Source: Haloglomus litoreum | Lineage (GTDB): Archaea; Halobacteriota; Halobacteria; Halobacteriales; Haloarculaceae | Length of the DNA stretch: 64,000 nt | Assembly (NCBI RefSeq): GCF_029338515.1 | Contig: NZ_CP119988.1 | Coordinates: forward strand, 2,418,001-2,482,000 | Direction of reading: 5' to 3' | Part shown: positions 1 through 64,000 of the stretch, piece by piece | Numbering within the stretch: the first letter of the stretch is position 1 | Layout: every line of letters begins with the position of its first letter | Translations under genes and position numbers: made by a program | Notes under the pieces: generated by a model | The model's database searches: none | Seen by the model: the letters and a program-made list of their open reading frames with translations, nothing else | What the model was told of the DNA's origin: nothing

Positions 1-180
1 GACGGGGCGCTTCTTCCGCGTGACGTAGCCGGCGATGCGGTTGCGGACGCCCTTGGACTCGACGTTGGTGGTCTCCGTGACGACCTCCTTGTTGTGCTCG
101 AAGTCCTGGCCGAACGCGTCCGGGTAGCGCTCGAGCAGTCGGTTCCCGATCTTCTTGATGTAGGCGGGCTTGATGGCCAT
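1..180 (-). CDS. rps17e: 30S ribosomal protein S17e (3' end cut by the window)
   Basis: The reverse strand from position 180 encodes a short basic protein starting [20 protein letters not shown], which matches archaeal/eukaryotic ribosomal protein S17e of the small subunit. Sixty codons lie in the window. The archaeal protein is usually only slightly longer, so just the last few residues are missing. It is the last visible gene of a minus-strand run and starts 57 nt after the DUF447 stop. The conserved stretch around the central [12 protein letters not shown] supports the call. Confidence 0.95.
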
Positions 181-237
181 GGTGTCCGACAACTCGTCGG
201 TCCGTACCTAAAAACGTTCGACTCCCGCCCTGGCGTG

Positions 238-936
238 TCACTCGTCGGCACGACCGTCCCCGGCGTGGGCGCTCCCCCCGGCGCGGTCGGCCTCCCAGTC
301 GACGAGCTCCTCGAACCGGTCCCAGGCGGCTCGCTCGCGGTCGCCCGCACAGGAGTCCACCACGTCGGCGTAGTGGGCGATGCGCTCGCGGAGCGCCGCG
401 TCGTCGAACCCGGGCACACCGAGGCGCGAGGCCGCCACGGTCGCCTCCACGACAGCCGCACGCGCGCGGTTGTGCGTCGGTACCTCGCGCGAACGGACGA
501 CCGATTCGACCGGTCGGAGCGCCCAGTCGACCCACTCCGTCCCGTCGTCGGTCCCCGAATCGAGGCGTTCGACCCGGACGCGGGCCCAGGCCGCGGCGCG
601 TTCGAGGACCGGGTCATCCTCCTCGCGGACGCTGCACGCCGCCTCGACGAAGTCCACGGGGTTCGTCCAGAACTGGACGTACCCGCCGCCGCGCGCCTCG
701 AAGTTGCGGCGGGTCCGGGTGCGACCCCAGGTGCGGGCCGTGACCGTGCCGGGGGCTGCCTCCGGCGCTGCGTCGGGCGGCGAGAGCCCCAGCGCCGCGA
801 CGTTCCAGCGGTCGTTCGGGCCGCGCGTCGTCACGACGGATTCGGTGACGCCCCGTCCCGCGAGGTCGACCGGCCAGTCGGCGCTGGGCGGGTTCTCCGC
901 CTCCGGTGAAGGCCCGGCCACCGGGTCGTCGGTCAC
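238..936 (-). CDS. DUF447 family protein (FMN-binding split-barrel type)
   Basis: A 232-residue protein that begins with GTG at 936, overlapping the TGA of the upstream CitG-like gene (GTGA). After a disordered acidic N-terminus of about 20 residues it shows the DUF447 pattern: the ESVVTTRGPNDRWNVAALGL strand, then an ARTWGRTRTRRNF segment and a VQFWTNPVDFVEAAC strand. DUF447 proteins are uncharacterised and adopt a flavin-reductase-like split barrel, which suggests FMN or F420 binding. It sits in one operon with the F420 gene cofD. No catalytic role can be read from the sequence. Confidence 0.85.
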   Translation of the reverse strand: MTDDPVAGPSPEAENPPSADWPVDLAGRGVTESVVTTRGPNDRWNVAALGLSPPDAAPEAAPGTVTARTWGRTRTRRNFEARGGGYVQFWTNPVDFVEAACSVREEDDPVLERAAAWARVRVERLDSGTDDGTEWVDWALRPVESVVRSREVPTHNRARAAVVEATVAASRLGVPGFDDAALRERIAHYADVVDSCAGDRERAAWDRFEELVDWEADRAGGSAHAGDGRADE

Positions 937-1778
937 ACCGCCACCCCCCGGCGGAGCGCCACGAACAGTGCACCGGCCGTCAGGTCGGCCGTCGTCCCCG
1001 GATTGACACCCTCGGCGACGAGTTCGTCGGCCAGTTCCGCCGGGGTGAGGTCGCCGTCACGGGCCGCCCGCGCCCGCTCGCGGACGCGCTCGGCCGTCCC
1101 GTGGTCGTGGGTCTTCACGACGAACGTATCGAGGTCGGTCGCGAGCATCTCGAGGAAGACGCGGGCAGCGCGGTCGGGGACCGGGCCGTCGTCGGCCCGG
1201 ATGGCCGCCGCGCCGTCGAAGACCCGGGGGAACCCGTCGACCCACTCGGCCGCCACCCCGTCCACGTCCGCCGAGCGCTCCATCACCTCGAACAGGGTGA
1301 GGTCGCGCTCACGGAGTGCGGCCGCCGCATCGCCCCCGCGGCGGACGTCCAGGTCGTCCATCCCCTCGGGCGGGTCGTCGACGGCCACGTCGACCGCGTC
1401 GAACGCGCGGTAGAAGCCGACGGCGTCCTCGACCGTCGTCGCCGCCACCACATCGGCGGCCCCGTCCGGCGAGAGGTCGCCGGCGTGGTCGGCGTACACG
1501 AGCGGGAGCACGGTCAGGATGGCGCCGAACTGGGTGTTCCCGCCCTGCTGGTGGCGCATCCCCTCGATGGCGCGACGGAAGGTCTCGCCCAGCGGGGCAT
1601 CCGGCACCGCGCGGAAGGCCGGTTCGGCCCCGACGGCGCCGGCGAGGAAGTGCTCGAACCGGAGGTCGTCGTGGTCGTGGAGCCGGTCGACGTTCCCGGG
1701 TTTCGGCGTCCCGGTCACCTCCAGCAGCAAGGCGAGGACCGCGTCCTGTGCGGCGGTTCGTGGACTCCGGCCCGTCAC
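933..1778 (-). CDS. triphosphoribosyl-dephospho-CoA synthase (CitG) family protein
   Basis: A 281-residue protein. I place the start at GTG 1778, which overlaps the TGA of the upstream TIM-barrel gene. An ATG at 1838 is possible but would overlap that gene by 64 nt. CitG-family signatures are TGTPKPGNVDRLHDHDDL near the N-terminus, HQQGGNTQFGAIL mid-protein and VNPGTTADLTAGALF near the C-terminus. In bacteria CitG makes the prosthetic-group precursor of citrate lyase, but no citrate lyase or malonate decarboxylase gene is nearby. The archaeal member therefore probably transfers a (phospho)ribosyl group in another cofactor pathway. That role is inference. Confidence 0.85.
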   Translation of the reverse strand: MTGRSPRTAAQDAVLALLLEVTGTPKPGNVDRLHDHDDLRFEHFLAGAVGAEPAFRAVPDAPLGETFRRAIEGMRHQQGGNTQFGAILTVLPLVYADHAGDLSPDGAADVVAATTVEDAVGFYRAFDAVDVAVDDPPEGMDDLDVRRGGDAAAALRERDLTLFEVMERSADVDGVAAEWVDGFPRVFDGAAAIRADDGPVPDRAARVFLEMLATDLDTFVVKTHDHGTAERVRERARAARDGDLTPAELADELVAEGVNPGTTADLTAGALFVALRRGVAV

Positions 1779-2584
1779 GGGTTCTCGCCTCCGCCCGCCG
1801 CGGTCGGCCGCCGTCCCGAGGCCGACCCGTCGGACCACTCGGCCACCGCGGCCCGGACGCGAGAGAGGACCTCGGGGCGGTCGCTCGGCCGACCGACCGA
1901 GACCGCGTCGGCGCCGTACGAGAGGTACTCCCGCACGGTTCGGCGATCCCGGACGCCGTTGTTGGCGACGACGAACGCGTCGGGGCAGGCCGCGACCACG
2001 TCGGCGACGACGCCCTCCGAGTCCATCGCGTCGACGTGGAGGAGGTCAGCCCCTGCGGCGTGGGCCGTCCGGCAGACCGCCGGGAGGTCGACACCGGCGA
2101 CCTCCGTCCGGCACTTGACACCCACCGTCGCGCCGGCCTCGCTCGCGGCCTGGACCTGTTCGGCGAGGCGCTCCGGGTCACGGAGGAGCGACTGGCCGGC
2201 ACCCGCCGCACACATCTCGCCCTGCCGGCAATGGGCGTTGACCTCCAGCACGGCATCGTGGTCGGCGCACACTGCGGCGGCCTCGGCGACGGGTCCCGGT
2301 CCCGCGGCACGGACGTTGAACGCCGGTCGAAGCGGTTCGTCGGCCAGTGCCGAGAGCTGCCGGTCGATGAACGCCACCGGGTCGTCCGGGAGGAACTCCT
2401 CGCGGTCCCGCTCGACGAGCGCCCGAGCCGCCGACCGCGTGGGCCCGTCGAGCGCGATGCCGCCGAGGACGGCGCAACCGACGTGGGGGAGGGCGGCGCG
2501 GGCCCACGCCGCGTCGGACTCGCCCGAGAGCGACGCGACGGCGACACGGGGCTCGAACGGTGGGGCGTCGGACGGGGGGGTCAT
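1775..2584 (-). CDS. dihydrouridine-synthase-like TIM-barrel protein (archaeal nifR3-related family)
   Basis: A 269-residue protein whose ATG at 2584 overlaps the cofD stop (ATGA). An upstream in-frame start at 2614 is less likely. It resembles the archaeal TIM-barrel family related to DusA/NifR3 and dihydroorotate dehydrogenase. Visible features are an [10 protein letters not shown] strand, a [20 protein letters not shown] segment with the Cys-containing loop typical of Dus enzymes, a [13 protein letters not shown] strand with its Lys, and a [21 protein letters not shown]-phosphate loop. It probably binds FMN. The substrate is unknown: it may be tRNA uridine or a small molecule used by the neighbouring cofactor genes. 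Confidence 0.8.
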
Positions 2585-3576
2585 GCGCCGACGACCTCCA
2601 GGGCCTCCTTGCACGCCCAGGCCACCCGCTCGGCGTCGGCCGGCGTGTCCAGCGTCGTATCCGTCTGCACGACCGGGCGGTCGAGGTCGGTCCCGTCGGC
2701 CTCGTCGAGGACGAACGCGTCCACCCCGGGGTAGGCGTCGGCCACGCCCCGTGTGGAGGGCTCGTAGCCGACCGCATCCATCAGCTTCGCCGCGGGCCCG
2801 GAGAACACCCGGTCCTCGACGAACGGCGAGACGGCGACCGCCGGCGTCCGGTCGAGCGCGTCCGCGAAGGCGTCCATCGCGGTCATCGGCCCGATGCTCG
2901 TCACCGGGTTGGAGGGCCCGACGACCACGGGTTCGGTCAGCGCCGTCAGCACCTCGTCGGTCGGCTCGGCGGCCTCGGCGCCGCGGAACTCGACGGATTC
3001 GACAGCCGGCTCCGCGCGCCGATGGACCCAGAACTCCTGGAAGTGCATCGGTCCCTCGTCGGTGTGGACGATGCTCGCCACGGGCTCGTCGCTCATCGGG
3101 AGCAGCGTCCGGTCGAGCCCGAACGCGTCGGCGAGGGTGTGGGTGACCTCGGTGAGCGAGCGCCCCTCGTCCAGCAGCGAGGTCCGGGTGACGTGGACGG
3201 CCCGGTCGCGGTCGCCGATCTCCATGAACTCCGCGACACCCGAGAACCGGCGCCAGCGCGCGATGTCGCGGCCCTCTGTCTGGAGGTCATCGGGCAGGTA
3301 GCGCGGCCCGGCTTCGAGCCTGGCCGCCTGGGCGAGCTCCTGCAGGCGCTCGTGGGTCGTCGTGGTGTCGTCCTCGATACCCCACCAGCGCTCCCGGTCG
3401 AGGACGCCACCCTCGAGGAACAGCACCGTGTCCAGGTCCGGACAGACGAGGTGGCCGCCGAGTTCGACGTCGTCGCCGGTGTTGGCGACCACGCTCGTCT
3501 CCTGGGGGTCGAAGACGGCGTCCGCGCCGGCCAGCAGCTTCGGCGTTCCCGTACCGCCGGCGAGGAAGGTGACCAT
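2581..3576 (-). CDS. cofD: 2-phospho-L-lactate transferase
   Basis: A 331-residue CofD, which joins the lactyl-phosphate (or phosphoenolpyruvate-derived) moiety to Fo in coenzyme F420 synthesis. The start at ATG 3576 gives the diagnostic N-terminus [15 protein letters not shown], a glycine-rich nucleotide loop. Further family blocks are [20 protein letters not shown], an RWWGIEDDT segment and the phosphate-binding [15 protein letters not shown]. The length is normal for the family. It lies 23 nt downstream of a lipoprotein gene and is translationally coupled to the Dus-like gene, so the run 3.6 kb down to S17e reads as one transcription unit. Confidence 0.95.
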
Positions 3577-3599
3577 ATCTCGGCTCGGGTGGGGCGGGA

Positions 3600-4421
3600 C
3601 TAACGCGTTTCGCCTGCCCCCGCCCGGACCTTGGACCCCCCGCCCCCGGTGTCGTCGGTCCACGGCGGCGGCGTGACCGCCGTGTCGCCGAGGGCGCGGT
3701 AGCGGGTCCGCTCGACGACGACGTACTGGCGACCGCCGGCCGAGACCCGCATCGTCAACCGAGAGCGGGCGAGCGAGCCGTCCGGCCTGACGAGCACCTC
3801 CAGCCGGTACCGCTCGATGTGCGTGTCCCCGGCGTAGTGGGAGTAGCGGACGTCCGACCAGGAGCCGTTGCGGACGACGTAGCGGTACGTCCCCTGGCCG
3901 TCCACCATCGCCGGCCCGTCGTAGTGGAGCGGTTCCGCAGTCAGCACTGCGCCCGTGGGCGCCGGCACCAGCCCTCCCTCCGTCGGGCCGGTGAGGTTCC
4001 CCCCGTAGCGCTCCCGGGACGTCCGGTTCCGGCCGTTCTCGCCGGGCGGGTACGTCAACCGCGTGTACCGGTAGCCCGGCTCCGCGTCGGTCCCCGTCAC
4101 GGTGTACGAGACCAGCACCCGGTCGGGGTGCTCCTGGCGGACCAGCGACCGCCCTGCGGACAGCTGCCGCCGCGCCATGGTTCGGTCCACCCGGACGACG
4201 TCGGCGCCCTTCACGGCCCGTTCGCTCCGCTCGTACGTGTAGGAGCCCGCGTCCCGGAGGGCGGCCCCGGTTCGTTCGTAGAGCAGCCCTTCGTCGTGCA
4301 ACGTCTCGCCGTACGGCGGTTCTCCCGCAACGCGGCGGTCTGCCTCGGGGGCCACGACACCGCTACAGCCGGGCAGGATGAGGGCGACGACGAGTAGCCA
4401 GGTGGCTGGATGCGTCGGCAC
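3600..4421 (-). CDS. predicted secreted lipoprotein, function unknown
   Basis: A 273-residue protein. The most plausible start is GTG 4421, which puts a short hydrophobic stretch ([13 protein letters not shown]) directly at the N-terminus and ends it in an LPGC lipobox, so the mature protein would be lipid-anchored outside the cell. The ORF remains open further upstream, but those starts run into the divergent HD gene. The mature part alternates Tyr, Arg and Thr-rich strands, such as [12 protein letters not shown] and [12 protein letters not shown], typical of haloarchaeal beta-rich surface lipoproteins. No enzymatic motif is visible. It precedes cofD by 23 nt. Confidence 0.75.
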
Positions 4422-4524
4422 GGGGTCGAAGTCCGGCGCGCGACGGGAAACGGTTCCGCCGGAGTGGGCCGGCCGTTCAGGTCCACGCGTAGCCTTTTGT
4501 CCGAGGCGGCGCAACCCCGCATCG

Positions 4525-5739
4525 ATGGTCACCATCAAGGACTCCGTCCACGACCACATCGATATCGACGGTGTGGCGGAGGCCCTGCTCGAGACGCCGC
4601 CCGTCCAGCGGCTCCGGCGCATCCGCCAGCTGGGGACCGTCCAGCTGGTCTACCCCTCCGCGAACCACACGCGCTTCGAGCACTCGCTGGGCGTGTTCCA
4701 CCTCGCCGACCGGGCGCTGGAGCACCTCTCCGTCGCGGGGCAGCAGGCGGAACGCGTCCGTGCGGCGGCCCTCCTCCACGACATCGGCCACTCGCCGTAC
4801 TCGCACAACACCGAGGAGGTGGTCGAGCGCTACACCGGCCGCGCCCACGACGACGTGGGGCCGCTCATCACCGAGGGCCCGGTCGCGCGCGTTCTGACCG
4901 AGCACGGCCTCGACCCGAGTGCGGTGGCGGGACTGGTCCGTGGCGAGGGTGAACTCGGCCAGCTCGTCTCCGGCGAGCTCGACGTCGACCGGATGGACTA
5001 CCTCGTCCGCGACGCCCACCACACCGGTAACCCGTACGGCATCATCGACCAGGCACGGCTCGTCCGGGAGCTGGCGCTGGTGGACGGCGAGCTCGCACTC
5101 GCCGAGGGGAACGTCCAGACGGCCGAGTCGCTCCTGCTCGCGCGGGCGCTGATGAACCCGACCGTCTACAACCACCACGCCGCCCGCGTCGGGAAGGCGA
5201 TGCTCCGGCGCGGCGCCGAGCGGCTGCTGGAGGGCGGCGTCTCGCCCGAGGAGCTCCGGCGGATGGACGACTGGGACTTCCACGTCGCGCTCCGGGACGA
5301 GGAGTCGACGGCGGCCATCGCCCACCGGCTCGACCGCCGGGACCTCTTCAAGCGGGCCGTCTGGGCCGAGATCGTCGACGTGCCCGACGACCTGTTCGAC
5401 GCCGACTACTACGAGATCCAGTCCCTGGAGCGGGATGTCGCCGACCGGGCCGGGGTCGACCCGGACGCCGTCATCGTCGACATCCCGGGCGAGCCACGGA
5501 TGAAGGAATCGACCACGAAGGTCGTCGTCAACGGGGAGGCCCGGCGACTGGATCAGCAGTCGGCGCTCGTCGACGCGTTGCGGACGGCCCAGCGCGAACA
5601 GTGGCGGATGGGCGTCTACTGTCCCGCCGAGCACACCGACAGTGTGGGGCCAGCCGCCGAGTCCGTCCTCGGCCTGGAACTGGACGCGCTCGTGACGGAC
5701 GTGCGGACGCGGATGCACGCCCGGCTGGACGAGTTCTGA
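4525..5739 (+). CDS. HD-domain metal-dependent phosphohydrolase (SAMHD1-like dNTPase family)
   Basis: A 404-residue protein; the ATG at 4525 gives the typical MVTIKDSVHDHI start. HD-superfamily metal ligands are visible as H53 in TRFEHSLGVFHLA, H85-D86 in LLHDIGHSPYSH and a later Asp in the VDRMDYLVRDAHHTG segment. This arrangement matches the YwfO/SAMHD1-like group of deoxynucleotide triphosphohydrolases. The C-terminal third carries a winged or ferredoxin-like region ending in QREQWRMGVYCP. It is likely a cytoplasmic dNTP or phosphomonoester hydrolase. The substrate cannot be decided from sequence. It stands alone, divergent from the lipoprotein gene. Confidence 0.9.
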   Translation: MVTIKDSVHDHIDIDGVAEALLETPPVQRLRRIRQLGTVQLVYPSANHTRFEHSLGVFHLADRALEHLSVAGQQAERVRAAALLHDIGHSPYSHNTEEVVERYTGRAHDDVGPLITEGPVARVLTEHGLDPSAVAGLVRGEGELGQLVSGELDVDRMDYLVRDAHHTGNPYGIIDQARLVRELALVDGELALAEGNVQTAESLLLARALMNPTVYNHHAARVGKAMLRRGAERLLEGGVSPEELRRMDDWDFHVALRDEESTAAIAHRLDRRDLFKRAVWAEIVDVPDDLFDADYYEIQSLERDVADRAGVDPDAVIVDIPGEPRMKESTTKVVVNGEARRLDQQSALVDALRTAQREQWRMGVYCPAEHTDSVGPAAESVLGLELDALVTDVRTRMHARLDEF

Positions 5740-5841
5740 GTTGCAGTGGCGGCCGGGGCCGACACGGCTCCGGCTGTCGACGCCGAGGCCCGCGCGACAC
5801 CTCGGAGCGCCTTTAGGCATCGCCCGTCTACGGACCGGTGA

Positions 5842-6732
5842 ATGGCCGACGACGGGGACGGGTACGTCTGCACCCAGTGTGGCCGCAAGCAGCCGACGGA
5901 TATGTCGACCTGCGAGTGCGGGTCGGCGTCGTTCCGGCCGGTGACCGAGCGGCTCACCCGGAAGTGCACGGAGTGTGGAACGCTGGTGGCGAGGGGTGTC
6001 GACAGCTGCCCAGAGTGTGGCTTCCGCTCGTTCGAGCCGCTCGATGCTGGCCCGACCGCCGGCGAGGTTGCGACGGGATACGCGGAGTGGCAGTGCACGG
6101 AGTGTGGCCGCTCGCACCAGCGCAACAACCCGCCGTGCAAGCGGTGTGGCAACGGGACCTTCGAGCGGGTCGACGTCGACGCCGACGAGGTGACGCCGAC
6201 GGAGTTCGTCGACGGCCGCTGGTACGAACTCGACCGGCCGACGATGGGGCTAGCGCTGGTCGCCGTCCTCCTGGTCGGCGTAGTCGGCGCGGGACTGCTG
6301 GGCGTCGGGCCGCTGGCACCCGACCCCCCGTGGACGGCGACGGTCGATGGACCAGCCCTCGAATCGGCCGTCGTGGAGGACCTCAATGCGGCCCGCGAGG
6401 GGAACGGCGCCGCGCCGCTGGGGACCGACGGCGACCTCGACGACGCGGCCGACGCGCGAGCGACCGCCCTCGCGACCGGCGACGGCGGCCCATCCATCGC
6501 CGAGCGCGTGACGAGTTGCGATGCGACCGGCCGCTCGATACGGGCCCGTGGTGACGAGCAGCCCCCTGGCGGCGGGGGGGACCCGACGACCGCCGAGCTC
6601 TCGGACGCCGTCGTCTCGACGCTCCTGTCGGGCGAGGGGGGCGACCCGTTCCTCGACCCGTCGGCCTCGCGGGTGGGCGTCGGGGTGGCCTCCGACGGCG
6701 GCCGGCTGGCGGTCGTGGTCGCCGTCTGCTGA
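5842..6732 (+). CDS. triple zinc-ribbon membrane protein with degenerate CAP/SCP-like outer domain
   Basis: A 296-residue protein. The first about 110 residues hold three zinc ribbons with CxxC pairs: CTQCG/CECG, CTECG/CPECG and CTECG/CKRCG. A single transmembrane helix follows around residues 133-157 (ALVAVLLVGVVGAGLLGV). Then comes a short domain starting ESAVVEDLNAAREGNGAAPL, which resembles the first helix of the CAP/SCP (PR1) family with its LN..R spacing and alternating Leu, and it ends in a VGVGVASDGGRLAVVVAVC strand. The CAP part is much shorter than normal and lacks obvious histidines, so it is probably degenerate. Function unknown. Confidence 0.75.
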   Translation: MADDGDGYVCTQCGRKQPTDMSTCECGSASFRPVTERLTRKCTECGTLVARGVDSCPECGFRSFEPLDAGPTAGEVATGYAEWQCTECGRSHQRNNPPCKRCGNGTFERVDVDADEVTPTEFVDGRWYELDRPTMGLALVAVLLVGVVGAGLLGVGPLAPDPPWTATVDGPALESAVVEDLNAAREGNGAAPLGTDGDLDDAADARATALATGDGGPSIAERVTSCDATGRSIRARGDEQPPGGGGDPTTAELSDAVVSTLLSGEGGDPFLDPSASRVGVGVASDGGRLAVVVAVC

Positions 6733-6861
6733 GCCGGGACGGGATCGGCGAGACGCGGGCTGGACGGGACCCGGACTGGACCTGGAGGCGGCGCCGACCA
6801 CCCGCAAGCGCCGGTGGCTTTTTACGCACCGGCCGGGTGAACGATTACCAAGTGAGAACTG

Positions 6862-7305
6862 ATGGCACAGGCAGGACTCCTCGCGAGCACCGTCCTCATG
6901 GGCGTGCTCACCGCAGGGCTGGTGATACTGCTGGCGAACGGCCGGAACTGGCGCCGCTACTCGCCAACCGCGCTTCCCGCGAGGCGTGACGGCGGCGGAG
7001 TGTCGATGTCCGAGCGGCCGGGGATGCTGGCGCTCGGGTTCATCGCCATCGTCTTCGTCGTCGGCGGGGCGGTCGTCGTGCTGTCGGGCGGCCTGGCGAC
7101 CATGGGCACGGCCACCCCGACCATCGACATGGCGCTGGCCGTCTCCGCACTGCTCGGACTCCTCGTCGTCGGCTACGTCGTGCTGGGGTCGTACTCGACG
7201 GCCCGCTCGCATGGCATCGGCTACGCACAGGCGCTCATGATCGCCGCCTGGGCGCTGGGCCTCCTGTTCATCGTGGCGGTGGCCGCGAAGCTGTTCACCG
7301 CCTGA
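6862..7305 (+). CDS. small integral membrane protein of the cox neighbourhood
   Basis: A 147-residue protein with an N-terminal transmembrane helix (residues 5-24), a short basic loop (RNWRRY) and three further helices around residues 55-75, 88-108 and 122-143. No catalytic or metal motif is evident. It ends 4 nt before the next gene, which begins a co-directional set of membrane proteins facing the cytochrome oxidase genes, so a role in oxidase assembly or heme/copper supply is possible. That is inference from position only. Confidence 0.75.
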   Translation: MAQAGLLASTVLMGVLTAGLVILLANGRNWRRYSPTALPARRDGGGVSMSERPGMLALGFIAIVFVVGGAVVVLSGGLATMGTATPTIDMALAVSALLGLLVVGYVVLGSYSTARSHGIGYAQALMIAAWALGLLFIVAVAAKLFTA

Positions 7306-7309
7306 GCCG

Positions 7310-7996
7310 ATGTCGACCCGCTCGCTCGAGTTCAGACCCGGCAGCGAGGAGTGGTGGCTCGCCAGCCTGCTGGCCGCCGAACTGCTGGCGCTGGTCGGCT
7401 ACTTCGGCCTGACGGACGCCGGCATCACGAGCCCACGTTACATCCTGTATCCCCTCGTGTGGATCACGGTCGGGGTCTGGGCCGTGCTCCGGGCCTCGCC
7501 CCCCGTCGCGAGCGAGCGGGCCAGGTGGATCGCCGGCGGAATCGCCGCGGGCTACGTCCTGTTGCTGGCCTTCCTCACCGGCCTCCTGGCGATCTACGTC
7601 TCGAACGGCGGTGCGGCCTCGGGCGGCCACTCGCACGTCCACGGCCTGCAGCTGACGATGACCGCACCGGGCTGGGGCCCCCGCATCTCGTACGTCACCC
7701 ACGCGTTCCACGTCTACTTCGTCCCGTTCCGCTGGATCGGGTACCTCGCGCTGGGCTACCTGCTGTACGCGACCCTGCTGGACGCGACGAGCGCCGCGCT
7801 CTCGGGCGTCGTGGGGGTCGCGACCTGCCTCAGCTGTGCGTTCCCGCTCGTCGCGTCGGTGATGGGTGGCCTCGGCGGCGCCGCGGTCGTCGGTGGGCTG
7901 GCGACCTACTCGCTCGACCTGTCGACGGCCGCGTTCCTCGTGGCGGTGGGACTGCTCCTGTGGCGGCCCGAGTACGGGAGGGTCAGTCCGTCGTGA
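7310..7996 (+). CDS. polytopic membrane protein of the cox neighbourhood
   Basis: A 228-residue protein with about six predicted helices. A short loop contains a His cluster (GGHSHVHGLQ, about residues 105-114), and a late helix carries CLSCAFPLVASVMGG. This pairing of a histidine-rich loop with a Cys-x2-Cys in a membrane helix would suit copper handling, but no named family is recognised. The gene overlaps the next start by 4 nt (GTGA), so the two are translationally coupled. Its position opposite coxD/coxA/coxB suggests an accessory role in oxidase biogenesis. Confidence 0.75.
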   Translation: MSTRSLEFRPGSEEWWLASLLAAELLALVGYFGLTDAGITSPRYILYPLVWITVGVWAVLRASPPVASERARWIAGGIAAGYVLLLAFLTGLLAIYVSNGGAASGGHSHVHGLQLTMTAPGWGPRISYVTHAFHVYFVPFRWIGYLALGYLLYATLLDATSAALSGVVGVATCLSCAFPLVASVMGGLGGAAVVGGLATYSLDLSTAAFLVAVGLLLWRPEYGRVSPS

Positions 7997-9375
7997 CGCG
8001 ACGCTGCCGGCGGCTCGCCGCCCGGCTCCCCCGCTCGGTCGCCGTCCTCCTCGGAGCGGTCCCGCTGCTCGCCGGGACGGCCGCCGCCCACGTCGGCGCG
8101 CTGGGCGGCGCCGGCACCCCCCAGCCGGTCCCGTTCTGGCTGGTCGCGCTGACCGGCGGCGGGCTCGTCGGCGGCTCCTTCCTGTTCACCAGCCTGATGA
8201 CCGACCACGAGGCCATCCAGTCGGTCAACGCGAGCCGACTCGGTCTCCCGTCGGCCGCCGCCCTCCGTCGCGGCGCACGGACCGGCGCGCGCGTCCTCGG
8301 CGTCCTCGGCCTGCTCGCCGTGCTGACCGTGGCACTGTTCGGCCCGGCCGCCCCGACGAACGCCGCCGTCCTCGTGGTCTGGGTCGGCTGGTGGGCCGGC
8401 TACACCGCGAGCACCTACCTCGTCGGCGACAGCTGGCCGGCGCTGAACCCGTGGCGGACGCTCGCCGACCTGCTCCCGGCTCGCGACCGTGATCTCCCGG
8501 ATCTCGGTGCGTGGCCCGCGACGGCCGGGCTGCTGGGGCTGGTCTGGCTGGAGGTCGTCAGCCCGGTCGCCTCCGACCCGCGCTTCCTCGCGGCCGTCGT
8601 GGTCGGCTACACGGGCGCCACGCTCGCCGGCGCCGCGGCCTACGGCGAGGCCTGGTTCGACCGCATCGACCCCGTCTCCCGCGTGTTCCGGCTCTACGGC
8701 TGGCTGGCACCGGTCCAGCGCACGGGTGATGGGCTCGCCCTCAGGCTCCCCGGCGGCACCCTCCCCTCACGCGAGCTAGCCGACCGCTCGGAGGTGGCGT
8801 TCGTGGTCGCGCTACTCTGGGTGACGACGTTCGACGGGCTCGTCTCGACTCCCACCTGGAACGACGTCGTGCGGCCGTTCGTCTCGGTCGGCGTCCCGGC
8901 ACCGCTCGTCTACCTGGTCGCCACGCTCGCGGGCTTCGGCGTCTTCCTCGGCGGCTACCGCCTCGCCGCGAGCTACGCCCGCCGGACGGCCGCCACGTAC
9001 GTCTCGGCGGTCGCCATCGAGCGCCGGTTCGCGCCCGCGCTGCTCCCCATCGCCGCCGGCTACCACCTGGCGCACTACCTGGGCTACGTGGTCGGCCTGT
9101 CGCCGGCCCTCGCGGCCGCCGTCACGAACCCGTTCGCCTCGCCGGCGCTCCGGGCGGTCGTCCTCCCGGACTGGTTCGGTGGCATCGCGCTCGCACTCGT
9201 GGTGCTCGCACACCTCGCGGCGGTCTGGGTCGCCCACGCCATCGCGTTCGACCTGTTCCCGGGGCGACTCCAGCCCATCCGCTCACAGTACCCGTTCGTC
9301 GTCGTGATGGTGGCCTACACCGCGACCAGCATGTGGATCGTCTCGCAACCGTTCGCCCGACCCATCGCCGTCTGA
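7993..9375 (+). CDS. large polytopic membrane protein of the cox neighbourhood
   Basis: A 460-residue protein starting at GTG 7993, inside the stop of the previous gene. The ORF is open much further upstream, but the coupled GTG gives a sensible N-terminus: basic residues, then a hydrophobic SVAVLLGAVPLLAGTAAAHV segment. About ten transmembrane helices follow, with conserved-looking Trp and His positions such as DSWPALNPWRTLADL, GYHLAHYLGYVVGL and HLAAVWVAHAIAFDLFPG. The family is unrecognised. Co-transcription with the two preceding genes and proximity to the terminal oxidase make a respiratory accessory role plausible but unproven. Confidence 0.75.
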   Translation: MTRRCRRLAARLPRSVAVLLGAVPLLAGTAAAHVGALGGAGTPQPVPFWLVALTGGGLVGGSFLFTSLMTDHEAIQSVNASRLGLPSAAALRRGARTGARVLGVLGLLAVLTVALFGPAAPTNAAVLVVWVGWWAGYTASTYLVGDSWPALNPWRTLADLLPARDRDLPDLGAWPATAGLLGLVWLEVVSPVASDPRFLAAVVVGYTGATLAGAAAYGEAWFDRIDPVSRVFRLYGWLAPVQRTGDGLALRLPGGTLPSRELADRSEVAFVVALLWVTTFDGLVSTPTWNDVVRPFVSVGVPAPLVYLVATLAGFGVFLGGYRLAASYARRTAATYVSAVAIERRFAPALLPIAAGYHLAHYLGYVVGLSPALAAAVTNPFASPALRAVVLPDWFGGIALALVVLAHLAAVWVAHAIAFDLFPGRLQPIRSQYPFVVVMVAYTATSMWIVSQPFARPIAV

Positions 9376-9381
9376 ACCAGT

Positions 9382-9708
9382 ATGTCCACGACCGTCCCAC
9401 ACGACACCGACCGGCCGCGCGAGGAGAGCGATACCTCCGGCGTCGACCCACCGGAGACGACCGTTCCGCCGGGCGAGGAGCCCGCGGTCTGTCCCTACTG
9501 CGACCGCCCGTTCCGGAGGGGCGAGGGGCTCGCGCTCCACGTCGGGGAACGGCACGCCGAGGTCCAGTCCGAGGCCGAGCGCGCGGCCTTCGAGTCCGCA
9601 CGCGAGGCCGAGGGGGACGAGCTGTTCATGTACCATCTCCGGGTCATCGCGGCGCTCGGCGTGCTGTACGCGGTGCTGGTGCTGCTGTACATGATCGTCC
9701 TGGCCTGA
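9382..9708 (+). CDS. C2H2 zinc-finger protein with C-terminal membrane anchor
   Basis: A 108-residue protein with one classical C2H2 finger: C37 and C40 in VCPYCDRPF, then H53 and H58 in LALHVGERH. An acidic helix follows, and a single C-terminal transmembrane helix covers about residues 86-106 (ALGVLYAVLVLLYMIVLA). This is a tail-anchored layout with the finger in the cytoplasm. It starts 6 nt after the previous gene and ends the plus-strand run. Haloarchaeal oxidase clusters often carry such small finger proteins. The partner is unknown. Confidence 0.8.
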   Translation: MSTTVPHDTDRPREESDTSGVDPPETTVPPGEEPAVCPYCDRPFRRGEGLALHVGERHAEVQSEAERAAFESAREAEGDELFMYHLRVIAALGVLYAVLVLLYMIVLA

Positions 9709-9743
9709 CCGGCTGGACTCTCGGGTAGCTCCGGAGCGCCCGG

Positions 9744-10016
9744 TCAGTGTTCCGGCGGGCTCGACTCGTCGGGACCGGGCTCCGTCGTCGCCCCCTCGCC
9801 GGGCGGGGACTCCTCGGGGTTCGTCGCAGCGGCAGCGGCTACCAGCAGGAACGTGACGACGAACGTGACCCCGCCCATCGTCAGCGCGAGCGGGACCGTC
9901 GGCGGTGCGTTCACCGAGCGGCCGGCGGCGAGCGCGACCCCGACGCCCGTCGGGAGCGAGAACAGGAGCGCCCAGAACAACCCCTCGGCGTCGAGGGTCC
10001 CGGGGAGCCCCCTCAT
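9744..10016 (-). CDS. small two-helix membrane protein of the cox operon
   Basis: A 90-residue protein with two hydrophobic helices (about residues 13-31 and 43-64) and a disordered acidic, Pro-rich tail. It lies 19 nt downstream of the zinc-ribbon gene on the minus strand and converges with the zinc-finger gene on the plus strand. It follows the order coxB, coxA/C, subunit IV, zinc-ribbon protein, so it is probably the last gene of the oxidase operon. No family is recognised. Confidence 0.65.
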   Translation of the reverse strand: MRGLPGTLDAEGLFWALLFSLPTGVGVALAAGRSVNAPPTVPLALTMGGVTFVVTFLLVAAAAATNPEESPPGEGATTEPGPDESSPPEH

Positions 10017-10035
10017 CGACCCCGCATCCCCCAGG

Positions 10036-10293
10036 TCATAGCAGCGCCGCGCACTCCCGGCAGAACCGGTACCCCGTCTCGTTCACCGTCCCACAGCGGG
10101 GACAGATCGCCCCGTCGGTGACAGTCGGCGAGTGCTCCGCGCGCTGCCACTCCCGCGGGGTGGCCGTCCCGCTCGACGCGATGGGTGGGAGCTCCGACTC
10201 CTCGGCCGCCACGTACCTCGAGAGGTACAGCACCAGCGGTACCTGGACCGCCGGGATGAGCACGAGCGCGGCGATGAGCCAGAGCGAGACCAT
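10036..10293 (-). CDS. membrane-anchored zinc-ribbon protein of the cox operon
   Basis: An 85-residue protein with an N-terminal transmembrane helix (MVSLWLIAALVLIPAVQV) and a C-terminal zinc ribbon formed by CPRCG and CRECA near residues 65-82. It lies immediately downstream of the subunit IV gene with a 6-nt gap, so it is very likely co-transcribed with the oxidase. Haloarchaeal oxidase operons commonly carry such short ribbon proteins of unknown role. Metal delivery or assembly is a guess. Confidence 0.75.
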   Translation of the reverse strand: MVSLWLIAALVLIPAVQVPLVLYLSRYVAAEESELPPIASSGTATPREWQRAEHSPTVTDGAICPRCGTVNETGYRFCRECAALL

Positions 10294-10299
10294 GGCCGC

Positions 10300-10572
10300 T
10301 CACGTGATGGAGTAGGAGGCGGCGATGGTTAACGCCAGCGCCGCGAGCAGTCCCATGCCCATCAGGTAGCTGAGCGAGCGCTGCTCCCAGCGGAGATGCT
10401 GGTAGTACGCGGCGACGATGACCGCCTTGAGCAGCGACAGCACCAGGATAGCGGCCACCGCCACCCAGTAGGTCCCCGGCTCCAGCAGGCCGGCGTACTC
10501 GACGGCGACCTGCACGGTCGCGCCGACGAACAGCACCACGTAGATGTACGTGTAGAGTTTTGCGTGTGACAT
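10300..10572 (-). CDS. cytochrome c oxidase subunit IV-like protein
   Basis: A 90-residue protein starting at ATG 10572 (MSHAKLYTYIYVVLF). It has three helices and the family signature LLKAVIVAAYYQHLRWE in the loop after helix 2, characteristic of the small prokaryotic oxidase subunit IV (CyoD/COX4 type). It acts in the membrane as a structural subunit of the heme-copper oxidase. It lies 50 nt downstream of the fused coxA-coxC gene in the same direction. The intervening AT-rich stretch may hold its own ribosome-binding region. Confidence 0.9.
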   Translation of the reverse strand: MSHAKLYTYIYVVLFVGATVQVAVEYAGLLEPGTYWVAVAAILVLSLLKAVIVAAYYQHLRWEQRSLSYLMGMGLLAALALTIAASYSIT

Positions 10573-10622
10573 TTCGATTGTTTCCTGTTTTCGATTATTG
10601 TGTTGATGTTTGAGTGGCTGTA

Positions 10623-13241
10623 TCAGAGGATGTAGAACAGCGGGAAGAGGAACAGCCAGACGATGTCGACGAAGTGCCAGTAGAGGCCGAAGAACTCCAG
10701 CGGCGCCTCGTCGTCCAGGTAGGCGCCCCGCGAGGCGCGGACGATCATGTAGGTCGCGATGATGAGCCCGACGATGACGTGGGCCGCGTGCAGCCCGGTC
10801 GTCAGGAAGAACGTGGAGGCCCGGATGTTCGTCGAGAGCCAGATGCCCTCGTGGAACAGCTCGAACCACTCGATGCCCTTGTTGACGAGGAAGCCGATGC
10901 CGAGCAGGAGCGTCACCATCATCGAGGCGACGACACCCCGGGTGGAGTTGCGCTCGGCGGCCACCAGTGCGAGGACGACGCTGAACGAACTCGTCAACAG
11001 CAGGTAGGTGTTGACGAGCCCCGGGAGCGAGCGGTGGGGGATTGGCGTCCAGGCCGACCAGCCACCGGGGAACGCGACGCGGATGAAGACGTACGAGCCG
11101 ATGAAGGCGCCGAACAGCACCACGTCGCTCGCCAGGAACACCCACATCCCAGTCTTCGTGTTCGAGGTGCTGGAGAACGGCCAGCTCTCGCCGAACGGGC
11201 CGGTCGGCCCGTGGAACTCCTCCAGCCCCATCGCGACCATCGCGCCCAACCCGAGCGCGGTCCCGAACACCAGTGAGCCCAGGTGGACCATCCCCCAGAT
11301 GCCCTCGATGAGCTGCCCCTCCACGATGCCCGAGAGGCCGAAGAACGCGAACAGCGCGGCCGCGCCGGTCACGAACGGCCAGATGCTGGCGTGGCTGACG
11401 TGGTCGTCGTCGGAGTGGTCATCGTGGACGGTCGTGGCCACCTCACCCCCGTCGGTCGCCGCTTCACCCCCGTCCGCGGCCGACTCCGGCCGGAAGGAGA
11501 GCTTCCCGTCCCCGTAGCTGGGGATGCCTGGGAAGTTCTCCAGCGGCGGCGGGGACGGCACCGCCCACTCCGCCGTGGTGGAGTAGGCCCACGGGTTGCC
11601 CTCGGCCTCCTCGCCGGCCCAGATGGACTTCCCGATGGTGTAGACGGTGACGAGGAAGGAGAGCCCGAGGATGAACGCGCCGACCGTGGCGAGCTGGTGC
11701 CACGGCGTGAACGCCTCGGGGTAGTTGAACACCCGGCGGGGCGTCTCCCAGGCGACGAACATCGGGAAGTACAGCAGGTTGAACCCGATGAAGTACAGCA
11801 CGAAGCTCACCTTCCCGAGGAACTCGTCGTACATCTTCCCGGTCATCTTCGGGAACCAGTAGTAGAGCGCCCCGATGAGCGCCGTGACGCCCCCGACCAT
11901 GACGTAGTGGAAGTGTGCGACGACCCAGTAGGTGCCGCGGAACTCGTAGTCCAGCACGACGGCGCCGAGGAAGACGCCGGTGATGCCCCCGATGATGAAC
12001 AGGAACAGCGCGCCGAACGCGTAGAGGAACGGCGTCGTGAACCGGATGCGCCCCTTGATCATCGTGTAGATGAGCGCGAACACCATCAGGTCGAACGGGA
12101 GCGAGATGCCGATGGTGGTCGCCATGAACAGCGTCTTGATCTCGAGGTTGATGCTGGTCAGGAACATGTGGTGCATCCAGACGACGAACGACTGGATGGC
12201 CACGAGCAGCATCGCGCCGATGAACCACTTGCGCCCGACGATGCGGCGGCCGGTGAACGTCTGGAAGATCTCGGCCATCGCCCCCAGCGCGGGGAAGAAG
12301 ACGATGTACACCTCCGGATGGCCGAAGAACCAGAACAGATGCGCCCACAGCATCGACCCGCCCGCCGACTGCGCCGCGAAGTAGGTCGTCCCGAGGATGC
12401 GGTCCGAGGAGAGGATGATGAGCGCCGCCAGCAGCGCCGCGAACGCGAACAGCATCATCCACACCGTCAGCAGGATGGACCACGAGAACAGCGGCAACCG
12501 TCGCATCGTGAGTCCCTCGGCCCGCATCCGATGCATGGTGGTAATGAAGTTCACCCCACCGACCGTCACCGAGGCTGTGAACAGCATCAACCCCAGCACC
12601 GAGGTCGTCGAGCCGATGCCCGGCGTGTACGCGGGGATGTTCAGCGGGGCGTACATCGTCCAGCCGCCGGGGAACGCGCCGGCCTGGAAGAACGACACCC
12701 CCACGAGGATGCCCGAGGCGAGATAGAACCAGTAGCTGAGGGCGTTGAGTCGCGGGAACGCGAGGTCCTTCGCGCCGATCTGTAGCGGGACGATGTAGTT
12801 GGCGAAGCCGAACGCGAACGGCGAGAGGAACCAGAACACCATCAGCAGGCCGTGCAGCGAGACCGCCTGGTTGTACGCGGCCGCCGACAGCGGGCCGGCG
12901 CCCGGCGCGCGCGGCGTGAACAGCTGCAGCCGCATCAGCAGCGCCAGCACCCCCCCGAACAGGAGGAAGAACATCGCCGTCACCGTGTAGAGGATGCCGA
13001 TGTCCTTGTGGTTCGTCGTGACGAGCCACCGCTTCAGCGAACTCGTGTCCGGCAGGCCGTGACCGTGGTCCTCCTCCTCGTCGTGGGCGATATCGGAGAC
13101 GGGGAGGTCCTCGCCCTGTACCGTTCCCCCGTCCGGCGTGGGCTCCTCGCCGCCGGAGGCGACCTCCGACGGGGCGCCCGCACCGGGCTCGTCAGCCTCC
13201 GACTGTGCGTCCCGCTCGTCGTTCGTGTGTTCGTCAGGCAT
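10623..13241 (-). CDS. coxAC: cytochrome c oxidase subunits I and III, fused
   Basis: An 872-residue fusion whose ATG at 13241 overlaps the coxB stop by 8 nt. After an acidic leader of about 65 residues comes subunit I (about 70-590). Heme a ligand H130 lies in SLHGLLMVFW. The CuB/Tyr motif GHPEVY carries H308, E310 and Y312, CuB histidines are H357-H358, and heme ligands H443 and H445 lie in VAHFHY. The Glu in GHPEVY marks an A1-type proton path. An Asp/His-rich linker (about 590-620) leads to a seven-helix subunit III. This is the catalytic core of a SoxM-type O2 reductase in the cytoplasmic membrane. Confidence 0.95.
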   Translation of the reverse strand: MPDEHTNDERDAQSEADEPGAGAPSEVASGGEEPTPDGGTVQGEDLPVSDIAHDEEEDHGHGLPDTSSLKRWLVTTNHKDIGILYTVTAMFFLLFGGVLALLMRLQLFTPRAPGAGPLSAAAYNQAVSLHGLLMVFWFLSPFAFGFANYIVPLQIGAKDLAFPRLNALSYWFYLASGILVGVSFFQAGAFPGGWTMYAPLNIPAYTPGIGSTTSVLGLMLFTASVTVGGVNFITTMHRMRAEGLTMRRLPLFSWSILLTVWMMLFAFAALLAALIILSSDRILGTTYFAAQSAGGSMLWAHLFWFFGHPEVYIVFFPALGAMAEIFQTFTGRRIVGRKWFIGAMLLVAIQSFVVWMHHMFLTSINLEIKTLFMATTIGISLPFDLMVFALIYTMIKGRIRFTTPFLYAFGALFLFIIGGITGVFLGAVVLDYEFRGTYWVVAHFHYVMVGGVTALIGALYYWFPKMTGKMYDEFLGKVSFVLYFIGFNLLYFPMFVAWETPRRVFNYPEAFTPWHQLATVGAFILGLSFLVTVYTIGKSIWAGEEAEGNPWAYSTTAEWAVPSPPPLENFPGIPSYGDGKLSFRPESAADGGEAATDGGEVATTVHDDHSDDDHVSHASIWPFVTGAAALFAFFGLSGIVEGQLIEGIWGMVHLGSLVFGTALGLGAMVAMGLEEFHGPTGPFGESWPFSSTSNTKTGMWVFLASDVVLFGAFIGSYVFIRVAFPGGWSAWTPIPHRSLPGLVNTYLLLTSSFSVVLALVAAERNSTRGVVASMMVTLLLGIGFLVNKGIEWFELFHEGIWLSTNIRASTFFLTTGLHAAHVIVGLIIATYMIVRASRGAYLDDEAPLEFFGLYWHFVDIVWLFLFPLFYIL

Positions 13242-14028
13242 GGGATTCACCTTCACCGCCGCCGGCGCCGTGTCCGGCCTCCGTGGGCGTCGCCATCGGC
13301 GTCGTGTTGCTCGTCGTGTTCGCGTACCACTGCTCGTACTCGTCGGGCTCCATCGCCACCACCGTCGCGTCCATGTACGAGTGCTGCTGGCCACAGAGCT
13401 CGAAGCAGGCGGCCGAGTAGTTCCGCGTCTCGGGCGCCACGAACCACGTCTCGGTGGTGTGGCCCGGGATGGAGTCGGACTTCACCCGCAACTCGGGGAT
13501 GCCGAAGTTGTGGAACACGTCGGCCGACGTCACCCGCAACTCGATCTCGCGGTTCGCCGGGACCCGCATCACCCCCGACCCCTTCGTCGAGTAGCCGTTC
13601 TCGTAGACGAACTCCCAGTAGAACTGGTGGCCGATGACCGTCACCTCGACCGGGTCGCCCTGCGCGACCTCCTCGTCCGATGGCCCGGGACTCGCCTCGA
13701 CGTACAGCAGCGTCCCGTAGGTCCAGAGGATGAGCGAGATGACGATGACGGCACTCAGCGCGAACGAGAGGAACAGCTTCTTGCCCTTGCCACCGCCCGT
13801 CGGAACCTCGCCGAGCGATGGCCGTTCGTCGTCGCCATCCGTCGCGTGACTCCCACTCTCGCGGTACTTGTAGGCGTTCCAGCACATGTAGCCCAGCACC
13901 ACGATGCCCACGAGCGTCCCGAGGAGGAGGAACATCTCGTAGATACGGGAGAACACATCCACGCGTGTCCCCCGAGGGATGATGCCGGACTGGAGCGCCC
14001 AAGCCACCCGGCCTGTCAGTGGTATCAT
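13234..14028 (-). CDS. coxB: cytochrome c oxidase subunit II
   Basis: A 264-residue protein with two N-terminal helices (about residues 28-50 and 86-108) and an outer cupredoxin domain. All CuA ligands are present: H173 in DVFHNF, then C208, E210, C212, H216 and M219 in CFELCGQQHSYM. The domain receives electrons from a cupredoxin such as halocyanin and passes them to subunit I. It is the first gene of the minus-strand oxidase operon, followed by the fused I/III gene with an 8-nt overlap. A disordered Thr/Gly/Ser tail closes the protein. Confidence 0.95.
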   Translation of the reverse strand: MIPLTGRVAWALQSGIIPRGTRVDVFSRIYEMFLLLGTLVGIVVLGYMCWNAYKYRESGSHATDGDDERPSLGEVPTGGGKGKKLFLSFALSAVIVISLILWTYGTLLYVEASPGPSDEEVAQGDPVEVTVIGHQFYWEFVYENGYSTKGSGVMRVPANREIELRVTSADVFHNFGIPELRVKSDSIPGHTTETWFVAPETRNYSAACFELCGQQHSYMDATVVAMEPDEYEQWYANTTSNTTPMATPTEAGHGAGGGEGESHA

Positions 14029-14179
14029 CGTTCGTGGAGGAATCCGGCCCCGGTCACTTATCCGTTACGGGGGTTGTTACCAGGAAGCGTGTTGACGTTC
14101 GACATATCGTCCCCACCGATCACGGGGGCCGACGGGTCGGCTCCGGCCCCTTCTTGTATCCGGCTCGCCAACCCCGTGT

Positions 14180-14881
14180 ATGGCTCGCGAGCTGGCCGAC
14201 GGGGTCTGGTTGCTCGATGTCGGATTACTCCCGCCGCTCGCGACGAACGCCTTCCTCCTCGAGGGGGCCGAAGAGGACGGAGCGACGCTGGTCGACACCG
14301 GGCTCTGGCGGAACCACCCCTCGCTCGTCGGCGAACTGGCCGACGCCGGCTACCAGCCGCCCGACCTCGACCGGGTGCTGCTCACCCACTACGACCTCGA
14401 CCACGTGACCGGGCTCGGTAGGCTCCTCGAACGTGGCTTCGACGGCCCCGTCTACATGGGTCGGCGGGACGTGGAACTCGTCCGCGGGGAGTGGGACCCG
14501 CCGCTCGCACACCACAAGGGCGCGTTCCACCGCCTCGCACGGTGGCTGTTCCCGTTCCCGGACGTGGACCTCCGACCGGTCGACGACGGCGACCGTATCG
14601 GCGGCGTCACCGCCTTCCACACGCCCGGGCACAACCACGGCCACACCGTCTTCGTCCACACAGGGCTCTCGGTGGCGTGTCTGGGCGACCTGGTCTGGGA
14701 GGAGGGGGGACAGCTCACGCCACCGTTCTGGCTGGACTCCTACGAGATGCGGGCCATCCGGGAGTCGATCAAGCGCTTCGACAGCGAAGCGCCCGACTTC
14801 GAGGTGGCAGCGGTGTCACACGGGACCCCGTTCGTGACGGGCGGCCGTGACGCGATCCGGCGGCTGGCAGCCGAGCTGTAG
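14180..14881 (+). CDS. metallo-beta-lactamase-fold hydrolase with altered metal motif
   Basis: A 233-residue MBL-fold protein. The normal HxHxDH metal motif reads H70-Y-D-L-D-H75 here (LLTHYDLDHVTGL), so the second His is replaced by Asp72. The other fold markers are kept: LVDTGLW near residue 38, a TPGHNHGHTV loop with several His, an ACLGDLVWEEGG segment and a late SHGTPF. The protein is probably still a zinc or iron hydrolase using Asp as ligand, as in some glyoxalase-II/lactonase-like subgroups. The substrate is unknown. It is divergent from coxB with 151 nt between. Confidence 0.85.
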   Translation: MARELADGVWLLDVGLLPPLATNAFLLEGAEEDGATLVDTGLWRNHPSLVGELADAGYQPPDLDRVLLTHYDLDHVTGLGRLLERGFDGPVYMGRRDVELVRGEWDPPLAHHKGAFHRLARWLFPFPDVDLRPVDDGDRIGGVTAFHTPGHNHGHTVFVHTGLSVACLGDLVWEEGGQLTPPFWLDSYEMRAIRESIKRFDSEAPDFEVAAVSHGTPFVTGGRDAIRRLAAEL

Positions 14882-14976
14882 GGTCGTGTCACGGTGGGAC
14901 CGACGTGGCCAACTGGCCAGCAGGTGGCCCCTGCCGCATGATATCCGTTATCCGGCTACCCCGTATCCGACGTGAT

Positions 14977-15282
14977 ATGACAGGTACCGAGAGGGGCCCG
15001 GAGACGGACGACCTGCAGATCGTCAGGCGGACCATCCAGCCGTCGTGCGAAGCCGCCGAGTTCGAGCTGGTGGAACTCGTGGCGGAGCTGGAGGGCTGCG
15101 AGGCCGACGAGCTCCCCTCGCTGTACGACCGGATCGACCACATCGTCGAGTACGTGTTCCGCAATCCACCGTCGAGCGAGGCGCAGCTGGTGGTCGAGTT
15201 CTCCTACGCGGGATACCGTATCACCATCGACCAGCAGGGCAACGTCACCCTGCTGGCCGTCAAGGAGAGCGCTGCGGAGTAG
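14977..15282 (+). CDS. HalOD1 output-domain protein
   Basis: A 101-residue acidic protein. The start at ATG 14977 is preferred over upstream in-frame starts because the domain begins about 15 residues later. The pattern matches the haloarchaeal HalOD1 output domain: FELVELVAELEGCEADELPSLYDRID, then a short linker and the strands LVVEFSYAGYRITI and GNVTLLAV. HalOD1 proteins are found alone or fused to response-regulator receivers and are presumed signalling outputs, with no proven biochemical activity. The gene is monocistronic and convergent with the DHH gene. Confidence 0.85.
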   Translation: MTGTERGPETDDLQIVRRTIQPSCEAAEFELVELVAELEGCEADELPSLYDRIDHIVEYVFRNPPSSEAQLVVEFSYAGYRITIDQQGNVTLLAVKESAAE

Positions 15283-15289
15283 CGTCGGC

Positions 15290-17653
15290 TCAGGCCGCGG
15301 CCGCGACGCGGTCCGCGACCGACTTGATGACGGCCTTCAGCACCGCGTCGCGCTCGCCGGAGAGGAACTCGATCTTCCCCTCGCGGGCGCCGCGCGCGGC
15401 GACGCCGGCGTGCTCGGCCTCCTCGGCCACCTCCTCGGCGATGCCCCGGAGGTCGAGCTCCTCCGTCGCGCGGAGGAACAGCTCGTCCTTCGCGATGCCG
15501 ATGGTGACGAAGCGGTCGCCCTCGGCCTCGCGGCGGTGGAGCTCGTCCAGCAGCAGCCGCTTGGGCGGGAAGTCGAAGCGGTGCGTGTAGGAGTCCGTGT
15601 CCAGCACCGCGAAGGAGACGCCCGCCGCCTCGCGGCGCTCGAGGTTCGCCAGCGCGGTGTCCATCTCGGCCTCGAGCTTGGTGTCGAACTGCTCGGAGAC
15701 CTGCTCGGCGAGGCCGACGCCGTCACCGCCCTCGCCCCGCTCGAACAGCAGGTCGATGATGAGCTCGCGCTTGTCCTCGTAGGACTGGTAGTAGGCCTCC
15801 AGCGCCACGGCCTCGCGGAGCTGCGCGGCGGTCTCGGCGTCGACGCCCGCCTCCTCGGCGAGCGTGACGTACTGCTCGGGCGCGTCGTCCCAGTAGGAGA
15901 CGGCCGGCAGGTGGCCGAGATCGTCCCGGATGGCGTCGTTGATGGCGGCCGCGAGCGTCGCGCCCACGGTGGCCGCGGTCCGCTCGTCGCTCCCGGCGTC
16001 GGGCGCGACGGTCGTCTCGACGGCCTCGCGGACCTCCTCGTCGACGGCCTGTCCGTCCACGACGACGCGCTCGGCGTCGTAGACATCCAGCAGGTCGAAC
16101 CCGTCCATGGACTCGCGAGTGCCGCCGGCGGCGGCGAAGACGAACAGCGGGAACTTCTCGTCGTGGCGCTCCTGGTCGCCCAGCATCCCCGTCACGTCCT
16201 TCGTGGCGTCGTCCATGTCGTAGACGGCGCCCTCGAGCGGCCGGCGGTCGAAGTAGTGGTAGCTGGCGTCGCTGGCGGCGTGCTCCTCGGCGACGAGCGG
16301 CAGGACCGCGCGCTCGATGGCGGCCCCCGCGACGTAGCCGTCGGTCGTCGCGGCGTGCCGGATGACGACCGGGCGCGACTCGGCGACGGCGCGCCGGATG
16401 GCCGTCGCGGCCTCGTGGAGGTCGTCGTTCAGCTCGGAGACGACCTCGTCGACGGCCAGCGGCTCCACCCGCTCGGGTTCGGCCTCTTCGGTCAGCGCCT
16501 CGGCCATCCGCTGCTCGACGGTCTCTCGCTCCCCGTCGGCCAGGACGACCAGCTCTTCGGTCTCGACCTGCAGTTCGTCGCGCCGGACCCGGACCTCGCC
16601 CGTGAGCCGGACGATGTCGCCGGTCTCGACCTCGGGGTACGCGCGGACGCCGGCCTCCTCGAACGCGGCGCAGTCGACCACAGCGGTCTCGTCGCGCAGT
16701 TCGAAGACGGTCGGCCCGGAGGTCTGCCGGACGCTCACGATCTCGCCCTCGATGGCGATGACGTCGCCGACGCGCTCGCGCAGGTCCTCGACGGACGCGC
16801 GCTCGGCCTCGGTGGGCTCGGCCTGCTCCTCGGTCCCGGAGTCGTCGGTCGTCACGTCCGGCTCGCTCTCGGCCCCGGAGTCGTCGGTCGTCACGTCCGG
16901 CTCGCTCTCGGCCCCGGAGTCGTCGGTCGTCACGTCCGGCTCGCTCTCGGCCCCGGAGTCGTCGGTCGTCACGTCCGGCTCGCTCTCGGCCCCGGAGTCG
17001 TCGGTCGCCGCCTCCGTCACCTCGTCGGCTTCGGGTGTGGCGTCCTCGCTCGCGGCGTCGGCCCGGCCCTGCCCGGCGGTCGGTGCCGGTTCCGAGTCAC
17101 GTCCTGACGGCGCCTCGGAGCCCCCGGCGGTGCCCGAGTGGGCCTGTGATTCGCCCGTGGCCTCGCTCGTCTCCGTCTCCTCCTCGCTGTCGTCGTCGGG
17201 TTCCGAGACCGGTTCGGGCTCGGAGGTCCCCTGGCTGCTGTCGCCCGCACCTCCGTCGTCCTCGTCGTCGTCCTCGTCGGCGAGGTAGTCGCCATCCGGG
17301 GAGTCGATGAGGCGGCCGCGGAAGTCGCGGTCGGACTGGCGGATGGACCAGCCGAGGTCCACGTCGCCGTTGTCGCGGACGTTCGTGACCTGGACGAAGA
17401 CGCTGTCGCCGGGCTCCCAGTCGAGCGATTCGAGCCGTCGGTCGAGCTTCGACCGGTGGAGCAGCCCGGTGACGCTGCGCGAGAGGTCGACGAAGACGCC
17501 GAAGTCGGCGTAGCCGTCGACGGTCCCCTCGTAGAAGCGGCCCTCGGTCAGCTGGCTCGGACTGTTCCCCTCGAACTCGAACACGACGTCCTCCTGGTGG
17601 GTGTCGCAGATCGGCCCGTCAGTCGCCGTACCACAGATGATGCAGTTACCCAT
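15290..17653 (-). CDS. zinc-finger/S1/OB-fold/DHH-like multidomain nucleic-acid protein
   Basis: A 787-residue protein starting at ATG 17653. A small Cys motif (NCIICGTATDGPICDTH) is followed by an S1 RNA-binding domain (about residues 30-105, FYEGTVDGYADFGVFVDL). A long acidic linker includes four 13-residue repeats (DDSGAESEPDVTT). Next comes an OB-fold of the RPA/nucleic-acid type (VIAIEGEIVSVRQTSG) and then a DHH/RecJ-like C-terminal half (RPVVIRHAATTDGYVAGAAI). The classical DHH acid motif is weak, so phosphoesterase activity is uncertain. Such archaeal RecJ-related proteins are thought to act in RNA or DNA processing. Confidence 0.85.
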   Translation of the reverse strand: MGNCIICGTATDGPICDTHQEDVVFEFEGNSPSQLTEGRFYEGTVDGYADFGVFVDLSRSVTGLLHRSKLDRRLESLDWEPGDSVFVQVTNVRDNGDVDLGWSIRQSDRDFRGRLIDSPDGDYLADEDDDEDDGGAGDSSQGTSEPEPVSEPDDDSEEETETSEATGESQAHSGTAGGSEAPSGRDSEPAPTAGQGRADAASEDATPEADEVTEAATDDSGAESEPDVTTDDSGAESEPDVTTDDSGAESEPDVTTDDSGAESEPDVTTDDSGTEEQAEPTEAERASVEDLRERVGDVIAIEGEIVSVRQTSGPTVFELRDETAVVDCAAFEEAGVRAYPEVETGDIVRLTGEVRVRRDELQVETEELVVLADGERETVEQRMAEALTEEAEPERVEPLAVDEVVSELNDDLHEAATAIRRAVAESRPVVIRHAATTDGYVAGAAIERAVLPLVAEEHAASDASYHYFDRRPLEGAVYDMDDATKDVTGMLGDQERHDEKFPLFVFAAAGGTRESMDGFDLLDVYDAERVVVDGQAVDEEVREAVETTVAPDAGSDERTAATVGATLAAAINDAIRDDLGHLPAVSYWDDAPEQYVTLAEEAGVDAETAAQLREAVALEAYYQSYEDKRELIIDLLFERGEGGDGVGLAEQVSEQFDTKLEAEMDTALANLERREAAGVSFAVLDTDSYTHRFDFPPKRLLLDELHRREAEGDRFVTIGIAKDELFLRATEELDLRGIAEEVAEEAEHAGVAARGAREGKIEFLSGERDAVLKAVIKSVADRVAAAA
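16842..16997. repeat. four in-frame 39-bp tandem repeats
   Basis: Four head-to-tail 39-bp units occupy 16842-16880, 16881-16919, 16920-16958 and 16959-16997. A partial fifth copy follows, and the unit boundaries are nearly identical. On the minus strand each encodes DDSGAESEPDVTT, part of the acidic linker between the S1 and OB domains of the DHH-like protein. The near identity suggests recent slippage or unequal crossover. Length variation would not shift the frame. Confidence 0.95.
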
Positions 17654-17827
17654 TACTGCGAGGGAGCAGTCCGTGCCTAAAACCCCTGTCGGAATCCCGC
17701 TCGCGATGGCCCCCCTCAACGCCACCCGCCGGCGTCCTCAGGAGGCGGAGTAGACGACAGATCCCTTCTGTTCGCGACCAATACCTGGCGTTCGATCCGT
17801 AACGCAACCATCCAGAGCGGGAGTGGA

Positions 17828-19027
17828 TTATTTCTCGATAACGAACTCCTTCGGGTAGTCGGTCAGGTTCTCTACCCCGTCCTCGCGCACCACGACCAGG
17901 TCCTCGATGCGTACCCCACCGACGTCCGGGTCGTAGAGCCCCGGCTCCACGGTCACCACCATCCCGGCCTCGAGTTCGTTCTCGGCCGTGCTCAACCGCG
18001 GGTACTCGTGGATGTCCAGCCCGACGCCGTGCCCGGTGGTGTGGATGAACCCCGTCTCCGTGGCGTCGTCGTCCCGGAGCGTCGGCTCGCCGGCCGCCTC
18101 GTACACGTCACAGACCGCGCCGTGGACCTCGTTGCCGAGGGCGCCCGCCTCGATGGCCCCCAGCGCTGCCTCCTGGGCTTCGAGCGTCAGGTCGTACCAC
18201 GCCTGTGCGCGGTCGGTCGGCTCGCCCACGCAGAACGTGCGGGTCATGTCCGCGAAGTAGCCCGTCTCCTTCGAGCGCGGGAAGATGTCGACGATGATCG
18301 GCTCGTCGGCGTGGAGCGGCCCACTCCCGCGGTCGTGGGGGTCGGCGGCGTCGGGGCCGCAGGCGACGATGGTCTCGTCCAGCGCGCAGCCGTTGTGGAG
18401 CAGTTCGATCTCGATGGCGGTGCGGACGCGCTCACTCGTCAGGGGTTCGCCGTCGTGGTGGAGCACCCCGTCGTCGACGGTGGCCTCGCGGAGCAGTTCC
18501 TCGGCGCGCGACATGGCCATCTCGTTGGCCTTCTGTGCCTCGCGGATGTGGTCGATCTCCGTCTCGGTCTTGATGGCGCGGACGCGCTCGACCGTCTCGT
18601 CGCGGTCGACGGTCACCTCGATGCCCCGTTCGCGGAGCCCGTCGGCCGGGCCGAGCGGTGCGCGCTCGGGCATCGCCACGCTCTCGACGCCGTGGGCCCG
18701 GCAGAACGCCGCCACGGCGCGGTCGCTCCCCTCGTGCTGGCCGTACTCGTCGACGAGGGCCTGCGCGTCGTAGGCCGATCCGCGCTCGACCGTGTCGGCG
18801 CGGGCCTCCTTCGCCGCGCGGCCGTACTCCAGCGCCGAGACGAGCAGATGGGTCGTCCCTCCCCCGTCGCCCGCACCCTCGCGGACGTACAGCGTGACGT
18901 AGGGGTCGGGCGCGTCGAACCCGGAGAGGTACCGTTGCGTGGCGTCCTCGCCGTCGGCGTCGACGAGGTAGCCGTCGACACCCGCGTCGTCGAGATACGA
19001 GTCCAGCGCCGAGAGGTCGAGGTCCAT
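17828..19027 (-). CDS. M24 family metallopeptidase (Xaa-Pro aminopeptidase-like)
   Basis: A 399-residue protein starting at ATG 19027. The N-terminal half is a creatinase/prolidase-like domain and the C-terminal half a pita-bread M24 fold. The five metal ligands are present: D247 (IIVDIFP), D260 (YFADMTRTF), H333 ([10 protein letters not shown]), E361 (VTVEPGLY) and E375 (VRIEDLVVV). This supports an active dinuclear metal aminopeptidase cleaving Xaa-Pro bonds in cytoplasmic peptides. It is divergent from aroA, with 117 nt between the starts. Confidence 0.92.
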
Positions 19028-19144
19028 GACAGCGGATGGACGCGGCCCGAGTATATGCCTACCGGGCGGCGGCGTGGCGGGAGCCGCCCGGGCGCTCGTC
19101 GTCGCCTCCGAAAGCCGTTTACAGGGGCCACGAGTGGCTCCGCT

Positions 19145-20512
19145 ATGGACGCAATCGTACGCGAGTCGGCGGTCCGGGGGGCCGCACGCGCCCCGCCGTC
19201 GAAGAGCTACACCCACCGTGCCATCCTCGCCGCGGGCTACGCCGACGGCGCCCTCGTCCGGGGACCCCTCGACTCGGCCGACACCCGCGCGACGGCGCGC
19301 GCCGTGGAGCGCTACGGCGGGAGCGTCGACCGTCTCGGTGCCGAGGAGCGACCGCCCAGCGTCGACCCCGAGGGCGTCGGCTTCGTCGACAGCCCCGTCG
19401 ACGCCGACCCTGGCGACCTGCTCGTCACCGGCTTCGGCGGCCGGCCGGAGGTGCCCGCACAGGTCATCGACTGCGCCAACTCGGGAACGACGATGCGCCT
19501 CACGACGGCGACGGCCGCCCTCGCGGACGGCCTGACGGTGCTGACCGGCGACGACTCCCTCCGGTCGCGACCACAGGGCCCGCTCCTGGACGCCATCGGC
19601 CAGCTCGACGGCCGCGCCGAGTCCACCCGTGCCAACGGGCAGGCGCCGCTCGTCGTCGGCGGGCCCGTAGGCGGCGGTACCGTCTCGATTCCGGGCGACG
19701 TCTCCTCGCAGTACATCACCGCGCTCCTGATGGCGGGCGCCGTCACGGACGAGGGCGTCCGGGTCGACCTCGAGACCGAACTGAAATCGGCGCCGTACGT
19801 CGACATCACGCTGGAGGTGCTCGACGAGTTCGGCGTCGCGGCCTGGGACACCAGCGCGGGGTTCGCCGTCGACGGCGGGCAGTCCTACGAGCCGACCGAC
19901 GGCGAGTACCACGTCCCCGGCGACTTCTCCTCCATCTCCTACCTTGTCGCCGCGGGCGCGCTCGCGGCCGCCCCGGACGACGAACTCGTCGTGCAGGGTG
20001 CGAAGGAGAGCGCCCAGGGCGACACGGCCATCGTCGAGATCCTGGAGCGGATGGGCGCCGACATCGACTGGGACCTCGGCGACCAGCGCATCACCGTCCG
20101 CCGTTCGTCGCTGGAGGGTATCGAGGTCGGCGTCGCGGACACGCCGGACCTCCTGCCCACCATCGCCGCACTCGGCGCGGCCGCGGACGGGACCACCCGC
20201 ATCACGGACTGCGAGCACGTCCGCTACAAGGAGACCGACCGGGTCAGCGCGATGGCCGAGGAACTCGAACGGATGGGCGCCACCGTCGAGGAGTTCACGG
20301 ACGAACTCGTCGTCCACGGCGGCGAGACGGACCTCCAGGGCGCGACCGTCGACGGCCGAGCCGACCACCGAATCGTGATGTCGCTCGCCGTCGCGGGGCT
20401 CGTCGCCGACGGCGAGACGCGAATCAAGGGCGCCGAACACGTCGACGTCTCCTTCCCGGACTTCTTCGAGACCCTGTACGAACTCGGCGCGGACGTTGAC
20501 CGCGAGGACTGA
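19145..20512 (+). CDS. aroA: 3-phosphoshikimate 1-carboxyvinyltransferase (EPSP synthase)
   Basis: A 455-residue EPSP synthase of the shikimate pathway, joining phosphoenolpyruvate to shikimate-3-phosphate. Key motifs are [19 protein letters not shown] at the N-terminus with the substrate-binding Lys, the [11 protein letters not shown] loop, [12 protein letters not shown], and [16 protein letters not shown] near residue 360. The length and two-domain alternation are normal. The larger open frame that reaches back to 18008 is an artefact of the antisense M24 gene. The next gene starts 32 nt downstream in the same direction. Confidence 0.97.
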
Positions 20513-20544
20513 GCGACGAGCGCCGCCCGACCTGCCCCACAACG

Positions 20545-21852
20545 ATGCTCCGAACCGACGCCGCCGACGCCCTCCGTGACCGACAGACCGAGGACGGCTA
20601 CCTGCTGCCCGCGTACGGTGACCGCTCGTTCGACCAGCTCCCGGCGACCGTCGCCGACTGCCTCGGGGTGCATGGCGTTCCCGGCGACCCGCTCCCCGAC
20701 GACGTGTTCGAGGGCGTCAGGACCGACGCGCCCGTCGTCCTGCACGTCCTCGTGGACGGGTTCGGCTTCGAGCAGTGGGCGCGCCACCGCAACGCCTCGC
20801 TGTTCCTCGACCGGTTCACCGAGACCGCGCGCGTCTCACCGCTCACCAGCGTCTTCCCCTCCGAGACGGCCGCCGCCCTGACCAGCCTCCACACCGGCGT
20901 CGTACCCGCGCGCCACGGCCTCCTCGGCTGGACCCAGTACCTCCCCGAGCACGACCTGGTGGTGAAGTCGCTCCCGTTCGAGACGCCCGACGGGACCCCC
21001 GCCGGCGAGTTCGGGGCCGAGGCGGCCGACCTCGTCGCCGACGGCCTCACGCCGGTGTACGACCGACTGCTCGACGCGGGCGTCGACGCGTCCGTCCTCG
21101 CCCCCGCGGGCATCCCCGGCTCCGCGTACAGCCGCTACGCCTTCGGCGACGCCGCGTCCGCTGGCTACGACGGCCTCGACGGTCCGGAGGGGTTCACCGC
21201 CCGACTCCGTGAGACGATCGACCGCGCCCACGCGAACGCCCCGGCGTACGTCTGGGCGTACCTGCCGCAGGTGGACGGGGCTGCGCACGAACACGGCACG
21301 CGTGCCGACGCCTACGGGAGTACCGTGGGCGAGGTCTTCCGCGCGCTCGGCCGCGTGGTCGAGTCGCTCGACGAGGCGACGGCCCGCGAGACGCTGCTGC
21401 TCGTCTCGGCCGACCACGGCCTCCTCGATATGGACCCGGCGGCGAACGTTGACCTGCTCTCCGACGGGCGCGTCGAGCGCGCCGTCGCCCGTGACCGTCG
21501 CGGCGAACCGCTGTTCTCCGGCGGCCCACGCAACTGCGGCCTGTTCGCCCCGGACGAGGCCGCGATGGCGACGCTCGACGCCGCCCTCTCCGAGCGTACC
21601 CTCCCGCGACTGGCGAGCGCCCCGGACCCGACGCTCGACCGGGCGCTGTTCGGGCCGGACCGCTCAGCGACCTTCGAGGCGCGCCGTGGCGACCTGCTCG
21701 TGGTGGCGCGTGAGACCGGCGTCTGGCACCGCCGGACCGACGTGCTCGACTACCGGGGGCTCCACGGTGGGCTCCACCCCCAGGAGATGCTGGTCCCGTT
21801 CGCCGCCGCGCGGACCGACCGACTCCAGGGCCTCGGAAGCGACCTGCTATAG
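20545..21852 (+). CDS. alkaline-phosphatase-superfamily hydrolase (nucleotide pyrophosphatase/phosphodiesterase-like)
   Basis: A 435-residue protein of the alkaline phosphatase superfamily. VLHVLVDGFGFEQW carries the first metal Asp, FPSETAAALTSLHTGVVPARHG contains the nucleophile loop, QVDGAAHEHGT supplies further ligands, and LLVSADHGLLDMD the last Asp-His pair. The pattern is that of NPP/phosphodiesterase-type members that cleave phosphodiester bonds in nucleotides or sugar-phosphate compounds. No signal peptide is apparent, so it is probably cytoplasmic. It follows aroA by 32 nt and may be co-transcribed. The substrate is unknown. Confidence 0.88.
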   Translation: MLRTDAADALRDRQTEDGYLLPAYGDRSFDQLPATVADCLGVHGVPGDPLPDDVFEGVRTDAPVVLHVLVDGFGFEQWARHRNASLFLDRFTETARVSPLTSVFPSETAAALTSLHTGVVPARHGLLGWTQYLPEHDLVVKSLPFETPDGTPAGEFGAEAADLVADGLTPVYDRLLDAGVDASVLAPAGIPGSAYSRYAFGDAASAGYDGLDGPEGFTARLRETIDRAHANAPAYVWAYLPQVDGAAHEHGTRADAYGSTVGEVFRALGRVVESLDEATARETLLLVSADHGLLDMDPAANVDLLSDGRVERAVARDRRGEPLFSGGPRNCGLFAPDEAAMATLDAALSERTLPRLASAPDPTLDRALFGPDRSATFEARRGDLLVVARETGVWHRRTDVLDYRGLHGGLHPQEMLVPFAAARTDRLQGLGSDLL

Positions 21853-22110
21853 ACCGCAGCGGGCTCAGGTGGGGCGCCGAGTTCGTTCGGACGATGAGCG
21901 GACCCGAGGACGGACCGACGAGCCATGCCCCGGGCCCGGGCGGGGGACCCGTTCGGCGCGGGCGGTGGAGAGACGATCGAACGCGGGTGCGACCGTCAGG
22001 ATGGCGTTCTCGACCATGGACCCGCTGAGGTGGCCACCGGACTGCCGATCCCTCCGCGGATTCGTGGGCACAGCCGACCAGTTATGCGTGTCGGGGCGTA
22101 CGGGCACCGT

Positions 22111-22980
22111 ATGTCACCGCAAGCGGCGACCGAGGCCCCACGTCCGAAGGTCCCCATCGGCATCCCGAGTATCGACCGGCGGCTCAACGGCGGCGTCAGG
22201 AAGGGCACCACGCTTCTCGTCACCGGCCCGTTCGGAACGGGCTATCAGGAGTTCCTCCGGACCGCGGCGGTACTACACGGGAACTGGCAGACCGAGTCGG
22301 GACTGTTCGAACTGGAGTACGGCGAGGTCCCCGCGACCGTCACCCGGCCATCGCAGATACGCTACATCGCGCTCAACGATACCGAGACCGCCTTCCGGCG
22401 CCACATCCACGACATCGCCGCGAACGACATCGCGTATCCGGCACTGGAGGGGATCGAGTTCCATAGCATCTCCGCCAGCATCGCGGAACTGGGGCCCATC
22501 ACACCGGAAGACGGTGGCTTCCGGCACAAGACAGCCGAAGAACGGATGAGCGACGCATACCAGAGCGTGTTCGAGGAGTTCGATCAACTCATCGAGGGCA
22601 TCTCCGACGAGATCGTCATCATCGAGTCGCTCTCGGATTTCTTCCCGGTGACGGCGAAGTTCCTCGATCCGGCCGACATCTACTTCATCGCTCAGACGCT
22701 CTGCCACGTCGTCTCTGAGTCCGACAGCGTGCTGATCGCGGGCGCCGACGAGGAACTCCTGCAGCACAACGAGGCCGGGCTCCTCAAGCGGTCGTTCGAG
22801 GGCGTTCTGGACTTCGGCTGGCTCGGCGAGGGAACCGCCAGACGGCGGACCATGACCGTCACGAAGTTCCCGGAGTTCTGGCGCGAGAGCAACGACGACG
22901 AGACGACGATGTTCGACCTCGATATCGACCGGGAACGGTTCGGTATCTCGAGCGTCAAGAAGATCCCACCCAGTCGCTAG
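22111..22980 (+). CDS. KaiC/RadA-like (RecA-superfamily) protein with degenerate Walker motifs
   Basis: A 289-residue protein. ATG 22111 is chosen because the KaiC-like core starts a few residues later (IGIPSIDRRLNGGV); an ATG at 22084 is an alternative. The P-loop region reads TGPFGTGYQEF, where G39 and G44 are kept but the catalytic Lys and following Thr/Ser are Y45 and Q46. The Walker B strand ends in IVIIESLSDFF, with Glu instead of Asp. It therefore keeps the fold but probably does not hydrolyse ATP. Related haloarchaeal KaiC-like and HTR-like proteins act in signalling. No partner gene is adjacent. Confidence 0.8.
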   Translation: MSPQAATEAPRPKVPIGIPSIDRRLNGGVRKGTTLLVTGPFGTGYQEFLRTAAVLHGNWQTESGLFELEYGEVPATVTRPSQIRYIALNDTETAFRRHIHDIAANDIAYPALEGIEFHSISASIAELGPITPEDGGFRHKTAEERMSDAYQSVFEEFDQLIEGISDEIVIIESLSDFFPVTAKFLDPADIYFIAQTLCHVVSESDSVLIAGADEELLQHNEAGLLKRSFEGVLDFGWLGEGTARRRTMTVTKFPEFWRESNDDETTMFDLDIDRERFGISSVKKIPPSR

Positions 22981-23062
22981 CTCCTGTCGGGGACGGCGTC
23001 GGGACGGTCGAACAGCCCGGTGCCTCGGGCCCGACCCCCCGCGGTCGGCGGAGGAGGCCGCC

Positions 23063-23713
23063 TCAGGGGACGATCTCGTTCATCAGCGTCGCCTCGATGC
23101 GGCGCAGGTGCTCGCCGACCGTCGTCGCGGTGAGGCCGATCGCGTCGGCCACGTCCGCGTGGGTCGCCTCCCGCGGCTCCCGGTAGTAGCCACACTCGAT
23201 GGCCGCGCGGAGCACCTCGCGCTGGCGCTCGGTCAGCAGCGAGAAGATGCGTCCGCTGCCGGCCTCGTACTCACCCGTCCGTTCGACCTCGAAGTGGATG
23301 TCCTCGGGCACCGACGCGAACACCTCCGAGATGGTGGCATCGTTCGCGATGATGGTCACGCGGAGCCGGCCGTCGTCGGTGAAGGTCATCGGCATATCCA
23401 GCGCGAACTCGTACTCCTCCATCAGGTCGAGCAGTCGGTCGACGAGCGGGGTCGGCTCGAAGTGCGAGTGGAACAGCACCGTCCCGTCCCCGCGGGTCGT
23501 CTGGTGCCCGATGGCCTCGTTGTGCTTCTCGAACAGCTCCACGATCCGGTCCGGGTCCCCGCTCACCTCGAACATCGCGACGGCGGTCCCATCGGCGAGC
23601 CGGTCGAGGTGGTGGACCGCCTCCCGGCGGACCTCTGACTCCTCGAGCAGCGCCGCATCCAGCGGCTGGAACGCCCCCTCGTCCGGCCGCAACGTCCCCG
23701 TCACGAAGCGCAT
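23063..23713 (-). CDS. bacterio-opsin-activator-like HTH transcription regulator
   Basis: A 216-residue protein with the two-part Bat-like layout. An N-terminal sensor-like domain of about 150 residues is followed by a C-terminal HTH_10 domain beginning LLTERQREVLRAAIECGYYREPRE and continuing through a second helix, ADVADAIGLTATTVGEHLRR. Such proteins are haloarchaea-specific DNA-binding regulators of nearby metabolic or redox genes. It is transcribed away from an AT-richer stretch (23730-23860) that separates it from the disrupted hydrolase gene. The signal is unknown. Confidence 0.9.
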   Translation of the reverse strand: MRFVTGTLRPDEGAFQPLDAALLEESEVRREAVHHLDRLADGTAVAMFEVSGDPDRIVELFEKHNEAIGHQTTRGDGTVLFHSHFEPTPLVDRLLDLMEEYEFALDMPMTFTDDGRLRVTIIANDATISEVFASVPEDIHFEVERTGEYEAGSGRIFSLLTERQREVLRAAIECGYYREPREATHADVADAIGLTATTVGEHLRRIEATLMNEIVP

Positions 23714-23887
23714 ATCCTCCCGGTGAGCACGGGGGATGCTAAACGTTGTCGAACGCTCGTTCGAACTGAATGCCGAGTATATCGAAAGGCAGGGATATAC
23801 TCAGTCTCCTCCGATACTCCACCACCTTTCATCCAGAGAATAGATATATCGACTGCCGGGCGTAACTGGGGTGCCCCGACCGGTTCG

Positions 23888-24763
23888 TCACTCTCGGCGG
23901 GATTCGCAGCGACGGTGCGCGAGTACACCGCCAGCACCGAGGCCGACGAGTGCGGCGCCAACCCCGAATCCGGGACCGCTGGCGACGGTGGTCTCCCGCG
24001 GGGAATCCGTCCCTGTTCCCGTCCGGGGCGCCCGCTCCACGCTGATGTCCCGCGTCGTGGACGATGTCTCACCGTCACCGTTCACGACCCGTAACCGGAC
24101 CGAGTAGCTCCCTCCGGTATCGAACCGGTGTGTGACCGACGCACCGGCGGCGGACCCACCGTCCCCGAACTCCCAGGTGTAGGCGACGATATCGGCGCCA
24201 CCACCGTGGCTCTCCGCGGCGTCGAACGCCACCGGTTCCCCCGCCATCGGGCCCTCCGTTGTCACGGTGAACGTGGCCGAGGGCTCACCGGCGGCCCGTG
24301 CGGCCGCCGTCAGGTCCTCGCCGAAGTCGCTCACGTCCTCACCCGCCATGCTACGGCGATGGAACTCGGTCAGCCGCTCGACCGGGAGCGGTCGGTGGCC
24401 GACCCCGTCGACGATGGTGAACTGCGCTGACACGTCGGCTCGCTCGTAGGCGGCCTGGCAGAACGGGAACCGGTCCGCGATCATGTCCTCGCCGTACACG
24501 GCGAGCGCCGTCTCCCGAAGCGCGTCACTGGTCCAGGCGTCGTCGAACGGGATGGTGTCGTTCTCGTCCTGGCTGCCCATATAGAGGAGCTGGTTCACGC
24601 GGTCGAGCGCGTCGAGGTCGACCGACTCGCCGGTCAACTCGGACACGTCCGCGATGCCGACGTGGTAGTCCAGCCGTTCGCCCTTCGCCTCCGTCAGTGG
24701 GAGCAGCGTCATCCCGTTGAGTCCCCCCGCCGTTACCGAGAGTACGCGGTCGGGGTGGAGCAC
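23888..24763 (-). pseudogene. secreted hydrolase-PKD protein, C-terminal fragment (downstream of IS insertion)
   Basis: This frame resumes at codon GTG 24763 and runs 291 residues. It starts VLHPDRVLSVTAGGLNG, which continues the alpha/beta-hydrolase domain broken off at 26159. It then holds a PKD domain (about 90 residues; YTWEFGDGGSA and VTHRFDTGGSYSVRLRV are diagnostic) and ends in a Thr-rich spacer plus PGFGVGAALVGLGAGGVLAHRR, a PGF-CTERM sorting signal for archaeosortase A. Separated from its signal peptide, the fragment cannot be exported, so the gene is inactivated unless the insertion is excised. Confidence 0.88.
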
Positions 24764-24765
24764 GG

Positions 24766-26028
<1,263 letters not shown>

Positions 26029-26121
26029 ACCGGAGTGCTGCGCTCTCTGTTATAAATTTCAGGAGATGTTCGGGAGTCACGAGGCAAGTGGCGAGGAAGA
26101 ATCGAGCCCCGTCGGCTTCCT

Positions 26122-26141
26122 CCCACGACTGAAGTCGTGGG
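26122..26141. repeat. left-end hairpin of the IS1341-type element
   Basis: This is the same 20-nt hairpin (8-bp stem, TGAA loop) as at the other end, in direct orientation, about 17 nt inside the element boundary and about 95 nt upstream of the tnpB start. In IS200/IS605 elements subterminal hairpins are the recognition sites for a Y1 transposase. Confidence 0.85.
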
Positions 26142-26158
26142 CTTCCGCCTTGAGCCTC

Positions 26159-27052
26159 TGTGAACCGGTCCGCGAAGTTCCCGGAGGCGGAGAACCCGTT
26201 CAGCAGGACCCGTTCGCGCACCGAGAGGTCCGACTCCGCCAGCGCCGCACGCGCGTGGTCGACCATCGCGAGCAACTGCAGGTCGACTCGCTCGAGCGGG
26301 CCCTCCTCGATGGCCAGCGTGTCACGGTCCAGCTGGTGGACGTAGTGGCTCCCGTCGACGGGGTCCGAACGAGGTCGGGGGAACACCGGGACCAGCAACG
26401 GGACTCCGAGGCTGTCGGCCATTCGCCGCGGCGTCCCGCGCTCGATGGTCTCGCGCGCTGCCCGCCGGTGGACGGCGAAGTCGTCCGTCGACCGGCCGGT
26501 GTTGTTCGGCTGGACGAGCAGCGGTACCCCGTCGCCGACACTCGGCGGCACGTACCGGAAGTAGGGGTACTCGAAGCCCGCTGCGCGGTCGGGCGCCACG
26601 AGCTCCGTGCCGTACCGGTCCGGGTCCTCGCCGACCGCGACCACGGCCGTGTCGGTGGCGATGGTCTCCCGCTGGCCCTCGCCGGTCGGCACCAGTAGCA
26701 CCCGGATCACCCGGGTCTCGCGTATCGGCTGTGCGTCGAGGGGCACCGTCAGGTCCGTCGTGTCGGTCCCGGCCGTGAGCGTCGTGCGCCCGTAGAGGAC
26801 GTTCTGGCCGCTTTCGTCCTTGCGGTCGGAGAAGACGTGCAACTCCGCGTCAACGCTGGTCCGCACCGCGGCGACGACCAGCGAGTCGCCCGTCGACCGC
26901 TGGTCCTCCACGGTCACCGTCCCCTCGCCGTCCTGCGCCCCCCGTCCCGCGCCCGTACCGGCGGCGGTCAGCGAGAGACCCGCGGCGAGCGCCCCACAGG
27001 CCCGCACCATCCGGCGCCGCCCGATGCCACTCCCAGCCGCGTGTCCAGTCAT
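26159..27052 (-). pseudogene. secreted alpha/beta-hydrolase-PKD protein, N-terminal fragment (interrupted by IS)
   Basis: The N-terminal 298 codons of a gene split by the IS1341-type element. It starts at ATG 27052 with a Tat-type signal (GRRRMVRACGALAAG...TAAGTGAG), followed by a beta-rich region. The alpha/beta-hydrolase core keeps its nucleophile elbow GFSASG (S288) and stops at FADRFT, exactly where the downstream piece resumes with VLHPDRV. The joined protein would be about 589 residues: Tat signal, hydrolase/depolymerase-like domain, PKD domain and PGF-CTERM anchor. The catalytic Asp and His would lie in the downstream piece, so the fragment is inactive alone. Confidence 0.88.
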
Positions 27053-27203
27053 CCCCGGAACCTCCAGCCGTGTGGTGGTTATAGGTTCGGACGGCTTCGG
27101 GCCAGCGAACGGCGGCCCGGGACTGGCACCCAGCGGGAGTGCCGCGGCTCACGGGCGATACTGCAGCCCGGATGGCGGAGATATCGACGGGGCGAGTGCC
27201 CGT

Positions 27204-27683
27204 CTAGAAGTCCGCGTCCTCGTAGAGCCAGCCCTCGGCGGACTGCTCCCAGTCGACGAGTTCCTCGTCGTCGAAGAAGAGGGCGATCTCGCGCTCGTTG
27301 GCGCCCTCGTCCTCGTGGTCGGAGCCGTGGATGACGTTCTGTCCGAGGTCCAGGCCCAGGTCACCGCGGATGGTGCCCGGCTGTGCCTCGGCGGGGTCGG
27401 TCGCGCCCATCATCCGGCGGACCTGGCGCGTGGCGTCGGCGCCCTCCCAGACCATCGCGAACACCGGCGCTGCGGTGATGAACTCGACGAGGTCGTCGAA
27501 GAACGGCTTGTCCTCGTGCTCGCCGTAGTGCTCCTCGGCGAGCTCCTGGTCGATCTGCATGAACTTCGCGCCGACAAGCTTCAGGCCGCGGTCCTCGAGT
27601 CGGGAGACGACCTCACCGATGAGACCGCGCTGGACGCCGTCGGGCTTGACCATCACGAAGGTTCGCTCGTCGTGATGACTCAT
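27204..27683 (-). CDS. ndk: nucleoside diphosphate kinase
   Basis: A 159-residue NDK, transferring the gamma-phosphate from ATP to NDPs through a phospho-histidine. Active-site H119 is in GQNVIHGSD, and the N-terminal [16 protein letters not shown] and AMVWEG segments are standard. Its start codon overlaps the L24e stop (ATGA), placing it last in the rpl7ae-rps28e-rpl24e-ndk operon, a widespread archaeal gene order. The protein is cytoplasmic. Confidence 0.98.
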
Positions 27684-28102
27684 GCTTCCTGTTCCTCCTC
27701 GGTCTCCTCGTCGGCAGCCTCGGCGTCGGCGTCAGCGTCAGCCTCCTCGGCCTCGGCGTCAGCGTCGTCCTCGGCGTCTGCCGGCTCCGACTCGCCCTCC
27801 GCTTCGGTGTCGGCCTCTTCAGCGTCGGCCTCCGCTTCGACCTCGGCCTCCTCCGGTTCCGGCTCCGGTTCGGCTTCGGCGGCCGCCTCGCGGGCGGCCT
27901 CGTCGGCCGCACGGTTCGCCTCGGCAGCCTGCCGGCCGGCCTCGGTCCAGCCGACGTTGCGGGGTTCGCGCCCGAGCTCGGCCGACCGCTCGCACTTCGT
28001 CGAGCAGAAGTGTTCCGTGGTGCCGTCCACGCGGACGAACATCGTGCCCGTGCCGGGCTCGATATCGTCCCCGCAGAAGTTGCACTCTCGCGTTCGTACC
28101 AT
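27680..28102 (-). CDS. rpl24e: 50S ribosomal protein L24e with long acidic C-terminal extension
   Basis: A 140-residue protein starting at ATG 28102. The first about 60 residues are L24e with its zinc-binding cysteines C7, C10, C33 and C37 ([17 protein letters not shown]). The remaining about 75 residues are an Ala/Glu/Asp low-complexity tail, EAEAEAD-like. Ordinary archaeal L24e ends near 60-70 residues, so this more than doubles it. The ATG shares one base with the S28e stop, and the end overlaps ndk. The core is certain. The tail may be disordered and dispensable. Confidence 0.95.
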
Positions 28103-28326
28103 TATTGGCCTCCGATGGAGTCTGCTTCGCGGGCGGTCTCGCGCAGCTGCACGACATCCCCGACCCGGACGGGCCCGAGGACGTTTCGCGTGATGATGCG
28201 GCCCTGGTTCGACCCCTCCCGGATGCGGCACTTGACCTGCATGGCCTCGCCGTGCATTCCGGTCTTGCCGACGATCTCGATGACCTCGGCGGAGGTCGCA
28301 CCGGACTCACCTTCTTCCGCGGACAT
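28102..28326 (-). CDS. rps28e: 30S ribosomal protein S28e
   Basis: A 74-residue protein from ATG 28326. The S28e OB-fold is clear from [20 protein letters not shown], the [21 protein letters not shown] segment and the usual short length. It lies one base downstream of the L7Ae stop and overlaps the L24e start (TAATG), so translation of the ribosomal genes is coupled. It is a component of the small ribosomal subunit near the mRNA exit. Confidence 0.97.
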
Positions 28327-28327
28327 C

Positions 28328-28690
28328 TTACCGGAGTTCCTCGATCTTGTTGCCGATCTCCTCGACGTCCGTGGTCGCCTCGCCGGCGTCCACGATGGCT
28401 GCGGCGGCCGAGCCGACCTCGAGGCCCGCCGCACGCCCGACGTCGTCCTGTGCACCGACGAAGATGTACGGGATCTCCTTCTCGGCACAGAGGTCCGGCA
28501 GGTGCATGACGACCTCCTCCGGACTCACGTCCTCGGCCACGAAGACGAGCATGGCGTTGCCACGCTCGACGGCCTTGGTCGTCTCGTTCGTCCCCTTCTT
28601 CACCGAGCCTGTGTCCCGGGAGACCTCGAGCGCCTCGAGGGCGTCGTCCTCGAGGTCCGCCGGAACGTCGTAGTCGACGTATACTGACAT
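28328..28690 (-). CDS. rpl7ae: 50S ribosomal protein L7Ae
   Basis: A 120-residue L7Ae, which binds kink-turns in 23S rRNA, box C/D and H/ACA guide RNAs and RNase P RNA. Family marks are [14 protein letters not shown] (the RNA-binding helix with its NE-x3-K), [14 protein letters not shown] and [21 protein letters not shown]. It heads the operon. A strong Shine-Dalgarno (AGGAGGTGA, 28698-28706) lies 7 nt before the ATG, unusual among haloarchaeal operon heads, which are often leaderless. The long leader upstream can fold into a kink-turn stem (see separate entry), suggesting autoregulation. Confidence 0.98.
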
Positions 28691-28697
28691 GGTGTGT

Positions 28698-28815
28698 TCA
28701 CCTCCTGTACACGGGCTCGCGCTCCCCCGCCGGTTCGGGCCGGCTGGCCCTCGCCCCCCGTGAGACCACAGGGGGCGTATCCTGAGAGGCTAGGAGCATC
28801 ACAACCCGGTACAGG
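28698..28815 (-). promoter_or_regulatory. candidate L7Ae-responsive kink-turn leader of rpl7ae
   Basis: On the minus strand, CCTGTAC-CGGG (28815-28805) can pair with CCCG-T-GTACAGG (28715-28704), a stem of 7 plus 4 bp with one bulged base. The second strand contains the first three bases of the Shine-Dalgarno (28706-28698). Inside this stem, an additional G-U pair is followed by a 3-nt bulge UGU, then GA on one side and GA on the opposite side. A 5-bp GCTCC/GGAGC stem follows. This is the layout of a kink-turn: C-stem, 3-nt bulge, tandem sheared G-A pairs, NC-stem. Two more hairpins lie inside. The fold was drawn by eye. Confidence 0.6.
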
Positions 28816-28841
28816 CTGTACCCCCTCGTTTCGCTCCGGCA

Positions 28842-28851
28842 CGTAAAAGCG
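28842..28851 (-). promoter_or_regulatory. possible TATA box of the rpl7ae operon
   Basis: The minus strand reads CGCTTTTACG here, a T-rich element in otherwise GC-rich sequence. A start site about 25 nt downstream would fall near 28820, just before the pairing strand of the kink-turn leader. This assignment is positional only. Confidence 0.35.
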
Positions 28852-28956
28852 TGTATGAACGCTCCCGGGGGTGACACGCGAGCGCACGGGGCTTGCGCCT
28901 GCCGCCCGACGCCTGCGGCACGAACCGTTATCCGCCTCCCGGGAGAGGGAGCAACC

Positions 28957-29832
28957 ATGCCACCAGCGACCTTCGACATCGGCGGCGCCCTGACGGTGAC
29001 CCGGCTCGGCTTCGGCGCGATGCGCCTCTGCGGCCCCGACATCATCGGCGCGCCCGACGACGAGGCCAACGCCCGACAGGTGCTCCGCGACGCCGTCGAC
29101 GCCGGCGTCGACTTCATCGACACCGCCGACTCCTACGGCCCCGGCACCAGCGAACGGCTCATCGGCGAGACGCTCGCGCTCGACGGCCCCGTCGACGACG
29201 GCCGCGAGCGCGTCGACGCCGGGGACGTGGTGGTCGCGACGAAGGCCGGCCTGCTCCGCAACGCCGGCGGCGAGTGGCTCCGCCACGGGAAGCCCGACTA
29301 CATCCGCAACCAGGTGCTGGCCTCCCGGGACCGCCTCCGGGTCGACACCATCGACCTCTACCAGTACCACGCACCCGACGAGGACACACCCTTCGAGGAC
29401 GCCGTCGCGACGTTCGGCGAACTGAAGGACGAGGGCTTCGTCGAGCACGTCGGCCTCTCGAACGTCTCCGTCGAGCAACTGGAGACCGCCCGCGACCACG
29501 TCGAGGTCGCCACCGTCCAGAACCAGTACAACGTGACGAACCGGGGGAACGAGGACGTCCTGCAGGCCTGCGAGGAGTACGACATCGGCTTCATCCCGTA
29601 CTTCCCGGTCGGCGCGGGCAACCTGAACGCCATCGCCGACACGGTCGACCCCATCTGTGAGGCCCACGACGCGACGCGCTACCAGGTCGCGCTGGCGTGG
29701 CTCCTCCACCACTCCGACGTGACCCTGCCCATCCCGGGGACGAGCGACCGCGACCACCTCGCCGAGAACGTCGCCGCCGCCGACCTCGAACTCACCGAGG
29801 CGGAGGTGGCCGAACTGACCGACGCCGCCTGA
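28957..29832 (+). CDS. aldo/keto reductase
   Basis: A 291-residue AKR-fold NAD(P)H oxidoreductase starting at ATG 28957. The catalytic tetrad is intact: D55 and Y60 in FIDTADSYGPG, K96 in VVATKAGLL and H138 in LYQYHAP. The C-terminal cofactor site shows LPIPGTSDRDHL. The length is slightly short but normal for bacterial/archaeal AKRs. It is divergent from the rpl7ae operon and lies 2 nt before the LarA-like gene, so the two are probably co-transcribed. The substrate, an aldehyde or sugar, is unknown. Confidence 0.93.
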   Translation: MPPATFDIGGALTVTRLGFGAMRLCGPDIIGAPDDEANARQVLRDAVDAGVDFIDTADSYGPGTSERLIGETLALDGPVDDGRERVDAGDVVVATKAGLLRNAGGEWLRHGKPDYIRNQVLASRDRLRVDTIDLYQYHAPDEDTPFEDAVATFGELKDEGFVEHVGLSNVSVEQLETARDHVEVATVQNQYNVTNRGNEDVLQACEEYDIGFIPYFPVGAGNLNAIADTVDPICEAHDATRYQVALAWLLHHSDVTLPIPGTSDRDHLAENVAAADLELTEAEVAELTDAA

Positions 29833-29834
29833 CG

Positions 29835-31064
29835 ATGTACGAACTCCCGCTGGGCGATGGCACCGTACGGTTCGACCTGCCCGACTGCGAGGTGGACGTG
29901 GCCGAACCGCCGGGTGCCGACGTGGTCGACGTGCCCGAAGCCGCCCGCGAGGCCGTCGAGAACCCCCACGGCCCCCGGCTCTCGCAACTGGTCGATGCCG
30001 ACGACCTGGTCTGCATCGTCGTGACGGACGTGACCCGCGCCACACCGGACGACCTGCTGCTGGAGGCGCTGTTCGACGAACTCGGGCGCGCGGGCATCCC
30101 TCCCGCACAGGTCCGCGTCCTCGTCGGGCTCGGGCTCCACCGCCCGATGACCGACGGCGAGCTGGAGGCGGGACTCGGTGAGTACGCCGACCGCGCGGTG
30201 AACCACGACCCGGACGACTGCGTGCAGGTCGGGACGGTGGACGGCACCCCCGTCGAGGTCCACCCCTCGGTCGCACACGCCGACTCGGTCGTCTCGACGG
30301 GGATGGTCGAGCCCCACCAGTACGCGGGCTTCTCCGGTGGCGCCAAGACCGTCGCCATCGGCGCCGGCAGCGAGTCGTTCATCCGGTACACCCACGGGCC
30401 CGAGATGCTGGGGCGCGAGGGGGTCCGGCTCGGACGCATCGAGGACAACCCGTTCCGCGAGGCCGTCGACCGGGCCGGCGACGAGATCGGCCTCGACTTC
30501 TGCCTGAACGTCACGCACGGTCCGTCGGGCATCCTGGGGGCTGCAGCGGGCCAGCCCCGACAGGTCGTCCGGGACCTCGCCGAGACGGCACGCGAGGCGC
30601 TCTCCGTCGCGGTCGACGACGGCTACGACGCCGTGGTGGCCGGGGTCGGCGCGCCGAAGGACGCCAACCTCTACCAGACGACCCGCGCGTTCACCTACGT
30701 CACGCTGGGCGCGAAGAACCCGCTGGCCGGCGGGGACGGGCGCGGTCGCGTCGTGGTCCCGGCGGCACTCTCCGAGGGTGCTGGTGAGGGGACCGGTGAG
30801 CGACGCTTCCACGAGCGGCTTTCGACCGCCGATTCCGCCGACGCGCTCTACGAGTCGATGGCCGAGGGGTACGAACCGGGCGCCCAGCGCGCGTTCGTGG
30901 TCGCGCGGGCGCTCCGCGACCACGACTGCTACGTGACCGACTCGATGGCTCCAGCGGTCGTGGAGGCGTGTCTGATGCACGCCGCGGACTCGGTTCCGGA
31001 CGCCATCGAGCCAGGGAGCCGGGTGCTGGTTGTCCCCGATGCGCTGGATACGCTGCTGGGCTGA
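29835..31064 (+). CDS. LarA-like (nickel-pincer lactate racemase family, DUF2088) protein
   Basis: A 409-residue LarA-family protein starting at ATG 29835, 2 nt after the aldo/keto reductase. Residues equivalent to the LarA active site are present with the right spacing: H102 (GLHRPMTDGEL), H161 and K171 (VEPHQYAGFSGGAKT; the Lys carries the NPN cofactor in LarA), and H187 (YTHGPEML). It may racemise or epimerise a 2-hydroxy acid using a nickel-pincer nucleotide. LarB, LarC and LarE, which build the cofactor, are not in this window and would need to lie elsewhere. The substrate is unknown. Confidence 0.85.
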   Translation: MYELPLGDGTVRFDLPDCEVDVAEPPGADVVDVPEAAREAVENPHGPRLSQLVDADDLVCIVVTDVTRATPDDLLLEALFDELGRAGIPPAQVRVLVGLGLHRPMTDGELEAGLGEYADRAVNHDPDDCVQVGTVDGTPVEVHPSVAHADSVVSTGMVEPHQYAGFSGGAKTVAIGAGSESFIRYTHGPEMLGREGVRLGRIEDNPFREAVDRAGDEIGLDFCLNVTHGPSGILGAAAGQPRQVVRDLAETAREALSVAVDDGYDAVVAGVGAPKDANLYQTTRAFTYVTLGAKNPLAGGDGRGRVVVPAALSEGAGEGTGERRFHERLSTADSADALYESMAEGYEPGAQRAFVVARALRDHDCYVTDSMAPAVVEACLMHAADSVPDAIEPGSRVLVVPDALDTLLG

Positions 31065-31263
31065 GTCTCACGGTCGCGAGAGGCCTGGAGGGCAGGCCAG
31101 CCCGCGGGACCAGTCGGCATCCCGGTGTTCCCCACCGCGCAGGTGCGCACCCCCAGTCCCCCGTAATCGGGCGAGCCCGGAAGCCACGGTGACCTGTCCG
31201 TGGCGCCACGCGGCCCCGGACTCCCATCTCCGCCGAGCTATCGAGTATGCACCGGTAGGGTAT

Positions 31264-31298
31264 GTCCCGGACCCAGGTCAACGAATGGAGTCCGGGAC
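31264..31298. terminator. inverted repeat between convergent genes
   Basis: GTCCCGGAC (31264-31272) and GTCCGGGAC (31290-31298) form a 9-bp inverted repeat with a 17-nt spacer. A third partial copy (GTCCCGGA) follows at 31300. It lies in the 261-bp space between the LarA-like gene and the convergent HTH gene. No T-run follows, so a terminator role is uncertain. The rest of this space holds nothing recognisable. Confidence 0.3.
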
Positions 31299-31325
31299 TG
31301 TCCCGGAGGTCGAAACAACAGGGCG

Positions 31326-32117
31326 TCAGCAGTGCCGGGAGCCGGCGTCCGGCGCGTACTCCGCCAGCGGTACCGAGCCCTCGGCCAGGGATTCGAACCA
31401 GTCGGTCGCCCACTCGCGGAGCTGGTCGTCGGTCGAGTGGAGACACGCGCGGAGGTCCCCCCGCGAGCCGTAGCTCTTCAGGAACACCTCACCGTCGACC
31501 AGTGCCAGCCCGCCCTCGATCGGGCCCTGGACCACGTGGATGGTCACGTTCTCGCTCCGCTTCGCGAGCGCCATCGTCTCCGGATACGCCTCGAGGGCGC
31601 GCTGGGCGATGGACTCGTCGTAGACGAGTTCGATGGCCGTCCCCGCCTCGACGGTCGGTTCGAACGAGTCGATCAGCCGCCGCGTGAGAACCGGCGTGAA
31701 GCCGCGGAAGCAGTCAGCATCGTCGGGGAGCCGCTCGAAGAAGAACGTCTCGGCGGCCTGGGGCTCGGTCGGCGTGGCGACACGCACCTCCCCCTCGAAG
31801 GGGAAGGGGAGTTCGTCGGCGAGCGGGAAGGCGGCGAGGAACTCGCTGAACCGGTCGCCGTGGTCGACTGCCGTCGCGAGGTCCTCGTACCGCTCGTGTA
31901 CCTGACGGCCGGCGGCGGTCAGAGCGTACCGCTCGTCGGGTTTCCGGACCCAGCCGTACTCCTCGAACCCCGAGAGGGCGCGGTGGATGGCGGTCCGTGA
32001 GGCGTCGGTCCGCTCGCGGAGCTCGCAGGGCCGACACGGCGCCTCCGCGAGCGCCCGCAACACGGCGACACGGCCCTCGGACCCGGTCAGGAAGGCGATG
32101 CCCTCACGAGCGTCCAT
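31326..32117 (-). CDS. winged-HTH transcription regulator
   Basis: A 263-residue protein with an N-terminal winged helix (about residues 5-70): FLTGSEGRVAVLRALAEAP, the CELRERTDASRTAIHRALSG recognition helix and a YALTAAGRQVHERY wing. The remaining about 190 residues form the effector-like domain found in haloarchaeal regulators of this type, with a LVYDESIAQRALEAYPE helix and GLALVDGEVFLKSYGSRG strands near the end. It probably controls a small regulon. The ligand is unknown. It is convergent with the LarA-like gene. Confidence 0.88.
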   Translation of the reverse strand: MDAREGIAFLTGSEGRVAVLRALAEAPCRPCELRERTDASRTAIHRALSGFEEYGWVRKPDERYALTAAGRQVHERYEDLATAVDHGDRFSEFLAAFPLADELPFPFEGEVRVATPTEPQAAETFFFERLPDDADCFRGFTPVLTRRLIDSFEPTVEAGTAIELVYDESIAQRALEAYPETMALAKRSENVTIHVVQGPIEGGLALVDGEVFLKSYGSRGDLRACLHSTDDQLREWATDWFESLAEGSVPLAEYAPDAGSRHC

Positions 32118-32171
32118 GTCAGGTGCTCCCGAGGGGGTACGGAAAACGGTTCTGGCTAGCTGCCTGATCGT

Positions 32172-33245
32172 TCAGGTCGACCCACCGTCACCCCGCCGAG
32201 CCGCCTCGAGCCAGTCGTCGAAGGCGGCGGCACGCTGGGCTCGGTCCGGGCGCGTCGCGACCCGGCCGTGGACCTGTTCGAGGAGCCCCAGCTCGGCGAG
32301 GAGGCTCCGGGTCTCATCGCTGGACCGGTCGAGACTCCGCGCGACTGCCCGCAGACTCCCCCCCTCGACCACGGCCGCCCGGAGGTCCTCGACCGTCACG
32401 TCCGCCGGGAGCGGTTCGGCCGCCGGGTCGGATGGCGCGGTGTCCGTCTCCGGGTCCGCGGATCCCCCTGCGGGACCACCCGGAGCCTCCGCCCCTCGAC
32501 TGGCGGCGGCCCCGGACCCGTCGGCTATCGTCTGTTCGTCGGCCGCGGCCTCCCCGGAGTCCGGTACGCCGTCCCCAGCCCCACCACCAGCGGCACCCGT
32601 CGGCTCGGCGGCATCGCTGGCTGCCTCCGATTCGTCCTCGTCGGCGGTCCCGCCGTCACCGCTATCGGGGTCGTGGATGCCGACCTTCATCATGTTGCGC
32701 CGGACGGTCTGGGCCGTCACGTCTACCCCGAGCGCCTCGGTCATCGAGGCGAACGAGTCGTACGCCTCGTAGGCCGCCCGGAGGGCCGGCTCGTGCTGGT
32801 AGAGGGGTTCCTCCGGTCGCTCGTGGGCGGCAAGCCGGTGGACGGTCAGTGCGGCCGCCGAATCGAAGCCGGCCGAGCATCCGGATTCGGCACAGGGGAA
32901 CTCCGCGTCGGCGGTGCCCCCGGTGGCGTCCCCTGCGGCACTTCCACCGGCCTCATCGGGCTGGGCTGTCCCCGATCCCGGCGCCGTTCCCGGCGAGGAT
33001 GGGGACGACTCCGCCGTCGACGCCGCCTGCGGCTCGCTGTCCGCACCGAGGTCCTCGGGCGGATGTGACTCGCCGAAGCGAACCTCCGGTGCGTCCGCGT
33101 CCGCCGGAACCGCGATCCGCAGATCGACCACCAGTGGCTCCGCGTCGGCTGTCTCGTCCGGTGTCACCGCGGCGACCTCGATCCCCTGCGACTCGAGCTC
33201 CGACAGAACCGTCCCAAGGCGGCGGTATGCATCGGCGATTGTCAT
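32172..33245 (-). CDS. C2H2 zinc-finger protein with disordered linkers and C-terminal HTH-like segment
   Basis: A 357-residue protein starting at ATG 33245. It has a short N-terminal domain (MTIADAYRRLGTVLSELES), an acidic Ser/Ala/Gly linker and one C2H2 finger with C118, C123, H136 and H141. A helical YEAYDSFASMTEALGVDVTAQTVRRNMM segment that looks like an HTH follows. After a second long disordered acidic region comes a C-terminal HTH-like VTVEDLRAAVVEGGSLRAVARSL. Two DNA-binding-like modules around a finger suggest a transcription factor or nucleoid protein. The family is not recognised. Confidence 0.75.
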   Translation of the reverse strand: MTIADAYRRLGTVLSELESQGIEVAAVTPDETADAEPLVVDLRIAVPADADAPEVRFGESHPPEDLGADSEPQAASTAESSPSSPGTAPGSGTAQPDEAGGSAAGDATGGTADAEFPCAESGCSAGFDSAAALTVHRLAAHERPEEPLYQHEPALRAAYEAYDSFASMTEALGVDVTAQTVRRNMMKVGIHDPDSGDGGTADEDESEAASDAAEPTGAAGGGAGDGVPDSGEAAADEQTIADGSGAAASRGAEAPGGPAGGSADPETDTAPSDPAAEPLPADVTVEDLRAAVVEGGSLRAVARSLDRSSDETRSLLAELGLLEQVHGRVATRPDRAQRAAAFDDWLEAARRGDGGST

Positions 33246-33360
33246 GTGTCCCCCTACTGCGAGAGGGAGGTGTTCGCGCTGATAAGGTTTCTGGCCACCG
33301 CAATCGATATCGGGGGAGTACGCCGCCCCGGGCGTAAACAGCGTGCCCATGTGCGGCAGG

Positions 33361-36204
33361 TCAGTCGTCGCTCTCGACGAGTGCGCCGTCTTCCTCCCCG
33401 GCGTCGGAGTCGTCGATGGCGTCCAGCACCCGCCGGTGGAACTCCTGGAGGACCGCCGACTCGTCCTCCGCGAGGACCACGTCGCTGGCCATCAGGGTCG
33501 CGAGGCCGAACGCGCGTGGGGTCGGCGTCTCGACCGTGTGGCGGGCCACCTCGATATCGCCCGACTGGATGTCACGGAGGACGTCCTCGATACCGACCAG
33601 GTTGAGCTTGTCCTCCAGGATCTCGCGGTAGGTCTCCTCGATGACCGCGAACTCGTCGAGGTCCTGTGCGAACGACAGCAGCATCTCGCTGGAGACCTGT
33701 TGCTCGGCCGCCGACTTCTCGTACCCCTTGTACCGCTTGAGGATCATCAGCGAGCGGGTCGCGTTGATGCGGAAGTAGCGCTTGAGGAGGTCGGTCCCGT
33801 CGAGCGCCGCGCGGAGGTCCGCACGGGCCTCGCCCGGTTCGATGGACTCGAGCACGCCCGTCACGTCGACCTTCCGGTTGAGCGGCATCGAGAGCGTGAA
33901 CCCGTGGTCGGCGACGGCGACCTGCACGTTGGCGTTGGCCGCCTGCGCACAGCGGTAGGCCAGCAGCCGGGAGAAGCCGTCGTTGAACCGGCGCCCGTAG
34001 TTCGAGTGGATGTAGTAGTGGCGCTCGTACTCGTCGTGGTCCAGTTCCTCCTCGACGACGAGCCGCCCGTCGGTGGCGACGCTGTCTGCCCCCGCGTAGC
34101 GGACCTGTTCGTCGAACATCCGGGTCACCGCGCGCACCGAGTGCTCGTCGAGCGGGAACTCCCGGAGCCAGGTCCGGACCGCTGGCGGGCCGCCCTCGCC
34201 GAGTCGTTCGAGCAGGTCGCGCTGGAACGACAGGATCTCCCGCCCGAGGTCGTACGAGAGCGGGAGCCGCTCGGAGAACCACGACGGCACCGTGGGGCGG
34301 GCACTGGTGGGGTCGACGTACACCTTCGACCCACGGCGGTAGCGGTACTCGTAGTTCGACCCGCCGAGGACGAACACGTCGCCGGATTCGAGCGTGTCGA
34401 GGTAGGACTCGTCGAGTTGCCCCACCCACTCGTCGCCGCCGCGGACGAACACGTCGCAGGTGAACGAGTCCGGGATGGTCCCGATGTTGGTCATGTAGAT
34501 GACCCGGGCCATCCGGCCGCGCTTCCCCACCAGCGGTGTCCCGGGTGCGTACGCCTCGTAGTGATGCTCGCCGCCCGGCGCGTCGTTGGTGTCGCGCCAC
34601 ACCTTCGCGTAGACGTTCTTCTCCTCCAGTCCCTCGTAGTCCGCCGTGAGGTAGCGGAACAGCTGCTCGAACGCCTCGTCCGAGACGTTCCGGTACGGGT
34701 ACGCGCTCGTCAGTATCTCGCGGACCTCCGCCTCCGGGCGGGGTCCGTTGATGGCCATCCCGTACACCTGCTGGGCAGCCACGTCCTGGGCGTTCTCCGG
34801 GACGAACACCCTGTCCACGAACCCCTCCTCGGCCTTCTTGAGCATCACCGCACACTCGACGAGCTCGTCGCGGTCGAGCGCCACGACCCGGCCCGTGACG
34901 GTCTGGCCGAGCTGGTGGCCCGCGCGGCCGACGCGCTGGAGGAGCGAGGCGACCGATTTGGGCGACCCGACCTGCACCACCAGGTCGATGTGGGGCATGT
35001 CGATGCCGAGTTCGAGCGAGGTGCTCGTCGTCACGACCTCGACGTCGCCGGACTTGAGCAGCCCCTCGACGCGCTCGCGCTCCTCCTTCGAGAGCGAGCC
35101 GTGGTGACAGCCGGAGTTGGTCTCGTCGTAGCCGTCGTAGTTCTCGCGGAGGGTGTGGAGGACGCGCTCGGCGCCCGACCGCGTGTTCGTGAAGACGAGC
35201 GTGTTCGTCGCGCCCTGGATCCACTCGTGGAGCCGGTCGTAGAACCGCTCGTTGACGACCGACGGGTGCGTGTCGATGAGGTCGTCCGTGGGGCAGTGCA
35301 ACTCGATGTCGAAGTCCCGGACGAACCGCGCGTCGACGATCTCGTAGTCGCGGAACTCGGGCTCGCGGCCCTCCGCTCCGTCTCCGTCCCTGTCACCCGC
35401 CGCGTCGGGGTCGCCGGGCGTCTCGCACCCCACCAGGAACTCCGCCATCTTCGAGAGCGGCTCGACCGTCGCCGAGCAGCCGATGCGGGTCGGTGACTGC
35501 TCGGCCATCGCCTCCAGTCGCTCCAGCGAGACGGCCATGTGGGTCCCGCGCTTGTTGTCGGCCAGCGAGTGGATCTCGTCGACGATGACGTACTCGACGG
35601 TCTCCAGTTTCCGCTTGAACTTCGGCGAGTTCAGCAGGATGGCCAGGGTCTCCGGCGTCGTGTTGAGGATGTGCGGCGTCGTCGAAAGCATCGCCTGCCG
35701 GTCGCTGTCGCTCGTGTCACCGTGCCGGATGGCGTGGCGGACCTCGGCGTCGTGGCCGTTCGCCGCGAGCTTCTCGGAGATGGCGTCGATGGGCTCGGCG
35801 AGGTTCCGGTGGATGTCGTTGGCGAGCGATTTCAGCGGCGAGATGTAGAGGCAGTAGACGCTGTTGTCGAGGTCGTCGGCCTTCGCGCGGCGGAAGAGGT
35901 CGTTGTAGATGGCGGCGAAGCTGGCCATCGTCTTCCCGCTCCCGGTCGGGGCACAGACCAGCGCGTTCTCGCCCTCGTCGACGAGAGGGATGGCCCCCTT
36001 CTGCGGCGGCGTGAAGAACCCGCCGTTGCCGGGGACGTACTCGCCGAAGGTCTCGACCCACCACTCCCGGACCTCCGGCTCCAGCCGCGCCAGCGTGTCC
36101 GCGTCGTCGATGTCGACGGTCGCCGGGTCGAACGGGAGGTCGTCGTGACACGCGCGCAGCAGCTCGCGACCCGCGGCCGTCAGCTCGTCGCCGTGGCTCC
36201 CCAT
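33361..36204 (-). CDS. lhr: Lhr-type superfamily 2 DNA/RNA helicase
   Basis: A 947-residue helicase starting at ATG 36204; the ORF is open upstream, but those codons overlap another gene. It has the Lhr core. The Q-like FFTPPQKGAIP is followed by Walker A in CAPTGSGKT, motif Ia ISPLKSLANDI, the DEIH box (YVIVDEIHSLADNKRG), SAT-like GCSATVEP, motif IV/V FTNTRSGAERVL and TSLELGIDMPHIDLVVQ, and the GRAGHQ motif VI. The long C-terminal region (Lhr-core winged helix and beta barrel) is complete. Such helicases act in DNA repair or RNA metabolism. The N-terminus lacks extra domains. Confidence 0.93.
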   Translation of the reverse strand: MGSHGDELTAAGRELLRACHDDLPFDPATVDIDDADTLARLEPEVREWWVETFGEYVPGNGGFFTPPQKGAIPLVDEGENALVCAPTGSGKTMASFAAIYNDLFRRAKADDLDNSVYCLYISPLKSLANDIHRNLAEPIDAISEKLAANGHDAEVRHAIRHGDTSDSDRQAMLSTTPHILNTTPETLAILLNSPKFKRKLETVEYVIVDEIHSLADNKRGTHMAVSLERLEAMAEQSPTRIGCSATVEPLSKMAEFLVGCETPGDPDAAGDRDGDGAEGREPEFRDYEIVDARFVRDFDIELHCPTDDLIDTHPSVVNERFYDRLHEWIQGATNTLVFTNTRSGAERVLHTLRENYDGYDETNSGCHHGSLSKEERERVEGLLKSGDVEVVTTSTSLELGIDMPHIDLVVQVGSPKSVASLLQRVGRAGHQLGQTVTGRVVALDRDELVECAVMLKKAEEGFVDRVFVPENAQDVAAQQVYGMAINGPRPEAEVREILTSAYPYRNVSDEAFEQLFRYLTADYEGLEEKNVYAKVWRDTNDAPGGEHHYEAYAPGTPLVGKRGRMARVIYMTNIGTIPDSFTCDVFVRGGDEWVGQLDESYLDTLESGDVFVLGGSNYEYRYRRGSKVYVDPTSARPTVPSWFSERLPLSYDLGREILSFQRDLLERLGEGGPPAVRTWLREFPLDEHSVRAVTRMFDEQVRYAGADSVATDGRLVVEEELDHDEYERHYYIHSNYGRRFNDGFSRLLAYRCAQAANANVQVAVADHGFTLSMPLNRKVDVTGVLESIEPGEARADLRAALDGTDLLKRYFRINATRSLMILKRYKGYEKSAAEQQVSSEMLLSFAQDLDEFAVIEETYREILEDKLNLVGIEDVLRDIQSGDIEVARHTVETPTPRAFGLATLMASDVVLAEDESAVLQEFHRRVLDAIDDSDAGEEDGALVESDD

Positions 36205-36343
36205 CCGTGACTCGACCGAGGGCCGGCAGGATGTTAAGCGGTCGCCTACCGGGGCGGAACTGGTCCCTCCCGGGCGAGGGACACTCCCGGTGGCCCGGCT
36301 GTTCGGGGCCGGATTCAAGAGCCTCCGCCGTGGGACACCCGGC

Positions 36344-37552
36344 ATGACCCACGCCGAACGGGCCTCGCGCTGGGCGCGCCGGTTCGTCCTCGCCGGCGCC
36401 GCCTGGCTGGTCGTCTGGCAGGTCGCGGAGCTGGCCGGGACCACCCGCCGGGCGGCCGTCACGCTCGGGCTGCTGGGATTCGTGCTCCACACCGTCTTCG
36501 GGAAGGCGTACGCGCTGGTGCCGCCGTACTTCGACCGCGACCTCGCGACGACGCGGCTCATGCCGGTCCACCTCGCCTGCTCGCTGGGTGGCACGCTACT
36601 CCTCGGGGCTGCGGCGTCCGGGGTGGGCCGTGCGCTCCTCCCGAGTGCCACCGCCGACCTGCTGGCGCTCGCGGGGGCCGTCCTCTGGACCGCCGGGGTG
36701 GCGCTCTTCCTCGGGACGCTGGGCTGGACCGTCCGCGGGAACCTCCTCGGCGGCGAGACCGGGACCGGCGACGCGAACGCCGAGCGTCGCCCCGTCGACC
36801 GGGCGGCGAACCTCGCGATACCCGTGGCGCTGGCCTACCTGGCCGTGGGCTCGTACGCGCTGCTGGCCGGGCACACGCCCCTTCCGACCCTGCTGGACGG
36901 CTACCCACCGCGCGCCTCGCACCTGCTCGGTGCGGGGTTCGCGACGCTCACGCTGTTCGCCGTCGGGTTCCGGCTCCTCCCGCGCTTCCTCGTCGCCCAT
37001 CCGCCGCGCGCGCTCGTCGCGGTCGTCCTGCCCGCCGGCGCGCTCGGGCCCGCGCTGCTCGCCGTCGGGCTTCCGGCTGGGCCCGTCTTCCGGCTGGGAG
37101 CCACCGCCGAGGCCGTCGCCGTCGTCGGGTTCGCGGTCGCCTTCGCCGTGACACTCGTGCGGTCGGACCGGCATCGGGTCGGACTCGACGCCGTCCTCGG
37201 GAGCGTGGCGCTCGGCTCGGTGGCCGCGTTCCTCGGCCTCACCTTCGCGGTCCAGCCGCCGACGGCCGACCTCGTGACGGCCCACCGGCGGCTGAACCTG
37301 CTCGGCTTCCTCGGCCTCGCGATCATCGGAGCGAGCTACCAGTTCTATCCTCCCTCGGTCGGGAGCTTCCGGGGGGCGAACGACAGGACCGCCGTGGCCG
37401 TCGTCGTCCTCGTCGCGGGCGGCCTCCTCGTCGAGACGGCCGGGCTGCTCGGTGGGCGGTCCCTCGTGACGGGCGGGCGACTCGCCGCGACGGTCGGTGC
37501 CGCCGTCCATCTCGGATTGCTGGTCGCCCTGTTCCGGGACCGCTTCGGCTGA
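36344..37552 (+). CDS. polytopic membrane protein with oxidase-subunit-I-like histidine motif
   Basis: A 402-residue protein (start ATG 36344 preferred to 36290) with about 12 predicted helices. Histidines sit in several of them (LHTVFGKAY, MPVHLACS, SHLLGAGF). A late segment, AHRRLNLLGFLGLAIIGASYQFYPP, resembles the heme-binding helix of cbb3/NnrS-like membrane proteins. It may be a heme-containing or NnrS-related membrane protein, but the ligand set is not fully conserved. No operon partner is adjacent. It is divergent from the Lhr helicase. Confidence 0.7.
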   Translation: MTHAERASRWARRFVLAGAAWLVVWQVAELAGTTRRAAVTLGLLGFVLHTVFGKAYALVPPYFDRDLATTRLMPVHLACSLGGTLLLGAAASGVGRALLPSATADLLALAGAVLWTAGVALFLGTLGWTVRGNLLGGETGTGDANAERRPVDRAANLAIPVALAYLAVGSYALLAGHTPLPTLLDGYPPRASHLLGAGFATLTLFAVGFRLLPRFLVAHPPRALVAVVLPAGALGPALLAVGLPAGPVFRLGATAEAVAVVGFAVAFAVTLVRSDRHRVGLDAVLGSVALGSVAAFLGLTFAVQPPTADLVTAHRRLNLLGFLGLAIIGASYQFYPPSVGSFRGANDRTAVAVVVLVAGGLLVETAGLLGGRSLVTGGRLAATVGAAVHLGLLVALFRDRFG

Positions 37553-37607
37553 GGGTGGCGCCGGTCGCTCCGAAACCCACTAACCCGCCCGCCGCGCAGG
37601 CCCGCCA

Positions 37608-38542
<935 letters not shown>

Positions 38543-38546
<4 letters not shown>

Positions 38547-39097
38547 GCGACGACGCGGCGGACGGTGGCGGTGGGGCGGACGACGCCTCGGCAGAGAACC
38601 AGCCCCACCGGTTCGACCGCCTGCCCGCGACCGCCGAGGAGCGAGACGTGCCCGAGCGCGCGACCCGGGAGGGCGTCGTCGAGTTCTGGCACGACCGCTA
38701 CGGCGTCGACCCGTCGGTCTGGGACGGCTACACCTTCTGGGAGAAGGGCGCGGGCAAGGTGTGGGCGTTCGCGGGCGACCTGCCCTCGCCGGTCGAGGTG
38801 GAGGCGATGGGGATGACGTTCCTCCGGACCGGTGGCGAGCACTGGAAGCCGACGACCGACGCCGTCCAGCGGTTCGGCCGTCACGCGACGGCCGACGACA
38901 CCGTCATCGACCTCTCGCGGGAGCGTGCCGCGCGGTTCCTCGCCGGCGAGGACCAGGAACTCGACTGGGACGGCGACTGGGGCTACCTGATCGTTCGCCA
39001 CGAGTACGGAGGGCGCCCGGAGCCCGTCGGTGTCGGCCTCTTCGTGCACGGCGAGCTGCGCTCGCAGGTGCCGAAGGGACGGCGCCGGGAGCTGTGA
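38543..39097 (+). CDS. companion of the RNA m5C methyltransferase (NIP7/PUA-like, uncharacterised)
   Basis: A 184-residue protein whose ATG at 38543 overlaps the methyltransferase stop. After an acidic 35-residue leader it has conserved-looking blocks: WHDRYGVDPSVWDGYTFWEKGAGKVWAF, MGMTFLRTGGEHWKPTTDAVQRFG, LAGEDQELDWDGDWGYLIV and the PVGVGLFVHGELRSQVPKGR end. The pattern resembles the C-terminal domain of RsmF-like methyltransferases and PUA-type RNA-binding domains, so it probably provides the RNA-recognition part split off from the enzyme. Function is inferred from coupling. Confidence 0.8.
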
Positions 39098-39343
39098 GGC
39101 CCCGATACGACATCGGAGCAACGTTCGACACGCCCCCACCACGAACGGCCACATCTCCGGTCGAATCATCGACGAACAGCCGTGTATTTCAACCCACCTA
39201 GCTGGAACGTGGAATCCGTTTCCTTCCGTCGATCCGTGGGTTCGTGTGATGCAACACGACCGTTCGTCCGCCACTCTCGACTGGAGACCTGCGCCCGAGA
39301 CGCGGTGGCCATCACGGTGTGGCGCCGTGGAGGGCGTCGCAGG

Positions 39344-39658
39344 ATGACCCCGCCCGATAGCTCGGCCGGAGCCACCCCGGATGCCCGGGGCCCGGGCGGT
39401 CCACAGTCGGATGTCTGCTGGCGCTGCCGGGACGCCCCGGACCGGCTCCGCGAGGTCGACCACCCGGACCCGGCCATCGATCGCCGGGTCAGGGTCTGTG
39501 CGACGGGCTGCTGGCTCCCCGAGTCGGCCACCTACTGCTGTCACGGCTGCGGCGATGACGTGTCCCGCGAGCGGACCCGCCTCGTCCGGGCGTCGACCCG
39601 GGCGGACCTGGTGCCCGAGTGCCTGCGCTGCAACCGGGCCGTCGTCACGGGGGACTGA
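39344..39658 (+). CDS. small Cys-rich protein, possibly zinc-binding
   Basis: A 104-residue reading frame from ATG 39344. It contains regularly spaced cysteines: CWRC near residue 25, single Cys at VCATGCW, then YCCHGCG and ECLRCN near the end, about nine in total. This pattern suggests two zinc-binding clusters. The frame is open further upstream to 39182, but no supporting start is evident. The 246 bp between the previous gene and this one hold nothing I recognise. It may be a real small metal-binding protein or a chance frame in high-GC sequence. Confidence 0.5.
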   Translation: MTPPDSSAGATPDARGPGGPQSDVCWRCRDAPDRLREVDHPDPAIDRRVRVCATGCWLPESATYCCHGCGDDVSRERTRLVRASTRADLVPECLRCNRAVVTGD

Positions 39659-39734
39659 GCCCGGCCAGCGGTTCGGTCCGAGCATCGATTCGTCGCGCGT
39701 GCGCATCGAGCCTCGAACGTCCCACGGGGGGCCG

Positions 39735-41147
39735 TCACCGCTTCCGAACGCGCATCCGCACCGGGTCCGCCGGTCGCATCGTGACCGCCATGTCGAGTTC
39801 GGGCTCCGGGTCCGACAGCAGGTCGAGGTCGACCCGCTGGAGGAGCGTCGGCAGCGCCGTCTTCAGTTCCAGCATCGCGAAGCGCATCCCGATGCAGTGC
39901 CGTGGGCCGCCACCGAACGGGAAGTAGGCGTAGTCCGGCAGTTCCTCCTCGAGACCGTCGGTCCAGCGGTCCGGGTCGAAGGTCATCGGGTCGTCGTACC
40001 ACCGCTCGTCGGTGTGGATGTGGAACTGCGGGAGCGTGAGCTTCGTCCCCTCGGGGATCCGGTAGCCCCCCAGTTCGACGTCCTCGCGGGCCTCCCGGAA
40101 GATGATGAACGCCGGGGGGTAGCGCCGCAACGATTCCTGGATGACGCGGTCCGTGTACTCCAGCTGTGGCACCTGCGCGGGGTCCGGCGCCGACCCCGCC
40201 AGCAGGCTCGCGTACTCCTCGTCCAGCCGTGCCCGAACCTCCTCGTGCTTGGCCACCTCCAGCAGCGTGAACGTGAGCGCGAGCGATGTGGTCTCGTGGC
40301 CCGCGAACAGGAACGTCGCCATCTGGTCGCGCAGCTCCACGTGGGACATGGTGTCGCCGGTATCGTCCTCGGCGGTCAGCAGGAGCGAGAGGATGTCGTC
40401 GTACTCGTCGGCCCGCCCGCGGCGCTCGTCGATCAGGGCACCCACGAACTCACGGAACTCGGAGAGGACCCGTCTGTACCGCCGGTTCTCGGGCGTCGGA
40501 ACCCAGACCGGCAGGAAGGTCGAGACCCCGTCGAGACTGCCGCGGTCGTTGATGGTGGTGGCGAACTCCCGCACCAGGTCGGCCTCCCGGCCGAGGTCGA
40601 TGTCGAACAGCGAGTGTGCGAGCACCTGGAGCGTCAGCCGGGAGAGCTCGTCGTCGATGGACACGACCTCGCCGTCGTCCCATCCCTCGACCATCCGACG
40701 GGTGTAGTCCGCCATCGCCTCGCCGTACCCCTGGACGCGGTCCATGGTGAAGGCGTTCTGGACCGCCGTCCGCTGCCGGCGCCACTGCTCGCCCTCCGTC
40801 AGGAGCAGGCCCTCGCTGGCGAACTCGCCGCCCAGATCCTCGAACCCGTACTTGCCGAACCGCTCGTGGTCGGTCAGGAGGACCCGCTCGACGAGGTCCG
40901 GATGGAGGACGGTACAGAACTCCAGCCGCGGGATGCTGTAGCTCACGACGTCGCCGTACTCGCTCATCTCCCGGTAGAACGCCCGCGGGTCCCGGACCAG
41001 CGAGAGCGCGTTTCCGAGCAGGGGGAGGCCGTCCGGTCCCGGCGGTGTCTCCGCCGGGAGCGTCGACCCCTCGCCGCCACCGGGTGCGCGGCCCTCGGCC
41101 TCGGCGTCACCGGCCCGTTCTCGAACGCGTGGGCGTGGTCGTGACAT
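39735..41147 (-). CDS. cytochrome P450
   Basis: A 470-residue P450. Its hallmarks are complete: the I-helix oxygen-activation motif FLFAGHETTSLAL, the K-helix ExxR (IQESLRRYPPAF), the DPDRWTDG meander and the heme-binding loop FPFGGGPRHCIGMRFAMLE with its thiolate Cys. The N-terminus is hydrophilic (RPRPRVRERAGD), so the enzyme is soluble. It probably hydroxylates a lipid, terpenoid or fatty acid with an unknown ferredoxin partner. It is divergent from a Bat-like regulator with 88 nt between, which suggests local control. Confidence 0.95.
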   Translation of the reverse strand: MSRPRPRVRERAGDAEAEGRAPGGGEGSTLPAETPPGPDGLPLLGNALSLVRDPRAFYREMSEYGDVVSYSIPRLEFCTVLHPDLVERVLLTDHERFGKYGFEDLGGEFASEGLLLTEGEQWRRQRTAVQNAFTMDRVQGYGEAMADYTRRMVEGWDDGEVVSIDDELSRLTLQVLAHSLFDIDLGREADLVREFATTINDRGSLDGVSTFLPVWVPTPENRRYRRVLSEFREFVGALIDERRGRADEYDDILSLLLTAEDDTGDTMSHVELRDQMATFLFAGHETTSLALTFTLLEVAKHEEVRARLDEEYASLLAGSAPDPAQVPQLEYTDRVIQESLRRYPPAFIIFREAREDVELGGYRIPEGTKLTLPQFHIHTDERWYDDPMTFDPDRWTDGLEEELPDYAYFPFGGGPRHCIGMRFAMLELKTALPTLLQRVDLDLLSDPEPELDMAVTMRPADPVRMRVRKR

Positions 41148-41235
41148 GAGTGATGATAGTGGTGCCGTGGCGACGGTCGTTATCCCGAAGTGCCTAGCAC
41201 CATTATGTGTAGAGACGAGCCAGGGGTGACCGTGG

Positions 41236-41898
41236 ATGCGCTACCTGCACGCGCGCCTCGACCAGCCGGAGTGGATGCGACACCCGATGCAGCGGTTCCT
41301 GGCGCGTTCGGACGCGATGGAGCGGGTGGAACTGCACGCCTGGAACCTCTCGCGGGAGGACGTGCAGTTCGCGCTGTTCTACATGGTCGGCGACATCGAC
41401 GCCTACCGCGAGCGCATCGACGAGGTCGAGCCCGTCCGGGAGTACGAACTGACGCCGGTCGACGAGGAGCACTTCTACTCGTACGTCTGCCAGACGTACA
41501 CCGACGCCGACGAGGCGTTCTTCGACGCCTTCGCCGCCCTGCGGCTGGTGGTGGTGCCGCCGCTGGTGTACGACGGGAGGGGCCGGCTGACGCTGACGAG
41601 CGTCGGGGCCGGTGACGCGCTGACGGAACTGGTTGCGACGCTCCGGGACAGCGCCGATATCGGCGTCGAGGTCCTGGAGATCGGCGAGTACGACCGTCGA
41701 CACGGGACCGTCGCGGCCGGACTGACCGACCGGCAGTTCGAGGCCGTCGAGACGGCGACGAGCCTGGGCTACTACACGACGCCGCGGGAGGCGGCACTGG
41801 CCGACGTGGCCGATGAACTCGGCATCGCGGAGGCGACGGCCTCGGAGCTGCTGCGCCGGGCCGAGTCACGGGTGATGGAGCGGGTCGTCGGGACCTGA
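41236..41898 (+). CDS. bacterio-opsin-activator-like HTH regulator, divergent from the P450 gene
   Basis: A 220-residue regulator with an N-terminal sensor-like domain (about 150 residues; MRYLHARLDQPEWMRHPM start) and a C-terminal HTH_10 domain (LTDRQFEAVETATSLGYYTTPREAAL, then ADVADELGIAEATASELLRRAESRVM). It is related in layout to the regulator at 23.1-23.7 kb. The divergent arrangement with the P450 makes the latter a likely target. Confidence 0.9.
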   Translation: MRYLHARLDQPEWMRHPMQRFLARSDAMERVELHAWNLSREDVQFALFYMVGDIDAYRERIDEVEPVREYELTPVDEEHFYSYVCQTYTDADEAFFDAFAALRLVVVPPLVYDGRGRLTLTSVGAGDALTELVATLRDSADIGVEVLEIGEYDRRHGTVAAGLTDRQFEAVETATSLGYYTTPREAALADVADELGIAEATASELLRRAESRVMERVVGT

Positions 41899-41911
41899 AC
41901 CACCCTGTGGC

Positions 41912-42805
41912 TCAGTTCCGTCCGACTCCCGTCCCCTGTCCTCCCTCGTCCTCCCCACCCGCCTCGAACTCCCCGAGGGCACCCTGCACGGAATCGCTCG
42001 CTCGCGTGCTCAGGAGCAGGTACGCCGCGCCGGTCGCGGTGGCGCCCGTCACCCGGCGGGCGAGCCAGCGCCGCAGGCGGAACCGCGAGGAGAGGCCGAC
42101 CGCGTTGCGCCAGGCGCTGGCCCGGCACTCGTCGATGGTGAAGATGGCGAGGCGCTCGTCGGCCCGGCCCAGCGACTCATCGACCGCCACGAGGCCGGGT
42201 GCCTCGCTCGCCAGCAGGTCCTGGATGTCGTCGACGATGGTCCGGAGCACCTCGGTCACGTCGCAATGGTCGGCGTACCGGGCCGTCCGGTCCCGCTCGA
42301 TACCCGCATCGACCAGCGCGAACGCGAGGTCGTAGTTGATGTGGGCGTTCACACCCAGCAGGGCGTCCTGGGCGACCAGCGAGTCCGGCTCCGCGGCGGA
42401 GTCGAAGGCGAGTTGCCAGGGGTCCGCGACGGCGGACAGGGCGCCCCGCTCGTAGTTGTGGCACGCCTGCCGGTAGCGGTTGGCGAAGGCGACGAGGTAG
42501 GTGGCGACCCACTCGGGGTCCTCGAACTCGCCGCGCTCGATGCGCGCCGCGACCGCCTCGGTCGTCCGGGCGTACACCGTGAGGAACACCGCGCGGTCGT
42601 CCCCTCGGTCGGCGAACTCGCGCCGCAGCGCGTCGAGTCGGTCGCGGGCCTCCTCGACCGAGCCGTACGGCGCTGCCAGTAATGACAGGATCTCCGGGTC
42701 ACCCCCCGCCCGCCGGCGCGCCGTCGGCCGCCCCCGACGGAGTCGCCGCCCGACGGCGGTGGCCTCCTTCCGCCAGGACCGACGTGGCCCACGAGCCCGG
42801 CTCAT
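41912..42805 (-). CDS. DUF5995 family protein
   Basis: A 297-residue protein starting at ATG 42805, preceded by a basic, possibly disordered N-terminus (RARGPRRSWRKEAT). The domain matches DUF5995: DDRAVFLTVYARTTEAVAARIERGEF, DPEWVATYLVAFANRYRQA, then a helix with the conserved LLGVNAHINYDLAFALVD. This all-alpha family is uncharacterised. The C-terminus is disordered and Gly/Glu-rich. The gene converges with the Bat-like regulator. No operon partner indicates a role. Confidence 0.8.
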   Translation of the reverse strand: MSRARGPRRSWRKEATAVGRRLRRGRPTARRRAGGDPEILSLLAAPYGSVEEARDRLDALRREFADRGDDRAVFLTVYARTTEAVAARIERGEFEDPEWVATYLVAFANRYRQACHNYERGALSAVADPWQLAFDSAAEPDSLVAQDALLGVNAHINYDLAFALVDAGIERDRTARYADHCDVTEVLRTIVDDIQDLLASEAPGLVAVDESLGRADERLAIFTIDECRASAWRNAVGLSSRFRLRRWLARRVTGATATGAAYLLLSTRASDSVQGALGEFEAGGEDEGGQGTGVGRN

Positions 42806-42993
42806 GGGATCTCTACCACACCGGAGACAATAACTCTCACCCGCTGGTGACCGGATGGCGCCGGATCGGCACGAGATGGATACAACGGAGATGTCGTGTG
42901 GTCCGGGTTTCAATTCCGGATGTTATCGATCCGATCCCGAGATTATCCACATCCTTCCGCATCACTGGCGCGTTCCGCACCCTCCGACCGCCG

Positions 42994-44523
42994 TCACTTC
43001 TCTCGGACCGTCCCGCCGGACAGCCCCTCCCACTCGACGCGATAGCCCAGTCTGGAGAGGGCCGCGCTCGCGTCGTCCAGCCCGTACTCGTCGAGCACCG
43101 CCTCCACCTCGGCGAGGTCCATCCCCGGTTCGATGCGGTCGGCAAGTGCCTCCAGCACGGTGGGGCGGACGAGCGTCCGGCCGACCCGCTCGTGCCCGGG
43201 GAAGGCCTTCCGCTCGACCGCAGCCGCACCGACGCCGTGGCGCGCCGCGAGCGCCGCCAGCGTGACGACGTCGTCCTCGGGGACGAGTTCGTCCGGCAGG
43301 TCGGCCGCCGCGTCCGCCAGGAGGTCGTCCTCGTAGGCCCGGAGCGCGTCGACCACGTCCTTCACCCGGACGCTCCCCCGGTAGGGGATGGCGCCCTCGG
43401 TCAGTTCCGCGACCGCCTCGCCGACGCCGAGCGACTCGTCGACGGCGACCAGCATGGTCACGTCCTCCAGTGTCTCGAGTCGCGAGAGCTTCTTCTCCAC
43501 GTACGCCGGCGTCCAGAAGCCCATGATCTCGAAGAAGACGCGGAAGTCCGCGTGGTGGTAGTCGAACGCGAAGTCCGGGATGACCACGTGCGCGCCGCTG
43601 GCGAGCGGTTCGGGCTCGCGGACGAGGTCCCAGTCGAGGTCGAGCGACGCGAAGCGAGTGGCGAAGTCGCGCTCGACACCCGAGTCGTACGTCGGCTCGG
43701 CGACCGGTTCGGTGCCGGGGACCGAGAGGTCATCGTCCGTGAGGACCAGCTCCCGCTCGGTCCCGCGGTCGTCGACGGTCGCCTCGAGCCGCCACGCCGG
43801 CGCCGTCGCGACGGTCCGCAGGAGCCGGGCGAACCGGGTGCCGTAGCGCCGCGAGCGGGAGAAGGGCGCGCTCGGGCCCGTGACCACGACCTCGCGGTCG
43901 CCCGGCCCCGCGTCCCGGTCGCCCGCCGCGACACGGCGGACCTCGTACATCAGCCGGAGCCGCTTGACCGCCGAGACGAGTTCCTTCGGCTCGGCCGAGC
44001 GGACCCGGACCTCCAGCGCGTCGAACAGGGCCGTCTGCGCGAGCGAGAGGTCGTACTGTGCGACGAGCGATTCCGGGTCGTAGCGCGGGTCGAACGCGGT
44101 GAGGACCTGGCGGGACTCGAGGTCGGCGTACAGCGAGTCGGCCACGTCATCGGGCGCAGCGTCGAGCCCCTCGGCCGCTCGCGCGAGGGCGGTCTCGCGT
44201 TCGGCCCCGGTGACGACGCCGACCGCCTCCGCGGCCTCGAAGGCGGCCGCCCGCGCCCGCCGTGGCTCAACCGCCGCCCGCGTCTCGAAGGCGGCCTCCC
44301 GCTCCAGCAGTTTGGCGAACCCCCGGACCAGCTTGAAATCGCTCGTGTCGCGCTCGAGGTCGGTCAGCGCCTCGTCCAGCGTCGCCCGCTCCTCGGCGAC
44401 GTGGCCCTGGTACACGCCCAGCACGCGGGCCGCGAGGTCGCTCGCGTCGGGGTCGTCACCGACGAACTGGGGGTGGTACCCACCTCCAGCGCGCGAGACG
44501 CGGAGCAGGTCCTTCGTCAGCAT
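42994..44523 (-). CDS. Bax1-type nuclease (DUF790), partner of XPB helicase
   Basis: A 509-residue protein of the DUF790/Bax1 family. In other archaea Bax1 binds the XPB helicase and cuts DNA at bubble or flap junctions in nucleotide excision repair. A PD-(D/E)XK-like nuclease motif is visible: D317 in VVIPDFAFDYHH, E332 in FEIMGFWTPAYVEKK, and K344/K345. The N-terminal part has a Dus-type interaction region beginning LTKDLLRVSRAGGGYHPQF, and the C-terminus is helical. The XPB gene lies about 3.3 kb downstream in this window, not adjacent as in many archaea. The function in this organism is inferred. Confidence 0.88.
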   Translation of the reverse strand: MLTKDLLRVSRAGGGYHPQFVGDDPDASDLAARVLGVYQGHVAEERATLDEALTDLERDTSDFKLVRGFAKLLEREAAFETRAAVEPRRARAAAFEAAEAVGVVTGAERETALARAAEGLDAAPDDVADSLYADLESRQVLTAFDPRYDPESLVAQYDLSLAQTALFDALEVRVRSAEPKELVSAVKRLRLMYEVRRVAAGDRDAGPGDREVVVTGPSAPFSRSRRYGTRFARLLRTVATAPAWRLEATVDDRGTERELVLTDDDLSVPGTEPVAEPTYDSGVERDFATRFASLDLDWDLVREPEPLASGAHVVIPDFAFDYHHADFRVFFEIMGFWTPAYVEKKLSRLETLEDVTMLVAVDESLGVGEAVAELTEGAIPYRGSVRVKDVVDALRAYEDDLLADAAADLPDELVPEDDVVTLAALAARHGVGAAAVERKAFPGHERVGRTLVRPTVLEALADRIEPGMDLAEVEAVLDEYGLDDASAALSRLGYRVEWEGLSGGTVREK

Positions 44524-44659
44524 CCGGTCGGGTGGTCGGCGAGCGGCCGGTTAAGCGCTCCGTCGCATGGTCGGCCGCCGTCCGTCGGGCCGAGACCCCC
44601 CTCGGCAGCGACCCCGATCGTGCTAGAGGTTTACAATCCCCCGGCTGGAGAGGCCGGCC

Positions 44660-44860
44660 ATGAGCCCACACACGGTCTCGGTCGGTATCCCCCTCGCCGG
44701 GACGGTCCTCGGGATGGCGATCATGATCCTCGGCGTCCTGCAGGGCGGCATCAACGCGACGCTGCTGGTCGGGACGCTGGTGATGATGGGTGGGATCGGC
44801 TATCTGGCGCGCGACCTCATCATCCTCGAGGAGGAGACGGAGCCGGAGACACCCCACTGA
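44660..44860 (+). CDS. small two-helix membrane protein
   Basis: A 66-residue protein with two hydrophobic helices (about residues 9-27 and 33-49) and an acidic C-terminus. The start codon is preceded by a GC-rich inverted repeat (CCGGC...GCCGG, about 44642-44658) that contains purine-rich sequence just before the ATG. The family is unrecognised. It is divergent from the Bax1-type gene. Confidence 0.6.
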   Translation: MSPHTVSVGIPLAGTVLGMAIMILGVLQGGINATLLVGTLVMMGGIGYLARDLIILEEETEPETPH

Positions 44861-44965
44861 CGCCGTGGCGGGCGTGCTGAGAGGTGTGCTCCGGCGACAC
44901 GCCCCCGGGAACCAGTTAAGTACCTGCGTTACGCTGTGCCACGACATGGACAGCGGAGGGTGGTC

Positions 44966-45847
44966 ATGAGCCTCGACGGTGCGAGGCTCGACCTCGACCA
45001 CGTCCGGCAGGCCGTCCACGACTCCCCGGCGGCGGAGGTCGCCACGGCGGCCGGAGATCGCCCGCGGACGTACCCATTGAGTCCGTTCTACGACGAGGAG
45101 CGCGAGGCCGTGGTCGTCACCTCGCCGCCCGCGTACGCCGGGAAGGTGGACACGGTCCGGGAGAACCCGAAGCTGTCGTTGCTGTTCTACGACGCCGACG
45201 AGCCGTTCGTCCTGTACGGCCGCGGGACCGTCCGCGACGACGACCTCGAGGCGAACGCCGAGTACGTACAGGACCTCATCCGCTCGGAGCCGCCCTCGGA
45301 GAAGCGCGAGGGGTTCACGAAGACCTCCTCGGTGCTCGACTCGCGCATCGGCCGGTTCCTCTTCGGCTGGTACGCCCTCCGGCTGGTCGTGGAGGTCGAA
45401 CCGGTGCGGGTCGAGCCGCTCGGCGACGCGAGGCCAGGGTCGTTGCCCCCCTGGCCGGAACAGGGCATCGACACGACGGAGGCCGAGTCCTACGACCGGC
45501 TGGCGCTGACCGTCGTCGACGAGGACGGCTGGCCGACGACGCGGACGGTCCGTGGCGTCGAGCGCCAGGGAGCGGACACCCTCGCGCTGGAGACGCCGCT
45601 GCCGGTCACGGACGGACAGTCCGCCTGCCTCCTCTGTCACTGGCACACGCCGGACCTCTCGAAGCTCGGCCAGCGGCTGTTCCGGGGCCGCGTCTCGACC
45701 ACCGACGGGGCCGACCGCGTCCGCTTCGAGCCCGGTAGCTCGACATCGATGCGGAACGCGACGCTCCTCGACCGCCTGAAGTTCATCTGGACGGGCAAGC
45801 GCCGGACGCGGGCGTACTTCCGGAGACAGGAGGAACCCGGCGCCTGA
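44966..45847 (+). CDS. pyridoxamine-phosphate-oxidase-like FMN-barrel protein (two tandem domains)
   Basis: A 293-residue protein starting at ATG 44966. It appears to carry two FMN-binding split-barrel domains. The first (about residues 5-145) has AEVATAAGDRPRTYPLSPFYDEE and NPKLSLLFYDADEPF. The second (about 180-290) begins YDRLALTVVDEDGWPTTRTVRG and includes CLLCHWHTPDLSKLGQRLF. Such proteins bind FMN, heme or F420; the lone Cys/His cluster hints at heme or metal. The product is cytoplasmic and the substrate unknown. It may be co-transcribed with the small membrane protein upstream. Confidence 0.78.
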   Translation: MSLDGARLDLDHVRQAVHDSPAAEVATAAGDRPRTYPLSPFYDEEREAVVVTSPPAYAGKVDTVRENPKLSLLFYDADEPFVLYGRGTVRDDDLEANAEYVQDLIRSEPPSEKREGFTKTSSVLDSRIGRFLFGWYALRLVVEVEPVRVEPLGDARPGSLPPWPEQGIDTTEAESYDRLALTVVDEDGWPTTRTVRGVERQGADTLALETPLPVTDGQSACLLCHWHTPDLSKLGQRLFRGRVSTTDGADRVRFEPGSSTSMRNATLLDRLKFIWTGKRRTRAYFRRQEEPGA

Positions 45848-45865
45848 GTCCGACCGGGAGGGGCG

Positions 45866-47710
45866 TCAGACGCCGTAGAGCACCGCGATGCCGACCGTGA
45901 CCACGACCGCCAGGAGCAACTGCAGCGGGAGTCCGACCCGGGTGAAGTCGGTGAACCGGTAGCCGCCCGGCCCGTACACCATCAGGTTGGTCTGGTACCC
46001 GATGGGAGTGGCGAAGGCGGCCCCGCCGGCGAACAGGACCGCCAGCAGGAACGCGAACCCGTCGGCGCCGACCCGGGAGGCGGTGTCGACGGCGACGGGT
46101 ATCATCAGGACCGTCATCGCGACCGGGGTGATGAGGGCGGCGACCAGCCCGGAGACGACGAAGACCAGTCCCAGCAGCACGAGCGTCGGGACGAAGGCGC
46201 TGACCTCCGCGAGGAGAGCCGCCACCAGCGCCGCACCCCCGGTCCGCTGGAGCGCCATCCCGAGCGGGAGGATGCCGGCCAGCAGGAAGATGACGTTCCA
46301 GGAGACGGCGTCGTACGCCTGCCGGGTGGAGAGGCAGTCGGTAACGAGCATCACGAAGACGCCGGCCAGCGCCGCGATGACGATGGGCAGCAGGTCGAGG
46401 GCGGCCACCAGCACGACCCCCGCGAGCGTCGCGAGCGCGATGGGGGTCCGGTCCGAGAGTGGCTCGGGCTCCACCTCGTCGAACCCGAGCGGACGCTTCG
46501 GCTCGCGCACCAGGGCGAGGTCGTCCGTGTCGGTGAGGTACTGCGCCGCGGCGGGCGTCGTCTGGAGCAGGAGTGTGTCACCGGCCCGGAGGCGGCGCTC
46601 GGCGAGGTCCTCGCGGAGCAGTTCCCCCTCGCGCTTGACCGCCAGGACCGTCGTATCCAGGCGCCGGGTGAGGATGCTCTCGCCGATACTGGTGCCGACG
46701 AGGTCCGAGTCCGGGAGCACGACGGCCTCGACCAGCTGTCCCCGCTCGCCCAGCAGGTCCTCCTCGGTGACGACCTCGCGGGGGAGCTGCCGGAGCGTGT
46801 ATCGCTCGACGAGGCGGTTCAGGTCCCGCAACGTCGACCGGACGACCAGCGCGTCACCCGTCTCGACGATACGGTCGGTCGTCGCCGCGATGACACCCTC
46901 GCCATCGCGCTCGATGCGCAGCAGGTCCGCCCGAACCTCCTCGTCGCCATCGATGACCTCCTGGACCTCGTGGACCGACTCGCCCACGAACGGTGATTCC
47001 TCGCGGACGGTGACCAGCGAGAGGTGGTCCTCCATCTCGTAGGCCTCCGTCAGGTCCGTGTCGACGGCCACCCGCTCCGGGACGAGCCACCGGCCGACAG
47101 TCACGAGGTAGACGATACCGACGACGAGGACGACGATTCCGAGTGGCGTGAACTCGAACATCCCGATGGGGCCACGATCCAGCAGGTCGACGGCGAGGTC
47201 ACTGGCGATGAGGTTGCTCGCCGTCCCGACCAGCGTGAGCTTGCCGCCCAGCATCGCGGCGAACGACAGCGGCATGAGCAGCCGCGACCGCGAGATGCCG
47301 GCCTGTTCCGCGAGGTCGGTCACCATCGGGATGAACACCGCGACGACGGGCGTGTTGTTGACGAAACCCGCCGAGAGACCGGTCGTGGAGACCGTGGCCG
47401 CCAGCACGCGCCGCTCCTCACCACCCGTGATCCGGCCCAGGAAGAGCCCAAGTCGCTCGACGATACCGGTCCGCTGGACCCCCTCGCTGAGGATGTACAT
47501 CGCCAGGACGGTGAGCGTCGCGGCGCTCCCGAACCCCGACAGGGCCTCGGCGGGCGAGACCTGCGTGAGCGGTTCGAGGACGGCCAGTGCGACCAGGATT
47601 CCGATGGCGGTCACGTCGGGCGGGAGTTTCTCCGAGACGAACAGCGCCAGTGCCGCGAACACGAGGCCGAACGTCACGGCCATCCCCGTCGTCACTGGCG
47701 GCAGTGCCAT
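45866..47710 (-). CDS. SLC13-type anion/sodium symporter with two RCK-C (TrkA-C) domains
   Basis: A 614-residue transporter. Two sets of membrane helices (about residues 1-210 and 430-614) flank a soluble middle part that holds two RCK_C/TrkA-C domains (about 215-305 and 320-400). The helix motifs FVNNTPVVAVFIPMV and GGKLTLVGTASNLIASDL are typical SLC13/DASS substrate-site sequences, mirrored by PIGYQTNLMVYGPGGY in the second half. It probably takes up sulfate, phosphate or dicarboxylate with Na+. The RCK-C domains suggest gating by a bound ligand. Confidence 0.92.
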   Translation of the reverse strand: MALPPVTTGMAVTFGLVFAALALFVSEKLPPDVTAIGILVALAVLEPLTQVSPAEALSGFGSAATLTVLAMYILSEGVQRTGIVERLGLFLGRITGGEERRVLAATVSTTGLSAGFVNNTPVVAVFIPMVTDLAEQAGISRSRLLMPLSFAAMLGGKLTLVGTASNLIASDLAVDLLDRGPIGMFEFTPLGIVVLVVGIVYLVTVGRWLVPERVAVDTDLTEAYEMEDHLSLVTVREESPFVGESVHEVQEVIDGDEEVRADLLRIERDGEGVIAATTDRIVETGDALVVRSTLRDLNRLVERYTLRQLPREVVTEEDLLGERGQLVEAVVLPDSDLVGTSIGESILTRRLDTTVLAVKREGELLREDLAERRLRAGDTLLLQTTPAAAQYLTDTDDLALVREPKRPLGFDEVEPEPLSDRTPIALATLAGVVLVAALDLLPIVIAALAGVFVMLVTDCLSTRQAYDAVSWNVIFLLAGILPLGMALQRTGGAALVAALLAEVSAFVPTLVLLGLVFVVSGLVAALITPVAMTVLMIPVAVDTASRVGADGFAFLLAVLFAGGAAFATPIGYQTNLMVYGPGGYRFTDFTRVGLPLQLLLAVVVTVGIAVLYGV

Positions 47711-47779
47711 ACCAGGTCGGCGACGGCCCCCGACAAAACGATTTGCCCTGTTCCTCCATTCGAGGCGGAGCGGACCGCC

Positions 47780-49138
47780 TCACCGACGACGGCGGGCGAC
47801 CCGTTCCTCTGCGGTCTCCTCGGTGACGAGTTCGTAGAGGAGTGCCCGCCCACCGTCCGCCTTCGGCCGGAGCACCCGGCCGAGCCGCTGTGTGAACTCG
47901 CGCTCGCTCCCGCTCCCCGAGAGCACCACGGCGACGTTCGCGTCCGGCACGTCGACGCCCTCGTCGAGGACGTTGGCGGTCACGACGCGCGAGTAATCGC
48001 CCGCGCGGAACCTCTCGAGGATCTCCCGGCGCTCGGGGGCCGCGGTCTCGTGCGTGATGGCGGGCATCAGGAACCGCTCCGAGAGGCGGTAGACGAGGTC
48101 CGTGTACGCGGTGAACACGATGACGCGGTCCCCGCGATGACGGTCCAACACGCGCTCCAGCTCGCGCACCTTGTTCTCGGCGTTCATCATCACCTCGCGG
48201 GCGCGCTGCTTGGCGAGCAGCGCCTCCCGGGCCCGGGGGTCGTTGCCGGAGCGCTTGACCAGTTCCTGGTAGTCGCTGCCCGAGCGCAACTGGATACCCG
48301 ACTGCGCGAGGTAGTCCGTGAAGGTGCCCTGGAACTCCTCGTAGCGTTCGCGCTCCCCGGGCGTGAGTTCGACCGCGACCCGCTTGATGTCGAAGTCCGC
48401 GAGGTGGTCGCCGGCGAGGTCATCGGCCGAGAGCCGGTGGACCACGGGCCCGACCAGCTCCTCGATGACCTCGTGGGCGCCGTCGGGTCGCTCGAAGGTG
48501 GCGGTCAGTCCCATCCGGGCGGGCGCCGCCAGCAGGCGGGCGATGTCGCGGTACCCCTCGCCGCCCAGGTGGTGGACCTCGTCGAAGACGACCAGTTCGA
48601 ACCGACCACCGAGTTCGTCCGCCCGGAGGTAGGCCGAGTCGTAGGTGGAGACGGTGATATCCTCGACGCGCTGTTCGCCGCCGCCGAGGCGGCCGACCGG
48701 TACGTCGAACTCCGCAGCGAGTTCGCGCTCCCACTGGTCCAGCAGGTCGATAGTCGGGACGACCACGAGCGTCGGCGCCGACCGGGCGGCGATGGCCGCG
48801 ATGGCGACGACGGTCTTCCCGCTCCCGGTCGGGAGTTCGAGCACCCCGCGACAGTCGGCGTCGCGCCACGCGTCCAGCGCGTCCCGCTGGTAGTCCCGGA
48901 GCTCGTAGGCGGTCGTCAGGTCGGGGAGGTCGGCGGGCGCGAGAACCGAATCCACCACCGCCACGTCCCGCTCGGCGAGGGCGTCCCGGAGGTCCGCGTA
49001 GCGATGGGCGGGCGCACGCCACGACTCCGAGCGGTCGTCGTAGGTGACGCCGGGGAGGTCCGCGACGACGGACTCGGGACCGCGGAGCAGGACGGTCCCC
49101 TCGTCGAAGTGCAGACGGACGGTGTCGGCGTCGGTCAC
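47780..49138 (-). CDS. XPB/RAD25-type DNA repair helicase
   Basis: A 452-residue SF2 helicase starting at GTG 49138. It has the XPB N-terminal damage-recognition-like region (RLHFDEGTVLLRG), Walker A PTGSGKT, motif II DEVHH, the RED motif neighbourhood, and motifs V/VI (NVLDEGVDVP, GSGSEREFTQRLGRVLRPKADGG). The start overlaps nothing, and the sequence before it is non-coding. XPB unwinds DNA in nucleotide excision repair. Its nuclease partner Bax1 lies at 43.0-44.5 kb. Both are minus strand but are separated by two plus-strand genes and a transporter. Confidence 0.93.
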   Translation of the reverse strand: MTDADTVRLHFDEGTVLLRGPESVVADLPGVTYDDRSESWRAPAHRYADLRDALAERDVAVVDSVLAPADLPDLTTAYELRDYQRDALDAWRDADCRGVLELPTGSGKTVVAIAAIAARSAPTLVVVPTIDLLDQWERELAAEFDVPVGRLGGGEQRVEDITVSTYDSAYLRADELGGRFELVVFDEVHHLGGEGYRDIARLLAAPARMGLTATFERPDGAHEVIEELVGPVVHRLSADDLAGDHLADFDIKRVAVELTPGERERYEEFQGTFTDYLAQSGIQLRSGSDYQELVKRSGNDPRAREALLAKQRAREVMMNAENKVRELERVLDRHRGDRVIVFTAYTDLVYRLSERFLMPAITHETAAPERREILERFRAGDYSRVVTANVLDEGVDVPDANVAVVLSGSGSEREFTQRLGRVLRPKADGGRALLYELVTEETAEERVARRRR

Positions 49139-49250
49139 GTCAGGCGGTCCGTGACGGGACGTGTTGAATCCGGCGGGGTGGCTGCGTCGGAATACGAACG
49201 ATATTACCGGGCCAAAAGACAACCATGCAGATTATTTCGGGTATAGTTGA

Positions 49251-49490
49251 CTAAAATGGCTGATACTCCCGTTCACATCGGGTCAGACAACCAGTCGACC
49301 CGGTACCTACGTAGTAGCCGACCTCCGTGATGAACAGGAGGACCGTCGCCCCGAGGACGGCCCAGACGACCGTCGCAACGCTCTGCGGGACGGCCATCCT
49401 GACCGCGGGGAGCTCCACGACGGCGAAGACCAATGCGTACCCGGCGATGATGACTGCCAGTTCGAGCGCGATTCGGGAGCGGGGTCGCAT
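49251..49490 (-). CDS. small two-helix membrane protein
   Basis: A 79-residue reading frame with two hydrophobic stretches (about residues 7-26 and 40-58; ALELAVIIAGYALVFAVVEL, VVWAVLGATVLLFITEVGYYV) and a short C-terminal tail with two Cys. It begins at ATG 49490 and is divergent from grpE (start 49577). The family is unrecognised and no motif indicates function. It may be a real small protein; the codon pattern and two-helix structure support this moderately. Confidence 0.5.
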   Translation of the reverse strand: MRPRSRIALELAVIIAGYALVFAVVELPAVRMAVPQSVATVVWAVLGATVLLFITEVGYYVGTGSTGCLTRCEREYQPF

Positions 49491-49576
49491 GCCGGGGGGG
49501 CTGCGGTGCCTGCGGAATACGGGTTCCCCACGCCGGTTCTACAACCCTTATCCGCTACCGTCGCCAACCCCGAGCC

Positions 49577-50206
49577 ATGAGCGAGAAGGACGCCGCGGCC
49601 GACGGCGAGGACGCGGCGGACATCGACGGAGCAGTCGAGGACGACGCCCCCACGGACGTCGAAGCCGACGAGGACCTCGTGGCCCGGGTCGAGGAATCCG
49701 ACCCGGAGACCATCGCCCGCGAGATCGCCTCGCTCCGGTCGGCCCGCCACGATGCCGAGGACGCCGCCGCGGAGTACGAGGAACGGGTAGAGGAGCTCGA
49801 GGAGAAACTCAAGCGCAAGCAGGCGGAGTTCCAGAACTTCAAGAAGCGGATGGAGCGCAAGCAGGAGGAGCAGAAGGCCCGCGCCACGGAGGAACTCGTC
49901 GAGCGCCTGCTCGACGTGCGGAACAACCTCGTCCGGGCGCTCGAGCAGGACGAGGACGCGGATATCCGTGGCGGGGTGCGGACGACGCTGGACCAGTTCG
50001 ACCGCGTGCTCGACGCCGAGAACGTGGTCGCCATCGAGCCGGAGCCGGGCGAGGAGGTCGACCCGCAGCGCCACGAGGTGCTGATGCGCGTCGACAGCGA
50101 CCAGCCGGAGGGGACCGTCGACGAACTCCACCGACCGGGCTACGAGATGGCCGAGAAGGTGCTGCAGGCCGCACAGGTGACCGTCTCCGACGGCGCGGAC
50201 GAGTAG
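49577..50206 (+). CDS. grpE: nucleotide-exchange factor GrpE
   Basis: A 209-residue GrpE. An acidic disordered N-terminus (about 45 residues) is followed by the long coiled coil (about residues 55-110; EEYEERVEELEEKLKRKQAEFQNFKKRMERKQEEQ). The C-terminal domain has the typical ends EVLMRVDSDQPEGTVDELHRPGYEMAEKVLQAAQVTV. It exchanges nucleotides on DnaK. dnaK starts 1.1 kb downstream after an unrelated gene, so the chaperone pair is near but not adjacent. The dnaJ gene is not in the window. Confidence 0.97.
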   Translation: MSEKDAAADGEDAADIDGAVEDDAPTDVEADEDLVARVEESDPETIAREIASLRSARHDAEDAAAEYEERVEELEEKLKRKQAEFQNFKKRMERKQEEQKARATEELVERLLDVRNNLVRALEQDEDADIRGGVRTTLDQFDRVLDAENVVAIEPEPGEEVDPQRHEVLMRVDSDQPEGTVDELHRPGYEMAEKVLQAAQVTVSDGADE

Positions 50207-50357
50207 CGACCGGCGACGACAGCGATCCGGCGCCCCCCGAGTCCGTCTGGTCGACGGGCCACCCACCGGGGCCACCCTTTTGCGGCCAGCCCGCCCACGC
50301 TCGGGTGATGAGGGACTGCGGCCATCGCCGGCTCCGGCGAGGACCAGGGGCCCGACC

Positions 50358-51164
50358 GTGAGCGGGGCCGCCCCGCTCCGGGTGATGACGTACAACGTCC
50401 GGTACGCCGCGCTGGACGACGGCCCGCGGGCGTGGGAGCACCGCCGGGATGCGGTGGCATCCACGGCCCGGGTCCACCGGCCGGACGTGCTCTGTCTGCA
50501 GGAGGTCTGGCAGGACCAGCTCCCCGACCTGCGCGAGCGACTGCCCGGGTACGAGTGGGCCGCCGAGCGCCAGCGGACGGGCGAACACACGCCAGTCGGC
50601 TACCTGCCGGATCGGCTGGCCGTCGAGGGGATGGACGTCTTCGCGCTGGCTCCCGACCCGGAGGACATCGGCACGGTCGCATGGGACGCCGCTGTCCCGC
50701 GGGTGGCGACCGAGGTCCGGTTCCGCGACCGACGCGGGGACGCGACGTTCGACCTCGTCAACGTCCACTTCGACCACGCGGGCGCGCTGGCACGTCGCGA
50801 GAGCGCACGCCTCGTGCGCGAGCGCCTGGCCGGGAGCCGTGCGTTGCTCGTGGGGGACCTCAACGCCCGCCCGGCGTCCGACCCGTACCGCTCGCTCGTC
50901 GGGCATCCCGGGCCGTTCGCCGACGCCAGACTGGTGGCGGAGACACGGTTCGGCCCCGGGGAGACGTTCGTGGGCTTCGCCGGGGAGGGTGTCGAGGACG
51001 GGACGGAGTTCGCCCCGACGACCGGCAAGCGCATCGACTACGTCCTCGTCCGTGGCTTCGATGTCGACCTCTACGCGACCGTCGCCGACGTGGATGCGAC
51101 CTGGCGCCATGCCTCCGACCACCTGCCCGTCGTGGCCGATTTGCGGCCGGCGATCCCGGACTGA
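50358..51164 (+). CDS. endonuclease/exonuclease/phosphatase family protein
   Basis: A 268-residue protein starting at GTG 50358. The EEP fold is clear from LRVMTYNVRYA, DVLCLQEVW, VNVHFDHAGALARRESARL, LLVGDLNARPAS, KRIDYVLVRG and SDHLPVVADL, with the catalytic Glu, Asp, His and Asn residues in place. It cleaves phosphodiesters or phosphomonoesters with Mg2+, such as nucleic acids or inositol phosphates. There is no secretion signal. It lies between grpE and dnaK but is unrelated to them by function. Confidence 0.92.
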   Translation: MSGAAPLRVMTYNVRYAALDDGPRAWEHRRDAVASTARVHRPDVLCLQEVWQDQLPDLRERLPGYEWAAERQRTGEHTPVGYLPDRLAVEGMDVFALAPDPEDIGTVAWDAAVPRVATEVRFRDRRGDATFDLVNVHFDHAGALARRESARLVRERLAGSRALLVGDLNARPASDPYRSLVGHPGPFADARLVAETRFGPGETFVGFAGEGVEDGTEFAPTTGKRIDYVLVRGFDVDLYATVADVDATWRHASDHLPVVADLRPAIPD

Positions 51165-51297
51165 CCCGCGCCGGGTCCCGGACGACGCGCTTGTGATGCG
51201 CTTCTGTTTGTACGTATCGGTCGCGGCTGAATGGTGAACACGAAACCGCAAGCGGGCGACGGGGTCGCTACGAGGCGAATCGACCCGATTCAGCAAG

Positions 51298-51305
51298 GCT
51301 TAACG
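51298..51305 (+). promoter_or_regulatory. possible TATA box of dnaK
   Basis: GCTTAACG lies 28-35 nt upstream of the dnaK ATG (51333). With a haloarchaeal TATA-to-start spacing of about 25 nt, transcription would begin just before the ATG, giving a nearly leaderless mRNA. It is positional evidence only. A heat-shock operator was not identified. Confidence 0.4.
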
Positions 51306-51332
51306 GCGCAAGACTGCTACTCCAGTCCAACA

Positions 51333-53282
51333 ATGGCGAGCAACAAGATCCTCGGCATCGACCTGGGGACCACCAACTCCGCGTTCGCAGTGATGGAAGG
51401 TGGCGACCCGGAGATCATCGCGAACGCCGAGGGCGACCGCACCACCCCCTCCGTGGTAGCGTTCACCGACGACGGCGAGCGGCTCGTCGGCAAGCCCGCG
51501 AAGAACCAGGCCGTCCAGAACCCCGAGCGGACCATCCAGTCCATCAAGCGGCACATGGGCGAGGACGGCTACACGGTCGACATCGAGGGCGAGGAGTACA
51601 CGCCGGAGCAGATCTCGGCGATGATCCTCCAGAAGATCAAGCGCGACGCCGAGGAGTACCTCGGCGACGAGGTCGAGAAGGCCGTCATCACGGTCCCCGC
51701 GTACTTCAGCGACCGCCAGCGCCAGGCGACGAAGGACGCCGGCGAGATCGCCGGCTTCGAGGTCGAGCGCATCATCAACGAGCCGACGGCCGCGTCGATG
51801 GCGTACGGCCTCGACGACGAGTCCGACCAGACCGTCCTCGTCTACGACCTCGGCGGGGGGACCTTCGACGTCTCCATCCTCGACCTGGGCGGCGGCGTCT
51901 ACGAGGTCGTCGCCACGAACGGGGACAACGACCTCGGCGGCGACGACTGGGACCAGGCGCTCATCGACCACCTCGCCGACGAGTTCCAGAGCGAACACGG
52001 CATCGACCTCCGCGAGGACCGGCAGGCGCTCCAGCGGCTCAAGGACGCCGCCGAGGAGGCGAAGATCGAGCTCTCCAACCGGAAGGAGGCAACCGTCACG
52101 CTCCCGTTCATCGCGGCCGACGACGACGGACCGAAGGACCTTGAGGAGACCATCACCCGCGCGAAGTTCGAGTCGCTCACCTCGGACCTACTCGACCGGA
52201 CGGTCGGCCCGACGGAGCAGGCCCTCTCGGACGCCGGGTACGACAAGGGCGACATCGACGAGGTCCTCCTCGTCGGCGGGTCGACCCGGATGCCGCAGGT
52301 CCGCGAGAAGGTCGAGGAGATGACCGGACAGGACCCGCGCAAGTCCGTCAATCCGGACGAGGCCGTCGCGCTGGGTGCGGCCATCCAGGGTGGCGTCCTC
52401 TCGGGCGACGTGGACGACATCGTCCTGCTGGACGTGACGCCGCTCTCGCTCGGTATCGAGGTGAAGGGTGGCCTGTTCGAGCGGCTCATCGAGAAGAACA
52501 CCACCATCCCGACCGAGGAGTCGAAGATCTTCACGACCGCGGCGGACAACCAGACGATGGTCAACGTCCGCGTCTTCCAGGGTGAGCGGGAGATGGCCGA
52601 GAGCAACGAGCTGCTCGGCGAGTTCCAGCTCACCGGCATCCCGCCCGCGCCGGCCGGCACGCCCCAGATCGAGGTGACGTTCAACATCGACGAGAACGGC
52701 ATCGTCAACGTCGAGGCCGAGGACAAGGGCTCGGGCAACAAGGAGGACATCACCATCGAGGGCGGCGCGGGCCTCTCCGACGACCAGATCGAGCAGATGC
52801 AGGAGGAGGCCGAGGAGCACGCCGAGGAGGACCAGAAGCGCCGCGAGTTCGTCGAGACGCGCAACGACGCCGAGTCGGCCGTCCAGCGTGCCGAGACGCT
52901 GCTCGACGAGAACGAGGAGGAGATCGACGACGACCTCCGGGGCGACATCGAGGCCGAGATGGAGCGCGTCGAGGACGCCCTCGACGAGTACGAGGACGTC
53001 GAGTTCGAGGAGATCGACGAGGCCACGGAGGCCCTGGAGTCGGCGACCGAGAGCCTGACCCAGGAGCTGCAGGAGATCGGCAAGCAGATGTACCAGCAGC
53101 AGGCCCAGGCCGGCGCCGGCGGTGCCGGTGCTGGCGCCGCGGGCGCCGGTCCGGGCGGCATGGGCGGCGGCCCCGGCGGCATGGGTGGCGGTCCGGGCGG
53201 TGCCGGCCCCGGCGCCGAGGCCGACGACGAGGAGTACGTCGACGCCGACTTCGAGGACGTTGACGAAAACGACGAAAACTGA
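51333..53282 (+). CDS. dnaK: chaperone DnaK (Hsp70)
   Basis: A 649-residue Hsp70 starting at ATG 51333 ([20 protein letters not shown]). It has the ATPase core signatures [24 protein letters not shown] and [14 protein letters not shown], and the substrate-binding domain around [16 protein letters not shown]. The lid is acidic, and the C-terminus is a Gly/Ala/Met-rich linker ([17 protein letters not shown]...) ending in EDVDENDEN. It folds proteins together with GrpE and DnaJ. DnaK is thought to be of bacterial origin in haloarchaea. A perfect 12-bp inverted repeat spans the stop codon. Confidence 0.98.
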
Positions 53283-53294
53283 GTCGTTTTCGTC
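53262..53294. terminator. 12-bp stem-loop across the dnaK stop codon
   Basis: GACGAAAACGAC (53262-53273) and GTCGTTTTCGTC (53283-53294) are perfect complements separated by nine bases, and the dnaK TGA stop (53280-53282) lies in the loop. As RNA this gives a 12-bp hairpin containing the last codons. It may end transcription or protect the 3' end, but no T-run follows, so the role is open. Confidence 0.65.
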
Positions 53295-53400
53295 AGCCCG
53301 TCGGACTACGTCCGACGACGTCGACGACGACGAGGAGTAGCTGGTCAGTTCGCGGCGGTCAGCCCCCGATACTTTTGCGACGGTGGCTCCTTGTTCCCAC

Positions 53401-53751
53401 ATGAGCGACACGGGTGGGGATGAACTGACCGAGTCCGAGCGCGAGCTCATCCGGCAGCTGGACGACGCGCGGGTCGTCGAGATGCTGGAGACCGAGGGGA
53501 GCCTGACCGATTCGGACGCGGACCGGACCCGTGTGCAGAAACAGCTGCTCGACGACCTCGGGTTGTTCGACATCGATCCGGCGGAGTACGATCTCTCGGA
53601 TGCCCTCCGGAACCGTATCGAGCACCTGCGGTACGTCAACGTCGAGGGCACGGCCCAGCGGGAGCCGTCGGCAGCGGTCAGGCGGGAGGTGGCCGAGCGG
53701 CTCCGCGAACTCGGCTACGAGCCATCACCATCCGACGACGACGGCCAGTAG
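53401..53751 (+). CDS. hypothetical acidic haloarchaeal protein
   Basis: A 116-residue acidic, helix-rich protein starting at ATG 53401. Recognisable features are only helical heptad-like stretches (LTESERELIRQLDDARVVEMLE, LRNRIEHLRYVN) and an Arg/Glu-rich C-terminus. It follows dnaK by 118 nt and converges with the phosphotransferase gene. The family is unrecognised, and no metal or catalytic motif is present. Confidence 0.6.
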   Translation: MSDTGGDELTESERELIRQLDDARVVEMLETEGSLTDSDADRTRVQKQLLDDLGLFDIDPAEYDLSDALRNRIEHLRYVNVEGTAQREPSAAVRREVAERLRELGYEPSPSDDDGQ

Positions 53752-53766
53752 GGGTCTCCCTGCGAC

Positions 53767-54846
53767 TCAGACAGTCCACTCGCCATCGATGATCGCAAGC
53801 GCCCGCTCGGCCTGCGCCGGGACGCCCTCGCCCATCCGCTCGTACATCGGGTCGTCGACGCCACCCCGCAGGTAGCGGGCGTAGAACATCTCCCCGAGCG
53901 CGGCCATCTTGAACGCCGCGAGCGCCAGGTAGAAGCGCCGGTTCTCGAACTCACGGCCGCTCCGCCGCTCGTACCGCGCGACGAACTCGGTGCGCGTGGG
54001 GTAGTCCCCGTGGGCCAGGAACGACGGGGCGAACCGCTCGTCGGCGACGACATCCGTGCCGCCGTCGGGTGCCATCTCGTCCGGCCAGAAGTGGAGCGCG
54101 TACCCGAGGTCGGCGAGCGGGTCGCCCAGCGTCGACATCTCCCAGTCGAAGACGCCGGCGATGTGGGGCTCATCGTCGGGCGCGAACATCACGTTGTCGA
54201 GCTTGTAGTCGCCGTGGACGAGCGCGTGGTCGCTCTCCCCGGGCACGTTCTCGGCGAGCCAGGAGCCGACCTCGTACAGCTCGGGCACCTCGCGTTCCTC
54301 GCTCGTGGTGTCGACCGCCCAGATGACCGCCTCCTGGAACCGCTCGACCTGACGTTCGAGGTAGCCCTCCGGGTAGCCGAAGTCGCCGGCCACGAGGCCG
54401 ACGGCGTCGTAGTCCACGTCGTGGACGGCCACGAGCGCGTCCACGAAGGCGTCCGCGAGCGCCTCCCGTCGCGTGGGCGTGGCGAACCGTTCGGGCTCCT
54501 CCGTGTAGATGACGTCGCCGGCGACGCGGTCCATGACGTAGAACGGGGCGCCGAGGATGGATTCATCGTCGCACGACGCGACGGTCGGCGCGACCGGCAC
54601 AGCCGTCCCCTGGAGCGCGTCGAGGATGCGATACTCGCGGAGCACGTCGTGGGCGGTGTCGGCGGTCTCGTCCGGCGGCGGCCGGCGGACGACGAGTTCC
54701 CGGTCGCCCCACGTCACGAACAACGTCTCGTTGGAGTAGCCCCCGCCCTCGCCCGTCACGTCGAGCGAGTCGGCGGGACCGACCTCGCGGTCGAGGAAGG
54801 ACGACAGCGCCGCCGTATCGAGGGCCGAATCGGCCGGGTCGGACAT
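53767..54846 (-). CDS. phosphotransferase family protein (APH/ACAD10-like kinase), paralogue 1
   Basis: A 359-residue kinase-fold protein starting at ATG 54846. The aminoglycoside-phosphotransferase-type core is present: LVVRRPP (Lys-like strand), LVHGDYKLDNVMF (catalytic loop HGDxxxxN) and VFDWEMSTLGDPLADLGY (metal-binding D). It belongs to the group linked to acyl-CoA dehydrogenases (ACAD10/11), thought to phosphorylate 4-hydroxyacyl-CoA for degradation. It flanks an acyl-CoA synthetase, and a paralogue lies on its other side, supporting a role in catabolism of unusual acids. Confidence 0.85.
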   Translation of the reverse strand: MSDPADSALDTAALSSFLDREVGPADSLDVTGEGGGYSNETLFVTWGDRELVVRRPPPDETADTAHDVLREYRILDALQGTAVPVAPTVASCDDESILGAPFYVMDRVAGDVIYTEEPERFATPTRREALADAFVDALVAVHDVDYDAVGLVAGDFGYPEGYLERQVERFQEAVIWAVDTTSEEREVPELYEVGSWLAENVPGESDHALVHGDYKLDNVMFAPDDEPHIAGVFDWEMSTLGDPLADLGYALHFWPDEMAPDGGTDVVADERFAPSFLAHGDYPTRTEFVARYERRSGREFENRRFYLALAAFKMAALGEMFYARYLRGGVDDPMYERMGEGVPAQAERALAIIDGEWTV

Positions 54847-54915
54847 GGCACTGAGGCCGGGTGGAACGGGCAAATAGCTTCCCCCGGAGCGGTCCGTGGC
54901 TCCGGGAGCGGCGGC

Positions 54916-56595
54916 TCAGTCCGCGATTCCCTCCCGCTCCCGCAGACTCTGGCGGCGCACCTTCCCGGTCGTCGTCCGGGGGAGTTCGTCCACGAACTCC
55001 ACCTCGCGGGGATACTCGTACTTCGCCAGGCGGTCCTTCACGTGGTCCATCAGCGCCGAGCGGAGGTCGTCGCTCGCCGCCTGCCCGTCCGCGAGCACGA
55101 CGAACGCCTTCGGGATCTCGCCGCGCTCCTCGTGGGGCACACCGATGACGGCGGCGTCGGCGACGGCGTCGTGGCTGGCCAGCGAGTCCTCGATCTCCTC
55201 CGGGCCGATGCGGTAGCCCGAGGAGATGATGACGTCGTCCTTCCGGGCCTCGAACGAGAAGTAGCCGTCCTCGTCGACCGTGCCCAGGTCCTCGGTGAGG
55301 AGCCAGCCGTTCTGCACCTTCCCGGCGGTCTTCTCGGGCTTGTTCCAGTACTCCTTGAAGCAGATGGGGTTACCCTCGTAGCGGATGGCGATCTCGCCGA
55401 CCTCCCCCGGTTCGACGGTCGGCTCCGCGGTCTCCGGGTCGACGACGGTGACCTCGTAGCCGGGTGTGGCCAGGCCCATGCTCCCGGGACGTTTCTCGGC
55501 CAGGGTGGCGTTCTCTACGACGGCCACGTTGGCCTCCGTCTGGCCGTACCCCTCGTGGACGAGCGCGCCGCCGAAGGTGTCCTCGGCCCACTCGGCGACG
55601 GACTCGCCCAGCGACTCGCCGCCGCTGCCGATGACCCGGAGCGAGTCCACGTCGTACCCCTCGCTCGGTACCTGCATCATGAACCGGAGCGCGGTCGGCG
55701 GGAGGAACGCCATGGTGATGTCGTAGCGGTCGAGCAGGTCGAACGCCGTCGCGGGGTCGAACTCGCCGCCGTGGTGGGCCAGCACCGGCCGGCCGTAGAA
55801 CAGCGCCGTGAAGACGATGTTGAACAGCGAGGCGATCCACGCCCACTCGGCCGGCGTCCAGAACCGTGTCCCCTCGCCGAACTCGAAGTTCCCGACCGTC
55901 TGGATGCCCGGCAGGTGCCCCAGCAGCACCCGGTGGGCGTGCCGGACGCCCTTCGGGTCGCCCGTCGTCCCGGAGGTGTAGATGAGCAGGGCGTCGTCCT
56001 CGGCGTCGGTCTCGACGGCCTCGTGGTCGGGGGACCGGTCGGCCACGGCGTCGTCGTATGAGCGCTCGTCGTCCTCCGGGTCGCCGTCGACGACGAGCAC
56101 CGACTGGAGGCCGATGTCGTAGTCCGCCCGGGCCCGCCGGAGCGCGTCGACGTTGCTCCCGTCGACGATGCAGGCGTTCGCGTCGGCGTCGGCCAGCCGA
56201 TAGCCGACGCCGTCCGGGCCGAACAGCGTCGACAGCGGGACCGAGACGGCCCCCAGTTTCCACGCGGCGACGTGAGCGATGGCGGCCTCGGGCTTCTGTG
56301 GCAGGTTCACGCCGACCCGGTCGCCCCGCGCGACACCGCTGGCCGCGAGGTGGTTGGCGAGGCGACTCGCCGCGGCCTCGAACTCCGCGAAGGTGTAGGT
56401 CCCCTGCTCGCCGGACTCACCCTCGACGAACAGCGCCGTCGCATCGGGCGTCTCCTCGGCCCAGCGGTCACAGACGTACGCCGCCATGTTGAACCGGTCC
56501 GGGACCTCCCACTCGAACCAGTCGCGTAACTCGTCGAAGCTCTCCCACTCGTGCTCGTGGAACTGGTAGCTGTCCAGGCGTTCAGTCGTGGCCAT
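54916..56595 (-). CDS. acyl-CoA synthetase (AMP-forming, medium-chain type)
   Basis: A 559-residue adenylating enzyme starting at ATG 56595. The P-loop-like motif LLIYTSGTTGDPKGVRHAH, the A5-like GYGQTEANVAV, the A8 WLLTEDLGTVDEDGYFSFEARKDDVIISSGYRIGPEEIE and the A10 TTGKVRRQSLR with its catalytic Lys are complete. The layout matches the ACSM/medium-chain group that activates fatty or aromatic acids to acyl-CoA. It lies between two phosphotransferase genes, all on the minus strand, and an acyl-CoA dehydrogenase is found at 62.9 kb. It probably starts a beta-oxidation pathway. Confidence 0.93.
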   Translation of the reverse strand: MATTERLDSYQFHEHEWESFDELRDWFEWEVPDRFNMAAYVCDRWAEETPDATALFVEGESGEQGTYTFAEFEAAASRLANHLAASGVARGDRVGVNLPQKPEAAIAHVAAWKLGAVSVPLSTLFGPDGVGYRLADADANACIVDGSNVDALRRARADYDIGLQSVLVVDGDPEDDERSYDDAVADRSPDHEAVETDAEDDALLIYTSGTTGDPKGVRHAHRVLLGHLPGIQTVGNFEFGEGTRFWTPAEWAWIASLFNIVFTALFYGRPVLAHHGGEFDPATAFDLLDRYDITMAFLPPTALRFMMQVPSEGYDVDSLRVIGSGGESLGESVAEWAEDTFGGALVHEGYGQTEANVAVVENATLAEKRPGSMGLATPGYEVTVVDPETAEPTVEPGEVGEIAIRYEGNPICFKEYWNKPEKTAGKVQNGWLLTEDLGTVDEDGYFSFEARKDDVIISSGYRIGPEEIEDSLASHDAVADAAVIGVPHEERGEIPKAFVVLADGQAASDDLRSALMDHVKDRLAKYEYPREVEFVDELPRTTTGKVRRQSLREREGIAD

Positions 56596-56658
56596 GACAG
56601 GTGGCACCGGTGGACGGACCAAAACCGTTCCCCCCGGAGTGGCCCGGACGGCCGCCCG

Positions 56659-57711
56659 CTACAGCGGTTCCTCGCCGTCGACGATGCGCTTCGCCCGGGC
56701 GGCCAGTTCCGGGACGCCCGCCTCCAGCGCGGCGTACAGCGGATCGTCGGCGTCGCCGGCCCGGTAGCGGAAGTACATCGCCTCGGTCGTCGTGACGATC
56801 TTGTACGCCGCGAGCCCGCGGTAGAACCGCTCGTCCGTGAACTCGCGTCCAGTTCGTGCCTCGTACCGCTCGACGAGGTCACGCCGGGTGGGGTAGCCCT
56901 CTCGCTGCATGAAGGTCGGGACCAGCCCCTCCGGCAGCGCCGGCGCTGGGTCGCCCTCGTCGCGCCAGAACAGGAGCATCCAGCCCAGGTCCGCGAGCGG
57001 GTCGCCCAGTGTCGCCAGTTCCCAGTCCAGTACGCCCGTGATGCGCGGCGGTGTCCCGGGTGCGAACATCACGTTGTCGAGCTTGTAGTCGCCGTGGACG
57101 AGCGTGTGGCCGCTCTCCGCCGGGACGTTGTCGGCCAGCCACTCGCCGACCTCGCGGATGTGGGGCACCTCGCGGTCCTGCTCGGTCGTCGGGAGGAACC
57201 ACTCCAACTGCTCGGTGAACGTCTCGACCTGGCGGTCGAGGTAGCCCTCGGGGTAGCCGAACTCGCCCGCCGCCAGGCCGACGGCCTCGTGGTCGACGGC
57301 GTGGACCTCGGCGAGCGTGTCCACCAGCTCCTCGCCGACGGCACGGCGGTGCTCGACCGTCGCGAACCGCTCGGGCTCGCTCGTCCGGAGGACATCCCCC
57401 TCCAGTCGCTCCAGCACGATGAAGTCACAACCCAGCACGTCCGGGTCGTCGCATGTCGCCACGACGTCGGGGACTGGGACCTCGCCGGCGACGGCATCCA
57501 TCACGTGGGCCTCGCGGAGGACGTCGTGTGCACCCTCGGCGTGGTCGCCGGCGGGCGGCCGCCGCAGAACGAGGTCGCGGTCGCCCCACTCGACGAACAG
57601 TGTCTCGTTCGAGAGGCCGTCGCCCTCGCCCGTCAGCGCCAGCGGCCCCTCGGAGTCGAGCGTCCGTCCGAGGAAGGCGGCGAGCGCCTCCCGGTCGATG
57701 TCGGCTGTCAT
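56659..57711 (-). CDS. phosphotransferase family protein (APH/ACAD10-like kinase), paralogue 2
   Basis: A 350-residue kinase-fold protein starting at ATG 57711. It is clearly related to the protein at 53.8-54.8 kb. Shared motifs are LTGEGDGLSNETLF, DLVLRRPPAG, LVHGDYKLDNVMF and VLDWELATLGDPLADLGW. It presumably phosphorylates a hydroxyacyl-CoA or similar substrate. Two such paralogues around one acyl-CoA synthetase suggest that they handle different chain lengths or stereoisomers. The catalytic residues are intact in both. Confidence 0.85.
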   Translation of the reverse strand: MTADIDREALAAFLGRTLDSEGPLALTGEGDGLSNETLFVEWGDRDLVLRRPPAGDHAEGAHDVLREAHVMDAVAGEVPVPDVVATCDDPDVLGCDFIVLERLEGDVLRTSEPERFATVEHRRAVGEELVDTLAEVHAVDHEAVGLAAGEFGYPEGYLDRQVETFTEQLEWFLPTTEQDREVPHIREVGEWLADNVPAESGHTLVHGDYKLDNVMFAPGTPPRITGVLDWELATLGDPLADLGWMLLFWRDEGDPAPALPEGLVPTFMQREGYPTRRDLVERYEARTGREFTDERFYRGLAAYKIVTTTEAMYFRYRAGDADDPLYAALEAGVPELAARAKRIVDGEEPL

Positions 57712-57754
57712 GGGCGGTGGTCGCACGTTCCGCACAAAACGGTTCGGGCGCGCC

Positions 57755-58090
57755 TCACAGCGCCCGGGCCGACCGGACCGCAAGCAGGAGGCCGACGGCC
57801 GTGGCGGCCCCGCCGACGGGGGCCGCGACGGCATCGAGCCCGCTCGGCAGCAACTCGCCGGCCAGCAGTTCGACCGTCACCGTCGCGGCCAGCGCCCCGA
57901 CGGCCGCCGCCGGCGCCTTCCAGCGCTGGGACGGGCGGGACCGCTCCGCGACGAGTGCGTACAGCGCGAGTACCAGGAACAGCACGGCGACCGGCGCGAC
58001 GGGCCCGAGGAGGAACGGCGAGCCGAACACGACCAGCGCCACGCCGATAGTCAATCTGAGCCACAGGGACCGGGAATCGGGGTCGGACAT
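57755..58090 (-). CDS. small polytopic membrane protein
   Basis: A 111-residue protein starting at ATG 58090, with four hydrophobic segments (for example LTIGVALVVFGSPFLLGPVAPVAVLFLVLALYALV in its first half) and a basic tip between the two halves (SRPSQRWK). The family is unrecognised. It lies 43 nt upstream of the second phosphotransferase gene on the same strand and may be co-transcribed with the acyl-CoA cluster, though no functional link is evident. Confidence 0.6.
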   Translation of the reverse strand: MSDPDSRSLWLRLTIGVALVVFGSPFLLGPVAPVAVLFLVLALYALVAERSRPSQRWKAPAAAVGALAATVTVELLAGELLPSGLDAVAAPVGGAATAVGLLLAVRSARAL

Positions 58091-58183
58091 GGCGGCTTCG
58101 GGCGTACCTTCCACGGGACGAACTTAGCAACTGCTGTCGCCCGGATCGAGCAGGAAGAGCACAGATAATCGACGACATCCACT

Positions 58184-58198
58184 CATATACTTATTATA
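58184..58198 (+). promoter_or_regulatory. AT-rich promoter-like element
   Basis: The sequence TATACTTATTATAG in this region is the strongest AT-rich patch near the small membrane protein at 58280. It could hold a TATA element for that gene (via a leader of about 60 nt) or, read the other way, for the gene ending at 57755. Evidence is base composition only. Confidence 0.35.
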
Positions 58199-58279
58199 GC
58201 TGCACTAACCCAGATGTATCTATTTTCACACTCATCTTCGCCAGTCAACAGTTATCTCCTCAGCCAGCGATCCAGTATC

Positions 58280-58495
58280 ATGGAAACGAAGCACATCCTG
58301 CAGCTGTTCGCGGCCGGTCTGATCCTTCTGGGTCTGCTGGGTATCGTGGCGGGGTCGGTGCCCGGCATCTGGTACTTCGGCTGGGAGGGGCGGGAGGCCT
58401 GGTACGTCGGGGTCGGGCTCCTGGGGGCCGGGGTGGTGATGTTCGCGGACGTCCGGCGGCGCCTGTTCGGGGACGGCCAGGCCGACGCCAGGTGA
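58280..58495 (+). CDS. small two-helix membrane protein
   Basis: A 71-residue protein starting at ATG 58280 with two hydrophobic helices (about residues 8-27 and 42-58) and a short basic tail (RRRLFGDGQ). An in-frame ATG 66 nt upstream would add an unlikely polar extension, so 58280 is preferred. The family and function are unknown. Confidence 0.55.
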   Translation: METKHILQLFAAGLILLGLLGIVAGSVPGIWYFGWEGREAWYVGVGLLGAGVVMFADVRRRLFGDGQADAR

Positions 58496-58591
58496 CGGGC
58501 GGCCGTGCAGTGACCACCGGATGAACGGGACGGGGACCGACCCTTCGGCCCGTACTACTGGTTTATCCCCTCGAATCGCGTACCCTGCTGT

Positions 58592-59101
58592 ATGATAACG
58601 TCGACCAAGATACGGCAGGCGGTGGAGATGGAGGACGGGTTCGTCATCTACATCAACGGGATGCGGCTGAACAAGCTCCGGGCGCTCCCACGGTACCTGA
58701 TGGCGGGGCTGAAGGTGGGGAAGATGTTCGACCGACTGGCGGCCGACCCCGACAGCGGATTCCTCGGCTACGAACCGGCGTTGATGGGTCCCCGCCACGG
58801 TGCCGCCATCCAGTACTGGCGCTCGCTGGAGGACATCCGGCGGTTCGCCAGCGACCCCGGCGACATGCACGTCCCGGCATGGCAGTGGTTCAACGAGCGC
58901 GACGACGGAGGGTTGGCGTTCTGGTCCGAACTGTACGTCATCGAACCGGAGAACTACGAGACCTTCTTCCGGAACGTCGAGGGCGTGGGGCTCTCGCGGT
59001 TCGGCCGGATGGTGCCGATGGAGGAGCATGAGCGACAACTCGGGCTGGCCGGAAGCGTGGTGGCGGCCGAGGAGCCGGTGGTGGCAGACGGTGGAACGTA
59101 G
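58592..59101 (+). CDS. DUF4188 family protein (ABM-like fold)
   Basis: A 169-residue protein of the DUF4188 family: FVIYINGMRLNKLRALPRYLMAGLKVGKM at the start, PDSGFLGYEPALMGPRHGAAIQYWRSLEDIRRFASDPGDMHVPAWQWFNER in the middle, and GLAFWSELYVIEPENYETFFRNVEGVGLSRFG near the end. The family has a ferredoxin-like dimeric fold related to antibiotic-biosynthesis monooxygenases, with no established reaction. The C-terminal about 25 residues are disordered. It ends just before the terminator-like hairpin cluster. Confidence 0.85.
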   Translation: MITSTKIRQAVEMEDGFVIYINGMRLNKLRALPRYLMAGLKVGKMFDRLAADPDSGFLGYEPALMGPRHGAAIQYWRSLEDIRRFASDPGDMHVPAWQWFNERDDGGLAFWSELYVIEPENYETFFRNVEGVGLSRFGRMVPMEEHERQLGLAGSVVAAEEPVVADGGT

Positions 59102-59110
59102 ATTCTGCAT

Positions 59111-59131
59111 ACGCGCGCCGAAGGCGCGTGT
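59111..59131. terminator. hairpin 1 downstream of the DUF4188 gene
   Basis: ACGCGCGCC and GGCGCGTGT pair over nine bases (one G-U) around a GAA loop, 10 nt after the DUF4188 stop. It is the first of three GC-rich hairpins between that gene and the convergent aCPSF1 gene. Confidence 0.6.
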
Positions 59132-59135
59132 TTCA

Positions 59136-59189
59136 CCGGCCGGAGCGAGCGCAGCGAGCGGAGGCCGGCCTTTTTTCTGAACGTTTTTT
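59136..59189 (+). terminator. hairpin 2 with two T-runs
   Basis: CCGGCC (59136-59141) pairs with GGCCGG (59163-59168), enclosing AGCGAGCG direct repeats. It is followed by T6 at 59171-59176 and T6 at 59184-59189. The stem plus U-tracts resembles an intrinsic-type terminator for plus-strand transcription of the DUF4188 gene. The U-tracts are also the type of signal that archaeal CPSF1 recognises. Confidence 0.7.
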
Positions 59190-59199
59190 GCGACGAGTG

Positions 59200-59222
59200 G
59201 TGCCGCGCCGCAGGCGCGGCAC
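59200..59222. terminator. hairpin 3 near the aCPSF1 stop
   Basis: GTGCCGCGCC (59200-59209) and GGCGCGGCAC (59213-59222) are perfect complements around a GCA loop, so RNA from either strand folds. It lies 19 nt from the aCPSF1 stop; minus-strand RNA has T6 between the stop and this hairpin. Confidence 0.65.
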
Positions 59223-59240
59223 CCGAGTCGGAAAAAAGCT

Positions 59241-61169
59241 CTATTTGAACCGGAACGTCTCGAGGTTCTTCGGCGCGAACGTCCGCATGTTGAACTCGTG
59301 ATACAGCGCCGAGGAGAGGTCCTGTGCGGAGGACTCGTCGCCGTGGACGCAGAGCACCTTCTCCGGGCGCGGGTTCATGGTGCGGACGAAGTTCTCGAGG
59401 CCCTGCCGGTCGGCGTGGCCGGAGAACCCGTCGACGGTCTCGACGTCGAGGTTCAGCGTGAGCGTGTTGCCACGACCGCCGCCGTTGCCGCGGTCGTTCA
59501 TCGGGATCTCGTCCCAGCCGTTCTGGATGCGCCGGCCGAGCGTCCCCTGGGCCTGGTAGCCGACGAACACCATGCGGTTCTCCTCGTCGCCGCCGAGGTG
59601 GCGGAGCCAGGACATGATGGGGCCGCCAGTGACCATCCCCGAGGTGGAGAGGACGATGCAGGGGCCGCCGTCGGCCACTTCGAGCCGCTCGTCCTCGCCA
59701 CCGTCGATGTGGTTGAACTCGTCGGCGAGGAACGGGTTCTCGTCGTCGTGGAAGATGCGGTCCCGGAGGTCGTCGCGCAGGTACTCGGGGTAGGTGGTGT
59801 GGATGGCGGTGGCCTCCCAGATCATCCCGTCGAGGTGGACCGGCATCGAAGGGATGTCGCCCGAGCGCATCGCCTCCTCGAGGACGAGCATGATCTCCTG
59901 GGAGCGCCCGACCGCGAACGCCGGGATGAGGACCTTCCCGTCGCGCTCGTAGGTCTCGTTGATGACGCGCTTGAGGTTCCGCTCGGAGTCCTCCTGGTCG
60001 GTCTGGTAGTCGTTCCGGCCGCCGTAGGTCGACTCCAGCACGAGCGTCTCGACGCGGGGGAACTCGTTGACGGCGCCGTTGAACAGCCGCGTGTCCGTAT
60101 AGTGGATGTCACCGGAGAACGCGACGTTGTAGAGGCCGTCGCCGATGTGGAAGTGGGCGATGGAGGAGCCGAGGATGTGCCCGGCGTTGTGCAGGGTGAG
60201 TTTGATGTCCGGCGCGATGTCGGTGACGTCGCCGTACTCGATGTCGATGCAGTGCTTGATGGCCTCGCGGACCATCTCGGACTCGTAGGGCGGCGTGCGG
60301 CCCTCCTTCGCGGCGACGTCGAGGTAGTCCAGCGTCAGGAGACCCATCAGGTCGCGCGTGGGCTCCGTGCAGTAGATGGGGCCGTCGTAGCCGTACTTGA
60401 ACAGGAGCGGGATGAGCGCGGAGTGGTCGAGGTGGGCGTGGGTCAGGACGACGGCGTCGAGGTTCTGTGCGCCCGCGCCGAGGGCTTCGGGCACCTGGAG
60501 GTACGGCACCTCGTCCTCTGCGCCGGGCTTGTCGCCACAGTCGATGAGAATGCGCGTCTCGGCCGTCGAGAGGATGAACGCGGCACGGCCGACCTCCCGG
60601 CAGCAGCCCAGCGTGGTGATGCGGACCCACTGCTCGTTGGCCATCTCCTCGCGGTGGATCTGGCGGCCGACGCGTTCGAGGATGTCCCGACGCTCGTCGC
60701 GCTCCTGCTTGAGGAAGTTCCGGACGTTCGAGACGGTGGAGGACTCGATGGGCGGCGTGCGGACGACCTCGGGGGTCCAGCCGACCTCCTTCGTGATCTC
60801 CCGCAGCGTGGAGCCGTGTCGGCCGATGACCATCCCGGGCTTCTCGGCCTCGATGACGACCTCGCCGGTGTCGGCGTGGAAGTCCAGGTCCGTGACGCCG
60901 GCCTCCTCCGGGATGACGTCCATGATGCGCTCGCGGGCCTCCTCCGGGCGCGAGAGGCTGTCCGGGTCCGGCCGGACGGTGATGCGCTTGCGGAGTTTCG
61001 AGGCGAGGCTCCGGACGAGGTCGCCGTCGGCCGCGAACTTCTTGGGATCCTTCGTGTAGATCACCAGTTCCGGACCCTCGTACTTCACGTCGGAGATCGA
61101 GATATCGCTCGGGACCTCGTCCGTGATCGTTTCCTTCAGTTCGTCGAGTTGCCGCTCTACTGCACTCAT
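59241..61169 (-). CDS. archaeal CPSF1/FttA transcription termination factor (beta-CASP ribonuclease with KH domains)
   Basis: A 642-residue protein. Two N-terminal KH domains (about residues 1-140, including the VIGRHGS loop) precede the metallo-beta-lactamase/beta-CASP core. H244, H246, D248 and H249 in VVLTHAHLDHSAL, plus later HILGSS and SGHADRQ motifs, hold zinc. This matches aCPSF1 (FttA), which cuts nascent RNA at U-rich sites and ends transcription genome-wide in archaea. The length is typical. It faces the three-hairpin region from the opposite side, so its own 3' end may be self-regulated. Confidence 0.95.
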   Translation of the reverse strand: MSAVERQLDELKETITDEVPSDISISDVKYEGPELVIYTKDPKKFAADGDLVRSLASKLRKRITVRPDPDSLSRPEEARERIMDVIPEEAGVTDLDFHADTGEVVIEAEKPGMVIGRHGSTLREITKEVGWTPEVVRTPPIESSTVSNVRNFLKQERDERRDILERVGRQIHREEMANEQWVRITTLGCCREVGRAAFILSTAETRILIDCGDKPGAEDEVPYLQVPEALGAGAQNLDAVVLTHAHLDHSALIPLLFKYGYDGPIYCTEPTRDLMGLLTLDYLDVAAKEGRTPPYESEMVREAIKHCIDIEYGDVTDIAPDIKLTLHNAGHILGSSIAHFHIGDGLYNVAFSGDIHYTDTRLFNGAVNEFPRVETLVLESTYGGRNDYQTDQEDSERNLKRVINETYERDGKVLIPAFAVGRSQEIMLVLEEAMRSGDIPSMPVHLDGMIWEATAIHTTYPEYLRDDLRDRIFHDDENPFLADEFNHIDGGEDERLEVADGGPCIVLSTSGMVTGGPIMSWLRHLGGDEENRMVFVGYQAQGTLGRRIQNGWDEIPMNDRGNGGGRGNTLTLNLDVETVDGFSGHADRQGLENFVRTMNPRPEKVLCVHGDESSAQDLSSALYHEFNMRTFAPKNLETFRFK

Positions 61170-61352
61170 AGATGCGAGAACGGGCTCCGGCCCCCGCCAC
61201 CCGCCGCGTCCGACCGACCGGTTCGGCCGTCTCCGTACAGCGACGTGTGCGACGGGATAACTATCATACCCTCGACCGGTCCGGAGCGTATCCGGACGTC
61301 TGCGGGACGTGGTTCCGGAAAACCCGCGTGTACCCCACTCTACCGTCGACTG

Positions 61353-61362
61353 TTATTAAAAG
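61353..61362 (+). promoter_or_regulatory. TATA-like box upstream of the 61384 gene
   Basis: TTATTAAAAG lies 22-31 nt before the ATG at 61384. It is a good match to the haloarchaeal TATA element in an otherwise GC-rich setting and would give a leaderless transcript. Confidence 0.55.
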
Positions 61363-61383
61363 CCTTCGGGACGACCGGGTCGT

Positions 61384-61878
61384 ATGCGCGTCACACCGGC
61401 CCTCGTGGCCGACGAGCACGAGTGGGTCCGCTCGCGAGACAGCGTGGTCGAGCTGATCAACCGCGTCCGCGCCGACCTCGGCGCCGCCTTCGACACGGCG
61501 GTCGACCCCGTCTCGACCGAGCAGTACCGCACCGAGGTCGACCGCGTCTTCGCCGACGGCGACGTGGCCGTCAACGTCGCGGCGCTCGTGGGGCTGCTCC
61601 GGGACCTCGACGTCGAGGGCGACTACCCGGGGTTCGTCGTGGACGAGTACCTCGGCCGGGAACTGGCCGCGACGGTCGCCAGCACGAAGGGGCGACCCTT
61701 CTCGATGCTCGCGGAGGCCACCTTCCACGTCGCCGACGTGGGGACACACGGGGCCCCCGACGAGCCCGCCGGCGCGGACGACCTCGATGCGGCGCTCGCC
61801 GCCGGGTTCCAGACGCGGCTCCCTGGCTGGGACTGGACCGAGGGTGAGAGCCCGTTCGCGGTCGGCGGCGGGGACTGA
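61384..61878 (+). CDS. hypothetical haloarchaeal protein
   Basis: A 164-residue acidic protein. The N-terminal half is helical (VSTEQYRTEVDRVFADGDVAVNVAALVGLLRDLD), and the middle contains FVVDEYLGRELAATVASTKGRPFSML. The C-terminus is Gly/Ala-rich and disordered. No metal or catalytic motif is seen. A clear TATA-like element precedes it, and it ends 62 nt before the glycosyltransferase start. The family is not recognised. Confidence 0.7.
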   Translation: MRVTPALVADEHEWVRSRDSVVELINRVRADLGAAFDTAVDPVSTEQYRTEVDRVFADGDVAVNVAALVGLLRDLDVEGDYPGFVVDEYLGRELAATVASTKGRPFSMLAEATFHVADVGTHGAPDEPAGADDLDAALAAGFQTRLPGWDWTEGESPFAVGGGD

Positions 61879-61940
61879 GCGTCCCGGGGCGCCACAGCGA
61901 CCCGGAAGGCCTATGCGCGCCCTCGTCGGACCGGTCGCCC

Positions 61941-62882
61941 GTGCAGGTCTCCGTCGTCCTGTGTACGCACACGCTGGAGCGCTACGAGTACCTCACCGAC
62001 GCCGCCGAGAGCGTCCTCGCGGGCACGTACGACGACGTGGAGCTGGTGCTCGTGAGCGACGGCAACGAGGCGGTCCACGAGCGGATGCAGGCGGAGTACG
62101 GGGACCACCCGAAGGTCGTCACGGACTGCCTCGACGAGAACAGCGGCCTCCTGACCGCGCGCAACCACGGGGCAGCCGTGGCCACTGGCGATGTGGTCGC
62201 CTTCCTCGACGACGACGCCATCGCCTGCGAGGAGTGGCTGGAACTGCTCGTCGAGGCGTACGAGGCACACGACGCCATCGCGGTCGGCGGGCGGATGACG
62301 CCGCGCTGGGAGGCCCCGGACGGGGAGCCCGCCATCCTCCCCGAGGAGTTCTACTGGCTCGTCGGCGTCACCCACCGCGGGTTCGGGCCGGACGGCGACC
62401 CGGACGAGGCGGGCTGGGTCCGCAACACGATGGGCTCGAACATCTCCTTCCGTGCCGAGGTGTTCGAGGACCTGGATGGGTTCGACGTCGACATCGGCGG
62501 CCGGAAGGGGGACAACCACCTCCAGGGTGGCGAGGCGGAACTCAGCGCGCGACTGCGCGCCGAGTACGACGAACTGGTGTGGTACGTCCCCGAGGCGACC
62601 GTCGAGCACCGGGTCTTCGAGTACCGGACCGAGGCGGATTGGCTGCTCGAGCGGGCGTTCTGGCAGGGCTACTCGAAGCGCGGGATGGAGCGGTTCGTCC
62701 CCGAATCCACCGGGGACGAGGACGAGTTCCTCGGCCGCCTGCTCACGGAGTTCGCCCCCGGCCGGCTCCGGGAACTCGTGCTGCGGCCGTCGCCGGCAGC
62801 GGCGCTCCAGTTGCTGTTCCTCTTCGTCTTCACGGGGGCCGTCGGCGTGGGCTACGGCTACGGCATCGTGAAGTGGGGCTGA
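61941..62882 (+). CDS. GT2 family glycosyltransferase (AglG/AglI-like)
   Basis: A 313-residue family 2 glycosyltransferase starting at GTG 61941 (VSVVLCTHTLERYEYL). The DxD motif is in VAFLDDDAIACEEWL. The RNTMGSNISFRAEVFEDLDGFD acceptor region and a C-terminal membrane-associated helix (LQLLFLFVFTGAVGVGYGYG) are typical of haloarchaeal dolichyl-phosphate sugar transferases such as AglG/AglI of N-glycosylation. It probably adds a hexose or hexuronic acid on the cytoplasmic side of the membrane. No other agl genes are in the window. Confidence 0.88.
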   Translation: MQVSVVLCTHTLERYEYLTDAAESVLAGTYDDVELVLVSDGNEAVHERMQAEYGDHPKVVTDCLDENSGLLTARNHGAAVATGDVVAFLDDDAIACEEWLELLVEAYEAHDAIAVGGRMTPRWEAPDGEPAILPEEFYWLVGVTHRGFGPDGDPDEAGWVRNTMGSNISFRAEVFEDLDGFDVDIGGRKGDNHLQGGEAELSARLRAEYDELVWYVPEATVEHRVFEYRTEADWLLERAFWQGYSKRGMERFVPESTGDEDEFLGRLLTEFAPGRLRELVLRPSPAAALQLLFLFVFTGAVGVGYGYGIVKWG

Positions 62883-62937
62883 GCGCGGGCGGACCAAGCG
62901 GCCCAATCGCTAAGCCCTCTCCCCCCGAGCCCCGGGT

Positions 62938-64000
62938 ATGTCGTTCGAACTCACGGCCGAGCAGCGGGCCATCCGGGAAGCGGTCAGGGACTTCGGCGAG
63001 TCCGAGATCCGTCCGGTCGCGGCCGAGTACAACGAGCAGGGCCGGTATCCGGAGGAACTGCGCCAGCAGGCGGCCGACCTCGACCTCGTGGCGCCGCACA
63101 TCCCGGAGGCGTACGGCGGCGCGGGGATGGACGGCGTCGCGACGGTCATCGTCACGGAGGAACTGTGGCGGGCCGACCCCGGCGTCGGGGGTGCCATCGC
63201 GGCCGCCGACTTCGGGACCGGGATGATACTCGAGTACGGCGACGAGTGGATGCGCGAGGAGGTGCTGCCGCGTGTCACGGGCGGCGAGACACCCATCGCG
63301 ACCGGTATCTCGGAGCCGGCCCACGGCTCGAACGTCGCCGGGATGGAGACGCGCGCCAGGCGCGACGGGGACGAGTACGTCATCGACGGCGAGAAGACCT
63401 GGATCACGAACGGCACCGTCGCGGACGTCTACATCGTGATGGCCAAGACCTCGCCGGCGGACGGCCACGCCGGCATCACCGCCTTCCTGACCGAGTCCGA
63501 CCGCGACGGCATCGAGGCCTCGCGCATCACGAACAAGCTCGGCATCCACGCCCAGGACACGGCCGAGATCCGGTTCGATGGCCTCCGTGTCCCGGCCGAG
63601 AACGTCGTCGGGGAGGTGGACCGCGGGTTCTACCAGCTGATGGAGTTCTTCGCCCCCGCTCGCGCTGACGTGGCCGGGCAGGCGACGGGTGTCGCGCAGG
63701 CGGCGCTCGACGCGGCCGTCGCCTACGCCCGCGAACGCGAGCAGTTCGACCAGCCCATCGCGGCGTTCCAGGCCATCCGCCACAAGCTCGCCGAGATGGC
63801 GACCGACATCGAGGCCGCCCGCTCGCTGGCCTACCGTGCCGGCGCGGCCATCGACGCCGGCGACACCGACGAGGCGACCCGACTCGCCTCGATGGCGAAG
63901 CTGTTCGCCTCCGAACACGCCGTCGACGTGACCGACGAGGCCATCCAGGTCCACGGGGGCGCCGGGTACGTCGACGACCACCCCGTCGAACGGTACTACC
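62938..64000 (+). CDS. acyl-CoA dehydrogenase (3' end cut by the window)
   Basis: The first 354 codons of an acyl-CoA dehydrogenase, starting at ATG 62938. Family signs are ELTAEQRAIREAVRDFGESEI, the FAD-binding TGISEPAHGSNVAGM and TWITNGTVADVYIVMAK loops, YAREREQFDQPIAAFQAIRHKLAEMA, and the C-terminal VHGGAGYVDDHPVERYY with the adenine/FAD-dimer site. The usual length is about 380 residues, so only the last few dozen codons are missing. It oxidises acyl-CoA to enoyl-CoA with FAD in beta-oxidation, and may work with the acyl-CoA synthetase and phosphotransferases at 53.8-57.7 kb. Confidence 0.95.
   Translation, partial: MSFELTAEQRAIREAVRDFGESEIRPVAAEYNEQGRYPEELRQQAADLDLVAPHIPEAYGGAGMDGVATVIVTEELWRADPGVGGAIAAADFGTGMILEYGDEWMREEVLPRVTGGETPIATGISEPAHGSNVAGMETRARRDGDEYVIDGEKTWITNGTVADVYIVMAKTSPADGHAGITAFLTESDRDGIEASRITNKLGIHAQDTAEIRFDGLRVPAENVVGEVDRGFYQLMEFFAPARADVAGQATGVAQAALDAAVAYAREREQFDQPIAAFQAIRHKLAEMATDIEAARSLAYRAGAAIDAGDTDEATRLASMAKLFASEHAVDVTDEAIQVHGGAGYVDDHPVERYY

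Follow-up and report, generated by a model that had tools for sequence, protein, structure and literature searches.

A class-wide kink-turn leader of haloarchaeal rpl7ae mRNAs and its probable role in L7Ae autoregulation

The rpl7ae mRNA of Haloglomus litoreum carries a leader whose structure goes far beyond chance and has been maintained in the class Halobacteria through compensatory changes; structure, conservation, covariation, position and probable transcription start were all established in the present study. The kink-turn in this leader is very likely a binding site of ribosomal protein L7Ae, which would thereby lower its own translation by hindering the loading of the 30S subunit. Binding and repression are proposed here by analogy with other archaea. 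Autoregulation of L7Ae through its leader has already been published (Daume et al., 2017; Huang et al., 2019), and the haloarchaeal leader is a larger version.

Results and discussion

Structure of the leader

The window, i.e. the whole stretch of 64 000 nucleotides that was analysed, contains on its minus strand, in this order, the genes rpl7ae (28690-28328), rps28e, rpl24e and ndk, assigned with Pfam, and a divergent aldo/keto reductase gene (28855-29832, plus strand) lies beside the rpl7ae locus. The rpl7ae of the window is 96-98% identical to the Haloglomus (same-genus) loci and at most 87% identical to those of any other genus. Of 110 haloarchaeal loci, 109 have the genes in the order L7Ae-S28e-L24e-NDK, and the exception differs only in having no ndk. 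Read on the minus strand, the 5′ part of the leader is GUACAG-CCUGUAC-C-GGG-U-UGU-GA-U-GCUCC-UA-GCC ... AGGA, and the 3′ part that follows this AGGA is ... GGC-GGG-GGAGC-GC-GA-G-CCC-GU-GUACAGG-AGGUGA-N7-AUG. The features of the locus, with the evidence for each, are the following.

28844..28848, minus strand: TATA element (TTTTA) of the rpl7ae promoter; [T/C]TTTA at this spacing in 90 of 90 distinct leaders
28821, minus strand: predicted transcription start (+/- 1-2 nt), the G of GUACAG; fixed TATA spacing
28805..28815, minus strand: 5′ strand of the outer stem P1 plus C-helix (CCUGUAC-C-GGG); compensatory changes with 28704-28715
28801..28804, minus strand: -1b U (28804) and 3-nt bulge UGU (28803-28801), L3 being U28801; L3 is U in 72 of 72
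28799..28800, minus strand: GA of the bulged strand (G1b, A2b); identical in 72 of 72
28793..28798, minus strand: 5′ strand of the NC-helix (U-GCUCC); compensatory changes with 28721-28725
28788..28790, minus strand: 5′ strand of the inner stem P3 (GCC); paired in 70-72 of 72, with slight variation
28780..28783, minus strand: conserved apical AGGA; AGGA or AGGGA in 64 of 72
28732..28779, minus strand: variable apical region with two GC hairpins; minimum-energy fold
28729..28731, minus strand: 3′ strand of P3 (GGC); alignment and pairing counts
28721..28725, minus strand: 3′ strand of the NC-helix (GGAGC); alignment and covariation
28719..28720, minus strand: GC between the NC-helix and the GA, one nucleotide beyond a standard kink-turn; alignment of 72
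28717..28718, minus strand: GA of the non-bulged strand; identical in 72 of 72
28704..28716, minus strand: -1n G, CCC, migrating bulge and 3′ strand of P1 (GUACAGG); alignment and covariation
28698..28706, minus strand: Shine-Dalgarno sequence AGGAGGUGA, its first 3 nt within P1; sequence and overlap statistics
28328..28690, minus strand: rpl7ae (ribosomal protein L7Ae); Pfam PF01248, E 3e-25
27204..28327, minus strand: rps28e, rpl24e and ndk, the remainder of the operon; Pfam PF01200, PF01246 and PF00334

An outer stem of 11 bp with one bulged U had been proposed in the initial annotation, and its coordinates on the minus strand proved right: 28815-28805 (CCUGUACCGGG) pairs with 28715-28704 (CCCGUGUACAGG), the bulged U being 28711. 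The other elements of that proposal are likewise in place, namely the U28804-G28716 wobble, the UGU bulge (28803-28801), the GA at 28800-28799 facing the GA at 28718-28717, the inner 5-bp stem formed by GCUCC (28797-28793) and GGAGC (28725-28721), the two GC hairpins within the stem, which are present in the minimum-energy fold, and the Shine-Dalgarno sequence (28706-28698), 7 nt ahead of the ATG at 28690. One detail had been missed: between the inner stem and the GA there are two nucleotides on one strand (G28720 and C28719) and a single one on the other (U28798). The minimum-energy fold of the leader gave z-scores of -4.6 to -4.9 against dinucleotide shuffles, and none of 200 shuffles was as stable.

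Conservation and covariation

The rpl7ae leaders of 110 haloarchaeal loci gave 90 distinct sequences, 72 of which were aligned; rpl7ae lies directly 3′ of the leader in all the aligned loci. The L3 uridine and the GA/GA core are invariant (72 of 72), and the flanking helices vary freely, yet stay paired. Standard pairs occupy 96.4% of the stem cells of the alignment of 72 leaders when these are read in the structure described above, compared with at most 58% for slid versions of it. Changes on both sides were seen at 14 pairs and make up 108 such cells, compared with 22.3 in shuffles, a figure reached in none of 500. Because counting cells is not the same as counting events, the events were also reconstructed by parsimony on an rpl7ae coding-sequence tree; the real structure then accounts for about 50 independent compensatory changes on both sides of a pair, and six slid controls for 2-6. 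In the C-helix, for example, GGG/CCC is replaced by GAG/CUC in Haloarcula, by CGG/CCG in Halorussus and by CAG/CUG in L071, and the NC-helix GCUCC/GGAGC becomes GUGGC/GCCAC in Halopenitus. Covariation, which the initial annotation had named as the check to be made on the two stems, is very strong in both.

The bulge between P1 and the C-helix migrates by one position (28711-28712, alignment columns 145-146). It is U28711 in Haloglomus; in the other leaders the bulged nucleotide is mostly the preceding A or G, and alignment column 15 then pairs with the next base.

Transcription start

In all 90 distinct leaders, [T/C]TTTA begins 26-28 nt upstream of a conserved GTACAG (27 nt in 66, 26 nt in 23 and 28 nt in one). 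Since this TATA spacing is fixed, the transcription start is predicted at about 28821, a few bases ahead of P1. A start downstream of 28805, the case that the initial annotation had held against its own proposal, is unlikely, since in 90 of 90 leaders a TATA element precedes G28821, the predicted start, or its counterpart by 26-28 nt. No published rpl7ae start was found in the open main texts searched.

A 15-nt palindrome, GGTACAGCCTGTACC (28822-28808), had also been put forward as a possible competing hairpin. The palindrome does exist, with a hairpin energy of -5.2 kcal/mol; its arms, however, are not preserved in most relatives. A conserved competing hairpin was rejected, since pairing at every one of the six arm positions (GTACAG/CTGTAC), with G-U allowed, is seen in 12 of 72 leaders only. 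The palindrome is probably incidental, the conserved GUACAG standing beside a P1 strand that by chance reads CUGUAC in Haloglomus.

Anatomy of the kink-turn

In a standard kink-turn, a bulge of 3 nt that ends in the L3 uridine precedes the tandem G-A and A-G pairs, and this is what the window shows (UGU-GA/GA). The single 3b:3n pair that links the NC-helix to the tandem G-A is absent from the window and from most relatives, and is found in the relative L179 and in the compact forms described below. Because there are two nucleotides against one between the NC-helix and the GA pairs, the core of the window is to be regarded as an imperfect standard kink-turn. The same 1 nt (b strand) versus 2 nt (n strand) is seen in most leaders, and a few, e.g. 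those of Haloferax and Halobellus, have 1 versus 1; the nucleotides of the n strand at this place are GC in 52, CU in 8, GU in 4 and a single C in 6 of the 72. The -1b:-1n pair is U-G in 67 leaders, C-G in 4 and U-A in one. The bulge has three nucleotides (UGU, CGU or CAU) in 19 leaders, including that of the window, and four (UGAU or CGAU) in the other 53. As the forms with a 3-nt bulge do not have the first GA of UGAUGA, it must be the second GA that takes part in the kink-turn.

Energy models score sheared G-A kink-turns poorly, and it is therefore expected that a non-kinked register of the core, with U-G and G-C pairs, comes out best both in RNAalifold and in the minimum-energy fold of the single sequence. 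It might be argued from this preference that the core is no more than a bulged, imperfect helix of the ordinary kind and that GA/GA is a by-product, the more so as 71 of 72 leaders have C or U just ahead of the n-strand GA, and pairing of that nucleotide with G1b would be possible. Such an explanation is extremely unlikely. It leaves the invariance of both adenines unexplained, and the changes among U-G, C-G and U-A fall exactly at the last C-helix pair of a kink-turn. Moreover, the leader L179 (G052) is a textbook kink-turn with perfect helices on either side, GGGGU-GGU-GA-GGAGCCACC / GGUGGCUCC-GA-GCCC, and in view of this ideal form we take the kink-turn reading as settled. The non-kinked register may possibly represent a protein-free state of the RNA.

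The only clear break of the core that we saw is in L182 (G045), a long leader whose n strand has AA in place of GA (GGAGCGAAAGCCCC).

Distribution among genomes

With a covariance model, the element was found in 384 of 391 Halobacteria genomes. In the window genome the rpl7ae leader is the sole significant match (E 9e-29, the next best being 0.4). Three of the seven misses (G156, G211 and G368) have a diverged long copy upstream of rpl7ae. The other four, L172 (G044), L173 (G042), L174 (G057) and L190 (G404), have at the Shine-Dalgarno sequence a compact kink-turn hairpin of about 30 nt with GAU or AAU bulges, as in CGCGU-GAU-GA-AGCGC...GCGCU-GA-ACGAGGUGA. This compact layout is the one known from archaea of other groups. 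The initial annotation had considered that the leader might be absent from relatives; with 384 matches, three diverged copies and a compact form in the remaining four genomes, it is not.

The four species with the compact form are deep-branching and belong to two families, and many other Halobacteriota have leaders of similar size, of the type UGAUGA...UGAA-GAGGU. The simplest reading would be that the compact form is ancestral and that most Halobacteria evolved the long one. Outside Halobacteria the covariance model gave no convincing match, only weak ones with E of 0.02 or higher.

The idea of a regulon with further copies was discarded: the window genome has no second significant copy, and the ten significant second matches that were inspected, in nine other genomes (L154-L161, L163 and L164), correspond to coding sequence or to an unrelated gene junction. 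None of 4227 Rfam models matched the leader in the window, L093, L064, L172, L174 or L193. No riboswitch family matches the window leader, and the expected ligand is a protein, not a small molecule. Inside the rpl7ae coding sequence (28603-28655, minus strand) there is a Guanidine-II riboswitch match of 22.4 bits, below the cut-off of 32, which was taken as chance.

The Shine-Dalgarno sequence

According to the initial annotation, the second strand of the outer stem takes in part of the Shine-Dalgarno sequence. This holds for AGG (28706-28704), 3 of its 9 nt, and the stem ends at the 5′ edge of the sequence. Throughout the alignment, the overlap of P1 with the Shine-Dalgarno match is 3, 2, 1 and 0 nt in 35, 18, 3 and 16 of 72 leaders, respectively. 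Because the stem covers 3 of 9 nt here and none in 16 of 72 leaders, steric blocking appears likelier than full sequestration, and repression would be mainly steric rather than due to pairing of the Shine-Dalgarno sequence.

It should be noted that the prediction for P1 in the absence of protein is a very stable stem, with a pair probability above 0.8 in 63 of 72 leaders (an energy prediction for 37 °C, not for haloarchaeal salt), which makes an on/off switch less obvious. Taken with the inner stem, also predicted stable without protein, and with a Shine-Dalgarno core predicted to be about half unpaired, this could suggest a permanently folded leader that aids translation or guards the 5′ end, L7Ae having no regulatory role there. 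Such a function would also agree with the finding that transcripts of Haloferax volcanii are mostly leaderless and that structured leaders are called atypical (Babski et al., 2016; PMC4983044). Nevertheless, a plain stabilizing hairpin does not need an invariant U-GA/GA core (72 of 72), the leader stands before rpl7ae, the one gene that encodes a binder of this very motif, and its compact sister forms belong to a type that has been shown to bind L7Ae; we consider a folded leader without regulation by L7Ae improbable. If the stability prediction is true in cells, it would be the kinked stem with L7Ae bound to it, and not stem formation itself, that obstructs the 30S subunit.

In the minimum-energy fold, a small hairpin (GGUG-AACA-CACC; 28702-28691, minus strand) can form over the core of the Haloglomus Shine-Dalgarno sequence.

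The apical motif

The motif that follows the 5′ strand of P3 is AGGA or AGGGA in 64 of 72 leaders with GGA or GGGA in the remaining eight, about 0.02 being expected per scan window, and AGG(G)A is predicted to be unpaired in 67 of 72. The variable apical region is missing from several relatives, e.g. L067, L069 and L092. An anti-kink-turn switch in which apical AGG(G)A pairs with UCCU of the NC strand was ruled out, AGGGA being kept in L094, L064 and L097, where there is no UCCU. The motif thus persists in leaders whose NC strand offers it no partner, and it does not serve as one side of an alternative helix with that strand. Candidate roles are a ribosome standby site, a protein contact or a tertiary contact.

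A proposal that goes further, and that we put forward as a tentative and rather doubtful one, is that haloarchaea have turned a compact melt-and-fold switch into a pre-folded platform at the 5′ end. The stem would be permanent and L7Ae would bend it, the bend would place the apical AGG(G)A, a second functional site (for ribosome standby or a second ligand), and the geometry of the RNA beside a free Shine-Dalgarno sequence would bring about repression.

Proposed regulation

L7Ae is known to prefer kink-turns with L3 = U. Because the kink-turn of the leader is the RNA shape that L7Ae binds, the protein very probably represses its own production. The leader, of about 131 nt, would form an RNA hairpin with the L7Ae-binding kink-turn in its lower half. 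L7Ae in excess of what rRNA and guide RNAs can take up would bind this kink-turn and lock the C-helix and P1, which reach as far as the 5′ edge of the Shine-Dalgarno sequence. The locked stem would hinder the loading of the 30S subunit, and translation of L7Ae, possibly also that of the downstream genes, would drop. The initial annotation had extended the repression to the whole operon, and such an effect is plausible.

Kink-turn binders besides L7Ae exist, and S28e and L24e are encoded in the same operon; one of these, or another protein of the L7Ae family, could conceivably be the ligand. This we regard as very unlikely, as the tandem-GA kink-turn is the L7Ae site (PMC6298567) and autoregulation by the product of the first gene has precedent across archaea (PMC5539422). 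Mimicry of a 23S rRNA kink-turn was also considered and dropped, a motif scan of the 23S rRNA of the window genome having given nothing that resembles the leader.

Comparison with known systems

The element is a near-universal structured leader in Halobacteria, with strong covariation and no Rfam match, and it contrasts with the view that structured leaders are atypical in haloarchaea, where mRNAs are mostly leaderless (Babski et al., 2016; PMC4983044). In the literature searched there is apparently no earlier description of this long, covarying, class-wide architecture. As it occurs in organisms with good genetics, such as Haloferax, feedback control of ribosomal proteins in haloarchaea becomes directly testable.

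The kink-turn of box C/D guide RNAs is similar to that of the leader, which has a UGAUGA-like b strand in most cases and a CUGA-like n strand in Haloarcula. The leader differs in using the second GA of UGAUGA and in having neither a guide sequence nor a second box pair.

In Sulfolobus acidocaldarius, autoregulation of L7Ae through a leader kink-turn was demonstrated in vivo (Daume et al., 2017; PMC5539422). The same study describes repression of a reporter in Escherichia coli by l7ae leaders of about 50 bp from several archaea, including H. volcanii, for which a separate Kt-b strand 'further upstream' is noted. Judging from the figure legend, the H. volcanii fragment of about 50 bp would not include the b strand identified here, because in Haloferax about 100 nt separate this upstream strand from the start codon. 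In these archaeal leaders, as in the haloarchaeal one, the kink-turn strands adjoin the Shine-Dalgarno sequence. High conservation of the l7ae leader was reported there for Sulfolobales only (PMC5539422), whereas the haloarchaeal leader is conserved class-wide and combines a long outer stem with an apical region and the AGG(G)A motif.

The l7ae leader of Archaeoglobus fulgidus was studied by in-line probing and in a crystal structure with L7Ae (Huang et al., 2019; PMC6298567). It shares with the haloarchaeal leader a stem-loop with a kink-turn whose C-helix runs into the ribosome binding site. However, the A. fulgidus RNA remains unstructured in the absence of L7Ae and has its Shine-Dalgarno sequence inside the C-helix, whereas the haloarchaeal stem is predicted to be stable alone and only grazes the Shine-Dalgarno sequence. 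The haloarchaeal leader also suggests that a compact hairpin with a kink-turn at the Shine-Dalgarno sequence gave way to a long, stable stem; if as stable as predicted, the long stem would challenge the view that an l7ae leader must be unstructured without L7Ae.
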